From NCBI GenBank assembly GCA_013214545.1, contig JABSQB010000009.1, positions 1-64,000 on the forward strand: a DNA stretch of 64,000 nt, in the 5' to 3' direction. The notes below the pieces were generated by a model. That model was not told where the DNA came from. It ran no database searches and saw nothing but the letters and a program-made list of their open reading frames with translations. Origin of the DNA: Henriciella sp. (GTDB taxonomy: Bacteria; Pseudomonadota; Alphaproteobacteria; Caulobacterales; Hyphomonadaceae). Positions 1 through 64,000 of the stretch are shown piece by piece. A program made the position numbers and the translations under genes. Numbering within the stretch: the first letter of the stretch is position 1; the number at the start of each line of letters is the position of its first letter.

Positions 1-2657
1 CCGCGCAGAGAAACCGGGATCCGACCTTTCTGCCAGGCATAACCGGCCATGATCATGTTGGTGTAGATCGCGTCGTTGAAATACAAGATCGCCAAAGCCT
101 CAGCGTCGAACGCGGCGAATTCGGTCGCCTGGCGTTTGACCCGCGCGGCCAACAAATCACTCTCAAACTTTTTCGATCGGTCGCGAATAAATTCGCTGGT
201 CGGCGTCACGTCACTGTTGGCGAAAGCCGCGGTACGATCGGCATCCATAAGGTTAAGCGCATCGCCGCCCGCAGCGACCACGAGGTCACAAGCGATGACA
301 CAATCTGTGCTCGCAGGCGGCACACGTCCGGTCGAAATCATATCCGGTTCACGTGCGAAGCGCAGATGGCTGAGCACTGGGCCACCCTTCTGCGCGAGGC
401 CCGTCATATCAAGACTGGACGCCGCATTGCCGTCGACATGAGCGCCCATGGCCAGTACCGCCGCAACGGTCGTGACGCCAGTTCCGCCAACGCCTGTGAA
501 CAGGACGTTCCAGGTGCCTTCCAGGCTCGGCGTCTCGGGCAGCGGGATGTAGGACGTATCGATCTCAGGCCGCGGCTGGTCTTTGGCCGTAAACTCACCA
601 TCGGTGACGGTGATGAAGCTTGGACAAAAGCCCTTGATGCAAGACAGATCAGTATTGCAGGTCGACTGATTGATCCGGCGTTTACGGCCGAGTTCTGTCT
701 CGACCGGCTCGACTGACAGACAGTTCGACTTGACCGAACAATCGCCGCAACCTTCGCAGACCGCTGTATTGATCAGAACCCGGGTGCGGTCCGGTGCCCG
801 CAAACCGCGTTTCGACCGGCGGCGTTTTTCTGTCGCGCAGATCTGGTCATAAATCAGAACAGACACGCCCGGGGTTTCGCGCAGCTGCTTCTGCACCTTG
901 TCGAGATCGGCGCGGTCATAGATCCGAACGCGGCGCGGCAGGCCTTTGACATTGGCGTAACGCACGGGGTCTTCGGTCACGATGACAATCGTCTCAACGC
1001 CCTCGCCTTTCACCTGCGTCGCGATTTGCTGCGGTGTCTGACCGGACTCAACGGTTTGCCCGCCGGTCATGGCGACGGCGTCATTGTAGAGGATCTTATA
1101 GGTGATATTGGCGCCCGACGTGACCGCAGCGCGGATCGCCAGGGAGCCGGAATGAGAATAGGTGCCATCGCCTAGATTGACGAACATATGGTTCTCGTCG
1201 GTCGCGAAATGCTGTCCGACCCAGGCAATGCCTTCCCCGCCCATCTGGCTGGTCATGTCCGTGTTACGGTCCGGCATGAAGTTGGCCATGTAGTGACAAC
1301 CGATGCCGGCCAGCGCCCGCGACCCTTCCGGCACGACGGTCGATGTATTGTGCGGGCAGCCTGAGCAATAATGCGGCGTCCGCACCGTCGGCGTGGCATT
1401 GGTCCGCGCGGCTTCACCGGCGCGACCGACGCGCGCGAAATAGGCGTCAGCCTTGGACGTGTCCCAGCCATTGGGCAGCACGCCTGCGAGCGCTTCGGCC
1501 ATTTCAGGGACCGGGATAGAGCCAATCTGGCTCAGCAATGGTTTGCCGTCTGCTGTGCGCTTGCCTTCCAGGATCGGGCGTTGTTTTTCCGGCATGGAGT
1601 AAAGCGCGGCGCGCAGCTGCTCTTCAATCAGCGGGCGCTTATGCTCGATGACGAGCACCCGCTCCAGGCCAGAACAGAAGGCGCGAATGCCTTCCGGCTC
1701 GAGCGGCCACGGCATGGCGACCTTGTAGATGGAAACCCCAAGTCTGCCAGCTTCTTCCGGTGTCAGGCCGATCGCCTCAAGCGCCTCGAAGACATCTCTG
1801 GCGGCCTGCCCGGACACGATGAGACCGACGCGCGGCTTGGCGCTGGGCAGGATCACCCGATCGAGCTGATTGGCGCGCACCCAGGCTTGCGCTGCCGGGA
1901 CTTTGTACTCCCGCAAGCGTCGCTCTTTCTCCAGCGGCGGATCGGACCGGCGCATATGCACCCCGTCATCCGGGAAGGCGAAATCTGGTATGACAAAATT
2001 CATGCGATCCAGCGACACATCGACGACAGCGCCGCTATCCATGGTATCGGCAAGCGCAATCATGGCGCTCCAGCCGCCTGTGAACCGGCTCATCGCCCAG
2101 CCATGCAGCCCGTAATCAAGAACATCCTGGATCGAGGCCGGGTTCAGCACCGGGATCTCGGCATCCTGCATCGCGTACTCTGACTGCGACGGCAGAGTCG
2201 AGGATTTGCACATATGGTCATCGCCCAGCACAGCAAGCACACCGCCCAGCGCTGAAGTGCCAGCCGCGTTGGCGTGTTTGAACACGTCTCCTGTGCGGTC
2301 CACGCCAGGCGCTTTGCCGTACCAGATTCCGAACAATCCATCGCGTTGCGCGCCCGGGAACAGACCAAGCTGCTGACTGCCCCACACCGCGGTTGCGCCG
2401 AGGTCCTCGTTCAGGCCTTCCCAGAATTTTACATCATGCTCATCGAGCCATTTCTGCGCGGCTCGCAGCTGCTGGTCATATCCGCCAAGCGGGGAGCCGC
2501 GATAGCCTGAGATAAAGCCTGCAGTGTTGTGACCTGCCTTGAGATCGAGCCGTTTCTGATCAAGTGGCAGGCGGACAAGCGCCTGAATTCCAGTCATGTA
2601 CGCTTTTCCCTCGACAAGATCATATTTGTCGTCCAGCGTGACTTCTCGATGTTCCAA
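1..2657 (-). CDS. indolepyruvate ferredoxin oxidoreductase family protein (3' end beyond window start)
   Basis: Open minus-strand frame running off the left edge, so absent from the ORF track. Translation includes HNTAGFISGYRGSPLGGYD, GIGCHYMANFMPDR, GGEGIAWVGQ, VCEGCGDCSVKSNC and FTGVGGTGVTTV. Probable TTG start at 2657 preceded by AGAGG. Confidence 0.9.
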   Translation of the reverse strand, partial: MEHREVTLDDKYDLVEGKAYMTGIQALVRLPLDQKRLDLKAGHNTAGFISGYRGSPLGGYDQQLRAAQKWLDEHDVKFWEGLNEDLGATAVWGSQQLGLFPGAQRDGLFGIWYGKAPGVDRTGDVFKHANAAGTSALGGVLAVLGDDHMCKSSTLPSQSEYAMQDAEIPVLNPASIQDVLDYGLHGWAMSRFTGGWSAMIALADTMDSGAVVDVSLDRMNFVIPDFAFPDDGVHMRRSDPPLEKERRLREYKVPAAQAWVRANQLDRVILPSAKPRVGLIVSGQAARDVFEALEAIGLTPEEAGRLGVSIYKVAMPWPLEPEGIRAFCSGLERVLVIEHKRPLIEEQLRAALYSMPEKQRPILEGKRTADGKPLLSQIGSIPVPEMAEALAGVLPNGWDTSKADAYFARVGRAGEAARTNATPTVRTPHYCSGCPHNTSTVVPEGSRALAGIGCHYMANFMPDRNTDMTSQMGGEGIAWVGQHFATDENHMFVNLGDGTYSHSGSLAIRAAVTSGANITYKILYNDAVAMTGGQTVESGQTPQQIATQVKGEGVETIVIVTEDPVRYANVKGLPRRVRIYDRADLDKVQKQLRETPGVSVLIYDQICATEKRRRSKRGLRAPDRTRVLINTAVCEGCGDCSVKSNCLSVEPVETELGRKRRINQSTCNTDLSCIKGFCPSFITVTDGEFTAKDQPRPEIDTSYIPLPETPSLEGTWNVLFTGVGGTGVTTVAAVLAMGAHVDGNAASSLDMTGLAQKGGPVLSHLRFAREPDMISTGRVPPASTDCVIACDLVVAAGGDALNLMDADRTAAFANSDVTPTSEFIRDRSKKFESDLLAARVKRQATEFAAFDAEALAILYFNDAIYTNMIMAGYAWQKGRIPVSLR

Positions 2658-2786
2658 AGCGCACCTCTTCAGTGTTGCGATCAGGTCATATATCCCAACA
2701 GAATGACGAAAATGCTTGCCTTCTTTGCGGAAGTAGGGATAAATTGAGCAATAAATTACCCATATTAAGACTTTTTGGGGGGAAAT

Positions 2787-3281
2787 TTGTCGGAACCATT
2801 AGATACAATTGATGCCAAGATTCTCGATCTGATTCAAAAAGACGCGTCGCTGTCCGTGGCCGATATCGCTGAGCGGGTTGGTTTGTCGTCCTCGCCCTGC
2901 TGGCGACGGATCAAGCGGATGGAAGAGGCCGGGATCATTCAGGGCCGCGTGACTCTGCTGGACCGTCAGTCGCTCGGACTGGGCTTTGAAGTTGTCGCTA
3001 ATGTCAAACTGGCGCTGCCCAGCAAGGAGAATCTGGAAGCGTTTGAGAACCTCGTCCGTAAGTGGCCGGAAGTGATGGAATGCATGACCGTGACCGGCGC
3101 CGTTGACTATATCATCCGCGTCACCACCACCGACATGTATGCCTATGACAAGTTCTTGCGCGAGAAGCTGCTCGGGTCGGCTTTGGTCTCTGATGTGCAG
3201 TCGCGGATCATCATCAATGTCGCCAAGCGAACCACGGCAGTTCCGCTTGGGCTCGTCAGCGATTATGTGCCAGCGGGATAG
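2787..3281 (+). CDS. Lrp/AsnC family transcriptional regulator
   Basis: N-terminal HTH (LDTIDAKILDLIQKDASLSVADIAERVGLSSSPCWRRIKRMEEAGII) plus Lrp-type ligand domain. TTG at 2787 follows GGGGGGAAA; the track start at 2775 is also TTG. Divergent from the IOR gene. Confidence 0.9.
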   Translation: MSEPLDTIDAKILDLIQKDASLSVADIAERVGLSSSPCWRRIKRMEEAGIIQGRVTLLDRQSLGLGFEVVANVKLALPSKENLEAFENLVRKWPEVMECMTVTGAVDYIIRVTTTDMYAYDKFLREKLLGSALVSDVQSRIIINVAKRTTAVPLGLVSDYVPAG

Positions 3282-4461
3282 TTACCGTTTCATTCTGGCG
3301 GGGGTCGCGGTCAGTCTCATCACGGCTTGCGGATCGAAGGCACCAGAACCTGATGCCACCTCAATCATTGAGACCGGACCGCCGCAATCTGAAATCGGGT
3401 TGCAGGACGTCGTCAGCCGTACCCGTGTAAACCACGACCTGATTGCGCTTGGCGCAGTCGTCGCCTCAAAAGACGGCGTCGTAGATCTGGCTGTGGATGG
3501 TTTGCGCGCGAAAGGCGCTTCAAATCCGGTACGGGTCGAGGATAAGTGGCATATCGGATCGAATACCAAAGCGCTGACAGCATTGCTGTATGCCCGTCTG
3601 GTCGAGGAAGGTCTGACGGATTGGGGCGCAACCATGCCTGATCTGTTTCCCGAACTGTCCGACGAGATGGATCCGGCTTGGCGAACCACGACAATTGAAG
3701 ACCTGTTCGCTCATCGCTCTGGCTTTAAGCAGATGGGAGGGTTCTGGCTCAACGCTCGACGGAATGACGAGCGGCCGGTCAGTGCTCAGCGCGCAGAAGC
3801 GGCGCGAAACGTGTTGACGCAGCCGCCCAGCAAAACGCAGGGCGCATTCGATTACAACAATCTCAATTACATCGTCGCGGGCGCTGCGATCGGGTCGATC
3901 CTGAGTTCACAAGATGGCCTTCCGAACACGTGGGAAGCGGCGATGCAGGTGTTGATCTTCGATCGGCTCGAGGACGAGTCTGCGAGAACGGGGTTTGGAT
4001 ACGGCCCGCCGCCCGAAGGATTGGAAGGTCATCGCAACACGTTTGGTGTGTTTGTCAGCTCTGCCGGGCGCGGCGCGACAGCCGACAACCCGGAGGTACT
4101 CGGCCCCGCGGGAACTCTGCATGCAAGCCTCGAAGCCCACGCCAATCTCGCGCTGGAATTCCTCAAGGATGATAGTGCTCTCGTCCCGGTCTCCGTTCGC
4201 GAAAAACTGTTTCAGCCCTATCCGGAAGAAACCAGCGGATACGCCATGGGCTGGGGAGTCTATGACGATCCGAAATATGGCAGGCTGTATCTGCATAGCG
4301 GCTCCAACACCTTATGGTTGTCGCGCATTACCATCGCTCCGGCATTGGATCGCGTTGTGATTGTGAATGCCAATCAGTTTTCAGACGCCGCACAGACCGC
4401 AATAGAGTCGGTGAGCGCGCAATTACTCGACGAGGCCCTGTTGGAGTCGTCTCCTCAATAA
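3265..4461 (+). CDS. serine hydrolase (class C beta-lactamase-like), probable lipoprotein
   Basis: ATG at 3265 gives MCQRDSYRFILAGVAVSLITACGS (lipobox ITAC); SNTKALTALL (SxxK-like) and YNNLNY (YxN). Confidence 0.8.
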   Translation: MCQRDSYRFILAGVAVSLITACGSKAPEPDATSIIETGPPQSEIGLQDVVSRTRVNHDLIALGAVVASKDGVVDLAVDGLRAKGASNPVRVEDKWHIGSNTKALTALLYARLVEEGLTDWGATMPDLFPELSDEMDPAWRTTTIEDLFAHRSGFKQMGGFWLNARRNDERPVSAQRAEAARNVLTQPPSKTQGAFDYNNLNYIVAGAAIGSILSSQDGLPNTWEAAMQVLIFDRLEDESARTGFGYGPPPEGLEGHRNTFGVFVSSAGRGATADNPEVLGPAGTLHASLEAHANLALEFLKDDSALVPVSVREKLFQPYPEETSGYAMGWGVYDDPKYGRLYLHSGSNTLWLSRITIAPALDRVVIVNANQFSDAAQTAIESVSAQLLDEALLESSPQ

Positions 4462-5519
4462 GCGTCAACATAAGTGACGTGCCCATCTGACTCCGCATAG
4501 GTCTCGACATGCCCCCCCGGCCAGGTTTCCAGGCGTGCGCGCATTTTAGGGCTGGCGCGGTCGCCGCCAAATAAAGCCTCGGATTCATAGCTCAACCAAG
4601 CGAGCGGCGCTGCCTCCGTCGCGGTTTCACCCGCTGCGCGGATCGTGTCCATGATCGCCGCGATCACCTCTCGCGGCGGGTAGATCAGAAACACAGAGTG
4701 ATAGATCACAGTCAGGCCAGATTTCGGGCGATTGGCCAAACGTTCGGAAAGCCAGGTGAGCGCATCGGCTTGCTCGACCCGGGTGTCGCTTTCCTGGGCC
4801 AGGCGAATGGCCGCGTCGAGACGGCTCAGGCGCTCTTCCTGGTCCGGCCACGTATAGCTTTTCAGTCTCATTGCCTGATCTGGATCCGACAAATCCACCG
4901 GGTTCAGATCACAGGCGGCGCGGCTGGCGACCTGGATATCCACGTCATGATGCTCCGGCACCGGCGCGCGCCAGTCGGTACGAATTGTGACATCGCTCTC
5001 CCCGCTGCGCTGCCACGACTCTGTTTGATAATTGAACCGGTCCCAGTTCTGGTTGAGGCCTGCGCTGGCGCCAAGTTCAAGCAAGTGTAGAGGCTGGCCA
5101 AACTGATGCACAAGTTTGCAGAAACCCGGTAGAAGGATAATCGAACGCCGCGTCTCGTTGGTCTGCGGCGGGCTCTGGAGGAAGACGCGGACGCCCGCCA
5201 TGTTGGCAGCAAGCCAATCGCGCGCAACGGGCCAGACCCGGTCCATGTCCCAGTCCGCCATCTGCGCTGGATAAAGCGCGGCAAGGTCCGGCGCGTCGTC
5301 GCTTATGACTGCGTGATGAAGCGCGCCCGTGAGCCGCAAACCAAGCGCGTCTTTCCGAGGATTGGTCGGCCAGTCGCGGCACAATTCAGCAACCGGACCA
5401 CCTGACTCAAAGTCTACCGCAAACTGCTTCAGCATCTGCGCCGTGAAGGACGAGCCAAGCTCGTCGCACCACTTCGCCTGTTCGACGAAGTGATCGACAA
5501 TTTTGCTGTCGGCGAGCAA
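4455..5519 (-). CDS. DUF2332 family protein
   Basis: ORF 354 aa; HHAVISDDAPDLAALYP, LELGASAGLNQNWDRF, VYHSVFLIYPP resemble DUF2332 proteins. Overlaps the convergent gene by 7 bp. Confidence 0.75.
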   Translation of the reverse strand: MLADSKIVDHFVEQAKWCDELGSSFTAQMLKQFAVDFESGGPVAELCRDWPTNPRKDALGLRLTGALHHAVISDDAPDLAALYPAQMADWDMDRVWPVARDWLAANMAGVRVFLQSPPQTNETRRSIILLPGFCKLVHQFGQPLHLLELGASAGLNQNWDRFNYQTESWQRSGESDVTIRTDWRAPVPEHHDVDIQVASRAACDLNPVDLSDPDQAMRLKSYTWPDQEERLSRLDAAIRLAQESDTRVEQADALTWLSERLANRPKSGLTVIYHSVFLIYPPREVIAAIMDTIRAAGETATEAAPLAWLSYESEALFGGDRASPKMRARLETWPGGHVETYAESDGHVTYVDAY

Positions 5520-5525
5520 AGCGGC

Positions 5526-6707
5526 CTAGGCCCGCTCCACGCACATCGCGATCCCTTCGCCGCCGCCAATGCAAAGTGAGGCGACGCCTTTCTTGGCATC
5601 GCGGTCTTCCATGGCTGCGAGGAGTGTAATCAGGATGCGTGCACCAGAAGCGCCAATCGGATGACCCATGGCACAAGCACCGCCATTGACGTTGACCTTG
5701 TCATGGCTGAGGCCGAGCTCTTTCATCGCGATCATTGGCACAACGGCAAAAGCTTCGTTGATTTCCCATAGGTCGACATCGTCTTTCGACCATCCGGCTT
5801 TGGTCAGCGCTTTCTCCATCGCAGGGACCGGCGCTGTGGTGAAGTTTTCCGGCTCATGCGCATGGCTGGAAGACGAGATGATCTTGGCGATCGGCGACAG
5901 GCCGCGTGAGGTTGCTTCAGACTCTTTCATCAGAACCAGCGCTGCTGCCCCGTCAGAGATCGCAGAGGCGTTTGCGGCTGTGACAGTGCCATCCTTGTTG
6001 AAGGCCGGGCGCAGGCTTGGGATCTTATCCGGGCGCGCCGTACGCGGCAGCTCATCTGTGTCGACCGTGGTCTCGCCCTTGCGGCTCTTGATGGTGACCG
6101 GCGCAATCTCGCGTTTGAACTTTCCGGCCTCGGTGGCGTCCTGCGCGCGCTTCAGCGTTTCCAGCGCGTAAGCATCCTGCTGCTCTCGCGTGAATTGATA
6201 CTTCTCGGCAATCATGTCTGCGAACGCGCCCATTGGGCCCCCGGCATAGGCGTCGGTCAGACCGTCCAGCGCCATGTGATCCTTGGCACCCATGTCGCCA
6301 TATTTATGACCCTTGCGGACGTCCATCAGATGCGGCGCGTTGGTCATGCTTTCCATGCCGCCGACAATGACAATGTTCGCATCCCCTGCCGCAATTGACT
6401 GGCGCCCCATGACCGCCGCTTGCAGGCCAGAGCCGCACATCTTGTTGATCGTGGTGGCTTCCAGGCCTTTGTCCATCCCGGCTTTGAAGCCTGCCTGACG
6501 CGCCGGCGCCTGGCCCTGACCCGCTGGCAGGCAGTTGCCCATGATAATCTCGTCAGCTTCGTCAGCGCCGAGCTTGGCTTCGTCAACCGCGGCCTTGACC
6601 GCGATGGCGCCGAGTTCGTTGGCTGACATAGCGGACAGGTCTCCGAGCAATCCGCCCATAGGCGTGCGGGCCATACCGACAATGACGACTGGATCTGTAT
6701 CAGACAT
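5526..6707 (-). CDS. acetyl-CoA C-acyltransferase (thiolase)
   Basis: 393 aa; INKMCGSGLQAAV (active Cys), NVNGGACAMGHPIGASGARI and SLCIGGGEGIAMCVER. Confidence 0.95.
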   Translation of the reverse strand: MSDTDPVVIVGMARTPMGGLLGDLSAMSANELGAIAVKAAVDEAKLGADEADEIIMGNCLPAGQGQAPARQAGFKAGMDKGLEATTINKMCGSGLQAAVMGRQSIAAGDANIVIVGGMESMTNAPHLMDVRKGHKYGDMGAKDHMALDGLTDAYAGGPMGAFADMIAEKYQFTREQQDAYALETLKRAQDATEAGKFKREIAPVTIKSRKGETTVDTDELPRTARPDKIPSLRPAFNKDGTVTAANASAISDGAAALVLMKESEATSRGLSPIAKIISSSSHAHEPENFTTAPVPAMEKALTKAGWSKDDVDLWEINEAFAVVPMIAMKELGLSHDKVNVNGGACAMGHPIGASGARILITLLAAMEDRDAKKGVASLCIGGGEGIAMCVERA

Positions 6708-6817
6708 GGGAGAACTCCTTCAGAATTGGTTCTGCATCTATTGTGCACCTGCGAACAAATGGGGCGGAATAGGCCCCTGCGTCAAGTCATCTATTGGTCT
6801 AACGCGGCGGCGAAGCT

Positions 6818-7186
6818 TTAGCGCACACGCTGCGGCGCCGTAGCGTCCAGGGATACGGCGCGGTCCATGATGTCGATCAATTCATCGTTCACCTGGTCTA
6901 CCGAATAGACTTTCACATGGCGCAGCGATTTACCTGTGCCCTCGATACGTTCCAGATAATCGTCCGCGAGTTGAGAGCCTTGCCAGAGCTGCAGGTTGCA
7001 GCGATCTGTCTGTCCACTGACGGAAAACACCCGCTCATTACCACTCCAGCACGGGAAGCCCCAGGCGAGCTTTACGGTGAGATGCGGCCAGTGCGTCTTG
7101 ATGGCATTTTCCAGCGCAATCGCAATCGCGCCCTGATGTGGTTCCAGACTGTCAAAATAAGCACGCACGGTTTTTGGCTTCGGCAT
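6818..7186 (-). CDS. DUF1801 domain-containing protein
   Basis: 122 aa; overall pattern of YdhG-like/DUF1801 proteins. Confidence 0.65.
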   Translation of the reverse strand: MPKPKTVRAYFDSLEPHQGAIAIALENAIKTHWPHLTVKLAWGFPCWSGNERVFSVSGQTDRCNLQLWQGSQLADDYLERIEGTGKSLRHVKVYSVDQVNDELIDIMDRAVSLDATAPQRVR

Positions 7187-7278
7187 TTTTGCTCACCCAT
7201 CATTACGTTCCCGTAACAAGCCATAGCGCAAAGTGCGCTGCACAAACCATAGGTTGACGGACTTTTTTTTCGCGCGAG

Positions 7279-7304
7279 AAAAAGGCGACCGATTTGGTCG
7301 CCTT
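7279..7304 (-). terminator. Rho-independent terminator downstream of the M13 peptidase gene
   Basis: Minus strand AAGGCGACC-AAATC-GGTCGCC followed by TTTTT. Confidence 0.75.
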
Positions 7305-7326
7305 CACCGTGTGTTGGATTGCGGTT

Positions 7327-9516
7327 TTACCAGATCCGGATACGCTCTTCCGGTGGCAGGTAAAGCGCGTGATCCGGTCCGACATCGAACGCCTCATACC
7401 ATTCGTCGAAATTGCGAACGATACCGTTGACGCGATAGACTGGCGGGCTGTGAGGGCCGCGAATGAGTTGCTGGCGGAGCGCCTCTTCACGATACTTGTT
7501 CCGCCAGGCTTGTGCCCAGGCCATGAAGAAGCGCTGATCGCCCGTAAAGCCGCCGAGCACCGGGGCTTCTTCATCCGCGCTGATTTCGCCATCGCCATTC
7601 GTGTCGAGGCTCATCTTATAGGCCTTGTAAGCCATTGAGAGACCGCCCAGGTCGCCAGTATTCTCACCCAGGCCGAGGCGGCCATTGACGCAGGTCTCAC
7701 CTTCATCAAGTGGGCAGAACTGGTTGTACTGATCGACCAGTGCATCAGTCCGCGCTTCGAAAGCGGCCTTGTCTGCCGGGGTCCACCAGTCACGCAGTAC
7801 GCCGTCGCCGTCGGACTTGGAGCCCTGATCGTCAAACCCATGACCGATCTCATGTCCAATCACGCCGCCAATCGCACCATAATTGATCGCCGGATCGGCT
7901 TCGAGATTGAAGAAAGGCGGCTGCAGGATCGCGGCCGGGAAGACAATCTCGTTGCGGTTCGGGCTGTAATACGCATTCACCGTTTGCGGCAGCATGAACC
8001 ACTCAGTCTTGTCGATCGGCTGACCAAGCTGGCTGATCATGTCATTGAACGCCCAGGTATTGGACGCGATGACATTCTCAAACGCGGTGTCGCCCACCTG
8101 CATGGTTTCGTAGGTTTCGAACTTTTCGGTGTAGCCGATCTTCGGTGTGAACTTGGACAATTTCTCACGCGCCTCGACTTTGGTCTCGTCGCCCATCCAG
8201 TCGATTTCGTCGAGATTGTCAGCCATCGCCAGGCGGAGATTGGCGACCAACTCATCCATGGCGGCCTTGTTCTCAAGCGGGAAATAACGTTCAGCATAGA
8301 CCTTGCCGACCGCCTCACCGAGCGCACCTTCAACGGCCTGCACACCGCGCTTCCAGCGTGGGCGCTGTTCTTCCTGACCGCGCAGCTGGCGGGCATAGAA
8401 ATCAAAGGTCGCATCATCGATTGCCTTGGGCAGAACGGACGAGAAATCAGACAAGAGATGCGCAGACAGATAAGCCTGCCAGTCTTCAATTGAGGCTGAG
8501 TCGAGGACCGCAAATATCCCGGCAATGCCGCCGCCGGATATCTTCTCAACCTGTTCTTCATTGAGGCCCAGTTCGGCAATCTCTTCAGCGTCTGGTGTCA
8601 CCTGGCGGACAACGAAACTCTCTTGTTCTCCAAGCCCCAGATCATCAAGCCAGATCCCGAGCGGGAAATCGCCAGCAAGGCCCAGGAGCCCGTCCTTCGA
8701 CATCTTGTTATAAGTCAGGTTGCGGTTGCGACCGACGGTGCGGTCCCAATGGGCTTTGGCGATCTCAGTCTCAAGCGCCATGACCCGCGCAGCAGCGTCT
8801 GCAGGATCGTCATATCCGGCCTGTTCAAGCAGGAAAGTCAGATACGCGACATAGCCCGCGCGCGTCTCAACATTCTTTCCTTCGTCGGTCAGGTAGGTGT
8901 CGCGATCCGGAAGACCCAGACCCGCCTGAGTGACGTAAAAGATGTAGCTGTCCGTGTCTTTTGAATCGACATCGACCCACCCGCCAATCGGCGCTGAGAA
9001 GCCAATCGCGGCCATGGTCAAAGCCAGATCTTCTTTGGTCTCGATGTTCTGGATGCGATCAAGATAAGGCTGCACAGGTGCCAGACCTGCCGCTTCAATC
9101 GCGTCAATGTCGACATAGGCATTGTAGTACGCTGCGACTTTGCCTTCGAGCGTTGACGGGTCAGGCTTGGCTTCGGCGAGATCATCAATGATGAACTTGA
9201 CCCGTTGCTCTGATTTTTCGCGCAGCAGCGAGAAAGCCCCATAGCGCGTACGGTCGGCTGGCATATCAAACTCATCATACCAGGTGCCGTTCATATAGCG
9301 GAAGAAATTGTCGCCCGGGTGGGCCGACGTGTCCATCGAATAGAGGTCCAGGCCAAACTCGCCCCAATCATCGCGCGAGGTGGTCTCAACCATGCGGTCG
9401 CCATTCGCAGCAGCGCCTGAATTTGAGTCGATAGTGGCCACCGTCTGCGCGGCTTCCTGTGCACCGCATGCGGCGAGCACGGCCGCCGCCGCGCTCGCCA
9501 AGAATAGCTTTTTCAT
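7327..9516 (-). CDS. M13 family metallopeptidase (neprilysin-like), lipoprotein
   Basis: MKKLFLASAAAAVLAACGAQ; GGVIGHEIGHGFDDQG (HExxH), NTGDLGGLSMAY, GFTGDQRFFMAWAQ. Start taken as ATG at 9516. Confidence 0.95.
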   Translation of the reverse strand: MKKLFLASAAAAVLAACGAQEAAQTVATIDSNSGAAANGDRMVETTSRDDWGEFGLDLYSMDTSAHPGDNFFRYMNGTWYDEFDMPADRTRYGAFSLLREKSEQRVKFIIDDLAEAKPDPSTLEGKVAAYYNAYVDIDAIEAAGLAPVQPYLDRIQNIETKEDLALTMAAIGFSAPIGGWVDVDSKDTDSYIFYVTQAGLGLPDRDTYLTDEGKNVETRAGYVAYLTFLLEQAGYDDPADAAARVMALETEIAKAHWDRTVGRNRNLTYNKMSKDGLLGLAGDFPLGIWLDDLGLGEQESFVVRQVTPDAEEIAELGLNEEQVEKISGGGIAGIFAVLDSASIEDWQAYLSAHLLSDFSSVLPKAIDDATFDFYARQLRGQEEQRPRWKRGVQAVEGALGEAVGKVYAERYFPLENKAAMDELVANLRLAMADNLDEIDWMGDETKVEAREKLSKFTPKIGYTEKFETYETMQVGDTAFENVIASNTWAFNDMISQLGQPIDKTEWFMLPQTVNAYYSPNRNEIVFPAAILQPPFFNLEADPAINYGAIGGVIGHEIGHGFDDQGSKSDGDGVLRDWWTPADKAAFEARTDALVDQYNQFCPLDEGETCVNGRLGLGENTGDLGGLSMAYKAYKMSLDTNGDGEISADEEAPVLGGFTGDQRFFMAWAQAWRNKYREEALRQQLIRGPHSPPVYRVNGIVRNFDEWYEAFDVGPDHALYLPPEERIRIW

Positions 9517-9554
9517 GGTTTTCTCCCTGAACTTGGAAACCAATTTTTTGTTGT

Positions 9555-12500
9555 TTATTCCGCCGGCATAGGCTGCGGTTTGGCGCCGCTCGTGCCGATC
9601 AGCTCTTCGCTGTCAATCGTCACTTCGCCGGTGTAGGACTCGCCGATCTTGCGATAAGGACGCCCAGCCCAGCTCCACCGGAAGACACGTCCGATTTCAA
9701 CCCCGACAGCGTACAGCGTTGGCACCAGCAAGAGCGATACGAAGATCGCAAACGCTACCGCATAGCCGAGTGAGATCACCATCGGCTTGAGGAACTGTGC
9801 CTGCATCGACCGCTCTGCGATCAGTGGCAGGATGCCAACAAAGGTCGTCACAGAGGTCAGCAGGATCGGCCGGAAGCGCGACACGCCGGCATCAACCAGC
9901 GCCTGCACGGCGCCGACGCCCTCCTGCCGTTTTCGATTGACGAAATCGACCAGGACTAGGTTGTCATTGATGACCACCCCGGCCGCCGCGGCGATCCCGA
10001 AGATCGAGAACATTGCCATCGGTGTCCCGGTGATCCAGTGACCCATGATCGCCCCGGTAAGCGCGAATGGAATCGCCGTCATCAGCAAGAGTGGCTGCGC
10101 GTAGGATCTGAACGCAATCGCCAGCACGATGTACATGCAGACAATCGCCCCGATCGCGAGCATGTTGAGCTCCTTGAAGAAGCGTTGCTCTTGCTCAAAT
10201 CCGCCAGCTGCGCCGCGCTCGATATCCGGGAATTGCTTCTCGAAATCCGGCCAGAAATTGACATTCATATCCGACATGACCTGACCGCGACCGCCATCGC
10301 CTTTGACTTCGGCATAGACCGAGACCGAACGCGTCCGGTTACGACGCAGGATCCGGTTGATCCCCGGCGCATAGGTGAACTCAGCCACTTGGGTCAGCGG
10401 CAGCTCGCGCCCATCCGCCGTGCGGATACGCAGATTGTCGAGACTGTCGAGATCGGTCCGCGCAGATTTCGGCAAACGCACCATCACGCGGACATCCTCA
10501 CCATCGCGCGGCAGACGCTGCACTTCTTCCCCGAAATAGGCCTGACGGACCTGCCTCGAGACATCGGCAAGGCTGACGCCCAGCGCTTCGGCGCCTGGCT
10601 TCAATTCGATGCGAAGCTCATCGGCAGCCGCGGTGAGATTGTCGCCAATATCATACGCTGCTGTATAGGTGGCCAGTTGCTCCTGAACCACGGCGGAGGC
10701 TTCTCTCAGACGATCGAGATCGGGATGATTGAGCGCGAACCGGACGCCGGTATCGTTCTCATTATCGGTAAAGTCGAACGTGATTTCCTCAGCATCCTGC
10801 ACTGGACCCACCAGGTCTCGGATCTTTTCAGAGATTTCCCGCGTCGACAGCAGCAGAGGCCGGTTCTCTGGCGGCACCAAACCGATCCAGGCTTGAACCT
10901 GACTGTTGGACGCCACGATAGACGCGTCCTTGATCACGCCGCCCTGATAATCACCGACTTCGCGATTGATCTGGCTATCCCATTTGGCGTTCAGCTCAGC
11001 CTTGGCAGAGGTGACACCGGTTGCCAGCTGATCGCGCACTTGCAAAGTCCGCGAGAATGGCGTGCCGTCCGGCATCTCAATCGTCACCTGCACGAGGTCG
11101 CTTTCAATCTCGGGCATGAATTTGAATGGGACGATGCGATTGCCAACGAGCATGATCGCGAACGCGAAAATGATGAAGAAGAAGACGATCGTGGCGTAGC
11201 GCATGCGCAAGGCAAATTCGAGCACAGGCTTGTACAGGTTCTGAGCGAACCAGAGCAGACTGTCAGCGATGCGCTGTTGGAACCGCGCGAGTGCGTTCTG
11301 CTTGGTCTTGTCCTCGCGCTTCATGTGCGAAAGGTGCGCCGGCAGGATGAACATACATTCGATGATCGAGAAGACGAGCGAGGCAATCACCACGAAGGTA
11401 ATCTGCTGCGTGAAGGCGCGGGTTGGCCCAGTCAGCATTGCCCATGGCGCGAACGCAATGATTGTTGTGATGACGCCGAAGACGACTGGCTTCAGAACCA
11501 GCTGCGTGCCGACAATCGCCGCATCCAAGCCCTCCCTTCGCCCGCTCTCCACCTCTCGGTGGATGTTTTCCCCGACCACAATGGCATCGTCGACAATCAC
11601 CCCGATCACCAGAAGCACCGCAAAAGTCGACAAGACGTTCCAGGACACGCCGAACAGCGGCATCAGCATGATCCCTCCGGCAAACGCGGTAATGATCCCG
11701 ATCGTTACCCAGAAAGCCACAATCGGACGGAGGAACAGGATCAGGACCAGCATCACCAGCACCGCACCGAGCAGCGCCGATTCAGAAATCAGTTTCATCC
11801 GCGCCTGGAAGGGCTGGGAATTGTCCCACAGAATATCAATCTTCATCCCATCCGGCAGGATGCCCGAGGACGGATTATTGGCGCGATCAATGTATGCCCG
11901 GAAATTGTTGGCATAGGTGACAATGTCCATTCGGTCCGGCTGGACGACCATGACAAATGCGGTCGGACGATTGTCAAAAGTCGCGTCGAGATCAGCGTCG
12001 ATAAAGCCGTCAATCACTTCAGCAACATCGCCGACGCGGATCGTGCCTTCAGCATTCGACTGACGGACAATAATATTCTCGAACTGCTGCTGCGTATCGG
12101 CCAGATTTCGAGCTGTGACAGACACATCTCCAACGCTGGAACGGATCTGTCCGCCCGATGAGTTCAGCGAGGACTGACGGATCGCCTGCGCAACCTCGGT
12201 AAAGCTCAGATTGTATTGGCGCAGAGCGATCTCGGAGACTTCAATCGAGACTTCCTCCGGCAGGGTGGCCTGCAGCACCGCAAGCTCACCGCCGCTGATT
12301 TCCGCGATATCATCGCGCACATCGTCGGCGACCCGTTTGAGGGTCAGCGGATCGACATCGCCATGAATGGCCATGCCGAAATACCAGTCGCGCTGCTCCC
12401 AGCGCTGCACTTGCGGCTGGAAGGCCGCCTGCGGAAGGTTGTTGATCTGGTCGACGCGCAGTTTGATCTCGTCGATGAAGACCTGCATGTCGATATCATC

Positions 12501-12791
12501 GCGGCCGCGAATATTGACCACGGCAAAGCTTTCCCGCGCGATCGAGGTGATCCGGTCGAGGCCGTCAATATCGGCAACGGCCTCTTCGATCCGGGTGATG
12601 ATCTGTTCTTCAACATCCTGGGGCGATGCACCGTTCCAGGTCATGGTCACCGAAGCGCCCGCCACCGGAACCACCGGGAACATTTCGCGCTCCATGGAAT
12701 TGAAACCCAGGACACCGCCGATAAAGGCGATGACCATGACCAGATTGGCTGCAACTGCGTTTCGCGCGAACCAGGATACCATTCCGAACAT
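9555..12791 (-). CDS. efflux RND transporter permease subunit
   Basis: 1078 aa AcrB/HAE1-like protein with two RND halves; FAVLLVIGVIVDDAIVVGENI. Confidence 0.95.
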   Translation of the reverse strand: MFGMVSWFARNAVAANLVMVIAFIGGVLGFNSMEREMFPVVPVAGASVTMTWNGASPQDVEEQIITRIEEAVADIDGLDRITSIARESFAVVNIRGRDDIDMQVFIDEIKLRVDQINNLPQAAFQPQVQRWEQRDWYFGMAIHGDVDPLTLKRVADDVRDDIAEISGGELAVLQATLPEEVSIEVSEIALRQYNLSFTEVAQAIRQSSLNSSGGQIRSSVGDVSVTARNLADTQQQFENIIVRQSNAEGTIRVGDVAEVIDGFIDADLDATFDNRPTAFVMVVQPDRMDIVTYANNFRAYIDRANNPSSGILPDGMKIDILWDNSQPFQARMKLISESALLGAVLVMLVLILFLRPIVAFWVTIGIITAFAGGIMLMPLFGVSWNVLSTFAVLLVIGVIVDDAIVVGENIHREVESGRREGLDAAIVGTQLVLKPVVFGVITTIIAFAPWAMLTGPTRAFTQQITFVVIASLVFSIIECMFILPAHLSHMKREDKTKQNALARFQQRIADSLLWFAQNLYKPVLEFALRMRYATIVFFFIIFAFAIMLVGNRIVPFKFMPEIESDLVQVTIEMPDGTPFSRTLQVRDQLATGVTSAKAELNAKWDSQINREVGDYQGGVIKDASIVASNSQVQAWIGLVPPENRPLLLSTREISEKIRDLVGPVQDAEEITFDFTDNENDTGVRFALNHPDLDRLREASAVVQEQLATYTAAYDIGDNLTAAADELRIELKPGAEALGVSLADVSRQVRQAYFGEEVQRLPRDGEDVRVMVRLPKSARTDLDSLDNLRIRTADGRELPLTQVAEFTYAPGINRILRRNRTRSVSVYAEVKGDGGRGQVMSDMNVNFWPDFEKQFPDIERGAAGGFEQEQRFFKELNMLAIGAIVCMYIVLAIAFRSYAQPLLLMTAIPFALTGAIMGHWITGTPMAMFSIFGIAAAAGVVINDNLVLVDFVNRKRQEGVGAVQALVDAGVSRFRPILLTSVTTFVGILPLIAERSMQAQFLKPMVISLGYAVAFAIFVSLLLVPTLYAVGVEIGRVFRWSWAGRPYRKIGESYTGEVTIDSEELIGTSGAKPQPMPAE

Positions 12792-14080
12792 TATTGTGCT
12801 CCGTCACCTGTTGATGCGATCACTTCGGTGGCAATGCCAGCACCGCCGCCGCGCTCATCATCTGCGGCCAATGCCTGAGCCGCGTCATTGTGGTTCTTGA
12901 TCGTGCCATCCGCGAGGCGCTCGAGGATGGTGATACTCATGCCGTCATTTGATCCGCGGATCGGGCTGACAATGGCAAGCGAACCAACATCGACATTCTC
13001 GCTCCGGAACCAGGCGCCTTCATTGGAGCTGTAGACCAGATCGACCGGGAAGATGCGTAGCTCGCCAGCAGCTGGTTCACCAATAAAGATGTTGTTACCG
13101 CCCCGGATCGCTGATCGCGGCGCAACCAGAAGGTCTTCGATTTTGGTGCCGTCAATCTCAGCCGCGACAAACAGGCCCGGCGCCATCGGCGCACCTTGGT
13201 CTGAACCTGCGCCATATGGATCATTCAGTTCAGCAATCACATTGATCAGGCGGGTCTGAGAGTTGACCGCAGCCGATGTACGGGTCACCCGGCCAGTCCA
13301 TTGGCGATCAACACCGGCCACAGGGGCCGAGAATACAACACGCGGTCCGGCCTGGCTGGCCGTCTCAGCAAAGGCAAGCGGCAGGCCGAGCTGGCCCAGC
13401 TGCTCGTCAGTGATCGGCAGAGCGACTTCCACAACATCCGTGGCGAAGACGCGGCCGAGCGACTGTCCTGGTGACGCAAACTGACCAACATCAACATTCT
13501 CTTCACGGACACGGCCATCAAATGGCGCAATCACAGCGGTGCGATTCAAGGCCAGTTCGGCGTCTGCCAATTGAGCCTTGGCGGATTCAAGCGCGGCCTC
13601 AGCTTCTGCAAGCTGCGGCTCACGCCGGGCCAGAGGGCTGGAATCGGTGATCCCGAGGTTTTCAAGATCCTGGCGGGCAATCTCTGCTTCAGCAACTTCG
13701 CGCGCCAGACGCTGTTCGGCGCTTGCGACACCCGACTGCGCCCGCACAACGGCGAGTTGGTAATCAGCGGTTTCGAGACGCACCAGAACCTGTCCGCGGC
13801 GAATGAAGCCGCCATCGATAAAGTCTGGCGAGACATAAGCGATCCGGCCAGCAATCTGCGGCGCGACAACAAGCTCGCGCTGCGGGCGGACTTCGCCTTG
13901 CGCTTTCACTGTAAAGTCGAGGTCTTCAAGGCCAACGCGCTCAGCAAACACTGAGAGCCCGGCAAACTTCTCATCTGCCTGCTCAGGTTCCGGCTTAAGG
14001 ATCTGGATGGTCATGAACGCCGCTGCGCCCATGCCGACCAGGGCAATGATAGTGAAAAGGATTGAAATGAAACGACTCAT
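12791..14080 (-). CDS. efflux RND transporter periplasmic adaptor subunit
   Basis: 429 aa; membrane anchor, lipoyl/hairpin region, IAPFDGRVREENVDVGQFASPG. Overlaps neighbours in operon style. Confidence 0.93.
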   Translation of the reverse strand: MSRFISILFTIIALVGMGAAAFMTIQILKPEPEQADEKFAGLSVFAERVGLEDLDFTVKAQGEVRPQRELVVAPQIAGRIAYVSPDFIDGGFIRRGQVLVRLETADYQLAVVRAQSGVASAEQRLAREVAEAEIARQDLENLGITDSSPLARREPQLAEAEAALESAKAQLADAELALNRTAVIAPFDGRVREENVDVGQFASPGQSLGRVFATDVVEVALPITDEQLGQLGLPLAFAETASQAGPRVVFSAPVAGVDRQWTGRVTRTSAAVNSQTRLINVIAELNDPYGAGSDQGAPMAPGLFVAAEIDGTKIEDLLVAPRSAIRGGNNIFIGEPAAGELRIFPVDLVYSSNEGAWFRSENVDVGSLAIVSPIRGSNDGMSITILERLADGTIKNHNDAAQALAADDERGGGAGIATEVIASTGDGAQ

Positions 14081-15534
14081 GGGAGGACTGCCACTTCCGG
14101 GCTATTTGCGCTCGCGGTGGAAGGTGCTGCGGGCTCTGCCACAGGTAACCCACCCCCGAGAGCAAGATGGAAACTTACTCGGTTTGACGCGCGGGCTGAG
14201 CGGGCTGCAATCACATTGCTCTCAGCGTTCAGGCGTCGGGTTTGGGAATCGATCAGGTTAAAGATCGAAACCAGGCCATTGGTATATTGGCGGGTTGCCA
14301 ATTCCTCGGCCAAACGGGCTTCTTCCAAGGCCCGCACTTGCGCATTTTCCTGTTGCGCTAACAGGGAATCTGCGGCCAGCGCATCTTCCACTTCACGCCA
14401 CGCCGTCAGCGTGGTCGCGGCATAGTTTTCAACCGCCGCACGGGCGCGGGCGACCGCTGCATCGCGGTCAGCGTCCAGGGCGCCGCCATTAAAGATCGGC
14501 GCGGTCAGGCTGGCAATCAGGCGCGCAGCGACGCGGCTCGGATCGAGCGCATCAGCGAGATCTGTCTCTGTATTAGACACCGATCCAGTCAGGCGCAGCG
14601 CTGGCAGCATCGCCATCCGCGCTTGCTCGGCCCGCAGACCTGCCGCCGAAACGCGGGCTTCTGCAGCAGCAATATCGGGGCGGCGCGACAGCAGCAGCAT
14701 CGGGCTGCCGGCACCAGAAAGTGGGTCCAGCGATGGCAGTTCTGCCAAGGCATCGAGTTCTGCAGAAGGGTAGCGGCCGAGCAGGATTTCGAGACGCCGC
14801 GAAGCGTTGCCGCTGGCCTGGCGCCGACCCGCAATCGAAGCTTCCGCAGACGCTTGCGTAGTCCGCGCCGTGCGCACGTCCAGCGCTGTGGCGAGACCGC
14901 GGGAGAACCGGCGCTCGGTCAATTCAAGCGCGCGTGTCCGGGCTTCAAATGTCTGTACCGCGACGCGTTCTTGTGCCAGCGCTTCATTGAGATCGAACCA
15001 AGCGGATGCGGTTTGTGCGGTCAACGCCAATCGGGCTGAAGCGAGATCAGCTTCGCTGGCGATCAGGTCAGCTTCTGCGGCATTGATCCCGGCGCGGAGC
15101 CGGCCCCAGAGATCAATCTCCCAGCTCAAATCGACGCTCGCGCCGAAGCTGGAATTATCAGTTCGAGAATCGGTGATCGGGCTGTAATTGCTGGTGCCGC
15201 CGCCAGACACTGAAGCGGAGACATTTGGTAGCGTGCGGCCATAGGTGCTGCGCGCCTGCGCCCGTGTCGCTTCCACGGCATAGAACTGCGAGCGAATGGA
15301 TGGATTGGCGGCAAGCGCTTCGTTCACCAACTCAATCAACACGGCGTCATCGAACTGGCCGAGCCAGTTGGCCTCAGGCAGCTCACCCGACACGCCTTCA
15401 ATCGCCCAGGTTTCCGGAGCATCAGGCGCAACTGGGAACACAACCAAGGGCTCTCCGCCGACGCTCGGCAGACTTGGCACGGTTGAGCATGCGCCGAGCG
15501 CAAGAACACCAAATACGAGACTCGCCTGCTTCAT
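14077..15534 (-). CDS. efflux outer membrane lipoprotein (NodT/TolC family)
   Basis: MKQASLVFGVLALGACST lipobox; SWEIDLWGRLRAGINAAEADL. Confidence 0.92.
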   Translation of the reverse strand: MKQASLVFGVLALGACSTVPSLPSVGGEPLVVFPVAPDAPETWAIEGVSGELPEANWLGQFDDAVLIELVNEALAANPSIRSQFYAVEATRAQARSTYGRTLPNVSASVSGGGTSNYSPITDSRTDNSSFGASVDLSWEIDLWGRLRAGINAAEADLIASEADLASARLALTAQTASAWFDLNEALAQERVAVQTFEARTRALELTERRFSRGLATALDVRTARTTQASAEASIAGRRQASGNASRRLEILLGRYPSAELDALAELPSLDPLSGAGSPMLLLSRRPDIAAAEARVSAAGLRAEQARMAMLPALRLTGSVSNTETDLADALDPSRVAARLIASLTAPIFNGGALDADRDAAVARARAAVENYAATTLTAWREVEDALAADSLLAQQENAQVRALEEARLAEELATRQYTNGLVSIFNLIDSQTRRLNAESNVIAARSARASNRVSFHLALGGGLPVAEPAAPSTASANSPEVAVLP

Positions 15535-15709
15535 CTACACCTCTCAAGCTTGGACTGTGCCTTTACGCCTGCCCTATTCGAATGTCAACAAATAATTATC
15601 GTTTTTCAATAATGATGAAAAAGCTTTCAGACTTGCTCATCGCGCCACGCCTTGTATACGCGCAGCTAAGCCAGATAGACCACAACACTTGGACGAACGC
15701 AGGGCTGAA

Positions 15710-17089
15710 ATGTCACAAGACAATGGGCAAATGCAGCCAGATCCACCGCGTCGCGTGCGCGATTTTCTGGTTTTGACGATTGGCGCCATCGCTGTTCTGA
15801 CCTTGCTGTATCTGACCGGTGCGATTGGATTGGTCGAATGGGTGACCGCCGCGATTGTCATGTCGACAGGCGCGCTGGCCTTTTTTGTCGGATCAGCGCC
15901 AAGCCCGCGCAAAGACCAAGCATCATCGGCACTACAGACCCTGAACCCGGTTTCAGGCAGCGTTACCGACAATGCGGTTGAGCCTTTTGTTCTGGCCTTG
16001 CCCCTGCCCGCTCTGCTGATCACGCCGGACGGTGCCGTTGCAACCGCAAACATCCATGCGCGCAATCTATTCCGCATCGACAGCTCGACCCGCCCATTTC
16101 CAATCGCCATGCTTCGCCAGCCAGACTTGCTCGCGGCGGCCGAGCGGGTGTCGCAAGACGGCGCCGAAGAGCGGATCGAGTTTACTCAGCACAGCGAAGC
16201 GGAAGTCTGGATGGCGCACATTCGCTCCGGCCTGGAGCCAGGCTCGGTGATCATGGTGTTTGAAGATCTCACCGCTGTCCGCCGGGCAGAGCGCGCGCGC
16301 GCCGACTTCCTTGCCAATGCCAGCCATGAACTGCGCACGCCGCTCACCGCGATTGGCGGCTTCATTGAAACCATGCGCGGGCCAGCCAAGGATGACAAAG
16401 AAGCCTGGGACGGATTTCTCGACATTATGGGACAGCAGACCGAGCGGATGCAGCGGCTTGTCGCAGACCTATTGTCCCTGTCTCGGATTGAGTTCAGCGA
16501 GCACCGCGCGCCGAAGACGCAGGTCAATATTGTCGAGCTCGCTCGCAAGACCAGCCTCGGCCTGACCCCGATCGCAAAGGATGCGGGAATCGATCTTCAC
16601 TTTGATGGTCCACAAAAAGATGTCGGTGTCATCGCCGATAGTGACGAACTTGCGCAAGTCATCCTCAACCTAGCCAGCAATGCGATCAAATATGCCCGCA
16701 CGAATGGCGAAGTGCAGGTGCTGATGGGTGAAGCGCCGACCATGGCGGACGCCGCGGCGGCGTGCTCGCGCCAGTCACCGGATGCAAAACGTGCCGTCCT
16801 CCTTCAGCCCTATGCGTCAACGGAGGTTCCGGCCGTCTGGATCCGCGTAACGGATAATGGCGAAGGCATTTCAGAACAGCACCTGCCGCGCCTGGGTGAG
16901 CGCTTCTATCGCGTCGATGAAAGCCGGGGCGGCAAGATTGAAGGCACCGGACTTGGCCTCGCCATCGTTAAACACATTATGGCGCGGCACCGCGGCGGTT
17001 TGGCGGTCGAGAGCGTCGAAGGCGCTGGCACCGCATTTGGAATCTGGATGCCACGACTGCGCGATGACGCACCCGCCGAAACCGTATAA
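15710..17089 (+). CDS. phoR: phosphate regulon sensor histidine kinase PhoR
   Basis: Two N-terminal TMs, PAS-like region, ANASHELRTPLTAIGGFIETMRG H-box, GEGISEQHLPRLGERFYRVDESR; adjacent to the pst/phoB cluster. Confidence 0.88.
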   Translation: MSQDNGQMQPDPPRRVRDFLVLTIGAIAVLTLLYLTGAIGLVEWVTAAIVMSTGALAFFVGSAPSPRKDQASSALQTLNPVSGSVTDNAVEPFVLALPLPALLITPDGAVATANIHARNLFRIDSSTRPFPIAMLRQPDLLAAAERVSQDGAEERIEFTQHSEAEVWMAHIRSGLEPGSVIMVFEDLTAVRRAERARADFLANASHELRTPLTAIGGFIETMRGPAKDDKEAWDGFLDIMGQQTERMQRLVADLLSLSRIEFSEHRAPKTQVNIVELARKTSLGLTPIAKDAGIDLHFDGPQKDVGVIADSDELAQVILNLASNAIKYARTNGEVQVLMGEAPTMADAAAACSRQSPDAKRAVLLQPYASTEVPAVWIRVTDNGEGISEQHLPRLGERFYRVDESRGGKIEGTGLGLAIVKHIMARHRGGLAVESVEGAGTAFGIWMPRLRDDAPAETV

Positions 17090-17714
17090 TCCGCCGCCGC
17101 CAGAGCTGCTAAAGACCGTCCATATCGATGACTGGATTGTGGTCTGCGACAAGCCGAGTGGTCTGCTCAGCGTCCCAGGGCGCGGGCCTGAAAAGTCCGT
17201 CTGTGCCAGTGCGCTCCTGTCTCACCGCCATGGCGAAGTCCTGACCGTTCATCGCCTCGACATGGATACGTCCGGCCTGATGATCTTTGCCCGCAATAAA
17301 GACGTGCAACGCACACTGTCCATGGCGTTTGAAAAGCGTCAGGTTGCCAAAGGCTATGAAGCTTTGGTCAGCGGCGCCTTACAACCGCAGCAGGGAACAG
17401 TGGACGCCGCCATCGCAAAATTCTCGCTCAATCGCCCGCTGCGCCATCTTGATCCCGATGGACGCGAAGCCATCACGCATTGGACGGTGACGGAGCGCAG
17501 TGAGACCTGGACTCGCGTTTCACTCACGCCGGAGACGGGACGTTCGCACCAGTTACGACTTCACATGGCAAGCCTCGGACACCCTATTCTCGGCGATGTG
17601 TTTTATGGTGACGGCAACTCGCATGAGCGCCTTTGCCTCCATGCAGGAACGCTGGCCCTGCGTCATCCGCATTCGGGCGCCGAAATTCAGTTTGATGCGC
17701 CTACCCCATTTTAG
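17064..17714 (+). CDS. rluA: RluA family pseudouridine synthase
   Basis: ATG 17064; HRLDMDTSGLMIFARNKDVQ (catalytic HRLDxxTSG), ETGRSHQLRLHMASLGHPILGD. Start overlaps the phoR end by 26 bp. Confidence 0.88.
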   Translation: MTHPPKPYNPPPPELLKTVHIDDWIVVCDKPSGLLSVPGRGPEKSVCASALLSHRHGEVLTVHRLDMDTSGLMIFARNKDVQRTLSMAFEKRQVAKGYEALVSGALQPQQGTVDAAIAKFSLNRPLRHLDPDGREAITHWTVTERSETWTRVSLTPETGRSHQLRLHMASLGHPILGDVFYGDGNSHERLCLHAGTLALRHPHSGAEIQFDAPTPF

Positions 17715-17745
17715 GTGGTTGGAGATTGTCAGCGCTGGGCGGCGA

Positions 17746-17763
17746 GTGTCACATATGTGTCAA
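17746..17763 (+). promoter_or_regulatory. putative Pho box upstream of pstC
   Basis: gTGTCAcatatgTGTCAac: TGTCA direct repeats with 11-bp periodicity, 45 bp before the pstC ATG. Confidence 0.55.
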
Positions 17764-17807
17764 CGATGAGCGGTAAGAGCGCCGAATTGTAACGACCGAT
17801 CGTACAA

Positions 17808-19229
17808 ATGCTGCAGACTCTTGGACAACTCCCGATCGGGTGGCTGTTGATCGCGCCTTTGGCCGCGGCAGGCTTTTTTGCATTCTCCTTTGGGCGTACG
17901 GAAATCGGCGAACTATCGATCGGCTCGACGATCGGGGCGCGACTGCATTCACAGCCTAATTATCATGGCTATTTCCTCGCCTTCTGTACGATCTTGCCTG
18001 CCGCCTTGGTCTTCCTTGGATACCTGATTTTCTCAGAGAGTTTTGTCCGCGAAACACTGAGGTCAGAACTGCCCGATTACCTGCTGGCGCAGGGACCGGA
18101 TCAGGTCAGTTTATTCGTTGAGCGGGTGGCGAGATATATCGGCAATGGCCCGATCGACAGCACAGGCAATGTCCTGTTCGATGCCAGTGTCGAACGATAC
18201 GCTGTTCTAAAAGGACAAGCGCGCCTGATCGCCATTATGATTGCCGTTATTGCGGCCGTCGGCGGGTTCTTCCTTGGGCGGCGTCCACTCAATCGAAGTT
18301 TCCCGGCCCGGACCTATGTCGAGCAAACCATCACCGCACTCCTATTTGTGTGCGCGGCGATCGCCATCGTCACGACGGTCGGGATCGTTCTGTCACTCGT
18401 CTATGAGACCGTTCGCTTTTTCAGTCTTCCAGACGGACCGGGCGTGTTCGAGTTTCTGTTCGGCACGGACTGGAACGCCCAGACCGGTCAGAACTTTGGC
18501 GCCGTGCCTTTGTTTTTCGGCACGTTGATGATCGCGCTCCTGGCCATGTGTGTCGCCGTTCCGGTCGGTTTGTTCTCTGCCATCTATCTGTCTGAATATG
18601 CCAGCCCGCGATTTCGCAGCTGGGTGAAGCCGATCCTGGAATTGCTCGCAGGCATTCCAACCGTGGTTTATGGCTTCTTTGCTGCGACGCTGATTGCGCC
18701 TTTGGTGCGTAACCTAGCCCAATGGATCAATGCGCTGCCAATTACGCCGGACAATCTCCTCGCCGCGCAGCCAACCAATGCGCTCGCCGCCGGATTGGTC
18801 ATGGGCGTGATGATCATTCCGTTTGTCAGCTCGCTGTCGGACGATGTGATCAATGCAGTCCCGCAGCCGCTGAGAGACGGCGCGCTGGCGGTGGGCGCAA
18901 CACAGTCAGAGACCATCAAGCAGATCGTCTTGCCCGCGGCCTTTCCCGGCATTGTCGCCGCGGTCTTGCTGGCCGTATCGCGCGCCATTGGTGAGACGAT
19001 GATCGTCGTCATGGCCGCTGGTGGGCGCGCGCTGGTCACGCTCGATCCAACCTCTGACATCACCACAGTGACCTATCAGATCGTGTCATTGCTGACCGGC
19101 GATACGGCCTTTGACAGCGCCAAGACCGTCTCTGCCTTCGCGCTTGGATTCGCATTGTTCGGGATCACGCTGGTCTTCAATGTCATCGCGCTGCGCGTGG
19201 TGAAGCGATATCGGGAAGCCTATGACTGA
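17808..19229 (+). CDS. pstC: phosphate ABC transporter permease PstC (extended N-terminal region)
   Basis: C-terminal permease domain with FSAIYLSEYASPRFRSWVKPILELLAGIPTVVYGF; followed by pstA. Confidence 0.93.
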   Translation: MLQTLGQLPIGWLLIAPLAAAGFFAFSFGRTEIGELSIGSTIGARLHSQPNYHGYFLAFCTILPAALVFLGYLIFSESFVRETLRSELPDYLLAQGPDQVSLFVERVARYIGNGPIDSTGNVLFDASVERYAVLKGQARLIAIMIAVIAAVGGFFLGRRPLNRSFPARTYVEQTITALLFVCAAIAIVTTVGIVLSLVYETVRFFSLPDGPGVFEFLFGTDWNAQTGQNFGAVPLFFGTLMIALLAMCVAVPVGLFSAIYLSEYASPRFRSWVKPILELLAGIPTVVYGFFAATLIAPLVRNLAQWINALPITPDNLLAAQPTNALAAGLVMGVMIIPFVSSLSDDVINAVPQPLRDGALAVGATQSETIKQIVLPAAFPGIVAAVLLAVSRAIGETMIVVMAAGGRALVTLDPTSDITTVTYQIVSLLTGDTAFDSAKTVSAFALGFALFGITLVFNVIALRVVKRYREAYD

Positions 19230-20775
19230 GCCGGTCGCATCCACGCCCCCAGCAGAGTCTGTTCAGGATCTGCGGATGCGCCGCCGCAATCAGGCTGAGC
19301 GGCGGTTCAAGCTGTATGGCCAGATCGCCATCGGCATCGCTGTCTCATTTCTCGCCATTCTCCTGATCTCCATCAGTTTCCGCGCAGCCTCGGCGTTTTC
19401 CCGCCACATGCTGGTGCTCGATCTGGAGCCCGCAGTGCTGACAGAGCCATCTGAACTCGCGGTAACAGATCTCAACCTGGCGGTGCGGGCGGAGCTCATG
19501 TCGCAATTCCCTGAGCTCAGCGATGACCGTGTCGAACGCGCAGAGCTGTATGCGATGACCCCGCGTCTGGCCGTTCTGCCTCTGCTGCGCGAGCTGCAGG
19601 AGATGACAGTGCCGCCACAAGCGCCGATCGCCGCGCGGCTCGCGCTTTCAGACGATGTTAATCTCTATCTCAAAGGCGAGATCAAGACCCATCGCACGGT
19701 GCCTGTTGGCGACGCCGGCCGGCTGGCCCGGCTATCTACCGGCGCTTATCGCTTGAGTGATGCCGACCAGGATAATTTCATCGCGTTTCAGGACCGTTTG
19801 GCAGACCCGGGAGCGCCGAGCAATGACATCCTGATCTCACTTTCCGGCGCCTTGTTTGAGCTTGCTGATACCGCTGGCGCCTCGCTCATTCTGAACCATC
19901 TGGCGGGCCCGGTGCCGGCGCTCGGGGAGCAGGCTTCGAGTCCTGTGAATGCGATTTTTCTCGGCAGTGAGACTGCCGACCGACCGCTCAGCAATCGCCA
20001 GATCGCGTTGCTGATTCTAATGGACGATGCCGGCATGATCGAGCGGCGGTTCAATGCCTCCCTGTTCACCAATGCCGACAGCACTTATCCCGAACTTGCG
20101 GGCGCTGCCGCGGCCATTGTTGGGTCGCTGTTCACGATGCTGATCACGGCGATCTTCGCCATCCCGGTCGGGATCTTCGCCGCGATTTATCTTGAAGAAT
20201 TTGCGCCGAAATCGCGACTAACCTCGGTCATTGAAGTCAACATCAACAATCTCGCCGCGGTGCCATCGATCATCTTTGGTCTTCTTGGTGCAGCGGTGTT
20301 CCTGAACACGTTCGACCTGCCGCGATCCATTCCGCTCGTTGGCGGTCTGGTCCTCGGACTGCTGGTCTTGCCGACCATTATTATCGCCTCGCGCGCTGCG
20401 CTGCGTTCGGTGCCGCCCTCGATGCGCGAAGCGGCGCTTGGCCTCGGCGCCTCCAAGACGCAAGCCGTGTTCCATCATGTTCTGCCACTCGCCGCGCCTG
20501 GTATCCTGACAGGAGCTATCATCGCAATGGCGAGAGCCCTTGGTGAGACAGCGCCCTTGCTGCTGATTGGCATGGTTGCCTTCGTCAGCGATGTGCCGAC
20601 CTCGCCGAATGATGAAGCGACTGTGCTTCCCGTCCTCATCTATAAGTGGTTCTCTGGCTCAGAGCGCGCCTGGGAGCCCATGACCGCCGCGGTGATCATC
20701 ATCCTGTTGACGATTTTGATCGCAATGAACCTGATCGCTGTGCTACTGCGGCGTCGATTCGAGCGGAGATGGTAG
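19222..20775 (+). CDS. pstA: phosphate ABC transporter permease PstA (large periplasmic insertion)
   Basis: [40 protein letters not shown]; overlaps pstC by 8 bp. Confidence 0.93.
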
Positions 20776-20777
20776 GC

Positions 20778-21578
20778 ATGGGTCAGAATGGTATCTTCTA
20801 CGCAGGCGCGAGCGGCATTGGCGGCGCCAAGATCGTATGCCGCGATGTCAGCGTGCACTATCACGACAAGCCGGCCATCCAGAACATCTCGATCAAGGTG
20901 CCGGACAAGGCGGTGACGTCCCTGATCGGTCCATCCGGGTGCGGTAAGTCGACCTTCCTGCGGTGTCTGAACCGAATGAACGACACGATTGAAGGCGCGC
21001 AGGTGGACGGCGAGATCCTGATGGACGGGCAGAACATCAACAGCGCGGAGATCGACCCGGTCCTGCTGCGCGCCAAAGTGGGCATGGTGTTTCAGAAGCC
21101 AAACCCGTTCCCGAAATCGGTCTACGACAATGTTGCGTATGGTCCACGCATTCACGGCCTCGCCGGTAGTAAAGCCGAGCTCGATCAGATGGTCGGCGTC
21201 TCGCTACAAAAGGCGGGACTCTGGAGCGAGGTGAAGGACCGCCTCAATGACGCCGCAACCAGCCTGTCTGGCGGTCAGCAGCAGCGCCTCTGCATCGCGC
21301 GCGCCATCGCCATCAGCCCGGAAGTCATTCTGATGGACGAGCCGTGTTCCGCGCTCGACCCGATCGCCACGGCGCGGATCGAGGAACTGATCGATGAACT
21401 GCGCCTGCGTTTCTGCATCATCATCGTCACGCATTCCATGCAGCAAGCCGCACGCGTGTCGCAAAAGACAGCCTTCTTCAATGCCGGCGAACTGGTTGAG
21501 TTCGGCGACACGGAAACCATTTTCACCAATCCTGCTGAGCAGCGCACACAGGATTATATTACCGGCCGGTTCGGCTAA
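20778..21578 (+). CDS. pstB: phosphate ABC transporter ATP-binding protein PstB
   Basis: Walker [53 protein letters not shown]. Confidence 0.96.
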
Positions 21579-21590
21579 GGGGATAAAGAC

Positions 21591-22304
21591 GTGGTCAGAC
21601 AACAACATATTGTCAGCGCATTTACCGAAGAGTTGGACCAGCTCTCTGCCGACATTCTGCGCATGGGCGGCCTGGCAGAAGCCATGATCCGCGATGCCTC
21701 GCGGGCGGTGGTCAATCGCGACGCCGCCTTGGCTGAGACGGTGATTGAGCGCGATCTGGAAATGGACCGATTGGAGCGCGAGGTCGAAGGCAAGGCCGTG
21801 CGCATGCTGGCCCTGCGCCAACCGATGGCCTCGGACCTTAGAAACGTCATTGGCGCGATCAAGCTGGCTGGCGGTATCGAGCGTATTGGAGATCTGGCCA
21901 AGAACATTGCCCGGCGCAGCCTGAAAGTCATGGACGAAGACAATCGCTCTGCTCTGCGCGGAATTGAGCGGATGGGACAAGCGGTCTCTAACATTCTGCA
22001 AAAAGCGCTCGACGCCTATGCCCGGCGCAACGCGGACGCGGCCATTCTGGTCCTGCACCAGGACGATGACATTGATAGCCATTATAATGGTCTGCTTCGG
22101 TCGATGCTGATCTTCATGGCAGAAGCCCCAGATCAGCTCGATGCGCGGTCAAACTTTCTGTTCATCGTCAAAAACCTGGAACGCATTGGCGACCATTCGA
22201 CGAACATTGCCAAAGTGGTGCACTTCATCGCCACGGGAGAGCGCATTGGCGCCGCTGACCTAACTGAGAATCAGACTGAGCAAGCTAAGGAAGCCGGATC
22301 ATGA
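21591..22304 (+). CDS. phoU: phosphate signalling complex protein PhoU
   Basis: GTG start; LRQPMASDLRNVIGAIKLAGGIERIGDLAKNIARR and NLERIGDHSTNIAKVV. Confidence 0.95.
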   Translation: MVRQQHIVSAFTEELDQLSADILRMGGLAEAMIRDASRAVVNRDAALAETVIERDLEMDRLEREVEGKAVRMLALRQPMASDLRNVIGAIKLAGGIERIGDLAKNIARRSLKVMDEDNRSALRGIERMGQAVSNILQKALDAYARRNADAAILVLHQDDDIDSHYNGLLRSMLIFMAEAPDQLDARSNFLFIVKNLERIGDHSTNIAKVVHFIATGERIGAADLTENQTEQAKEAGS

Positions 22305-22987
22305 AACCGTTCATTGTGATCGCTGAAGACGAAAAATCAGTCGCAGAATTGCTGCGATACAATTTGGAATCTGAGGGATATGAGACCGCAATCGCCGGAG
22401 ACGGTGATGAAGCCATGTTGCTGCTCGATGAACGCATACCCGACCTGATGCTGCTCGACTGGATGCTGCCCAAGATCTCCGGCATCGAAATCTGCCGCCG
22501 CGTGCGCACGCGCCAGGAAACAGCGAACCTGCCAATCATTATGCTGACGGCCCGTACCGAGGAAGCCGACCGTATTCGCGGCCTCGAAACCGGCGCGGAT
22601 GATTATGTCACCAAGCCCTTCTCGACCAACGAACTCATGGCCCGGGTCAAAGCCGTGCTCCGCCGCATCCGTCCGGCTTTGATGGATGATCAGATCCGTG
22701 TCGGCGATATCCAGATCGACCGCACCACGCACCGCGTGACCCGTGATGGCAAGGACATTCACCTCGGACCAACCGAGTTCCGCTTGCTTGAATATTTCGC
22801 GCAGCATCCAGGCCGTGTGTTCTCGCGCGAGCAATTGCTGGACGGGGTCTGGGGCGCGGACGTCTATGTCGAAGCCCGCACCGTTGATGTCCATATCGGG
22901 CGTCTGCGTAAGGCATTGATGAGCCTGGGCGGCACCAATCCGATCCGCACGGTTCGTTCAGCCGGTTATTCGCTGCGTACCGATTAA
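22301..22987 (+). CDS. phoB: phosphate regulon response regulator PhoB
   Basis: Receiver plus winged-helix domain; GADDYVTKPFSTNELMARVKAVLRR, VDVHIGRLRKAL, TVRSAGYSL. Confidence 0.95.
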   Translation: MKPFIVIAEDEKSVAELLRYNLESEGYETAIAGDGDEAMLLLDERIPDLMLLDWMLPKISGIEICRRVRTRQETANLPIIMLTARTEEADRIRGLETGADDYVTKPFSTNELMARVKAVLRRIRPALMDDQIRVGDIQIDRTTHRVTRDGKDIHLGPTEFRLLEYFAQHPGRVFSREQLLDGVWGADVYVEARTVDVHIGRLRKALMSLGGTNPIRTVRSAGYSLRTD

Positions 22988-23000
22988 TCCTATCGAATCG

Positions 23001-23984
23001 TTATGCTGGTTCGGTGACTCGCAGCGAGGCGACACGGCCAATCGCGGCCTCCGCTTCGTCGATAATCCGATCGACAATGTCTTTCACAGGCAGGATGTCC
23101 TTTACCCCGCCTGCAGACTGTCCCATTGCGAAACAGGATTTTGCCGCGTCGAGACGCGTCTCATCCGTGACGCCGCCAATGCCGCCCAGCACATCTTGCT
23201 GCACCGAAAGCGCCGCCTGCATGGGAAAGCCCTGGATTTCGTCGGGACGCTGTTCCCAATCGAGAATGTAATCATTGGTCCGGCAGCGCATCGGCTTGCC
23301 TGAATAACAACGGGTTCGGGTGGTGTCGGTATCTCCTGCTCCAACCACGGTGTCTTTATAGCTCTGCGCCGCATGTGCCTCAGCCGATGCGATGAAGCGC
23401 GTACCCATCCAGACACCGACGGCGCCGAGCGACAGAGCCGCTGCGAGGCCGCGGCCATCATAAATACCGCCGGCTGCGACGACCGGGATGTTCACGGCCT
23501 CCACCGCCTGCGCGACCAGCGGCAATGTGCCGACCAGGCCAGTATGCCCGCCGCCTTCGCCGCCCTGCAGGATGACCGCATCGCAACCTGCCTGCTCAGC
23601 CTTGATCGCGTGCTTCACAGCGCCGCCAACGACCATCACCTTTACCCCGGCATCCTTGAGCTTCTTCATGATCGGCATCGGCACACCGAGCCCGGCAACG
23701 AAGCTGTCAGCGCCGCCTTCAATGATCACATCGACGCTCTTTTCGAGGCTACGAGGATCGGCTGCGAGCAGGTCGACGCCGAAAGGCTTGTCAGTCAGCT
23801 CTTTGACCCGCGCCATTTGCGATTCAATGAATTCTGGTGACGTTCCGGCCATGCCAAGCACGCCATATCCACCCGCATTGCACATTGCAGCGGCCAGTTC
23901 AGCGTAGGAAACACCGCCCATCCCTGCCAGCATGATCGGGTGTTTTGTGCCAAGAAAGTCGCAAAGAGGGGTATGAATTCCCAT
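23001..23984 (-). CDS. nitronate monooxygenase / NPD-like flavoprotein
   Basis: PIMLAGMGGVSYAELAAAMCNAGGYGVLG; GGEGGGHTGLVGTLPLVAQAV; AAGGIYDGRGLAAALSLGAVGVWMGTRF. Confidence 0.88.
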   Translation of the reverse strand: MGIHTPLCDFLGTKHPIMLAGMGGVSYAELAAAMCNAGGYGVLGMAGTSPEFIESQMARVKELTDKPFGVDLLAADPRSLEKSVDVIIEGGADSFVAGLGVPMPIMKKLKDAGVKVMVVGGAVKHAIKAEQAGCDAVILQGGEGGGHTGLVGTLPLVAQAVEAVNIPVVAAGGIYDGRGLAAALSLGAVGVWMGTRFIASAEAHAAQSYKDTVVGAGDTDTTRTRCYSGKPMRCRTNDYILDWEQRPDEIQGFPMQAALSVQQDVLGGIGGVTDETRLDAAKSCFAMGQSAGGVKDILPVKDIVDRIIDEAEAAIGRVASLRVTEPA

Positions 23985-24159
23985 GGAAGCCTCCAAATTT
24001 TCAATGATCGATACCGGGGCAACCTTGCGGCAAGACAAGGCATTCCCGCGGGGAAATCTATCGTTTTACTGGCTTATGCAGTTTTACACTGCACTTTGGG
24101 CGCGATTCTTGTATGTTCCGCGGTGCCAATGAAGGCTATTCTTCTAGAGGGGAGAGAAA

Positions 24160-24516
24160 ATGAGTACGAAACTCTGGATTGCAGCACTTGCCGCTGCAGG
24201 CTTGGCAGCATGTGGCGCAGCAGACGACGCCGCGGATACTGCTGCAGATGCAGCCGACGCTACGGTTGAAGCTGCTGAAGACGCCACTGAAGCAACAACT
24301 GAAGCCGCCGATGAGGCTGCCGACGCTGCAGCAGACGTCGTTGAAGCCGCTGAAGACGCAGCCGAAGATGCTGCTTCTGACGTTGCTGACGCAGCCGACG
24401 CCGCTGTTGATGCTGCAACAGATGCAGCCGAAGAAGCTGCTGACGACGCCGCTGACGCTGTCGAAGACGTTGTCACCGACGTTGTTGAAGCTGTTGAAGA
24501 AGAAACGACTGAGTAA
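24160..24516 (+). CDS. small Ala/Asp/Glu-rich lipoprotein of unknown function
   Basis: MSTKLWIAALAAAGLAACGAADD lipobox, then about 99 residues of amphipathic AAD/AAE repeats; followed by a strong terminator. Confidence 0.75.
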   Translation: MSTKLWIAALAAAGLAACGAADDAADTAADAADATVEAAEDATEATTEAADEAADAAADVVEAAEDAAEDAASDVADAADAAVDAATDAAEEAADDAADAVEDVVTDVVEAVEEETTE

Positions 24517-24541
24517 GCACTCAGCCCGTGATCATTTTCAG

Positions 24542-24574
24542 AAAAGGCCCCGCCTGCGTAGCGGGGCCTTTTTT
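24542..24574 (+). terminator. Rho-independent terminator
   Basis: AAAAGGCCCCGC-CTGCGTA-GCGGGGCCTTTTTT. Confidence 0.92.
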
Positions 24575-24597
24575 ATGTCTCGATGAGGGAGTGGCCG

Positions 24598-25383
24598 CTA
24601 GAAGACGGCGTAACCGCCATCGATGATCATGGTCGTACCAGACGTGTAAAGCGACGCGTCACTGGCGAGATAAACCGCCATGCCGCCAAAATCCTTTGGC
24701 TCGCCCCAGCGCCGGATCGGTACGCGCGTAATCACTTTGCTTGAAAAGACATCGCTGTCCTGCGCCATCGACGTCATGTCTGTCGCAATCCAACCTGGCA
24801 AGATCGAGTTGGCGCGAATGCCATAACGGCCGCACTCAACCGCGATGCCGCGGATCATCGATGGCAGGCCGCCTTTGGTCGCGGCATAAGCCTGATTGCG
24901 CGCCGCGCCTTCGATACCCGCCAGCGACGCGACGCCGACGACCGAACCACCCGGATCTCCCGCTTTTGCGCGTTCGGTCATATGCTTGACGCTCTCGCGC
25001 AACGTCCAGAACGCACCATCCAGATTTACAGCCATATTCTTGCGCCAGGTTTCCGTCGTCATCTCGACAAAGCTTGGCGCACCGAAGCCGACCCCGGCAT
25101 TGGCGATACACGTATCGATCCGGCCCATCTTGGCGACCACGTCTGCGGTCGCATCGACTACAACCTGCTCGTCCGCGACATCGACGGTCCAGGCCTGCAC
25201 GTCACCCGCACCCAGTTTGGACAGCGCTTCAACAGCTTCTGTATTGGCCGCTTCCTTGCGGCCCCAGATCGCGACGCTGGCATTCGACGCTGCAAGCGCT
25301 TCGGCCATGCCGTAACCAATGCCGCGATTACCGCCGGTCACAAGGGCCACTTTTCCAGTCAAATCAAACGGCGCGTATGTCAT
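24598..25383 (-). CDS. SDR family oxidoreductase
   Basis: VALVTGGNRGIGYGMAEAL, NAG, YAATKGG, C-terminal SGTTMIIDGGYAVF. Confidence 0.92.
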   Translation of the reverse strand: MTYAPFDLTGKVALVTGGNRGIGYGMAEALAASNASVAIWGRKEAANTEAVEALSKLGAGDVQAWTVDVADEQVVVDATADVVAKMGRIDTCIANAGVGFGAPSFVEMTTETWRKNMAVNLDGAFWTLRESVKHMTERAKAGDPGGSVVGVASLAGIEGAARNQAYAATKGGLPSMIRGIAVECGRYGIRANSILPGWIATDMTSMAQDSDVFSSKVITRVPIRRWGEPKDFGGMAVYLASDASLYTSGTTMIIDGGYAVF

Positions 25384-25489
25384 GCTCAGATCTCCTCATT
25401 CAGAACTGCCCTCCCCATCCGAGCGGTTACGGTAGGGAAGGCAAACTGATTCTAATGCGAGGAGCGTGGATGACCGCTTGCGAGCAAGA

Positions 25490-26428
25490 CTAGGAGTTGC
25501 TGGCGCGGAGCGCAGTTCGATCGTGGATGAAGTAAATCCGCCGCCGCTCGCGATCGACTTGCAGACGGAAATTGCGCAGCAAATCCATCCCCATGACCAT
25601 CATCGGCTGATCCCCATAGCCGAGCTCAGAAAACAAATCGGTTTCCAAAGCCGGGAGCGAGAACCGACGCATTTCATTGTCGGCAAAGATCAGACGGCGA
25701 AACTTAAACACGCTGGCCTTGTTTCTGTTGAGATCGCTGCCGCGGATCAACGCGGTTCGTTCCTCATCGATTTTGGCGCCTGCTGCCTCTGCAAATTCTG
25801 GATTCACGAAGCTCATATCCGCGCCGGTATCGATCAGCGCCAATCCTCTGACGCTGTTAATCTTGATTGGGACCAGGATGAGATCATTGGCCTCTTGATA
25901 ATCGACCCAGGTCCGGCGCGCATGGCGGACGCGCTTGGGTCTGCCATCATAAAGCAGCACGCGGTCATTGGAAAAATCGAAATCGACGACCCGGGTCTCA
26001 AACAATGAAATGGGCAGGATGCTCAGCTGCACCGGATATCGGTTTTCAGTGTTCACCGCGACCCGCAGATCCGTCCAGCTTTTCGCGCCTACGGCAAGAT
26101 GCGGCAGACTGGCCACTGGATAAGTGCGCTGCCCGCCAACGCCAAGAATTCGAGCGACGCTTTCATCCTCATGCGGCTCGGGATCAGTGGCGAAATAGCC
26201 GTCGCTGATCAGCGGAATTGTCGCGCCGGTGTCGAGCAAAGCAGAGGTTTCGATGCCATTGATTACAACGCTCGTGTAAGGCCGGAACTGTTCAACCTTT
26301 TGCAGCTCGAGCGTGCGTTCTTCCTCTGCCGCATTGGCGCCCATCGCGAAGGCCATGGCGAGATAAGCTATGATGACCCATGCTGCGGTCCGCAGACTGA
26401 GAAGGTTAGCCAATCGGAATCCTGTCAT
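25490..26428 (-). CDS. secreted retropepsin-like aspartic protease with two DTGA motifs
   Basis: Signal peptide; TSALLDTGATIPLIS and GLALIDTGADMSFVN. Confidence 0.8.
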   Translation of the reverse strand: MTGFRLANLLSLRTAAWVIIAYLAMAFAMGANAAEEERTLELQKVEQFRPYTSVVINGIETSALLDTGATIPLISDGYFATDPEPHEDESVARILGVGGQRTYPVASLPHLAVGAKSWTDLRVAVNTENRYPVQLSILPISLFETRVVDFDFSNDRVLLYDGRPKRVRHARRTWVDYQEANDLILVPIKINSVRGLALIDTGADMSFVNPEFAEAAGAKIDEERTALIRGSDLNRNKASVFKFRRLIFADNEMRRFSLPALETDLFSELGYGDQPMMVMGMDLLRNFRLQVDRERRRIYFIHDRTALRASNS

Positions 26429-26456
26429 TCGTGTAGTATGCCACAATTGTCGCGAA

Positions 26457-27434
26457 TCACGAAAACTCTTCTGGAGGCACCAGGTTCTTCAAGGGCTTAC
26501 CCTCCAAGAACAGCCCCAGATTGTTCAGGAAAACCTGATCGGTCCGCCGGCTCGACTGGGGCGTCAGCGCCGAGATGTGCGGCGTCAGTGTGATCTTTGG
26601 ATGGGACCATATCGGATTGTCGGCAGAGAGTGGCTCTTCGCGCACAACATCCAAGCTCGCATGCGCGAGTTGATCAGTGTCTAGCGCAGCGATCAGCGCG
26701 TCCTCGTCGACCAGGCCGCCGCGCCCGACATTCACGAACAAACTACCCGGCTGCATTGCCTTGAAGAAATCTGCGTTGGCGATGTTCTCTGTCTCATCGC
26801 TCAGGGGCAGACAGAGCAAGACTGCATCCGCGCCTGCCAGCGCTGTGTGCAACTGATCGGGCGTGATGATCTGATCGGCAGCTTCCGATTGACCGCCACT
26901 GCGCCGTACGCCGGTGACTGCAGCGCCGAGGCCGCGCAATCTGCGACCGCTGGCCTGACCGATGGCACCAAATCCGACGATCAGCCAATGCGTGCTGCTG
27001 ATTTCCCGAAACGGCAGCCGTTCCCAGCTATGCGCAGTCTGGGCTGCGCGCCGGGCCAGGCCGCCCTGAAAATGATCGAGCCCGGCCCAGATCACCCATT
27101 CAGCAATCGCTTCTGATTGTTCATGGCTGCCGGAATAAAGCTCTGCTTTCTGACCGATCGCCTGCAGCAGTGGATGCTCGATGCCCGCCGCGGAAGACTG
27201 GAACCAGTCAAGCTGCTCAAATCCCAGCAACGTTTGGAAAAAAGTCATCACGGCCGGGCTGAAATAGGCGTCAACCGTCCCATAAGCGATGGCAGCCTTC
27301 GCCTCACTCTCGCCCCAAGGATGTTTCAGGTCTCCTTCATCACTTAGGATTAAAGGTGAGATCTGATCTGCGTACGGTTTCAGCGCCTCTTCGATCCGAT
27401 CAAAGGTTTTTGCATGCACCAAAAATTTTCGCAT
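26457..27434 (-). CDS. D-2-hydroxyacid dehydrogenase
   Basis: HWLIVGFGAIGQASGRRLRGLGAAVTGVRR; NVGRGGLVDEDALIAAL; HPKITLTPHISAL. Confidence 0.88.
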   Translation of the reverse strand: MRKFLVHAKTFDRIEEALKPYADQISPLILSDEGDLKHPWGESEAKAAIAYGTVDAYFSPAVMTFFQTLLGFEQLDWFQSSAAGIEHPLLQAIGQKAELYSGSHEQSEAIAEWVIWAGLDHFQGGLARRAAQTAHSWERLPFREISSTHWLIVGFGAIGQASGRRLRGLGAAVTGVRRSGGQSEAADQIITPDQLHTALAGADAVLLCLPLSDETENIANADFFKAMQPGSLFVNVGRGGLVDEDALIAALDTDQLAHASLDVVREEPLSADNPIWSHPKITLTPHISALTPQSSRRTDQVFLNNLGLFLEGKPLKNLVPPEEFS

Positions 27435-27845
27435 CGCCGTGTCCTCCGTAATGCCCTTGTGGGTCTGCTCGTCGTCTTGCCAGCTCTCTCGGCGCAGGGC
27501 CAGACTAACGTGCGGTCACAGGATTACTTTCGCGATGTCACCGCTCTGGCAGAAGTTCTCGGCAAAGCCCACGCCGTCCGCGTGGTTTGCAATGGCCGGA
27601 ATGATCAGCACTGGCGCAGTTACATGTTGCGCTTGCTGGAGCTTGAGGCGCCGTATCAAGGCGGGTTGCGCCGGTCGATGGTGAATGGGTTTAATGCCGG
27701 ATTCTCGTGGGGCAGCAGCCTGCACACGGCCTGTGATGGCGCGACCCGGGATGCAGAAAAAGCCTATGCTGCAGAAGGACGCGACCTGTCCGCGCGGCTG
27801 GTGCAGGCGAACGTGCCCGGCGCCTCCGGACTGCCGCCAAGATAA
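27414..27845 (+). CDS. TIGR02301-like secreted protein
   Basis: Signal peptide; LAEVLGKAHAVRVVCNGRNDQHWRSYMLRLLELEAP...FNAGFSW pattern. Head-to-head overlap with the preceding gene. Confidence 0.7.
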   Translation: MHQKFSHRRVLRNALVGLLVVLPALSAQGQTNVRSQDYFRDVTALAEVLGKAHAVRVVCNGRNDQHWRSYMLRLLELEAPYQGGLRRSMVNGFNAGFSWGSSLHTACDGATRDAEKAYAAEGRDLSARLVQANVPGASGLPPR

Positions 27846-27848
27846 GAT

Positions 27849-28598
27849 CTAATCCTCGCGCTGAACCCGCGCCTTGCCCCGCCCCAATGCCAGCGCCTTG
27901 ATTGCGCCTCTAAAGGTGCGCACTTCCTGCGTGGTCCAATTGCCGCGTATGAAGGCATTGCGGATATTGGTCTTCATCAGCGGGGTCTTGTCCGGCGGAT
28001 AGAAATAGCCCGCGCGTTCCAGCTCTTCTTCAAGATGTTCGAACATCCGGATCAGGTCTTCCTTAGGCGCGGGTGTTTCAACGCCTGCCTTCTCGCCTTC
28101 CCAACGCCCGACGGCGCCCTGAACCGCGCCCCAGCTGGCACAGAACACACCGACCGCCTGAGCCAGATTGAGAGAGGCAAAGTCTGAATTGACGGGATAA
28201 GTCATGATCGTATCGGCGAGGCCGACAAGCTCGCTCGGCAAGCCGTGATTCTCCGCCCCAAAAAGAACGCCGCAGCGCAACGGGCTGTCCTGGATCTGCT
28301 CAGCACCGCCCATTGCATCGGTCACAGATTTTTCCATGCCGCGAGGCCGGGCGGTGGCAGCGAGGACGAGTTGCAAATCGGCGAGCGCTGCCTCTGCGGT
28401 GTCAAACACTTCGACCGACACCCCGGCCTCGAATGCGCCGGCTGAAAGCGGCTCCGCAGCCGGATTAGGCCATCCATCACGCGGCGCAATCAGGCGCAAT
28501 TTTGTCAGACCGAAGTTCAGCATGACCCGCGCGACGGACCCGATATTCTCGCCCAGTTGCGGGCGGTGGAGCAGGATGATGGGAGCAGAATCTGGCAT
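27849..28598 (-). CDS. RNA 2'-O-methyltransferase, TrmJ/SpoU family
   Basis: [69 protein letters not shown]. Confidence 0.9.
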
Positions 28599-28725
28599 TG
28601 ACGCCCTCCTGCCTCATGCATTCTCACTTGGTCAACTGCAGAGCAGCGCTATCTGCCCTTTTGACGCCGCCCATAGACCTGCTATAGGCCCACCCAAACC
28701 GTTAAAGGCAAAAGGAAAACCTCCC

Positions 28726-29946
28726 ATGGCAAAGATCAAGGTCGAAAATCCGATCGTCGAAATGGATGGCGACGAGATGACTCGCATCATCTGGCAGATG
28801 ATCAAAGACAAACTGATCTATCCCTATCTCGATATTGATCTGAAATATTACGACCTATCGATCGAGTCTCGCGACGAAACCGATGATCAGATCACGATCG
28901 ACGCGGCCAATGCGACGAAAGAATTTGGCGTCGCGGTGAAGTGCGCGACCATCACCCCGGACGAAGCTCGCGTGGAAGAGTTCGACCTGAAGAAAATGTG
29001 GCGCAGCCCGAACGGCACCATCCGCAACATTCTCGGCGGCGTTGTGTTCCGTGAGCCGATCGTCATCAACAATGTGCCCCGTCTGGTCCCAGGTTGGACT
29101 CAGCCAGTGGTTGTCGGTCGTCACGCTTTTGGTGACCAGTATAAGGCGACAGACTTCCTGGTGCCTGGCGCCGGTAAGCTGACCATGAAATGGGAAGCTG
29201 CTGACGGCTCGGCCAGCGAAGAGTTCGAAGTCTTTGACTTCCCGGAAGCCGGTATCGCCATGGGCATGTACAATCTGGACGCTTCCATTCGCGACTTCGC
29301 CCGCGCCTGTTTCAATTATGGCCTGCAGCGCAAATGGCCGGTCTATATGTCGACCAAGAATACCATCCTGAAAAAGTATGACGGTCGTTTCAAAGACCTG
29401 TTCCAGGAAATCTTCGACGCTGAATTCAAAGCCCAGTTCGATGAATTTGGTGGCACTTATGAGCACCGCCTGATCGACGACATGGTGGCCGCTGCGATGA
29501 AATGGTCTGGCGGTTATGTCTGGGCCTGTAAGAACTATGATGGCGACGTGCAGTCTGACACGGTCGCTCAGGGCTATGGCTCGCTCGGTCTGATGACATC
29601 GGTTCTGATGACGCCGGACGGCAAGACGGTTGAAGCGGAAGCTGCGCACGGCACGGTGACCCGTCACTATCGCAACCACCAGAAGGGCGAAGCGACTTCG
29701 ACCAACTCGATCGCCTCGATCTTTGCCTGGACCCGCGGCCTGCAGCATCGCGGCCGGATGGACAACACACCTGAAGTCACCGCCTTCGCTCAGAAGCTGG
29801 AAAACACCATCATCAAGACCGTTGAAAGCGGTCAGATGACGAAGGACCTGGCGCTTCTGGTTGGTCCGGAACAAGAGTGGCTGACCACCGAAGGCTTCCT
29901 CAACGCTGTTGGCGAGAACTTCGAAAAAGCCATGGCGGCAGGCTAA
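28726..29946 (+). CDS. icd: NADP-dependent isocitrate dehydrogenase
   Basis: [65 protein letters not shown] at 28726. Confidence 0.97.
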
Positions 29947-29947
29947 G

Positions 29948-30478
29948 GTGCCGATCGGGGTCAACATCCGACCCGCCGTCTCGGGCGACGAATTCGCGCT
30001 TGGGGCGGTCGGTGCGGCTACGTTCCTCGAAAGCTATTCCGAAACCATTCCAGGCGCGGACCTCGTTTCACATTGCCAGACGCAGCACGCGCCGGAAGTC
30101 TACAAAGACTATATCGCGTCCAACGATCCCAATTATGCGTGCTGGCTGGCCGAGTATTCCGGCACCAAGGCTCCGATCGGCTATGCCGTCACGACCGCGG
30201 TCGAGGCGCCGACCGTTGGCCAGCCCGGCGATATTGAGCTCAAGCGCATTTACATCTTTTCCAAATATCATGGCACGGGCACAGGCCGCGAGCTGATGAT
30301 GCGGGCACTCGCCCATGGGCGCGAGATCGGCGCCAAGCGAATGCTGCTCGGCACCTATGACCAGAACCACCGCGCGGTTGCCTTCTATGAACGCGCGGGA
30401 TTCCTGAAGGTCGGTGAACGCAAGTTCCAGGTCGGCGGCCAGACGTTCAATGACATCATTATGGCCGTTAAGCTGTAG
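29948..30478 (+). CDS. GNAT family N-acetyltransferase
   Basis: GTG start; IYIFSKYHGTGTGRELMMRALAHGREIGAKRMLLGTYDQNHRAVAFYERAGF. Confidence 0.9.
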   Translation: MPIGVNIRPAVSGDEFALGAVGAATFLESYSETIPGADLVSHCQTQHAPEVYKDYIASNDPNYACWLAEYSGTKAPIGYAVTTAVEAPTVGQPGDIELKRIYIFSKYHGTGTGRELMMRALAHGREIGAKRMLLGTYDQNHRAVAFYERAGFLKVGERKFQVGGQTFNDIIMAVKL

Positions 30479-30499
30479 CGAGATCCCACTTACTCCCCA

Positions 30500-30536
30500 A
30501 AAACAAAAGACCGGGCCAGGGCTGCGACCCTGACCC
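30500..30536 (-). terminator. Rho-independent terminator downstream of the Arg/Asp-repeat gene
   Basis: Minus strand GGGTCAGGG-TCGCAG-CCCTGGCCC, then TTTTGTTTTT after a 4-nt spacer. Confidence 0.6.
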
Positions 30537-30577
30537 GATCCCGGCGCACGCAGTCGCGCCGCTAGCCCGCGTATCGG

Positions 30578-30895
30578 CTAGTATAGGTTAAGACGGTCGC
30601 GGCGATCCTCACGTCGGTCCTGAATGTTCTCAAGTCGGTCGAGGCGATCCTCTGCACGATCCCATGGACCATGATTGACGGCGCGGTCGCGGCGATCTTC
30701 GCGGCGGTCAATGACGTTCTCGCGCCGGTCGATCCGGTCTTCGAGGCGGTCAAGATAAGAGCCCTGCTCGATCACGCCGCGCCGCTCCAGGCGGTCGAGG
30801 CGATTGTCGAACCGCTCAAAGCGTTCAGCCGGGCCTGCAAGCGCGACAGGGGCGGCCAGCGCCGCAACGAGTGAAAGTGTGATTAGCTTCTTCAT
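30578..30895 (-). CDS. small secreted Arg/Asp/Glu-repeat protein of unknown function
   Basis: MKKLITLSLVAALAAPVALA signal peptide, then repeated RLDRLE / DRREDRRDR units. Confidence 0.7.
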   Translation of the reverse strand: MKKLITLSLVAALAAPVALAGPAERFERFDNRLDRLERRGVIEQGSYLDRLEDRIDRRENVIDRREDRRDRAVNHGPWDRAEDRLDRLENIQDRREDRRDRLNLY

Positions 30896-31027
30896 GCGTC
30901 CCTCCATGTGTGTTCGCATAGAGGTCAAACGCGCAGGAATTCGATTCCCGTCGAAAAAAGTTCAATAAATTCAGGTATGAACAGCTGTTCAGATTCGAGC
31001 CGCCTGGGATCCTTGGCGCGTTAGGTC

Positions 31028-31270
31028 TTAATCGACCAGTTCAACCCGGTAGCTTTCAATCACCGTATTGGCGAGCAGCTTCTCGCACATGTCTTTGACC
31101 CGCGCTTCGGCTTCTGCCTGCGATACCCCGTCGAGATCGAGCTCAATCACTTTGCCAATCCGGGCACCGGAGACTTCATTAAATCCCATGCGACCGAGCG
31201 AGTCGGCCACAGCCTTGCCCTGTGGATCAAGGACGCCAGGTTTCAGACCAACATGGACAATGGCTTTCAT
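31028..31270 (-). CDS. purS: phosphoribosylformylglycinamidine synthase subunit PurS
   Basis: 80 aa; VGLKPGVLDPQGKAVADSLGRMGFNEVSGARIGKVIELDL...MCEKLLANTVIESYRVEL. Confidence 0.93.
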   Translation of the reverse strand: MKAIVHVGLKPGVLDPQGKAVADSLGRMGFNEVSGARIGKVIELDLDGVSQAEAEARVKDMCEKLLANTVIESYRVELVD

Positions 31271-31322
31271 GAGAATCGCGCTCCGCTAGATGAGTCGCGC
31301 CCCCTCTACCCCATTCTGCTGG

Positions 31323-32033
31323 CTATCGGAAGACAAGATACGCGATCAATGCAGCAAGCCCTGCAACGCCGGCGGCAGCGTATGGCAGCATCTGCAGGCG
31401 CTTGAACATGCCGATGCGGTTTTGAAAGTCTGCACGATCATTGACGTTCGGAAATTCAGTGACGGGCACGGGCTTCCCGAGGAAGGTGCACAACGGCTCC
31501 CAGCCTTCTTTTGGATGAAAGACCAGTAAGCGGTCATCGGAGAATGCCGCTTTGACATCAGCTTCATGCTGCTGGAACACAAGCCGCGCGGCGTCCTTGT
31601 CGTCCAGGCCGCCGCCGAACAGGCGGTCCCAGATCGTCCCAAACGTCATCTGCTTGATTTTCCGCACCATCGGAATGAGCGTCATCCAACCAGGAATATC
31701 GCGGCTGACCGGCCAGATCGTTTCCGTCGCGCTTTGATACCAGCTGTCAAAACTACGCGTGGTCAGAATGATTTTGGCATCGGGATAGTAAGCGGCGAGT
31801 TCGCGCCAATAGGCTGAAGATGGAAAATCGACGCTGGCCTGAAAGCCCTCGAACACTGCGTCCCAATCGGGATCTTCGCCCTGGGATATACGATGCCACA
31901 TATCCAGCTGTTTGGCGTTCGGCATGACCTCCATCATGTGATGGCATTTGTCATAGCCAAGCTGTTCCAGTGCCGCCTTCATGGACAACGTTCAGGTGCG
32001 CCCGAACCCGGCGCCGATTACTTGCAAAGCCAT
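31323..32033 (-). pseudogene. sulfotransferase family protein interrupted by an in-frame TGA at codon 14
   Basis: ATG at 32033 with GGGAGGACAAT SD; reads MALQVIGAGFGRT-TGA-TLSMKAALEQLGYDKCHHMMEV..., continuing in frame to 31323. Confidence 0.8.
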
Positions 32034-32057
32034 ATTGTCCTCCCTTAAGGCGGGAGG

Positions 32058-32828
32058 CTACTTGTTAGCGCCAGAAAAGTCGACGATTTCAGCGCCTTGC
32101 GCGTTTTCTTTGATGATACCAAGACGCCGCGCCACTTCGGCATAGGCTTCCGTCACGCCGCCAAGATCCCGGCGGAAGCGGTCCTTGTCGAGCTTTTCAT
32201 TGGTCTCCAGGTCCCAGAGCCGGCAACTGTCGGGGCTGATCTCATCAGCGAGGATGACGCGCTGCATGTCATTCTCGAAGAACCGGCCAAACTCAAGTTT
32301 GAAGTCCACCAGCTTGATGCCAACCGCAGCAAACAGGCCGGACATGAAATCATTGATCCGCAGAGACAGGGCGATCAGCTCGTCCATCTCATGCGGCTGG
32401 GCCCAGCCAAAGGCTGCGATGTGTTCTTCAGCAATCAGCGGGTCGCCGAGCTTGTCATCCTTGAGGCAAAACTCGACAATTGCCCGCGGCAGCTGCGTGC
32501 CTTCTTCGATGCCGAGACGCTTGGACATGGTGCCAGCGGCAACGTTGCGAACGATCACTTCGAGCGGGATGATCTCCACTTTCTTGATCAATTGCTCGCG
32601 CATGTTCAGACGCTTGATGAAGTGATTGGGAATTCCAACCCCGCCCAGGCGGGTCATGATGAATTCCGAAATGCGATTGTTCAGAACGCCTTTGCCGTCG
32701 AGCACAGCTTTCTTCTCGGCGTTAAACGCGGTCGCATCGTCCTTGAAATACTGGATCAGGGTGTTTGGCTCTGGTCCTTCATACAGAATCTTCGCCTTGC
32801 CTTCGTAAATCATACGCTTGCGTGACAT
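32058..32828 (-). CDS. purC: phosphoribosylaminoimidazolesuccinocarboxamide synthase
   Basis: [83 protein letters not shown]. Confidence 0.97.
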
Positions 32829-33016
32829 CGCGCTATCCCTCTCGCCGTTTGGCTCTTTGGCTGACTGCGACAAGGGCCGACTCAGTCAGCCCTACCCGTA
32901 AGGCGCTCCCCTTACGCCAATCGCGGCGATTAGGCAAAAGGCTTCTTGCACCCGCCCCCTGATCGACCCTATATCAGCCTCGATACGAGCAATTCTCCGA
33001 TAAGGGACTTACATAC

Positions 33017-33343
33017 ATGTCTTCATTTGACGATCGCGAACGCGCCGAAGAAGCAAAATTTGCTATGGACGAAGCGACTGAGTTCAAGATCATGGCACGC
33101 CGCAACAAACTGCTTGGTTTGTGGGCAGCAGAGCTGATGGATCTGCATGGCGAAGAGGCCGAGGCCTATGCCAAAACCGTTGTTCTTTCCGATCTGGAAG
33201 AGCCAGGTGACGATGACGTCTTCAGAAAAGTGCGCGCCGACCTAGATAAGGCAGGTGTGGATCGCACCGATGCTCGCATCAAGGATCACATGGCGGAGCT
33301 GCTCCCCGTCGCGCGCGAGCAGGTAATGAAAGAGGCTGGCTAA
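33017..33343 (+). CDS. ATPase inhibitor subunit zeta (DUF1476) family protein
   Basis: SFDDRERAEEAKFAMDEATEFKIMARRNKLLGLWAAELM. Confidence 0.88.
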   Translation: MSSFDDRERAEEAKFAMDEATEFKIMARRNKLLGLWAAELMDLHGEEAEAYAKTVVLSDLEEPGDDDVFRKVRADLDKAGVDRTDARIKDHMAELLPVAREQVMKEAG

Positions 33344-33345
33344 TC

Positions 33346-33681
33346 ATGTCTGACGACGTCCAGGAAGCAATCGGCGAGGCTGTCAAAGCCAATGACGTAC
33401 TGCTCTTCATGAAGGGCACCCCAACATTCCCGCAATGCGGTTTCAGCTCAGTCGTCGTCCAGGTGCTGGATTATCTTGGCGTTGAGTACCAGGCGGTGAA
33501 CGTGCTTGAAGACCAGGCCGTGCGCGAAGGCATCAAGGCCTTCTCTGACTGGCCGACCATTCCTCAGCTCTATGTCAAAGGCGAGTTTGTGGGCGGCTGT
33601 GACATCGTCAAAGAGATGTTCGAAGCGGGCGAGCTGAAAGACTTCATGGCGGAAAAAGGCATCGCCATGGAAGCGGCTTGA
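33346..33681 (+). CDS. grxD: monothiol glutaredoxin, Grx4 family
   Basis: [60 protein letters not shown]. Confidence 0.96.
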
Positions 33682-34052
33682 TGCGCAAGCATCTGGAGCC
33701 AGGCCCAGACCACCCCATTACGATTGAATCGATCGCGGCGCCCGTCAGAGTCATTATGGCGGGTGAAACCGTTCTGGCGTCGCAGTCTCATTTGGAACTC
33801 CGCGAAGCAAGCTATCCACCGGCCCTTTATCTGCCGCGCGATGAACTCGACTTGTCGGGTCTGGAACCATCCGATCACAAAACCTGGTGCCCGTATAAGG
33901 GTGAGGCGTCATACTTTCATTTACGCAGAGCCGACGGCAGCCTGTCGGAGAATGCCGTCTGGACGTATGAGACACCGTTCCCTGCCGTTGCCGCGATCAA
34001 GAACGCGCTCGCTGTTTATAGCGATCGTGTTGATGCCATTGAGGTCGGCTGA
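33681..34052 (+). CDS. DUF427 domain-containing protein
   Basis: [48 protein letters not shown]. Confidence 0.88.
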
Positions 34053-34055
34053 GAG

Positions 34056-34508
34056 ATGACAGCGAACCTCATCCTGGGGCCGCGCCCGGGCAAAAAATCC
34101 AAAGACTCGATTGCCGCCCAGGGCGTGACGGATCTCGTCACGTTACTTTCGCCGCGCGAGCAGCCCGATAGCGTCAGCAAGATTGCCCGCACGATCGGTG
34201 CGCATTGGCACCATTTCCCGATTGATGGCGGGCATATGGACACGCTCGCAGGAGTCGATCTGTCTCAGCTTTTCTTGCTGTATGACGAGATTGTCCGATC
34301 GCGTGAGGACGCGGTTATCTATTTGCATTGCTCGGCAGGCATTCATCGTACAGGTTTTGTGATCTACGCCCTGCTGCGGTATCGCGGCCTGACCCCCGAA
34401 GCCGCGACCGCTGAAGTGGCAAAGCTTCGTCCGGTGACGTCTGAACAAGTTGGGGAAGACCGCCTCGCCCTCGCCGAAGAGATGTTTCAAGCCTGGCAGG
34501 CGAAATAG
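34056..34508 (+). CDS. dual-specificity/tyrosine phosphatase-like protein
   Basis: VIYLHCSAGIHRTGFVIYALLRYRG (HCxxGxxRT/S). Confidence 0.88.
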   Translation: MTANLILGPRPGKKSKDSIAAQGVTDLVTLLSPREQPDSVSKIARTIGAHWHHFPIDGGHMDTLAGVDLSQLFLLYDEIVRSREDAVIYLHCSAGIHRTGFVIYALLRYRGLTPEAATAEVAKLRPVTSEQVGEDRLALAEEMFQAWQAK

Positions 34509-34514
34509 ACCCGC

Positions 34515-34916
34515 TCAGGCAAACCAGAACAGATAGATACTGGCGACGAGCGGCAGCAGGCCCATCGCAAACATGGTCCGGATGAATTTGTAATGGGCGA
34601 CCCAGCCGTCCAGTTTGGCATCCCCGCTCTCACGTGACTCTGTCTCCAGATCTATCCAGCCATGCTTTTTGCTGAACGTGTCCGAGACAATGTACTGATC
34701 GAGTGAGTCCTCGAAACAGCGATGCCCGAAATAGAAGGTGATCGAATAGGAAATGATCGCCAGCATGACGATGATCACCCAGCCGATCCAGCCCATGCCG
34801 CCGCCATACTCAATCTGATTCCAAAAAGCGAAGCCGGCGCCGAGGCCGACGATCCCGGCGACCGCTACGATCTGCCAGAGTCTCGTCCGGTTCGGGGTCT
34901 TTGGGGCGTCGGCCAT
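34515..34916 (-). CDS. small membrane protein of unknown function
   Basis: 133 aa ORF with predicted TM segments ([58 protein letters not shown]) that fits the gene gap. Confidence 0.65.
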
Positions 34917-34964
34917 GATTTGCGCTCCTTTTCAAAGCGGGTTTCAGACTATATCAGCACCGCC

Positions 34965-36320
34965 ATGACGACCACCCTCGACCGCCCGGCCCCGATCAAG
35001 CCCAATGCCATTCCAAAAGTTGGATTGGTCTCCCTGGGCTGTCCGAAAGCTCTGGTTGATTCAGAGCGGATTGTCACCCGCCTACGGGCCGAAGGCTATC
35101 AGATCAGTCCGGACTATTCCGGCGCAGACCTGGTGCTGGTCAACACGTGCGGCTTTCTGGACAGCGCCCGCGATGAAAGCCTCGATGCGATTGGCGAAGC
35201 GATTGAGGCGAATGGCAAAGTCATCGTCACTGGCTGCCTTGGCGCCGAGCCTGAGGTGATCGAAAAGGCCCACCCGAAAGTGCTCGCGGTCACAGGCCCG
35301 CATCAATATGAGCAGGTCATGGACGCGGTGCACACACACCTGACGCCGCCGCACAATCCGCATCAGGATCTGGTCCCAGAAAGCGGCCTGCGTCTAACTC
35401 CGCGCCATTATGCCTATTTGAAGATCTCCGAAGGCTGCAACAATCGCTGCAGCTTCTGCATCATCCCGAAACTGCGCGGTGATCTCGCTTCCCGGCCGAT
35501 CCACCATGTTCTGACCGAAGCCGAACAGCTGGTCCGCGCCGGGGTGAAAGAGCTTCTGGTGATCAGCCAGGACACCAGCGCCTACGGGCTCGACGTCAAA
35601 TATGCACCGCAGACCTGGAAAGGGACTGAATACGAGACGCGATTCCTCGATCTCGCGCGTGGGCTGTCCAGCCTCGGCGTGTGGACGCGGTTGCACTATG
35701 TCTATCCCTACCCGCACGTGGACAAGGTCATTCCGCTGATGGCGGAAGGCGCTATCACGCCCTATCTCGACATCCCGTTCCAGCATGCCAGCACGAACGT
35801 CCTGAAAGCAATGAAGCGCCCGGCCAAGCAGGATCGCGTTCTAGAGCGCATCCAGCAGTGGCGCCGTGACGTGCCCGACCTCGCCATTCGCTCGACTTTC
35901 ATTGTCGGCTTCCCGGGCGAGACCGAAGAAGACTTCGAGATCCTGCTCGACTTCATTCGCGAAGCGAAAATCGATCGCGCCGGCTGTTTCAAGTATGAGA
36001 ACGTCGCCCACGCAGACAGCCGCGACTTGCCCGGTCACTTGCCGGAAGAGGTTAAAGAAGAGCGCTGGCATCGCTTCATGGAAACGCAAGCCGAAGTCTC
36101 CGCTGCGCGGGCGCTAGCGCAGATCGGTAGCGTGCAGGACGTCATTATTGATGGCCGCGATGAAGAAGATGGCAATTGGCTTGCTCGCTCAAAGGCTGAT
36201 GCCCCAGAGATTGACGGGCTGGTCTACCTGACTTCGGACAAACCGCTTCAGGCAGGCGACATCGTCTCTGCCGAGATCGTGAACGCTGACGCCTATGACT
36301 TGTTCGCCCGGGTGGTATAG
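34965..36320 (+). CDS. rimO: ribosomal protein S12 methylthiotransferase RimO
   Basis: [18 protein letters not shown]; radical [25 protein letters not shown] at 34965. Confidence 0.96.
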
Positions 36321-36350
36321 CTGTTCCGAAAGCAGTTTCGGGAGACCAGA

Positions 36351-37289
36351 GTGCGGACTAGAATTCTTAGCCTGATGATTGGGGCGGCAATCGCGGCGAC
36401 GCCCGGAATCACGCAAGAGGCCGGTATGACCATCGTCCCGGCGCAAATCGACGAAGGCGTGATTGAGCTTTACGACGGCGCAGCGCCTGGCTCTGAGAAT
36501 GCCACCCAAACCGAAACCTGGTTTGACATCGGTACGGAGCGTTGGATTTCAAACGTCACCGTCCCCACGCTCCTGCCCGTCTTGCCGGAGGATCCAGACG
36601 CGACACGCGCAGCCGTCTTGGTCGTGCCGGGCGGCGGATTTCAATTCGTGTCGATCGATAATGAAGGCTACCCGATTGCTGACTGGCTCGCGGACCGCGG
36701 TGTCGCCGCCTTTGTCCTGAAATATCGCGTTATGGCCGCGCCCGAAGATCCGGCGGGCTTTCTGGCGCACATGAGCCGCCTGTTCGACCCGCAGCCGGGC
36801 GACGAACCGATAGATGTGACCGAGGGCATTCCGTTCGCCGTCGCGGATGCACAAGCCGCGCTCAGTCTGATCCGCAACAATGCGGAGGCATGGGGCTATG
36901 ACGCCGACAAGCTTGGCATGATCGGCTTTTCAGCTGGCGCAATGACGACGCTCGGCGTGGTCACGGCTGACAGCCAGACAGCCCCCAAGCCCGACTTCAT
37001 CGGCTACATTTACGGCCCGATGTTGGCCGTTGATCTGCCACAGGACCCGCCGCCAATGTTCAATGCGCTCGCAGCGGATGACCCCTTGTTCAACACGCAA
37101 GGGTTCGGCCTGGTTGAGGCCTGGCAAGCAACTGGCGCACCTGTGGAGTTCCACTACTACCAGAATGGCGGACATGGCTTTGGCAGCTATAAACGCGGCG
37201 TCACAGCCGATCTCTGGTTTGATCAGTTTGTCGCTTGGATGGATACGCGCGGCCTTCTGACCCCGGCGGAGGGTGACCGTGCTGACTGA
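36351..37289 (+). CDS. alpha/beta hydrolase (acetyl esterase/lipase-like), secreted
   Basis: VLVVPGGGFQFVSIDNEGYPIADWL (HGGG-like oxyanion), GMIGFSAGAM (GxSxG), GGHGFG. Confidence 0.85.
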   Translation: MRTRILSLMIGAAIAATPGITQEAGMTIVPAQIDEGVIELYDGAAPGSENATQTETWFDIGTERWISNVTVPTLLPVLPEDPDATRAAVLVVPGGGFQFVSIDNEGYPIADWLADRGVAAFVLKYRVMAAPEDPAGFLAHMSRLFDPQPGDEPIDVTEGIPFAVADAQAALSLIRNNAEAWGYDADKLGMIGFSAGAMTTLGVVTADSQTAPKPDFIGYIYGPMLAVDLPQDPPPMFNALAADDPLFNTQGFGLVEAWQATGAPVEFHYYQNGGHGFGSYKRGVTADLWFDQFVAWMDTRGLLTPAEGDRAD

Positions 37290-38145
37290 GCTGGAACAAG
37301 AGAAAATCGCCGCGCGGGCCAATACGATCGATTATGATCGGGTCGCCAGCCTGCATTATCTCGGCAATTACGTTCGCCGCCTCCCAACCAATATGGCGCG
37401 AATGATGGAGAACGCTTACGATTGGGAGCACCTGCCTTACGTGCACCCGTCTTCGTTCGCCTCAATCGATCTGGTCGCGAGCGGCAGCTGGGGTTGGCGC
37501 GCCCGCATTGGCGTTCCCGGCGGTCTGGAGCCGACTTATCAGATGCTCGACCTGCTCGTGGATGCAGAGAAGAATTATTGGGTCTCCACAGTCTTTAACG
37601 GGCCCGGCGAAGGGATCGAGATTCACACTCAGGCCACGACACTGAACGAGGACGAGATTGAGGTCGATGTCCGCTTCTATCTGCCGGAAGCACCTGGCGA
37701 TGACGCCTCTGCGTCAATCCTGAGCTATATGCAAAGCCAGTACGCGACCCTCTATGACGAAGACATAGACCTGATGCAGGGGCGCCAGAGTGCGCTGGAA
37801 GATCGCTCGCGCTGGCGCGCCGGTAAGAACGCCCGCTGCGAGACGCGGGTTGGGGCACTTTCTGAACTCGACAGGACCAAGACCCATACGATTGAGACAG
37901 AGACAGGACGCTACTGCGTGCGGGTCTGGCAGGATGAATGGATCGCCCACAGTGCCGTCTGTCCGCATCAGCTCGGACCTCTGCAAGACAGCGAAATCGA
38001 TCCAGAGGGCCGCATCACCTGCCCCTGGCATGGCTATCAGTTTGACGCGCTGAGCGGTGAAAGCCGCCTCACTGAATGTCCGGCCTTGGCCAAGGCGCCG
38101 GAACTGATTGTCCGCGACGGGGAATTGTTCCTGCTGGAGGCCTGA
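37273..38145 (+). CDS. Rieske [2Fe-2S] protein with N-terminal oxygenase-like domain
   Basis: MENAYDWEHLPYVH fits (D/E)x3Dx2Hx4H; C-terminal Rieske motif CPHQLGPLQDSEIDPEGRITCPWHGYQFD. Start may be GTG 37273 or 37279. Confidence 0.85.
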   Translation: MTVLTELEQEKIAARANTIDYDRVASLHYLGNYVRRLPTNMARMMENAYDWEHLPYVHPSSFASIDLVASGSWGWRARIGVPGGLEPTYQMLDLLVDAEKNYWVSTVFNGPGEGIEIHTQATTLNEDEIEVDVRFYLPEAPGDDASASILSYMQSQYATLYDEDIDLMQGRQSALEDRSRWRAGKNARCETRVGALSELDRTKTHTIETETGRYCVRVWQDEWIAHSAVCPHQLGPLQDSEIDPEGRITCPWHGYQFDALSGESRLTECPALAKAPELIVRDGELFLLEA

Positions 38146-38227
38146 AGCTCGCCCCATTTGATGGCACTGCGAGCCTTGCTCCCCCCTGCAAACACAGTAA
38201 CTTGCGCCGAAACACCAGGAGCTTTGC

Positions 38228-39766
38228 ATGGGTGACAGAATCTTCATTGGCGGCGCGGATATGGATGGCGAGGGCGCGCCGAATGACGCTCAGAGCTTGC
38301 TGCTCAATCGCGCCAATCGCCATGGCATTGTCGCCGGCGCCACTGGCACCGGAAAAACCGTAACCCTGCAGATCCTCGCCGAAGGTTTTGCCGCCGAAGG
38401 CGTGCCGGTCTTTTGCGCCGATGTGAAAGGCGACTTGTCCGGCATCTGTGTCGCGGGCAGCCCGGACCACAAACTGCATCCCAAGCTGATTTCACGGGCC
38501 GAGAAGATCGGGTTCGAAGATTATAACTATGGCGCCACGCCCACGGTTTTCTGGGACGTCTTCGGTGAAAAAGGGCACCCGGTCCGCACGACGATTTCGG
38601 ATATGGGCCCGCTGCTGCTGTCACGCCTGATGGACCTGACGGAGGCCCAGGAAGGTGTGCTCACGGTCGCGTTTGAGTATGCCGATGATGAAGGCATGTT
38701 GCTGCTCGATCTCAAAGACCTACGCAAACTGCTCAACCATATGAGCGACAAGGAAGTGCGCACCGCGCTCAGCCGGGAATATGGCAATGTCGCGTCGGCG
38801 AGCCTCGGCGCAATTCAGCGCCGCTTGCTGGTCTTGGAGCGTGAAGGCGCCGAGAGCTTTTTCGGCGAACCTGCGCTCGATCTGAAAGACTTCATGCGCA
38901 CCACGCGTGACGGCCGCGGCATCGTCAATGTGCTCGACTCGACGACGCTGATAAACAGCCCGCGTCTCTATTCGACCTTCCTGCTCTGGCTGTTGTCGCA
39001 ACTGTTTGAAGACCTGCCGGAAGTCGGCGATCCGGATAAGCCGAAAATGGTGTTCTTTTTCGACGAGGCCCACCTGCTCTTCAATGACGCGCCGCGCGCG
39101 CTGCTGGAAAAGATTGAACAGGTGGTGCGCCTGATCCGTTCCAAAGGCGTCGGCGTCTTCTTCGTCACGCAGAACCCGCGCGATTTGCCTGAGAGCGTGC
39201 TTGCGCAGCTTGGCAATCGCATCCAGCACGCGCTGCGGGCCTATACGCCAGCTGAGCGCAAAGGCGTTCGTGCGGCTGCGGACTCCTTCCGCGAAAACCC
39301 TGCCTTTGATGCTGAGGAAGTGATCACCGATCTTGGCGTCGGAGAAGCGCTGGTCTCGACCCTGGATGAGAAAGGTGCCCCCGGCGTCGTACAACGCACG
39401 CTGATACGCCCACCAAGCTCCCGCCTCGGCCCGGCGACGGAAGAAGAAAGACAGGCAGAAATGAAGAACAGCCCGGTCGCCGGTCTCTATGATGAGGCGA
39501 TTGACCGGGAGTCGGCCTACGAAATCCTGCTGAAGCGCGAAGAAGAAGCTGCGAAGGCGGCTGAAAAACTCGCCAAGGAAGAGATGGAAGCGCAGCGCGA
39601 ACTGGAAAAGAAAAAAGCGCGAACGAAGAAAAAGACGACCACCCGCCGGCGCTCATCCCGCCGCATGACAACCACTGAGCGCGCCGTAAACACCGCCACG
39701 CGCACCATTACGCGGCGCATCACAGATTATGTTCTGCGCGGTATACTCGGCGGGCGGCGGCGTTAG
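38228..39766 (+). CDS. HerA-like helicase, DUF853 family
   Basis: RHGIVAGATGTGKTVTLQILAEGFAAEGVPVFCADVKGDLSG; KMVFFFDEAHLLFNDAP; basic Lys/Arg-rich C-terminus. Confidence 0.93.
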   Translation: MGDRIFIGGADMDGEGAPNDAQSLLLNRANRHGIVAGATGTGKTVTLQILAEGFAAEGVPVFCADVKGDLSGICVAGSPDHKLHPKLISRAEKIGFEDYNYGATPTVFWDVFGEKGHPVRTTISDMGPLLLSRLMDLTEAQEGVLTVAFEYADDEGMLLLDLKDLRKLLNHMSDKEVRTALSREYGNVASASLGAIQRRLLVLEREGAESFFGEPALDLKDFMRTTRDGRGIVNVLDSTTLINSPRLYSTFLLWLLSQLFEDLPEVGDPDKPKMVFFFDEAHLLFNDAPRALLEKIEQVVRLIRSKGVGVFFVTQNPRDLPESVLAQLGNRIQHALRAYTPAERKGVRAAADSFRENPAFDAEEVITDLGVGEALVSTLDEKGAPGVVQRTLIRPPSSRLGPATEEERQAEMKNSPVAGLYDEAIDRESAYEILLKREEEAAKAAEKLAKEEMEAQRELEKKKARTKKKTTTRRRSSRRMTTTERAVNTATRTITRRITDYVLRGILGGRRR

Positions 39767-40762
39767 TTAAAGTACGCTGGATAGCAGCGGCTTTCCATCT
39801 ATGAAGTTCTCGACGTTCGATTGGGCCAGCTGCGCTTGCGAGAAGAGCGTTTCAAAGGTCGCGCCGCCCTGATGCGGGGTCAAAATGACGTTCGGAACGT
39901 CGGCCCAGCGGGCGCTATTCGTTGGTTCAGGGTCAAATACATCCAAGGCCGCCCCGCCAATTCGGTTGGATTTCAGCGCCTCAATCAACGCGTCCTCATC
40001 AACGACACTGCCGCGAGAGACATTCACGAGCACGCCATCCGCGCCAAGGCGGTCGAGGATTCTGTCATTGATCAGATGGCGTGTTGTATCGTCCGGACGA
40101 CAACAGATGACCAGACCTCGGCATTGATCCGCCAGGTCTTCGAGCGAAGCAACATAAGGCGTTTCGATTTCTGGCTTGGGACGAGGTCCCCACCATCTCA
40201 CGTCAACGCCGAATGGCGTCAATCGTGCGAGTACCTCTTTACCGATCGACCCGAGACCGACAATCCCCACCGGCATATTGCGGATCGAGTGGCGCAGAGG
40301 CGGCGCGGCACCGACCCACTGATCCGTCATGATGTAGTCTTGCGTCTGAGGAATACGCAGGAGCAAAGATGTCATAAGGGCGACAGCGAGATCGGCGACA
40401 TCACCTGAATTCATACCTGGGGCGTTGGTGACCGCTATCCCGCGAGAGCGACATTCATCGAGATCGATATTACTGAATCCCGCCGACACGGATGCGACCA
40501 TTTTGAGGTTCGGGAATTTCGCCAGTGTCGACTTGTCGAGCTTTTCGATGCTGGCCGACAACAGAACATCCACATCTGCGCCGCGCGTCGCGATGGTGTT
40601 CTCGACGTCTCCCTCGGTGTCCAACCAGTTCCATCGTTCCGGACGGTTCGGGAATAGCGTGTGCATCTCTGAATGCATGGCGAGGACGGTAGCGGCGTGG
40701 GTCATGAACGCAGTCTCGATTGGAATATAAAAGAAAGGCGCGCGCTCGCTTGGATCGCTCAT
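39767..40762 (-). CDS. D-2-hydroxyacid dehydrogenase
   Basis: PVGIVGLGSIGKEVLARLTPFGVDVRWWG; NVSRGSVVDEDALIEALKSNRIGGAALDVF; alternative ATG at 40705. Confidence 0.9.
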   Translation of the reverse strand: MSDPSERAPFFYIPIETAFMTHAATVLAMHSEMHTLFPNRPERWNWLDTEGDVENTIATRGADVDVLLSASIEKLDKSTLAKFPNLKMVASVSAGFSNIDLDECRSRGIAVTNAPGMNSGDVADLAVALMTSLLLRIPQTQDYIMTDQWVGAAPPLRHSIRNMPVGIVGLGSIGKEVLARLTPFGVDVRWWGPRPKPEIETPYVASLEDLADQCRGLVICCRPDDTTRHLINDRILDRLGADGVLVNVSRGSVVDEDALIEALKSNRIGGAALDVFDPEPTNSARWADVPNVILTPHQGGATFETLFSQAQLAQSNVENFIDGKPLLSSVL

Positions 40763-40793
40763 CTCGAGCGCGCAGATGGATTGTGGGATCGAG

Positions 40794-41969
40794 CTAGATG
40801 CTCAAATCCAGAGCATTGTAATCGTGAAGCGAAGCTTTCGCGTCTTCATTCCACTCGTACGACAACCCTTGATCGACAAAAGGTTGGTACTGATACGGCG
40901 TCTCATTCGGGAAACGCTTGCGCCGGGCGTCGATACCGAAGCCAATGACTTCAGAGCGCTTGGCGATGAGATCCTCATCAAAGACCTGGACGGCGCTGTG
41001 CGTACCCGCGCCGGTGACACCGAGGACTGAGCTGCGGCGGTGGAAGCCCATATTGACTGTGATGCGCGGTTCAAAGCCCGTATTCGCGAAGGACCCATGC
41101 ACCAGCTGGCGATTGCACATCACCACATCGCCTGCGTCGCAGACTAATGGGACGGTGCCCTCGATCCGCTCGCTGCCGGACTCTTCAACCAGTTTCTTGA
41201 TATCGACTTTACCAAGCTTGTGGCTGCCCGGCAGAACCCAGACGCCATTCACCGCTGTGCTACCATAGACCTGGGCCATGAAGTTGAAGCCGTGGATGCC
41301 ATCATCAAAATCTTCGCTGTCCCAATGGGTCGTGCCGTCCTGGTGCCAGGACACGGCCGCACCGATCCCCGGTTCTTTGATAAACAGGCTCTCATTGAAC
41401 GGCGCGAAGTCTTTGCCATTGATGTCTTCAGCGACTTTCAGCAATTGCGGATGACCGTAAACACGCAAACAGGTTTCAGAGAACTGCAAGGAACCTAGCA
41501 GAATGAACGGCGCGGCAGCAGGTGCGTCATCGGCCGCCTTTGGCTCCAACAGTTTCACCTGATGGCGCCCATTTGCGAGGGTAGAGCCACCGAGAGGATC
41601 GCCCAGCGGTTTTGACCAGACGAGTGTCGTGGTTTCGCAATCGGCTCCGAGAGCTGGTGCGCCATCTGCTGTCAGCTTTTCGCCCGGTCCGGCGGGGAAC
41701 CGCTTTTTCATCTCGGCAAGGTCCTGCTTGATGTCATCCAGCTCATCTTGATGCAGGACGCCTGTGAACACGTAGAACCCATATTTTTTGTAGGCGTCGA
41801 CGATGTGTTTCGCGAGATCACCATTTGCGTCGAACTCTATCGGACCGCGATTGTCCAACGCCATCGCGCGCTTGTGTCCGGAGATCAGATATTCCCGCAT
41901 CGCATCGGCATCATCACCATAGTGAGCTGCGCAGGCATCGATGGAATCCATGTAGTTAGGTTCAGACAT
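40794..41969 (-). CDS. phytanoyl-CoA dioxygenase (PhyH) family protein
   Basis: AVSWHQDGTTHWDSEDF (HxD), LPGSHKLGKVD, DVVMCNRQLVHGSFANTGFEPRITVNMGF. Confidence 0.88.
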   Translation of the reverse strand: MSEPNYMDSIDACAAHYGDDADAMREYLISGHKRAMALDNRGPIEFDANGDLAKHIVDAYKKYGFYVFTGVLHQDELDDIKQDLAEMKKRFPAGPGEKLTADGAPALGADCETTTLVWSKPLGDPLGGSTLANGRHQVKLLEPKAADDAPAAAPFILLGSLQFSETCLRVYGHPQLLKVAEDINGKDFAPFNESLFIKEPGIGAAVSWHQDGTTHWDSEDFDDGIHGFNFMAQVYGSTAVNGVWVLPGSHKLGKVDIKKLVEESGSERIEGTVPLVCDAGDVVMCNRQLVHGSFANTGFEPRITVNMGFHRRSSVLGVTGAGTHSAVQVFDEDLIAKRSEVIGFGIDARRKRFPNETPYQYQPFVDQGLSYEWNEDAKASLHDYNALDLSI

Positions 41970-41988
41970 GAGCGAATCCTCCCTTCGC

Positions 41989-42020
41989 TTTAACATTGTT
42001 TAAATTTAAACATCGTTTAA
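41989..42020. promoter_or_regulatory. two tandem imperfect palindromes between PhyH and TetR genes (putative TetR operators)
   Basis: TTTAACATTGTTTAA (41989-42003) and TTAAACATCGTTTAA (42006-42020). Confidence 0.6.
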
Positions 42021-42058
42021 TTCTTGTGTCAATCCACAAATCGACCTAAGAACTCTGT

Positions 42059-42727
42059 ATGGCTGTTGAGACTCTTGGTTCACGCGAAAGCACGCGCTCA
42101 AAGAACATGGCGAAACGTCGGGAGACCATCCTGCGCGAAGCCCGCACGCTTATTGCAGATGAGGGCTTTGAGGCTTTGAAGATTCGAGACCTCGCGGCGC
42201 GCGCAGGTCTGACCGTGCCGACGATTTACAATCTGGTGGGTGGTAAAAACGAAATCCTGGCCGTGATCATAGAAGAAATGGTGGTGCAACTTCGCGCGAT
42301 CCAGAACGCGGCAGACATTGATCCGGTCGAGGAGTCCTTTGCAAAACTGATCAACGATTTGGCAGATCACTTTGCCACGGATGAAGCCTTCTTTCGGGCC
42401 GCTTTTATCGCCGGCGACCGAAGCGGACTTTTCGAGCAAAGCTCCGGTGAAGGAATCTTCGCACACTTCGTCCAACAACCAATCGAAGCCTGTGCTCGGG
42501 CCGTGGAAGAGGGACTCCTGCGCGGTCAGATTTCGCCCGCGGTGCTCGGGCCGCAGATCTATGGCTGTTATCGCCTCGCGAGACAGGATTGGGCCAATGG
42601 GTATTTTGATTTGGATGGATTTAGAAAACAGGCACTCATTGGCGTCTTCCTGTGCCTGGCATCAGACGCAAAACCTGCATTCCGCGAACGCTTGATGGAT
42701 AGAATTGCAAGCCTTTCGAACGGCTAG
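42059..42727 (+). CDS. TetR/AcrR family transcriptional regulator
   Basis: RRETILREARTLIADEGFEALKIRDLAARAGLTVPTIYNLVGGKNEILAVI. Confidence 0.93.
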   Translation: MAVETLGSRESTRSKNMAKRRETILREARTLIADEGFEALKIRDLAARAGLTVPTIYNLVGGKNEILAVIIEEMVVQLRAIQNAADIDPVEESFAKLINDLADHFATDEAFFRAAFIAGDRSGLFEQSSGEGIFAHFVQQPIEACARAVEEGLLRGQISPAVLGPQIYGCYRLARQDWANGYFDLDGFRKQALIGVFLCLASDAKPAFRERLMDRIASLSNG

Positions 42728-42920
42728 TGCGGGTAGCTCTGAACAACCGCTGATTCACCCGTCAAGCTCAAACCAGAACCGCAGCCCATCCCGGCCCCAT
42801 TCACCCTTTCCGCTGCGTGTAGGCTTTCCTCACGGCATTGGCGTGCTTACATACTGCCAGGGTTTCTCGTCCGACTGTGGCGAGGATTGAATATGAGACA
42901 GGTAACGGGAGGCGAAAGCC

Positions 42921-44348
42921 ATGAAAGAGTATCTTCAGTTCTACATTAATGGTGAGTGGGTCGACCCGGTTGAACCACGCACACTCGACGTCGAAAATCC
43001 GGCCACTGAGGAGCCATTTGCGCGCATTTCTCTCGGTTCGTCTGCGGATGTGGATAAAGCCGTTGCCGCCGCGAAGGCTGCCTTCCCAAGCTTCTCCCAG
43101 ACCAGCGTTGAGTATCGTGCAGAGCTGCTCGACAAGATCACTGCCGGCATTCAGGCGCGTATGGGCGATATGGCCGAAGCGATCTCTGACGAGATGGGCG
43201 CGCCAATGTGGCTCGCAAACGCAGCGCAGGTGCCAGCCGGTCTCGGCCATGTCGCGACCATGGCGCAGATCCTGCGCAATTATGAGTTTGAAGAGCAGCG
43301 CGGCACAACCCTGCTACGCAAAGAGCCAATCGGGGTTTGCGGCTTCATCACGCCTTGGAACTGGCCGCTCAACCAGATCACCTGTAAAGTTGCACCAGCG
43401 ATTGCTGCTGGCTGCACAATGGTGCTGAAGCCGTCTGAAATCTCGCCGCTCAACGCCATGATCTTTACCGAAGTCATGCATGAAGCCGGGGTCCCGCCAG
43501 GCGTGTTCAATCTGGTCAATGGCGACGGACCAAGCGTAGGCGCGCATCTGTCTGGCCATCCGGATGTCGACATGATGAGCTTTACCGGCTCAACCCGCGC
43601 CGGCATTCTCGTCGCACAGGCCGCCGCGCCAACCGTGAAGCGCGTCGCTCAGGAGCTTGGCGGTAAGTCACCGAACATCGTTCTGCCAAGTGCCGACCTT
43701 CAGAAGGCCGTCGGAGGCGGCGTCATGCAGATGATGACCAATTCCGGTCAATCCTGTAACGCACCGAGCCGCATGTTCGTGCCGCGTGAGAGCAATGAAG
43801 AGGCCAAGGCGATCGCCAAGGCCGCTGCTGAAGCTGTCAAAGTGCAAATGCCACGTGAAGCTGACAAAGGCGCAATTGGTCCAATCTCGAACGGCAATCA
43901 GTATGCCAAGGTTCAGGACCTGATCCAGAAAGGCATTGATGAAGGCGCGACCCTCGTCGCGGGTGGCCCCGGACGTCCGGAAGGGCTCAATCGCGGATAC
44001 TTCGCTCGCCCAACCGTGTTTGCGGATGTCACCAATGACATGACCATCGCGCGCGAGGAGATCTTCGGACCGGTTCTGGTTATGATCCCGTATGACAGCG
44101 TCGATGAAGCCGTCGAAATGGCCAATGACACAGAATATGGCCTTGCTGGCTATGTTCAGGGCGAGCCTGCAGAGGCGGCTCAGATCGCCAATCGCATCCG
44201 CGCCGGTCAGATCCAGGTCAATGGCCAGGGCCCTGACTTCACAGCGCCGTTTGGCGGTTACAAGCAGTCCGGCAATGGCCGCGAATGGGGCGATCACGGA
44301 TTTGAAGAATTCCTCGAAGTGAAAGCCGTCATGGGCGCTGCTGCCTAA
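42921..44348 (+). CDS. aldehyde dehydrogenase family protein
   Basis: PWNWPLNQITCKVAPAIAAGCTMVLKPSE; QELGGKSPNIVL; NSGQSCNAPSRMFV (catalytic Cys). Confidence 0.96.
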   Translation: MKEYLQFYINGEWVDPVEPRTLDVENPATEEPFARISLGSSADVDKAVAAAKAAFPSFSQTSVEYRAELLDKITAGIQARMGDMAEAISDEMGAPMWLANAAQVPAGLGHVATMAQILRNYEFEEQRGTTLLRKEPIGVCGFITPWNWPLNQITCKVAPAIAAGCTMVLKPSEISPLNAMIFTEVMHEAGVPPGVFNLVNGDGPSVGAHLSGHPDVDMMSFTGSTRAGILVAQAAAPTVKRVAQELGGKSPNIVLPSADLQKAVGGGVMQMMTNSGQSCNAPSRMFVPRESNEEAKAIAKAAAEAVKVQMPREADKGAIGPISNGNQYAKVQDLIQKGIDEGATLVAGGPGRPEGLNRGYFARPTVFADVTNDMTIAREEIFGPVLVMIPYDSVDEAVEMANDTEYGLAGYVQGEPAEAAQIANRIRAGQIQVNGQGPDFTAPFGGYKQSGNGREWGDHGFEEFLEVKAVMGAAA

Positions 44349-44370
44349 ACAGCTGAGCTGAACGAACAAG

Positions 44371-44400
44371 AAAGGGCGAGCCGGTTGGCTCGCCCTTTTT
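44371..44400 (+). terminator. Rho-independent terminator after the aldehyde dehydrogenase gene
   Basis: AAAGGGCGAGCC-GGTT-GGCTCGCCCTTTTT. Confidence 0.93.
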
Positions 44401-44411
44401 CATTGCCGTGT

Positions 44412-45941
44412 TCAATTCGCCGCTTCCATGCGGAAGACGTCTCCACCTAGCGAGACAATATAGAGATTGCCCACTTCATCCGTGCCGAATGCTGCGATCG
44501 AGGTAAGACTGCCTTGGTCCGGAACAAACTCAGCGTTCAATATCGAGAACTGGCTTGCTGGTACGGTTTGACCGTTGACGAGATCAGCGACCGGGATGCC
44601 CCAGACATTATTGCTGATAAAATCCCCGAAAATGTAGGTGTCCTGAAAGGCTTCGACCGGCCCCTGATAGACCAGACCTCCGGTAACCGACTGACCCTCG
44701 CGCGGACCGGTTCCACGCGGATATTCTGCAACAGGCGGCGTAAATTCGGGTTGGTCTGGACCCTTGAAGAACGCGGTTCCCTCTCGCACCGCCCAGCCGA
44801 AATTGAAGCTGTTGTCGGTCATGGGCAAGCGATTGATCTCTTCGATCGCACCCTGCCCGACATCGCCGATCAGCAGGTCGCCACTGACTGGATCGAAGCT
44901 TGATTGAAACGGATTGCGCAAACCGATCGCGAAAATCTCGGGCAGTCCATTGGCTGGATCTGTGAACGTGTTTCCGGCCGGAATGACATAGTCCCGCAAT
45001 GGATCGCTGGGAAAATCATCGCCAGAGACATCGAGGCGAAGGACCTTGCCTAGCAGGGATTGCGGGTTCTGCGCAAAATCGCTGGGATCCCCTGAGCCGC
45101 CCCCATCGCCTGTCGGGACGACCAGGAAACCGTTCGCATCAAAGCCAATCCAGCCAGCATTGTGATTGGAATCGGGTTGAGAGATCGTGAGGATCACGTC
45201 CGAGGTCGAGGCATCCACCTGGTCAAGTGATCCGGCGAACGTTTGGAACCGGCGAATCTCTGTATCACCGGACGTGTTATTCACGTTCACATAAAGCGTG
45301 CGGTCTGTCGGAAAATTCGGAGACAGTGCGAGACCGAGAAGCCCACTTTCGCGAACCGTCGAAATCGATCCCGAAACGTCAAGAAAATCGACGCTGGCAA
45401 TCGCGCCTGTGTCCGGCGTTAGAACTCGAACGCGGCCCGCCTTTTCCAGCACCAGAACTCGCCCGGAGCCATCCGGCAGGGCCACCAGACCAAGCGGCTG
45501 AGAGAAACCCGTGCCGACCCGGCGCACAGCGATCGTCTCCGTCACATCGGTAACCGTGATTTGCAGATTAAGCGTCGCCACTCCGCCGCGCCCGTCACGG
45601 GCTTCGAGGGAGAGCTCATAGACATTGTCGCCATTGGCATCTGCGGGGTTTTCGAAATCCAGTGTTGCGGTGAAGGACAGCTCGCCACTGGATGCATTGA
45701 GAGTCACGAGACCCGCATCTGGACCGCCCGTAATGCTCAGCGTCACCGTGTCCCCATCTGCATCATTGGCGCTCGCCGTATAGACCACGCCGACGCTGTT
45801 TTCCGCAATGCTGATGCTCGCGGTTGAGCTGAACACCGGGGCAAGATTGCTCAATCCCGTCGAACCACCGCCGCCACCACCGCTGCAACCCGTGATCAGG
45901 GCGAGTGCGAGGATGCTCGACTTGTAAGTGCTCTGGCGCAT
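44412..45941 (-). CDS. PQQ-dependent sugar (sorbosone) dehydrogenase-like lipoprotein with N-terminal cadherin-like domain
   Basis: ITGCSGGGGGG lipobox plus Gly linker; PVFSSTASISIAENSVGVVYTASANDADGDTVTLSI; GLVALPDGSGRVLVLEKAGRVRVL, GLLGLALSPNF, GLRNPFQSSFDP. Confidence 0.88.
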   Translation of the reverse strand: MRQSTYKSSILALALITGCSGGGGGGSTGLSNLAPVFSSTASISIAENSVGVVYTASANDADGDTVTLSITGGPDAGLVTLNASSGELSFTATLDFENPADANGDNVYELSLEARDGRGGVATLNLQITVTDVTETIAVRRVGTGFSQPLGLVALPDGSGRVLVLEKAGRVRVLTPDTGAIASVDFLDVSGSISTVRESGLLGLALSPNFPTDRTLYVNVNNTSGDTEIRRFQTFAGSLDQVDASTSDVILTISQPDSNHNAGWIGFDANGFLVVPTGDGGGSGDPSDFAQNPQSLLGKVLRLDVSGDDFPSDPLRDYVIPAGNTFTDPANGLPEIFAIGLRNPFQSSFDPVSGDLLIGDVGQGAIEEINRLPMTDNSFNFGWAVREGTAFFKGPDQPEFTPPVAEYPRGTGPREGQSVTGGLVYQGPVEAFQDTYIFGDFISNNVWGIPVADLVNGQTVPASQFSILNAEFVPDQGSLTSIAAFGTDEVGNLYIVSLGGDVFRMEAAN

Positions 45942-46155
45942 AGACGATCCCCTGATTTGCCAACCGGTCCGCAACCTGACTTCGACACGACAAGTCGACA
46001 ACTTAGGCGGGGAAGCCTGCTTCGTGGATTACGAATGGTCAATCTACGCAATTTCAGCCCAAGCCTTGCCGACTGAAACTCCCGCCCCCTATGAATAGGG
46101 TGCATGCGGCAGGGACTGCGCGTGCAGATTTGGACAATAAAGGGGGTCGTTCATC

Positions 46156-46995
46156 ATGGAGTTTTTAGAAGGTTTGCTCGAGCCGCTGGGCATGGAAGGT
46201 CAAGCAGAAACGGTTCTGGCGGGGGCGACCAATGTGCTGATCGCACTGGTCATCCTAATCATCGGATTCTGGATTGCCGGCCGGGTTGGCGCCGTTGTGC
46301 GCGGGATTGGCAAACAGCATGAGAAGCTGGACGATACGCTGTTCAACTTCCTTGGCAGCCTGGCGCGTTATGTTGTCCTGGCCTTTGTCATCATTGCGGT
46401 GCTCAACCGCTTTGGCGTGGAAACGACTTCAATTGTCGCGCTGCTCGGTGCCGCGGGTCTCGCCGTTGGACTTGCGCTGCAAGGGGCTATGTCGAACCTC
46501 GCCGCCGGGGTCATGCTGATGATTTTCCGACCCTACAAAGTCGGTGACTTCATCGATGCGGCTGGAAATTTCGGCAACGTAGAAGAGATCACACTGTTCA
46601 CCACGGTGCTGCGCACCTTTGATCATCAGCAGATCATCATCCCGAATGGCAAGATCTGGGGCGAGCAGATCGTCAATCACAGTCACCATGAAGTGCGCGG
46701 CGTCGAGCTGACCTTTGGCGTGTCCTATGACACCGATATCGACAAGGCCCGTGAGTTCATTCTGAATGTGTTCAAGAACCATGAGCACATTCTCGACGAT
46801 CCGGCGCCGGTTGTGGTGGTCTCGACGCTGAATGACAGTTCCGTCGATTTCGCAGTCCGGCCATTTGTGAAGGGCGAGCACTGGTTCGACGTGCGTTTTA
46901 CCGTGCCGGAGCTGGTCAAGAAAGCGCTCGACGAGGCGGGGATCGAAATCCCGTTCCCGCATCAGAAAGTCATCCTGTTCAAAGGCGACGAATAG
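46156..46995 (+). CDS. mechanosensitive ion channel, MscS family
   Basis: LLGAAGLAVGLALQGAMSNLAAGVMLMIFRPYKVGDFIDAAGNFGNVEEITLFTT. Confidence 0.95.
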   Translation: MEFLEGLLEPLGMEGQAETVLAGATNVLIALVILIIGFWIAGRVGAVVRGIGKQHEKLDDTLFNFLGSLARYVVLAFVIIAVLNRFGVETTSIVALLGAAGLAVGLALQGAMSNLAAGVMLMIFRPYKVGDFIDAAGNFGNVEEITLFTTVLRTFDHQQIIIPNGKIWGEQIVNHSHHEVRGVELTFGVSYDTDIDKAREFILNVFKNHEHILDDPAPVVVVSTLNDSSVDFAVRPFVKGEHWFDVRFTVPELVKKALDEAGIEIPFPHQKVILFKGDE

Positions 46996-47076
46996 AAAAT
47001 TCGCTTAGGAATGCTGATTGGAACGAACGCGTTAAGCGGATAGAGTGTGGGGACGGATTGAGTCTCAACGCATCCG

Positions 47077-47135
47077 AACTAACCACAAAAAGAAACCGGG
47101 GGGCCGAGCCGATCAGCCCCCCGGTTGTGTTAGTT
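47077..47135. other. long bulged hairpin in an intergenic region (possible structured RNA/terminator)
   Basis: AACTAA(C)CACAA / TTGTGTTAGTT outer stem, 7-nt one-sided bulge AAAGAAA, CCGGGGGGC / GCCCCCCGG inner stem, 11-nt loop. Confidence 0.6.
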
Positions 47136-47333
47136 AGCCAGCGCGCGTTTAAGCCAAAAGGCCTCCACACACGCTCCCCCACAAAGCGAATTAAGCCCAA
47201 ATTCTATTACATGACTGTAACCCTGGTCACACAATCGTGATTTCACTGGGCGCGCGATTTGGCCGGTTTAACTGGCGTTCAGCTTGCATATGTTAATCAG
47301 GTGTGAATGCTGAGTTCAGGAGGTATTCTGATC

Positions 47334-47933
47334 ATGTCCCGTCTGCGTTTTTCATCGGCCCTCGCGGCGCTTGCCATTCTGGGCGCATGCGCCACGGCAA
47401 CGCCTTATCAGGCCGCCCTGGATGGCCAAAAAGGCTATGCCAACCAACAGATTGAGACCAATCGCTGGCAAATCAGCTTTGCTGGCAACAGTCTTACGGA
47501 TCGTCAGACGGTGGAGACTTACCTGCTCTACCGCGCCGCAGAGCTCACCGATCAGGAAGGTTTTGATTATTTCCGCGTGATCCAGCGCGAAACGGATGCT
47601 GATCGCCGCATCGTCACTACCGGATTCGGCGGATATGACCCGTTCTATTCCAATTTCTATTGCGATTATCGGTTCTATAGCCGCACCGGACGGCTGTATG
47701 GCTATCCGCACAGCTGGCATCGCCGCCGGGCGGGGATCCGCGGATTCTATGGCCCGTTCGGATATCACGACCCGTTCTGGGGCTCTTCCTTCGATTATCG
47801 CGAGATTGTCCGCTATGAAGCGACATCAGAGATTATGATGGGCAAAGGTGAGAAACCGGATGATCCATCATATTTTAACGCTGACGAGGTACTCATGAAC
47901 CTGTCTGGCCGGATTGTACGCCCTGAAGTGTAA
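47334..47933 (+). CDS. CC0125/CC1285-like lipoprotein
   Basis: LAALAILGACATATPYQAALDGQKGYANQQIETNRWQISFAGNSLTDRQTVETYLLYRAAELT. Confidence 0.8.
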   Translation: MSRLRFSSALAALAILGACATATPYQAALDGQKGYANQQIETNRWQISFAGNSLTDRQTVETYLLYRAAELTDQEGFDYFRVIQRETDADRRIVTTGFGGYDPFYSNFYCDYRFYSRTGRLYGYPHSWHRRRAGIRGFYGPFGYHDPFWGSSFDYREIVRYEATSEIMMGKGEKPDDPSYFNADEVLMNLSGRIVRPEV

Positions 47934-47947
47934 GGTCTGCCAGTCGT

Positions 47948-47976
47948 GTAGAGTGAGTAGAGTACACGAGTAGAGT
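47948..47976. repeat. three short direct repeats of GTAGAGT
   Basis: GTAGAGT at 47948, 47957 and 47970. Confidence 0.6.
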
Positions 47977-47980
47977 GGAT

Positions 47981-48006
47981 AAAGCCCGCCAGTTTTGGTG
48001 GGCTTT
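47981..48006. terminator. bidirectional terminator-like hairpin between convergent genes
   Basis: AAAGCCCGCC-AGTTTT-GGTGGGCTTT. Confidence 0.7.
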
Positions 48007-48034
48007 AACCGTTGTAAATATTGATTTTTAAGTC

Positions 48035-48814
48035 TTAGCGCGGGGCCATGCGAATGGCGCCGTCGAGGCGGACATCTTCGCCATTGAAGTAGCCGTTCTT
48101 GCACATCTCAACCGCCAGCGATGCATACTCGTCTGGATTACCGAGACGGGCCGGGTTCGGCACTTGCGCGCCGAGGGCCTGGCGAACTTTTTCCGGCGCG
48201 CCTGCAAGCAGCGGCGTGTCAAAAATACCCGGCAGAATGGTGTTCACGCGGATCAGCTCTCGAGAAAGGTCACGAGCTATCGGCAGAGTCATGCCAACCA
48301 CACCGCCTTTGGACGCAGAGTAAGAGGCCTGACCAATCTGACCATCTTCCGCCGCAACTGATGCGGTGTTCACAATCGCGCCGCGCTCACCATCAATCGG
48401 GTCGAGCGTCATCATGCCAGCGGCAGACTTGGCGATACAACGGAACGTGCCGACCAGGTTGATCTGAATGATCAGGTCAAACCGGTCCAGCGGGAAGTGG
48501 GTAATCTCGCCAGTTTCCTTGTTACGGCTAGCGGTCTTGATGGCGTTGCCAGTGCCGGCGCAATTGATCAGGATCCGCTCCTGACCGATGGCGGCGCGGG
48601 ATTTCTCAAATCCGGCATCAACGCTTTCATCGGAGGTCACATTGACGTTGCAGAAAACGCCGCCGATTTCGCTCGCCACGGCTTCGCCTTTTTCCTCGTT
48701 TAGGTCGAAAAGTGCGCATTTGACGCCATGGCTGGAAAGCAGCCGTGCTGTTGCTGCGCCGAGGCCTGACGCACCGCCGGTGATGACGGCTGAAATGTTT
48801 GAGTTGAGTTCCAT
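48035..48814 (-). CDS. SDR family oxidoreductase (3-hydroxyacyl-CoA dehydrogenase type II-like)
   Basis: ISAVITGGASGLGAATARLLSSHGVKCALFDLNEEKG; YSASKGGVVGMTLPIARDLS; LDGAIRMAPR. Confidence 0.92.
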   Translation of the reverse strand: MELNSNISAVITGGASGLGAATARLLSSHGVKCALFDLNEEKGEAVASEIGGVFCNVNVTSDESVDAGFEKSRAAIGQERILINCAGTGNAIKTASRNKETGEITHFPLDRFDLIIQINLVGTFRCIAKSAAGMMTLDPIDGERGAIVNTASVAAEDGQIGQASYSASKGGVVGMTLPIARDLSRELIRVNTILPGIFDTPLLAGAPEKVRQALGAQVPNPARLGNPDEYASLAVEMCKNGYFNGEDVRLDGAIRMAPR

Positions 48815-48873
48815 GGAATATCCTCCAGTATCTAGTCTTGGAGGCGATTTAGAGGGAAGTAAGCGCGCGGCCA

Positions 48874-49272
48874 ATGTCTGACCCAACGGAAATCATCATA
48901 GAAAATGGCGACAGCATTCCAACGCAGTTGCCGATCCCGACGGAGCGGCAGCGGCGACGCACCAAGCGTAAGCTATTGCCGAAGCTGCTCCGGGTCGCTG
49001 GACGTATCCCATTCGCCGATGATCTCGCTGCGTCTTATTATTGCGCCATCGATCCGCAAACGCCGGCAAAAGTGAAAATGGTCCTGTTCGCGGCGCTCGG
49101 ATATTTCGTGCTGCCTGTTGATGCCATCCCGGATGTGTTGACCGGACTCGGCTTTACCGACGACGCAACCGTGCTCGCCACCGCGATCGGCCTTGTCGGC
49201 GTGCATATTCGCGAGCCACACCGCATCGCTGCCCGGCGCTTGTTAGGATTGCCTGAGCAGCCTACAGCTTAG
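48874..49272 (+). CDS. YkvA/DUF1232 family protein
   Basis: AKVKMVLFAALGYFVLPVDAIPDVLTGLGFTDDATVLATAI. Confidence 0.9.
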   Translation: MSDPTEIIIENGDSIPTQLPIPTERQRRRTKRKLLPKLLRVAGRIPFADDLAASYYCAIDPQTPAKVKMVLFAALGYFVLPVDAIPDVLTGLGFTDDATVLATAIGLVGVHIREPHRIAARRLLGLPEQPTA

Positions 49273-49275
49273 GGC

Positions 49276-49917
49276 ATGATCTATATTCTCTATGCATCAG
49301 CGCTCAGTTCGCTGATCTATGGACTGTTCTTCTGTAACTCTGCGCCCTCCACCGCGAGGGTTCTCGTAAAAATTGGCGCAACGGCCTTGCTGACAGGCTG
49401 GGCGTATGCCGCGGGCGCGCCGGTTTTGATCGTCGCCGCGCTCGCATTTAGCACTCTTGGTGACGGTTTTCTCGGCGCAGGAGAAGACAAGTATCTGCTG
49501 CCCGGCATGGCGGCCTTCTTCATTGCCCATGCCGCCTATGTCCCGCTGTTCTGGGAGCACACCGCCGAGACGCGCAACCTGCCGATCCTTGCCATTCAGA
49601 TCACCGTCACCATTGCCGGCGCGCTGTTCCTGCGTTCGCTGCTGCCCTGGATGGAAAAGGCGATGCGCTTACCCGTGGCGGCTTATGCGATTATCATTCT
49701 GCTGATGGTGAACGCCGCCTTGCGGCTCGATCCGGTGCTCTGGCTCGCTGCGATTGGCGCAATCGCGTTCGCCGCCTCGGATACAATCCTTGCAATTGAG
49801 CTGTTTCGACTGAAATCGGATGCGCCTATCAAGCGCGTGACCGCACGTGCGGTCTGGTTTCTATATTATGGCGGACAGGCCGCGATCGCCTGGGCCTTTG
49901 CCCACGCGGCGATTTAG
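49276..49917 (+). CDS. lysoplasmalogenase / YhhN-TMEM86 family membrane protein
   Basis: LAFSTLGDGFLGAGEDKYLLPGMAAFFIAHAAYVPLF; GAIAFAASDTILAIELF. Confidence 0.88.
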   Translation: MIYILYASALSSLIYGLFFCNSAPSTARVLVKIGATALLTGWAYAAGAPVLIVAALAFSTLGDGFLGAGEDKYLLPGMAAFFIAHAAYVPLFWEHTAETRNLPILAIQITVTIAGALFLRSLLPWMEKAMRLPVAAYAIIILLMVNAALRLDPVLWLAAIGAIAFAASDTILAIELFRLKSDAPIKRVTARAVWFLYYGGQAAIAWAFAHAAI

Positions 49918-51272
49918 CCGATCGTTTCATCGAAGCTTGGCGAGACCGGCAGGATCTCCCTGACCCCGCTGCCATCCGGAGCCGTCGGATCGATTTCCAT
50001 AATCGCAAGCGACCGTTCCGCTGACCCGTCGGTTCGGAACCGGAACAGGCCGTTCACACCAAGGAACCCATCGCGATTGATCAGTTCTTCCGTCTCCAGA
50101 ACGCCGTCCTGTGAAAGCGCAACGACCAGGGCTGCTGCATCATAGGCGACTGCGGCCAGAGAGCTTGGCTCAGTGCCGTACAGGCGGGTGAAGCTCTGCT
50201 CGAAATCAGCAATGTCGCCCGCCGGGGCTGTCGGGAACCAGGCGCCGCGCAAACTTGGCTCGCGCCAGACCGCTTCGTCATTCCAACCGCCGAGGCCCAG
50301 CATCTTCACTTGCCGCGTATCAACCCCGTAATAGGCGAGCAATGGCGCGATCCGGCGCAGACGGTTGCCGCGTTCCGGCACCAACACAGCGACGCTGCCG
50401 CCAGCTTCAACCGCAGCCGCGATCGTTTGCGCGAAATATTCAGCTTCCGTGTTCGGGTTTGCGGTCGTTGGTTCATAGAAGCTGGAGGCCAGCATGAAGC
50501 CGCCATTCAGCAAGACCGATTCCTGCATCGCGCCTTCAATCCGGGTGCCGAGTCTGCTTTGCGGGCCAAAGAACGCAAACTGATCATAACCGCGCAGAGC
50601 TGCATATTCGACAATCGCCGCAACTTCCTCTTCCGGCGCGATCGAGGCCAGCCAGGCACCATAGCTCGCGACTGACTTGTCGTTTGAGAACGCAATCACC
50701 GGCTTGCCCTCTTCCGGTTCTTCAGCCCCGATGCCGAAGAAGCCAGGATCCGATTCTGGCGTCACCGCCTCACGAACTGGCTGAACATTGGCGCCAAAGA
50801 GCGGACCGAGTACGACATCGACGCCTTTATTGGCGAGATCTTCTGCCGCTGTCGTCGCCTGGCTTTGCGACCCACCGGTATCCTTGGGCAGAAGCACGAT
50901 ATTCTCATTGCCATAATCGAACAGCGCGAGCTCAATTCCGGCCAGCATGCCCTCAGCTTGTTGGCGCACGCGAGGATTGGGATGCGTAAATGGCAGCATC
51001 ACGCCCGCGCGAATAATCTCGCGGCCTTGCATATGCGGCGGCGTGAACGGGCCTTCCGGTATGACGATCTCGCCCATGCCTTCTTCTTCGATCGGGCTGC
51101 CATCTGGATTGGTCGTTTCTGTCCCCGGCACAGGATCGACGCGCGGATTTCCGGTCGAAATCGGCCCAACCGGCCCAGGCGCCTGGGTTGCGCAGCCTGC
51201 CAGAGCGAGAAAAGTCGCAAAAAACAGGATTGGCAGGGGCCTGCGGACGCGCGATGTTGCCGGTGATGTCAT
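49914..51272 (-). CDS. penicillin-binding protein activator (LpoA-like) lipoprotein
   Basis: FLALAGCATQ lipobox; VMLPFTHPNPRVRQQAEGMLAGIELALFDYGNENIVLLPKDTGG; adjacent to divergent rsmI. Confidence 0.85.
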   Translation of the reverse strand: MTSPATSRVRRPLPILFFATFLALAGCATQAPGPVGPISTGNPRVDPVPGTETTNPDGSPIEEEGMGEIVIPEGPFTPPHMQGREIIRAGVMLPFTHPNPRVRQQAEGMLAGIELALFDYGNENIVLLPKDTGGSQSQATTAAEDLANKGVDVVLGPLFGANVQPVREAVTPESDPGFFGIGAEEPEEGKPVIAFSNDKSVASYGAWLASIAPEEEVAAIVEYAALRGYDQFAFFGPQSRLGTRIEGAMQESVLLNGGFMLASSFYEPTTANPNTEAEYFAQTIAAAVEAGGSVAVLVPERGNRLRRIAPLLAYYGVDTRQVKMLGLGGWNDEAVWREPSLRGAWFPTAPAGDIADFEQSFTRLYGTEPSSLAAVAYDAAALVVALSQDGVLETEELINRDGFLGVNGLFRFRTDGSAERSLAIMEIDPTAPDGSGVREILPVSPSFDETIG

Positions 51273-52192
51273 CAAAGTATCCCTCTTCCACTGCACCAGA
51301 TGGCGGCGACGTGAGTCGCTTATCAAGCGAGCCTAAATCCGGGACCGCGGCGGCGCAACCGCTTGAGTCCGGTCTTTACATCGTCGCGACTCCAATCGGG
51401 AACCTGCGCGATATCAGCCTGCGGGCGCTCGACACGCTTCAGGCCGTGGATGAAGTACTCGCTGAAGACACACGCGTCGCCAGACGATTGCTAGATGCAC
51501 ACGGCATCCGCGCCAAACTCAGCCCCTACCATGACCATAATGGGGCAAAGCGCCGACCTGAAATTCTTGAGAAGCTGGCGGGCGGCGCCACCATCGCGCT
51601 GATCAGCGATGCGGGCACACCGCTGGTGTCCGATCCAGGCTGGAAACTCTCTCGCACTGCGCTTGATGCCGGGCACCGCGTTTTTCCAGTTCCAGGCGCA
51701 TCCGCCCTCCTCGCTGGCCTGGTCGCAAGCGGTTTGCCAAGCGATCGCTTCATGTTTTGCGGCTTCCTGCCGTCCAAAACCAACGCCAGGCAGAAAGCTG
51801 CGGCAGAACTTGTCGGCGTCCCCTCGACGCTGGTTTTTTATGAATCCGGCCCGCGTCTGGCGGACAGCTTGAGAGACCTTGCGACAGTATTGGGTGAAAA
51901 GCGGGAAGCTGCCGTGAGCCGCGAGCTGACCAAACTGTTCGAAGAAACGCGGCGCGGCACGCTGGGCGAACTCGCAGCCCATTACAGCGAGACTGGTCCA
52001 CCAAAAGGCGAAATCGTGCTTCTCGTCGGCCCGCCGCTGGACGAGGCGATCAGCGAGGAAGCCCTCGACGATGCTATTCGAACAGCGCTGCAATCATTGT
52101 CGGTCAAACAGGCCGCAGCTGAAATTGCGGCGCGACTGGATCTACCAAAACGGGACGTATATCAGCGCGCACTCGCTCTGAAAGATGGCTAG
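51266..52192 (+). CDS. rsmI: 16S rRNA (cytidine(1402)-2'-O)-methyltransferase RsmI
   Basis: SGLYIVATPIGNLRDISLRALDTLQAVDEVLAEDTRVARRLL; LISDAGTPLVSDPG. Start uncertain (ATG 51266 or GTG near 51311). Confidence 0.95.
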   Translation: MSSKYPSSTAPDGGDVSRLSSEPKSGTAAAQPLESGLYIVATPIGNLRDISLRALDTLQAVDEVLAEDTRVARRLLDAHGIRAKLSPYHDHNGAKRRPEILEKLAGGATIALISDAGTPLVSDPGWKLSRTALDAGHRVFPVPGASALLAGLVASGLPSDRFMFCGFLPSKTNARQKAAAELVGVPSTLVFYESGPRLADSLRDLATVLGEKREAAVSRELTKLFEETRRGTLGELAAHYSETGPPKGEIVLLVGPPLDEAISEEALDDAIRTALQSLSVKQAAAEIAARLDLPKRDVYQRALALKDG

Positions 52193-52547
52193 CCGCAAGC
52201 GCAAACAGGCCGAGCGCCGCGGCCGGTGGGCGGAGCACTATGCAGCTGCGTGGCTCCGCTTGAAGGGATAAAGTATCCTCGCTCATCGCGTGAAGCTGCA
52301 AGTTGGCGAAGTGGATCTGATCGCTCGGCGCGGATCGGTTCTGGCCTTCATCGAGGTCAAACAACGCGCCTCGCTGGAGGCGGCTCAAACAGCGGTTCCG
52401 TGGAGCGCCTGGCAACGAATTGCGCGCGCCAGTGAACTTTGGGCGAGCCAAAATGTCCGTGCCGCGGCGCTCGACTGGCGCTATGATTTGATTGCTGTCA
52501 CGCCATGGGCTCTGCCAAAACATTACAAGGACTTCTGGCGCCCTTGA
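52185..52547 (+). pseudogene. YraN family (UPF0102) endonuclease-like protein interrupted by an in-frame TAA
   Basis: [63 protein letters not shown]..., same frame; TAA at 52269-52271. Confidence 0.85.
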
Positions 52548-52612
52548 TCGATGCCGCAATATCGCCCCATCCCTGTTCTAAATCGCCCGCAGGAAATTTG
52601 AGGAACCATTCT

Positions 52613-53263
52613 ATGTCTCGTCTCGTTGCCAGCCTCAGCCTGATCGCCCTGTTCCCGCTCGCCGGCGGGTGTGCCACCGCAATTGTCGGAGCCGCAGGTG
52701 CAACTGCAGTCACCGCGACGCAGGAACGCTCTTTCGGGGAAGCCCTGGACGACGCTGCGGTTTCCAATGAGATTAAATCCAAACTGCTCGCCAATGGCGG
52801 CATGTCCGAAGTCGACGTGGAAGTCGCGGGCGGCGTTGTGTTGTTATCCGGCCGGGTCTGGACGCCGGAATTGCGGCTCAAGGCTGAAAGCCTCGCATGG
52901 TCGGTGCGCCGCGCCGACGACGTTGCCAACGAGATTCGGGTCGAAGCCCCCGGCGGTTTTTTTGCGAATGCTTCAGATGAGCTGATCTCGACCCGCGTTC
53001 GCGCCCGTTTGCTCGGCTCCTCAACGGTTCAGGCCAATAATTTCAATGTCGAGACCTATGGCGGCACGGTCTATCTTTTGGGCGTTGCCCGTTCAGCAAG
53101 AGAGCTCGAACAAGCGGCGGAGGAAGCGAGCAAGGTTGGCGGCGTCAATCAAGTCGTGTCCTATGTCCGCCTGCGCAATGAGCGCGGCGAAATCGTGCCC
53201 TACACGCCTGCTCAACCGGCCGAAGTCGAGTCGGGCGAGCTGCTTGGCGGTCCCGGCAGCTAA
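52613..53263 (+). CDS. BON domain-containing lipoprotein (DolP/YraP-like)
   Basis: SLIALFPLAGGCATAIVGAAG; two BON domains (DDAAVSNEIKSKLL... and DELISTRVRARLLGSSTVQANNFNVETYGGTVYLLGVA). Confidence 0.88.
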   Translation: MSRLVASLSLIALFPLAGGCATAIVGAAGATAVTATQERSFGEALDDAAVSNEIKSKLLANGGMSEVDVEVAGGVVLLSGRVWTPELRLKAESLAWSVRRADDVANEIRVEAPGGFFANASDELISTRVRARLLGSSTVQANNFNVETYGGTVYLLGVARSARELEQAAEEASKVGGVNQVVSYVRLRNERGEIVPYTPAQPAEVESGELLGGPGS

Positions 53264-53351
53264 AATCCTGTCTCATGTTCGAGCTTGATAATCGCTTTGC
53301 AATCTCAGCGAGCGTCCTCATATAAGCGTCTGAATTTTATGAGGAACCGCC

Positions 53352-54302
53352 ATGACTCTGCGCGTCGCCATCCAAACCGATCCCCTGGAAACCGCGGCTG
53401 TGGAGTCCAACACGACTTTTGCGCTCGCCGAAGCGGCGCAGAAGATTGGCGCCGAACTGTTTGAGTACCAACCGGAAAACCAGACTTACTCTGAAGGACG
53501 GATCACGGCCTATGCCCGGCCGATGACGGTTCAGCGCGTCCCGGGAAACCCGGCAACGTTTAAAGACCGGATCACCCTGGATCTGCGAAATGACGTCGAT
53601 GTCGTCCTGATGCGGCAAGACCCGCCATTCGACATGGCCTACATCACCGCTTGCCATATTCTTGAACTGCTGAAGCCGGATACGTTGGTTCTGAATGATC
53701 CAGAGCATGTGCGTTCAGGGCCAGAAAAGCTCTACCCCTTGTTGGTACCGGACTTCATGCCGCCGACAATGATCACGCGCGACAAGGCCGAGATGAACGC
53801 GTTTCGCGATGCGCATAAGGATGTCATCATCAAACCGCTTTATGGCTTTGGCGGCGGCGATGTGTTCCGCGTCAAACCCGAAGACAGCAATTTCGGGCCC
53901 CTGGTCGATCTGTTCCTCGGGCGGACACGCGAGCCTTTGATTGTACAAGCCTTTTTGCCGGCTGTGGCCGAAGGTGACAAACGAATCATTTTGATCGATG
54001 GGGAGGCCGTTGGCGGCTTCAACCGGGTGCCTTTGAAGGGTCATGCCCGTTCAAATCTCGCAGTTGGCGGGACGGCTGAACCAAGTGATCTCAGCGAGGC
54101 CGACCTCGCCATCTGCGCCGCGATAGGCCCGCACTTAAAGGCTCGCGGGCAGGTTCTGGTCGGTATCGATGTGATTGGCGGGAGACTGACTGAGGTCAAC
54201 AATACGTCTCCAACGGGCGTCCAACAGGTTCGTGACTTTACAGGACGCGATCCAGCGGCAATGTTTTGGAAGGTGGTGCAAGATAAACTTGCCAACACAT
54301 AG
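53352..54302 (+). CDS. gshB: glutathione synthetase
   Basis: MTLRVAIQTDPLETA...DTTFALAEAAQ-like N-terminus; VVLMRQDPPFDMAYITACHILE; GFGGGDVFRV; VGIDVIGGRLTEVNNTSPTG. Confidence 0.96.
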   Translation: MTLRVAIQTDPLETAAVESNTTFALAEAAQKIGAELFEYQPENQTYSEGRITAYARPMTVQRVPGNPATFKDRITLDLRNDVDVVLMRQDPPFDMAYITACHILELLKPDTLVLNDPEHVRSGPEKLYPLLVPDFMPPTMITRDKAEMNAFRDAHKDVIIKPLYGFGGGDVFRVKPEDSNFGPLVDLFLGRTREPLIVQAFLPAVAEGDKRIILIDGEAVGGFNRVPLKGHARSNLAVGGTAEPSDLSEADLAICAAIGPHLKARGQVLVGIDVIGGRLTEVNNTSPTGVQQVRDFTGRDPAAMFWKVVQDKLANT

Positions 54303-54324
54303 CCAGACGGCCAAAATCGGAGCC

Positions 54325-54723
54325 ATGAATATGAAAGCTCTTTCAATCGCATCCGCCCTCGCGCTCGCCATAGCCGGAACCGCCTGCTCGCAGGCCAGTG
54401 ACAGCGACGCAGAGACACCTGAAGCAGAGACATCTACCGAAACCTCGACCGAAGCCGAAGTCGATATGACCGGGTTCAATCTCGGCCTTCCGACCGAAAT
54501 GGAAACGCCTGAGGCTATTCCCGCGGGCGAGTTCAATCTCGGGATCGAAGGGATCGAAGGGATCGAAACTTCCAATACGGATGGGTTCAATCTCGGAACG
54601 GAACTGGGCGCTTCCGGTGGACTCGAAGAAGTCCCGGAGATCGGCGCAAGTATTGTCGAAGAAGAAACCGACGAACTTGAAATCGAACCGATTGACGACG
54701 AACCTGTTATCCGTCTCGATTAA
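54325..54723 (+). CDS. acidic lipoprotein with FNLG repeats, unknown function
   Basis: MNMKALSIASALALAIAGTACSQ lipobox; three FNLG repeats and GIEGIEGIE. Confidence 0.65.
   Translation: MNMKALSIASALALAIAGTACSQASDSDAETPEAETSTETSTEAEVDMTGFNLGLPTEMETPEAIPAGEFNLGIEGIEGIETSNTDGFNLGTELGASGGLEEVPEIGASIVEEETDELEIEPIDDEPVIRLD
54541..54567 (+). repeat. 9-bp tandem repeat, three perfect copies of GGGATCGAA
   Basis: gggatcgaagggatcgaagggatcgaa. Confidence 0.95.
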
Positions 54724-54734
54724 AGTATAAAATC

Positions 54735-54749
54735 GTTCTTTATTTGTTC
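54735..54749 (+). promoter_or_regulatory. putative LexA (SOS) box upstream of comM
   Basis: GTTC-TTTATTT-GTTC, an exact GTTCN7GTTC alphaproteobacterial consensus, 40 bp before the ATG. Confidence 0.75.
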
Positions 54750-54789
54750 TTTGCTTTCTGTTATGCAGAACAGGAAGAAAGGAACACTT

Positions 54790-56334
54790 ATGGTCGCCCG
54801 TATAACGACATTCGCCTTTGAAGGCATCGCCGCAAATCCTGTTGATGTACAAGTACACATGGCGGGCGGAAACCAACCGATCTTCACGATTGTTGGTTTG
54901 CCAGATAAAGCTGTGGCTGAGAGCCGGGAACGCGTCCGCGCCGCCTTTAGCGCGATTGGGCTGGCGCTTCCGCCTAAGCGCATCACCGTCAATCTCGCCC
55001 CCGCTGACCTGCCCAAGGAAGGCAGTCATTATGATCTTCCGATCGCCCTCGGTGTTTTAGCGATCATGGGCATTCTGTCGCCAGATGCCCTTGATGGCCA
55101 TGCTGCGATTGGTGAACTGTCTCTGGATGGCCGCATTGCCGCAACGATTGGGGTTCTGCCCGCCGCCATGCAGGCGCTTGAAATGGATCTTCGTCTGATC
55201 TGTCCAGAGGCTTGCGGTCCCGAAGCAGCCTGGGCCGGAGACGGCAATCTCGCAGCACCCAATCTGCTCAGTCTGATCAACCATTTTTCTGGCCGAACGC
55301 CGCTCTCCTGCCCGCCTCCGGGGGAGCTCGCTGCGCCGATTGTTCCGCTCGACCTGAGAGATGTCAAAGGACAGGACGGCGCCAAGCGCGTGCTCGAGAT
55401 TGCCGCGGCAGGCGGTCACAATCTGCTGTTTTGCGGGCCGCCCGGATCGGGAAAGTCAATGCTGGCCAAACGCTTACCGGGACTTTTGCCCGATCTGTCA
55501 GCGCAGGAACTGTTGGAAGCTTCGCAAATTCAGTCCGTAGCTGGCCTGCTTGAGCGTGGGCAATTGTCCCGCGCCCGTCCGTTCCGTGCGCCGCACCATT
55601 CCGCGTCTATGGCCGCTCTGGTTGGCGGCGGCATCCGGGCGCGTCCTGGCGAAATTTCGCTGGCTCATCATGGCGTGCTCTTCTTGGACGAATTGCCCGA
55701 GTTTTCTGGCCAGGTGCTCGATAGTTTGAGGCAGCCTCTGGAAGATGGCGAGGTCACGATCTCAAGGGCCAATCGGCATGTGAAATACCCGGCCCGGTTT
55801 CAGCTGATCGCTGCCATGAATCCTTGTCGCTGTGGCGGTGGGGAGACCCCGTGCCGAAAGGCCCCGCGCTGCGCGCAGCAATATCAGGCGCGTCTGTCCG
55901 GACCGTTCCTCGATCGTATCGACCTGTTCTTTGATACACCCGCCGTCACCGCGATTGACCTTGCCTTGCCACCGCCTTCTGAGGGCAGCGCCGACGTTGC
56001 AAAACGGGTCGCTGCCGCGCGGGTCCAGCAAGCTGAGCGCTATGCCGACGTGTCTACGCCCGCGCATCGGTGCCTAAACGTCGATGCAACCGGCGCTGAA
56101 CTGGACGCCCACGCCGCGCCCGATGCGGCAGGAGAAGCTCTGATTGCCGACGCCGCGGCGAAGTTCAATCTGTCGGCCAGGGCCTATCATCGGGTGTTGA
56201 AAGTGGCCCGTACCATCGCCGATCTGGAGGCCTCAGATCAGGTGCGGCGGGTACATGTCGCCGAGGCTTTGTCCTATCGCCACCGCCCTGCAGCGGATAT
56301 GGAAACGGCCAGGTCCGGCGCGCTGGCGCACTAG
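54790..56334 (+). CDS. comM: YifB/ComM family Mg chelatase-like AAA ATPase
   Basis: MVARITTFAFEGIAANPVDVQVHMAGGNQPIFTIVGLPDKAVAESRERVRAAF; GPPGSGKSMLAKRLPGLLP; PFRAPHHSASMAALVGGG. Confidence 0.95.
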   Translation: MVARITTFAFEGIAANPVDVQVHMAGGNQPIFTIVGLPDKAVAESRERVRAAFSAIGLALPPKRITVNLAPADLPKEGSHYDLPIALGVLAIMGILSPDALDGHAAIGELSLDGRIAATIGVLPAAMQALEMDLRLICPEACGPEAAWAGDGNLAAPNLLSLINHFSGRTPLSCPPPGELAAPIVPLDLRDVKGQDGAKRVLEIAAAGGHNLLFCGPPGSGKSMLAKRLPGLLPDLSAQELLEASQIQSVAGLLERGQLSRARPFRAPHHSASMAALVGGGIRARPGEISLAHHGVLFLDELPEFSGQVLDSLRQPLEDGEVTISRANRHVKYPARFQLIAAMNPCRCGGGETPCRKAPRCAQQYQARLSGPFLDRIDLFFDTPAVTAIDLALPPPSEGSADVAKRVAAARVQQAERYADVSTPAHRCLNVDATGAELDAHAAPDAAGEALIADAAAKFNLSARAYHRVLKVARTIADLEASDQVRRVHVAEALSYRHRPAADMETARSGALAH

Positions 56335-56394
56335 GCCGCGAAAACGCGGGATGCATTAAGCAAATCCTCAATGCCTTGTGGCATAAATGGGAGG

Positions 56395-57873
56395 ATGAAT
56401 GAGAATGATCCAAAGCTCAGTCCTGAACAGTCTTTTCTGGCCACCGCCAGTCACGAGATCCGCACGCCGCTAAACGGCATTCTCGGGACCGTATCGCTCT
56501 TGCTCGAAACCGAACTGTCGCCTGCGCAGCGAGAATATGCGGATGCGATCCAGAATTCCGGCGAGCGACTGCTCGATCTGCTCAACAATGTGCTCGATTT
56601 TGCCCGCCTCGATACAGGCGAGATCGAACTCTCCAACGAGGTTTTCCGTCCGACCGCCCTTGCGCGCGAGGTGATTGAACTGCTGTCGCCGCGCGCCCAT
56701 GCCCGCGGGCTCGACATAGCGCTGCGTTGTCAAGCTGACCGGGCGCTGACGCTGCGCGGGGATGCCGGTAAAGCCCGTCAGATCCTGTTCAATCTGATCG
56801 GAAACGCCCTCAAATTCGCCGACGAAGGTTCGATTCTCGTCGATCTGGCTTTCAAGGATGGTCAGCTCATTTTCGACGTGTTCGATACCGGCCCGGGCAT
56901 CGCGCCAGCTGATCAGGCGCAGCTCTTCGAAGCGTTCCAGCAAGTCAGCCACACCGATACCCAGAAAGATGGCGGCGTCGGTCTCGGCCTCGCGATTGTC
57001 AGCCGGATCTGCGAAGCGCTGGGTGGCGAGATATCTGTGTCCAGCACCGTCGGGGTTGGCACCTGTTTCCGGGTCAATCTACCCTTCGAAGAGGAAAAAT
57101 CCGAGGCCTATCTCGCCGCGAATGATGCGATTGAAGGCCGGGTTATTCTGGTCGGCCTGCCCGCCGCGACCACCCTATCTGCAGCGGCCTCCTTGCTGAA
57201 AGCTGGGGCCGAAGTGCTCAACATCCTACCGCCCAGCGCGGCGCTGAAGGTTCGAGCGAACCTGATCCTCGCCGGCGCTGATCTGCCGGAAGACACTTTG
57301 CGCGCGCTCTGCAATACCGCCCCTGTCTTGATTGTTCTGCGCCCAGAGGACCGAGCCGAGATGCCGCGTTTTCGCACGCTTGGCGCAGCCGGTTGGATGG
57401 TGCGCCCCCTACGGGCCAAATCGCTGATTGAGCGCGCCGGACTGGCAATTTCCGGCGCCGTCGCCAGCGAATCTGACACGCTTGAAACCGGGCAAGGCCA
57501 TGTTCTGATTGCCGATGACAATCCTATTAACGCCCTGATTGCGCGGCGTGCCATGGAATCGTCAGGATTCACCGCCACGGTTGCCTCAACAGGACGCGAG
57601 GCTCTCGACGCGGTCGAGCAAATCAGTCCAGACTTGATATTGATGGATCTGAGGATGCCGATCATGGACGGGTTTGAAGCCACCAAACAGCTGCGCGCCG
57701 CGGGCCATACCATGCCCGTGATCGCCGTTTCAGCTGAAATCAATCCCGAAATTGAACGCCGCGCGCGCGATGCCGGGGCCAATGGCGTCGCCGCCAAGCC
57801 CCTGGACGCCGAGGCCCTGCGTCAGTTGGCCCTGAAATGGACCAGCCAGACCAAAACTGCAGGCGCCGCGTGA
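56395..57873 (+). CDS. hybrid sensor histidine kinase/response regulator without obvious input domain
   Basis: FLATASHEIRTPLNGILGTVSLLLETEL H-box near N-terminus; GGVGLGLAIVSRI; C-terminal receiver HVLIADDNPINALI...LILMDLRMPIMDG. Confidence 0.92.
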   Translation: MNENDPKLSPEQSFLATASHEIRTPLNGILGTVSLLLETELSPAQREYADAIQNSGERLLDLLNNVLDFARLDTGEIELSNEVFRPTALAREVIELLSPRAHARGLDIALRCQADRALTLRGDAGKARQILFNLIGNALKFADEGSILVDLAFKDGQLIFDVFDTGPGIAPADQAQLFEAFQQVSHTDTQKDGGVGLGLAIVSRICEALGGEISVSSTVGVGTCFRVNLPFEEEKSEAYLAANDAIEGRVILVGLPAATTLSAAASLLKAGAEVLNILPPSAALKVRANLILAGADLPEDTLRALCNTAPVLIVLRPEDRAEMPRFRTLGAAGWMVRPLRAKSLIERAGLAISGAVASESDTLETGQGHVLIADDNPINALIARRAMESSGFTATVASTGREALDAVEQISPDLILMDLRMPIMDGFEATKQLRAAGHTMPVIAVSAEINPEIERRARDAGANGVAAKPLDAEALRQLALKWTSQTKTAGAA

Positions 57874-59318
57874 GCGAGGTCGCATCCCGGCGGATTGATC
57901 CGAACGCCCCAACAACCTGGCGGCAATCTTTTGAAGTCTACCTGAAATGGTCGATGCTCGCCATGCTGGCGCTCGGCTTTGCCAGCGGTCTGCCGCTGAT
58001 GATGGTGTTTCAAAAACTGTCATTCTGGCTCCGTGAAGTCGGCATCGATCGAACCACGATCGGTGGATTGTATGCGGTGTCCTTCGCCTATTCCCTGAAG
58101 TTTCTCTGGGCCCCGGCGGTTGACCGGATTCCATTACCTTTCTTGAACTCGATGCTCGGCCAGCGCCGCAGCTGGATGCTTCTGGCAATCGCCGGAACCA
58201 CGATCGGATTATTTACGATCGGCGCCTCCAATCCGGCCGTGGCTTTGTTGCCGACGGTTATCGGCGCCCTGATCCTGGCCTTTTCTGGCGCGACGCTCGA
58301 CATCTCGGTGGATGCCTGGCGGATTGAATCAGCGCCGAATGACGAGCAAGCCAACATGGCCGCGGTGTATAATCTTGGATACCGTTTCGCGATCATGTTC
58401 TCCGGCTTCGGCATGGTCCTCGCCGACCAGGCAAGCTGGCACATCGCCTATATCACCATGGCCGCGGTTATGGCCGTCCTCGGGGTCATCGTAATTTTCT
58501 TCATTCGCGAGCCCGATCATTCAGATCGCAAAGAAGAGCCCGGCAAACCGTTTGCACTGAAGGTTCGCGACGCCGTCATTGAACCTTTCTGGCAGATCGT
58601 CAGCAAATTCGGGGTCTGGATCATTGCGGTCGCAGGCATCGTCACCCTCTATCGCATCAGCGATTTCACGATGGGCGTTATGGCCAGCCCATTCTACGTG
58701 GACCTTGGATACACCGGCACCACAGTCGGTTATGTGCAGGGTTTGCTTGGTCCGTGGCCGATCATTGTTGGCGGTTTTGTCGGCGGTTTCGTCGCTGTGC
58801 GCTACAGCCTGATGCCAGCATTGCTGGCTGGCGCCGTGCTGACATTGCTCACCAATGGCGCGTTTGCAGGCCTCGCGATCGCCGCCGGACCAAATCTCGA
58901 TATCGTCGCCAATGCGGTCTCAAACAATATTGAGCTGCCGCCGGACATTACGGTCGACACACCACCTGTCTGGGGGCTGATTTCGGTAATCGTCGCCGAC
59001 AATCTCGCCGCCGGTTATGTCGGGTCGGTCTTCATCGCCTACATGTCGTCGCTGACGGATCGCCAGTTTGCGGCCACGCAATATGCCCTGCTGAGCTCCG
59101 CCTACTCATTCTTCTGTAAGCTGGCTGCCACCACAACCTCCGGTCCGCTCTCTGAAGCGATTGGCTGGGCGGGATTCTTCACCGTGACAGCATTGTATAC
59201 GATACCACCTGCGATCCTGATCTTGATCGTAATGCGATACGGCCCTGACAATGCCAAAGGCATTCGCAAGGAACCGGCGGAGGAAGAGGAAGAACCGGCC
59301 GCTGCCGCGTCTGGCTGA
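57870..59318 (+). CDS. AmpG family muropeptide MFS transporter
   Basis: MLALGFASGLPLMMVFQKLSFWLREVGIDRTTIGGLYAVSFAYSLKFLWAPAVDRIPLPF; GTG start at 57870. Confidence 0.9.
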   Translation: MSEVASRRIDPNAPTTWRQSFEVYLKWSMLAMLALGFASGLPLMMVFQKLSFWLREVGIDRTTIGGLYAVSFAYSLKFLWAPAVDRIPLPFLNSMLGQRRSWMLLAIAGTTIGLFTIGASNPAVALLPTVIGALILAFSGATLDISVDAWRIESAPNDEQANMAAVYNLGYRFAIMFSGFGMVLADQASWHIAYITMAAVMAVLGVIVIFFIREPDHSDRKEEPGKPFALKVRDAVIEPFWQIVSKFGVWIIAVAGIVTLYRISDFTMGVMASPFYVDLGYTGTTVGYVQGLLGPWPIIVGGFVGGFVAVRYSLMPALLAGAVLTLLTNGAFAGLAIAAGPNLDIVANAVSNNIELPPDITVDTPPVWGLISVIVADNLAAGYVGSVFIAYMSSLTDRQFAATQYALLSSAYSFFCKLAATTTSGPLSEAIGWAGFFTVTALYTIPPAILILIVMRYGPDNAKGIRKEPAEEEEEPAAAASG

Positions 59319-59327
59319 TCCGAGGGT

Positions 59328-61601
59328 CTAGCCCCCAACCTGATCAATATCGAACGCTGCGACCGTGGCGAGGTTTACGATATCGTTCACCGTGGCGCCC
59401 AGAGAGGCAATCTGTACCGGCTTTGACATACCGAGCAGGACCGGACCGATAATTGTCGCGCGCGACATGCCTTCGAGCAGCTTGGTCGAAATCGAGGCCG
59501 AGTGAATGGCTGGCATGATCAGCACGTTGGCTTCGCCGGACAGGCGCGAGAACGGATAGAGCACTTTGTGCATCGGGTTCAGCGCGACGTCGGCGGCAAT
59601 ATCGCCCTCATACTCAAAGTCGCAGTCGCCGCAGGCATCCATGATTGCAACCGCTTCGCGCACTTTCTCGGCCCGTTCACCCATGGGATTGCCGAAAGTC
59701 GAGTAGGACAAGAAAGCCACGCGCGGGACGAAGCCGAGGCGTTTCACAGCCTTTGCCGCTTCTTTCGCAATGCCTGCGAGTTGCTCGCCATCCGGCAGCT
59801 CATTGACGCTGGTATCGGCAATGAAGATGGTCTTGCCGCGATTGATCACCATCGACATACCGATGACGTCCGCGTCCGGCTGAGGGTCGAGCGAGAGCCG
59901 CACATCAGTCAGGCAGACATCATAGTTCCGGGTGACCCCGGTGACCATGCCATCCGCGTCGCCATTGGCGAGCATGCAGCACCCGAACACGTTCCGGTCT
60001 TGATTGACCAGACGCTGAGCATCACGTTTGAGATAGCCGCGGCGCTGCAAACGGGCATAGAGATAGTCGGTATAATCAGCGTTGCGATCCGACAGGCGGG
60101 CATTGACGATGTCGAGCGCGCCTTCCGGGACGCCCATTTGCTTCATTGTCCGCTCAACCTGGGCCTGGCGCCCGATCAGGATGGGCTGGCCAAGGCCTTG
60201 CTGTTTGAACGTCCAAGCCGCGCGAACGACTTGTGGTTCTTCGCCTTCAGCAAACACGATCCGTTTTTGGTCTCGGCGAACGGCGGATTGAACACCCTGC
60301 AAGAAAGAGGCGGTCGGGTCGAGGCGGCGCGCCAGCGAGTGACGATACTCTTCCATATCCTCGATCGGCTTTCGGGCGACGCCGGTATCCATCGCTGCCT
60401 GCGCCACGAAGGGGGGAATAAAGCTGATCAGGCGCGGGTCGAACGGAGTCGGGATGATGTAGTCATTGCCGAATTGTGGACGGGCGCCGTGATAGGCTGC
60501 GGCCACTTCGTCAGGCACATCTTCGCGGGCGAGTTCGGCCAGAGCGCGAGCGGCAGCGACTTTCATTTCCTCATTGATCGAGCGCGCACGGACATCCAGT
60601 GCGCCGCGGAAGATGTAAGGGAAACCGAGCACATTATTGACCTGGTTCGGATAGTCCGACCGCCCGGTCGCAATGATGGCGTCGCCGCGCACCGCCTTGA
60701 TTTCTTCCGGTGTGATTTCAGGATCCGGATTGGCCATGGCGAAAATGATCGGATTCTTGGCCATGGTTTTGACCATGTCCTGCGTCACCGCGCCTTTAAC
60801 CGACAGGCCAAGGAAACAATCGACCCCGTCCATCGCCTCCGCCAGCGTGCGCTTTTTGGTTTTGACCGTGAACGCGGACTTGAACTGGTCCATCTTCTCC
60901 GTCCGGCCTTCGTAAAGAATGCCGGCACTATCGGCCATCAGAATGTTTTCAGCCTTCACACCAAGATGGCGAATGAGGCCTGCCACTGACAATCCAGCCG
61001 CACCAGCCCCCGACACTGCGACAGTCAGATCCTCTAATCGCCGCCCGGTAATTGCACAGGCATTGATGATCCCGGCGGCTGCGATAATCGCGGTCCCGTG
61101 CTGGTCATCGTGGAACACGGGGATATCGAGCTCATCGCGCAGACGCTGTTCGATGATAAACGCCTCGGGCGAGGCAATGTCTTCCAGATTGATGCCGCCC
61201 CAGGTCGCGCCAATGTTGCGCACCACGGTGCAAAACTCATCAATATCCTTGGTCTCGACTTCGACGTCGAAACTATCAATGTCGGCGAAGCGTTTGAACA
61301 GAACCGACTTGCCTTCCATGACGGGCTTAGACGCCATCGCGCCCAGATCGCCTAGGCCAAGGATTGCCGTCCCGTTTGAGATCACGGCGACCATGTTTCC
61401 TTTCGACGTATAGTCGTAGGCAAGGTCCGCATCCTTGCCGATCGCCTCAACGGGAACAGCAACACCTGGACTATAAGCCAGAGACAGATCGCGCTGCGTC
61501 TGCATCGGCTTGGTCGGCATCATCGAGATTTTGCCAGGGGTCGGCTGGGCGTGGAAATCAAGCGCTTCTTGATCGGTGAAGCTGGGACGCTTGTTGGTCA
61601 T
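59328..61601 (-). CDS. maeB: NADP-dependent malic enzyme (with C-terminal phosphotransacetylase-like domain)
   Basis: YSPGVAVPVEAIGKDADLAYDYTSKGNMVAVISNGTAILGLGDLGAMASKPVMEGKSVLFKRFADIDSFDVE; C-terminal PTA-like region. Confidence 0.95.
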   Translation of the reverse strand: MTNKRPSFTDQEALDFHAQPTPGKISMMPTKPMQTQRDLSLAYSPGVAVPVEAIGKDADLAYDYTSKGNMVAVISNGTAILGLGDLGAMASKPVMEGKSVLFKRFADIDSFDVEVETKDIDEFCTVVRNIGATWGGINLEDIASPEAFIIEQRLRDELDIPVFHDDQHGTAIIAAAGIINACAITGRRLEDLTVAVSGAGAAGLSVAGLIRHLGVKAENILMADSAGILYEGRTEKMDQFKSAFTVKTKKRTLAEAMDGVDCFLGLSVKGAVTQDMVKTMAKNPIIFAMANPDPEITPEEIKAVRGDAIIATGRSDYPNQVNNVLGFPYIFRGALDVRARSINEEMKVAAARALAELAREDVPDEVAAAYHGARPQFGNDYIIPTPFDPRLISFIPPFVAQAAMDTGVARKPIEDMEEYRHSLARRLDPTASFLQGVQSAVRRDQKRIVFAEGEEPQVVRAAWTFKQQGLGQPILIGRQAQVERTMKQMGVPEGALDIVNARLSDRNADYTDYLYARLQRRGYLKRDAQRLVNQDRNVFGCCMLANGDADGMVTGVTRNYDVCLTDVRLSLDPQPDADVIGMSMVINRGKTIFIADTSVNELPDGEQLAGIAKEAAKAVKRLGFVPRVAFLSYSTFGNPMGERAEKVREAVAIMDACGDCDFEYEGDIAADVALNPMHKVLYPFSRLSGEANVLIMPAIHSASISTKLLEGMSRATIIGPVLLGMSKPVQIASLGATVNDIVNLATVAAFDIDQVGG

Positions 61602-61721
61602 ATGTGAATCGCCTTTCAAGGCTCTTTCAAAATTTGTGGAGCCTCATAAGCCTGTCCGCAAGGGGGGACAACCCGTGCGCATTGCTTTATTCGATTCTGT
61701 TCGTGAAGGATTCGCAAGACC

Positions 61722-64000
61722 GTGCCCGATACCGCCGCTTCTGTTAAAAAGCCAAAAGCACCGACGCCCTTCATGGCGCAATACCTTGCCATCAAGGCAA
61801 AGCACGGCGATGCATTATTGTTTTTTCGCATGGGCGACTTCTACGAACTGTTCTTCGAAGACGCTGTTCGCGCAGCCGAAATTCTCGACATCACTTTAAC
61901 GTCAAGAGGCGAACACGAAGGCAAGCCCATCCCAATGGCCGGGGTGCCCTATCATGCGGCGGAAGGGTATTTGGCGCGCCTGATCAAGTCCGGCGGACGC
62001 GTCGCGGTGTGCGAGCAGACTGAAAGCCCGGCAGAAGCAAAGAAACGCGGGTCCAAAGCGATTGTGAACCGGGAGATCGTGCGCATCGTGACGCCCGGCA
62101 CAATTACCGAAGACAGTCTCCTGCCCCCTCGCCAGGGACAAGCCCTCGTTGCGGTTGCCTTCACGTCTGGCGGCGCCGACGCCGCTTTGGCGGCCTGCGA
62201 CGTCTCAACGGGCCAGTTCGAAGTCCGCCCGTTCGCGCCGGAAAGCTATGCAGAAACCGTCGGCGCGCTTCCGGTCACGGAACTGCTGATCACCGAAAGC
62301 GATGCTGACCGACCGCTCGTCCGCTTGGCGCAGGAAAACCTGCGGCTGCCGCAAACCTATCGCCCGAACAGCGCCGCGAATGCCAAATCGGGTGAGCGCC
62401 TGTTGAAGGACGCATTCAAAGTCGCAGCGCTGGACTCGTTTGGCATTTTCACCAAAGCTGAATTATCCGCCTGCGCCCTTCTGCTCGACTATCTCTCAAT
62501 TACGCAGGCCGGGGACGATATTCGCCTCGATCCACCCCGCCGCAGCGCGTCGACGAGCGGCCTCTCCATCGACCCTGCGACGCGGGCCAGCCTTGAGATC
62601 GATACGGCGCTCGATGGCACGCGCCGCGGCACGCTTTTGGCGACGGTGGATCGCACGCTCACCGCGCCTGGCGCCCGCTTGCTTGCGGCGCGCATTGCCC
62701 GGCCTGAAACAGACGCGTCCATCATCAGCGACCGGCATGACGGGATAGAGTACTTCCTGGCCAATGATCATTTGCGCGAGACCGTGCGCGCAGCGTTGAA
62801 AGCAGCGCCCGACCTTGAGCGAGCCAGATCGCGCATTCGCCTTGGCCGCGGCGGACCAAGAGATCTCGCTGCGATTGGTGCGGCCCTGCGCGCGGGTGAG
62901 CACGCTGTGGCAGAGGTGGCTCGCGCCGCCACCAACCCACCGCCGCTGATCGAGGCCGCTCTGCAAGCGCTGACGCTGACAAATGAACCTGATCTTGCTG
63001 CTCTGGTTGGAGATCTGGCGAAAGCGCTCGATGAAGACCTGCCGGCCCTCGCGCGCGATGGTGGCTTCATTGCGACCGGCTGGGATGAAGCGCTGGATGA
63101 AGCGCGCGCGCTCAAGTCTGACAGTCGCCGTATCATCGCCCAGCTGCAAACCCGATATGCCGGCGAGACCGGAATTGCCGGACTAAAGATCAAGTTCAAC
63201 AGTGTGCTGGGCTATTTCATTGATGTAACGGCGCGCCATGCCGATCCCATGATGCAGCCGCCTTTGGCTGAGACGTTCATCCATCGCCAGACGCTGGCAT
63301 CCAATGTCCGCTTCTCGACGACGGAACTGTCCGAACTTGCCGGCAAGATCTCGCGCGCCGACGATATTGCCAAAGGCCGGGAGCTCGCGATCTTCCAACG
63401 TTTCTGCGAGCGCGTTGAAGCGCAGTCAGAACCGTTAAGCCGTGCAGCCGCGGCCCTGGCAGAGATCGACACAGCCGCAGCGAGTGCAGAATGGGCAAGC
63501 GAGATTGGCGGTGTTCGGCCTGTTCTGTCAGCGGATCCCGTGTTCGAAGCCAATGGCTTGCGCCACCCCGTTGTCGAGGCGGCGCTGCGCAAACAAGGCG
63601 ACGGCTTCACGGCAAATGACCTGACCCTTGATGCGAGCGGCGAGATGGCGCCTCGCCTCGCCCTAGTCACCGGGCCGAACATGGCGGGTAAGTCGACCTA
63701 TCTGCGCCAGGCTTGCCTCGCCGTGATCCTCGCGCAAGCCGGCCTTTATGTCCCGGCTCGACAGCTGACCCTCGGCATCGCAGATCGCGTATTTTCCCGC
63801 GTTGGCGCCAGCGATGATCTCTCGCGCGGCCGGTCTACTTTTATGGTCGAGATGGTTGAGACCGCGGCCATCCTCACCCAGGCAACCGCCCAGTCCTTTG
63901 TCATTCTGGATGAAGTCGGGCGTGGAACATCAACCTATGACGGGCTCGCCATCGCTTGGGCCGCCGTCGAGCATTTGCACAATACCAATAAGTGCCGGGC
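61722..64000 (+). CDS. mutS: DNA mismatch repair protein MutS (3' end beyond window)
   Basis: GTG start; [87 protein letters not shown]. Runs off the right edge so absent from the ORF track. Confidence 0.96.

Follow-up and report, generated by a model that had tools for sequence, protein, structure and literature searches.

A sulfotransferase gene that lies between purC and purS in the window (the whole 64,000-nucleotide stretch of Henriciella sp. DNA that was analysed here) is probably a recent nonsense pseudogene; we put the probability of this reading at about 0.75. Its 5'-phosphosulfate-binding loop, GxGRTGT in consensus, is interrupted by an in-frame TGA. We propose that the gene, which is carried at the purC-purS locus in part of the genus, would have had its codon 14, which belongs to the PAPS-binding loop, mutated to TGA. 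Ribosomes from the original ATG would stop after 13 residues; a product restarted at TTG 31988 or ATG 31982 would not contain the phosphosulfate-binding loop and should be inactive; and the UGA would not be read as selenocysteine in spite of the cell's machinery for it, no SECIS element following it. Three points here are inferred: the base belongs to the genome and is no consensus error, the mutation happened recently, and the product has no activity. The call depends on one base, and with no second lesion present in the sequence decay itself is not seen. The features concerned are as follows.

31326..32033, minus strand: probable remnant of a Sulfotransfer_4 (PAPS-dependent sulfotransferase-like) gene, 236 codons from the ATG to the last sense codon across the TGA, with a hydrophobic C-terminal segment (Pfam PF17784; alignment with orthologues along the whole frame).
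31992..31994, minus strand: in-frame TGA, codon 14, in the 5'-phosphosulfate-binding loop; Gly or Ala in about 40 distinct other loci (sequence and homologue comparison).
31995..32033, minus strand: N-terminal stub MALQVIGAGFGRT, 13 codons, the first half of the PAPS-binding loop (sequence; conserved in relatives).
32038..32044, minus strand: putative ribosome-binding site GGGAGGA of the original start (sequence; similar GGGAGG or GGGGGA upstream of many orthologues).
31323..31988, minus strand: open reading frame expected from an automatic caller, with a TTG start, 221 amino acids, no Shine-Dalgarno sequence and no phosphosulfate-binding loop (ORF list; Pfam match from profile position 13).
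32058..32873, minus strand: purC (SAICAR synthetase), the upstream neighbour (PF01259).
31028..31270, minus strand: purS, the downstream neighbour (PF02700).

Read on the minus strand from 32033, the codons are ATG GCT TTG CAA GTA ATC GGC GCC GGG TTC GGG CGC ACC TGA ACG TTG TCC ATG AAG, that is, MALQVIGAGFGRT, the TGA at 31994-31992, and then TLSMKAALEQLGY. The minus strand directly 3' of the TGA encodes TLSMKAALEQLGYDKCHHMMEV in the same frame, which stays open to 31326 (the last sense codon) and is terminated by a TAG that ends at 31323. Sulfotransferase homology is present on both sides of the TGA in this one frame (Pfam and orthologue comparison); the part after the TGA matches PF17784 (Sulfotransfer_4) with an E value of 5e-59 over profile positions 13-215, and the 13 codons before it align in register with the N-termini of the orthologues, so this is not a chance frame. 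The preliminary description had placed a Shine-Dalgarno sequence before the upstream ATG, and GGGAGGA is found there; it had also warned that the ORF track starts after the stop and thereby hides a lost loop, which is borne out by the TTG at 31988 and by a PF17784 match that begins only at position 13. At its other end (window 31326-31400) the frame encodes a hydrophobic stretch, YAAAGVAGLAALIAYLVF; close orthologues have a similar tail, and this tail suggests a C-terminal membrane anchor.

The window's genome falls in a genus whose public members are named Henriciella, Hyphomonas or Hyphomonadaceae bacterium, and it holds one homologue of the sulfotransferase gene, to which the nearest five orthologues are 77-82% identical. 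Codon 14 is Gly or Ala (GGN or GCN) in every homologue in which it was read, at about 40 distinct loci in addition to the window's, and is a stop only in the window's genome; its context is GRTGT in close relatives and GRTAT or GRNAT in more distant sphingomonad copies. The orthologues of close relatives have GGN at this codon and Met or Leu starts at the same place, upstream of the site. A TGA is one base from GGA, as had been proposed before relatives were compared, and GGA is the codon present at the site in genome G010 and others. The alternative that relatives start downstream and do not have the GRTGT motif fails; all of the close relatives aligned have both the motif and the upstream start, so the original observation of an in-frame TGA at the conserved Gly stands. 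In a search of 105 genomes of the family, 68 have a sulfotransferase match, the best full-length orthologues are free of stops except in the window's genome, and only that genome has a full-length orthologue that is interrupted by a stop close to the N-terminus. A TGA in the match from genome G100 was considered as a second broken copy and rejected, since the homologue there is shorter and ends normally at that codon; among paralogues that contain TAA or TAG, codon 14 is Gly where it was read (loci L028-L030).

The rest of the frame gives no sign of decay. Pairwise dN/dS values between the window copy and its relatives (0.05-0.13) are close to those among the relatives (0.06-0.11), with dS near saturation, so selection appears to have held the remainder of the gene until recently. 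In an analysis of six close orthologues the change from Gly 14 to stop is the one place where the window copy departs from a column that shows no variation among the 15 others, and neither comparison reveals relaxed constraint or a second lesion in this frame. An otherwise intact and constrained frame implies one of two things: the stop arose very recently, or it is a base-call error. Such an error is the main rival explanation, with a true Gly codon and an intact gene, but we consider it clearly less likely than a real mutation. It agrees with the single-base distance from the GGA used at this site elsewhere, with the intactness and normal constraint of the remaining gene, and with the draft state of the assembly (138 contigs, 3.57 Mb). 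On the other hand, the estimates for the genome are 99.98% completeness and 0.06% contamination, and a comparison with G015, whose copy is the closest among the relatives, shows no further conserved gene of the window to be broken, so errors must be rare locally. An apparent frameshift at window 15650 was rejected, as it is intergenic. About 3 kb of the window (39767-42727) have no counterpart at the corresponding position in G015; judged by eye, they contain a 2-hydroxyacid dehydrogenase, a phytanoyl-CoA dioxygenase-like gene and a TetR-like regulator.

The history of the locus also bears on this choice. In 11 congeners purC and purS are adjacent with no sulfotransferase gene between them, and in another species of the genus, G007, the orthologue at the same locus (L024 1178-1887) is broken by an independent frameshift. 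By these sequence comparisons the gene is dispensable in the genus. On a purC+purS tree, many of whose nodes are weakly supported, absences are interspersed with presences, which suggests that the gene has been lost repeatedly. Where a gene is so often lost or broken, a real lesion is unsurprising, and it is this dispensability and the scattered losses that lead us to weight a real, recent nonsense mutation above an error.

Could a shortened enzyme still be made? The TTG at 31988 and the ATG at 31982 lie just past the stop (3 and 9 bases after it), so that termination-reinitiation is conceivable, and the downstream frame is conserved. No Shine-Dalgarno sequence precedes either codon, however, and the restarted protein would be without the PAPS-binding loop that is kept by all homologues read. 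The closest solved relatives, 9kf1 and 8y9p, likewise keep the 5'-phosphosulfate loop in the region aligned with the intact G024 orthologue, which was used as the query. From the known mechanism of the family, a restart product should not bind PAPS, and we regard a functional truncated protein as very improbable.

An in-frame TGA might also be recoded, and this genome has what is required to do so. On contig C64, selA, selB and selC lie in a row and form a complete selenocysteine system, whose tRNA-Sec has a TCA anticodon confirmed by ARAGORN; selA scores above the curated cut-off in 13 of the 61 genomes examined, a set of 13 that includes the window's genome and consists mostly of congeners. 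A genuine selenoprotein gene of the UGSC family (NF041046) with an in-frame TGA lies within a few kilobases, at L118 17715, and gives an E value of 6e-51 when Cys is written for U. The order in this region (L118 12341-19901, contig C64) is selA-selB-selC, a thioredoxin-like gene, the UGSC-family selenoprotein and a NADH dehydrogenase-SelD-like frame, the last named by eye. The search for selB and selC that the preliminary description had called for thus kept recoding alive rather than closing it, and selenocysteine could not be dismissed on the ground of missing machinery; the matter turned on the SECIS.

The UGSC gene supplies the standard for such an element. The 57 nt from its TGA are identical in eight genomes, compared with 48-83% identity in windows clear of the element (ungapped misalignment may contribute to the lowest of these values, which come from far downstream). 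Its lowest-energy fold has a 6-bp stem capped by the apical loop GUA, at a distance of 19 nt from the UGA, and in G036 both sides of one pair of the stem are changed (CGTGCA/TGCACG to CATGCA/TGCATG). The published bacterial model requires an apical loop of 3-9 nt with G in its first two positions, 16-37 nt after the UGA, on a stem of at least 4 bp (PMC13188914), and the UGSC control gene fits this model with its lowest-energy structure. That this hairpin is the SECIS of the clade is well supported by these sequence features.

Nothing like it follows the sulfotransferase TGA. The 57 nt downstream of it are 80.5% identical among the six close orthologues, with no peak over the rest of the gene. 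A hairpin that fits the model is available only in a structure 4.6 kcal/mol less stable than the lowest-energy one; 150 of the gene's 206 codon positions give an equal or better result, and relatives that encode Gly at the site have better model-fitting hairpins than the window's genome. The first 47 nt after the TGA fold less well than most shuffled sequences (z +0.79). One hairpin 34-76 nt downstream (z -2.3) was considered as a SECIS and set aside, as about 50 nt separate its apical loop from the UGA, more than the published range of 16-37 nt allows. A search of Rfam near the gene returned a chance snoRNA match only. Homologues with Cys exist for almost all selenoproteins (PMC9312934), and those of the sulfotransferase have Gly or Ala at the site, never Cys; the TGA is not conserved in relatives, and a phosphate-binding loop offers no obvious redox rationale for selenocysteine. 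No sulfotransferase family is named in the main texts of the selenoproteome literature searched. Because no SECIS follows it, the TGA is presumably not read as selenocysteine, and on this ground, together with the Gly/Ala homologues and the uniqueness of the TGA, we reject Sec decoding in spite of the full machinery; a selenoprotein sulfotransferase is hardly credible. The search for a SECIS-like structure closes the question of recoding as far as sequence allows, and the ranking first suggested (pseudogene, then error, with recoding least likely) is reasonable and holds. Decoding of the UGA in the PAPS-binding loop as Sec or another residue by means of an element unlike the UGSC SECIS seems to us just as remote, but if true it would yield the first selenoprotein sulfotransferase.

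Two other ways of reading through the stop involve the tRNAs. No tRNA-Gly with a UCA anticodon was found; the sole UCA tRNA found in the genome is tRNA-Sec (selC), in a list that may miss genes in unassembled repeats, which makes a Gly suppressor improbable. Where other pattern matches for such a suppressor fall within tRNA genes, these are Leu-CAA and Glu-UUC. Leaky reading of UGA occurs in bacteria generally, and some enzyme might be kept by low-level readthrough by a near-cognate or suppressor tRNA, but nothing specific to this was found here, tRNA-Sec again being the only candidate with that anticodon, and a TGA unique to this genome gives no sign of selection for readthrough; we give this explanation almost no credence.

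A recent nonsense pseudogene is an ordinary finding: a single base change in a gene that can be dispensed with, and thus one more young pseudogene. It does warrant a pseudogene note, since automatic annotation would give a 221-residue sulfotransferase without its cofactor loop. It also indicates that an in-frame TGA in a selenocysteine-decoding genome should be judged against the organism's own proven SECIS, and not by the presence of selB and selC.

The window copy shares its frame, its gene neighbours and its hydrophobic C-terminal tail with the PF17784 orthologues at purC-purS in Henriciella and related Hyphomonadaceae, and differs from them in having TGA where they have the Gly of GRTGT. 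The G007 orthologue is, like it, a broken copy at purC-purS, but there the lesion is a mid-gene frameshift and the Gly codon is intact, whereas in the window the stop is early. With the UGSC-family selenoprotein the window sulfotransferase has in common an in-frame TGA in an open, conserved frame of a Sec-decoding genome; the UGSC gene, however, has a conserved 57-nt stretch, a SECIS hairpin with a GUA loop and membership in a published selenoprotein family, and the sulfotransferase has none of the three.
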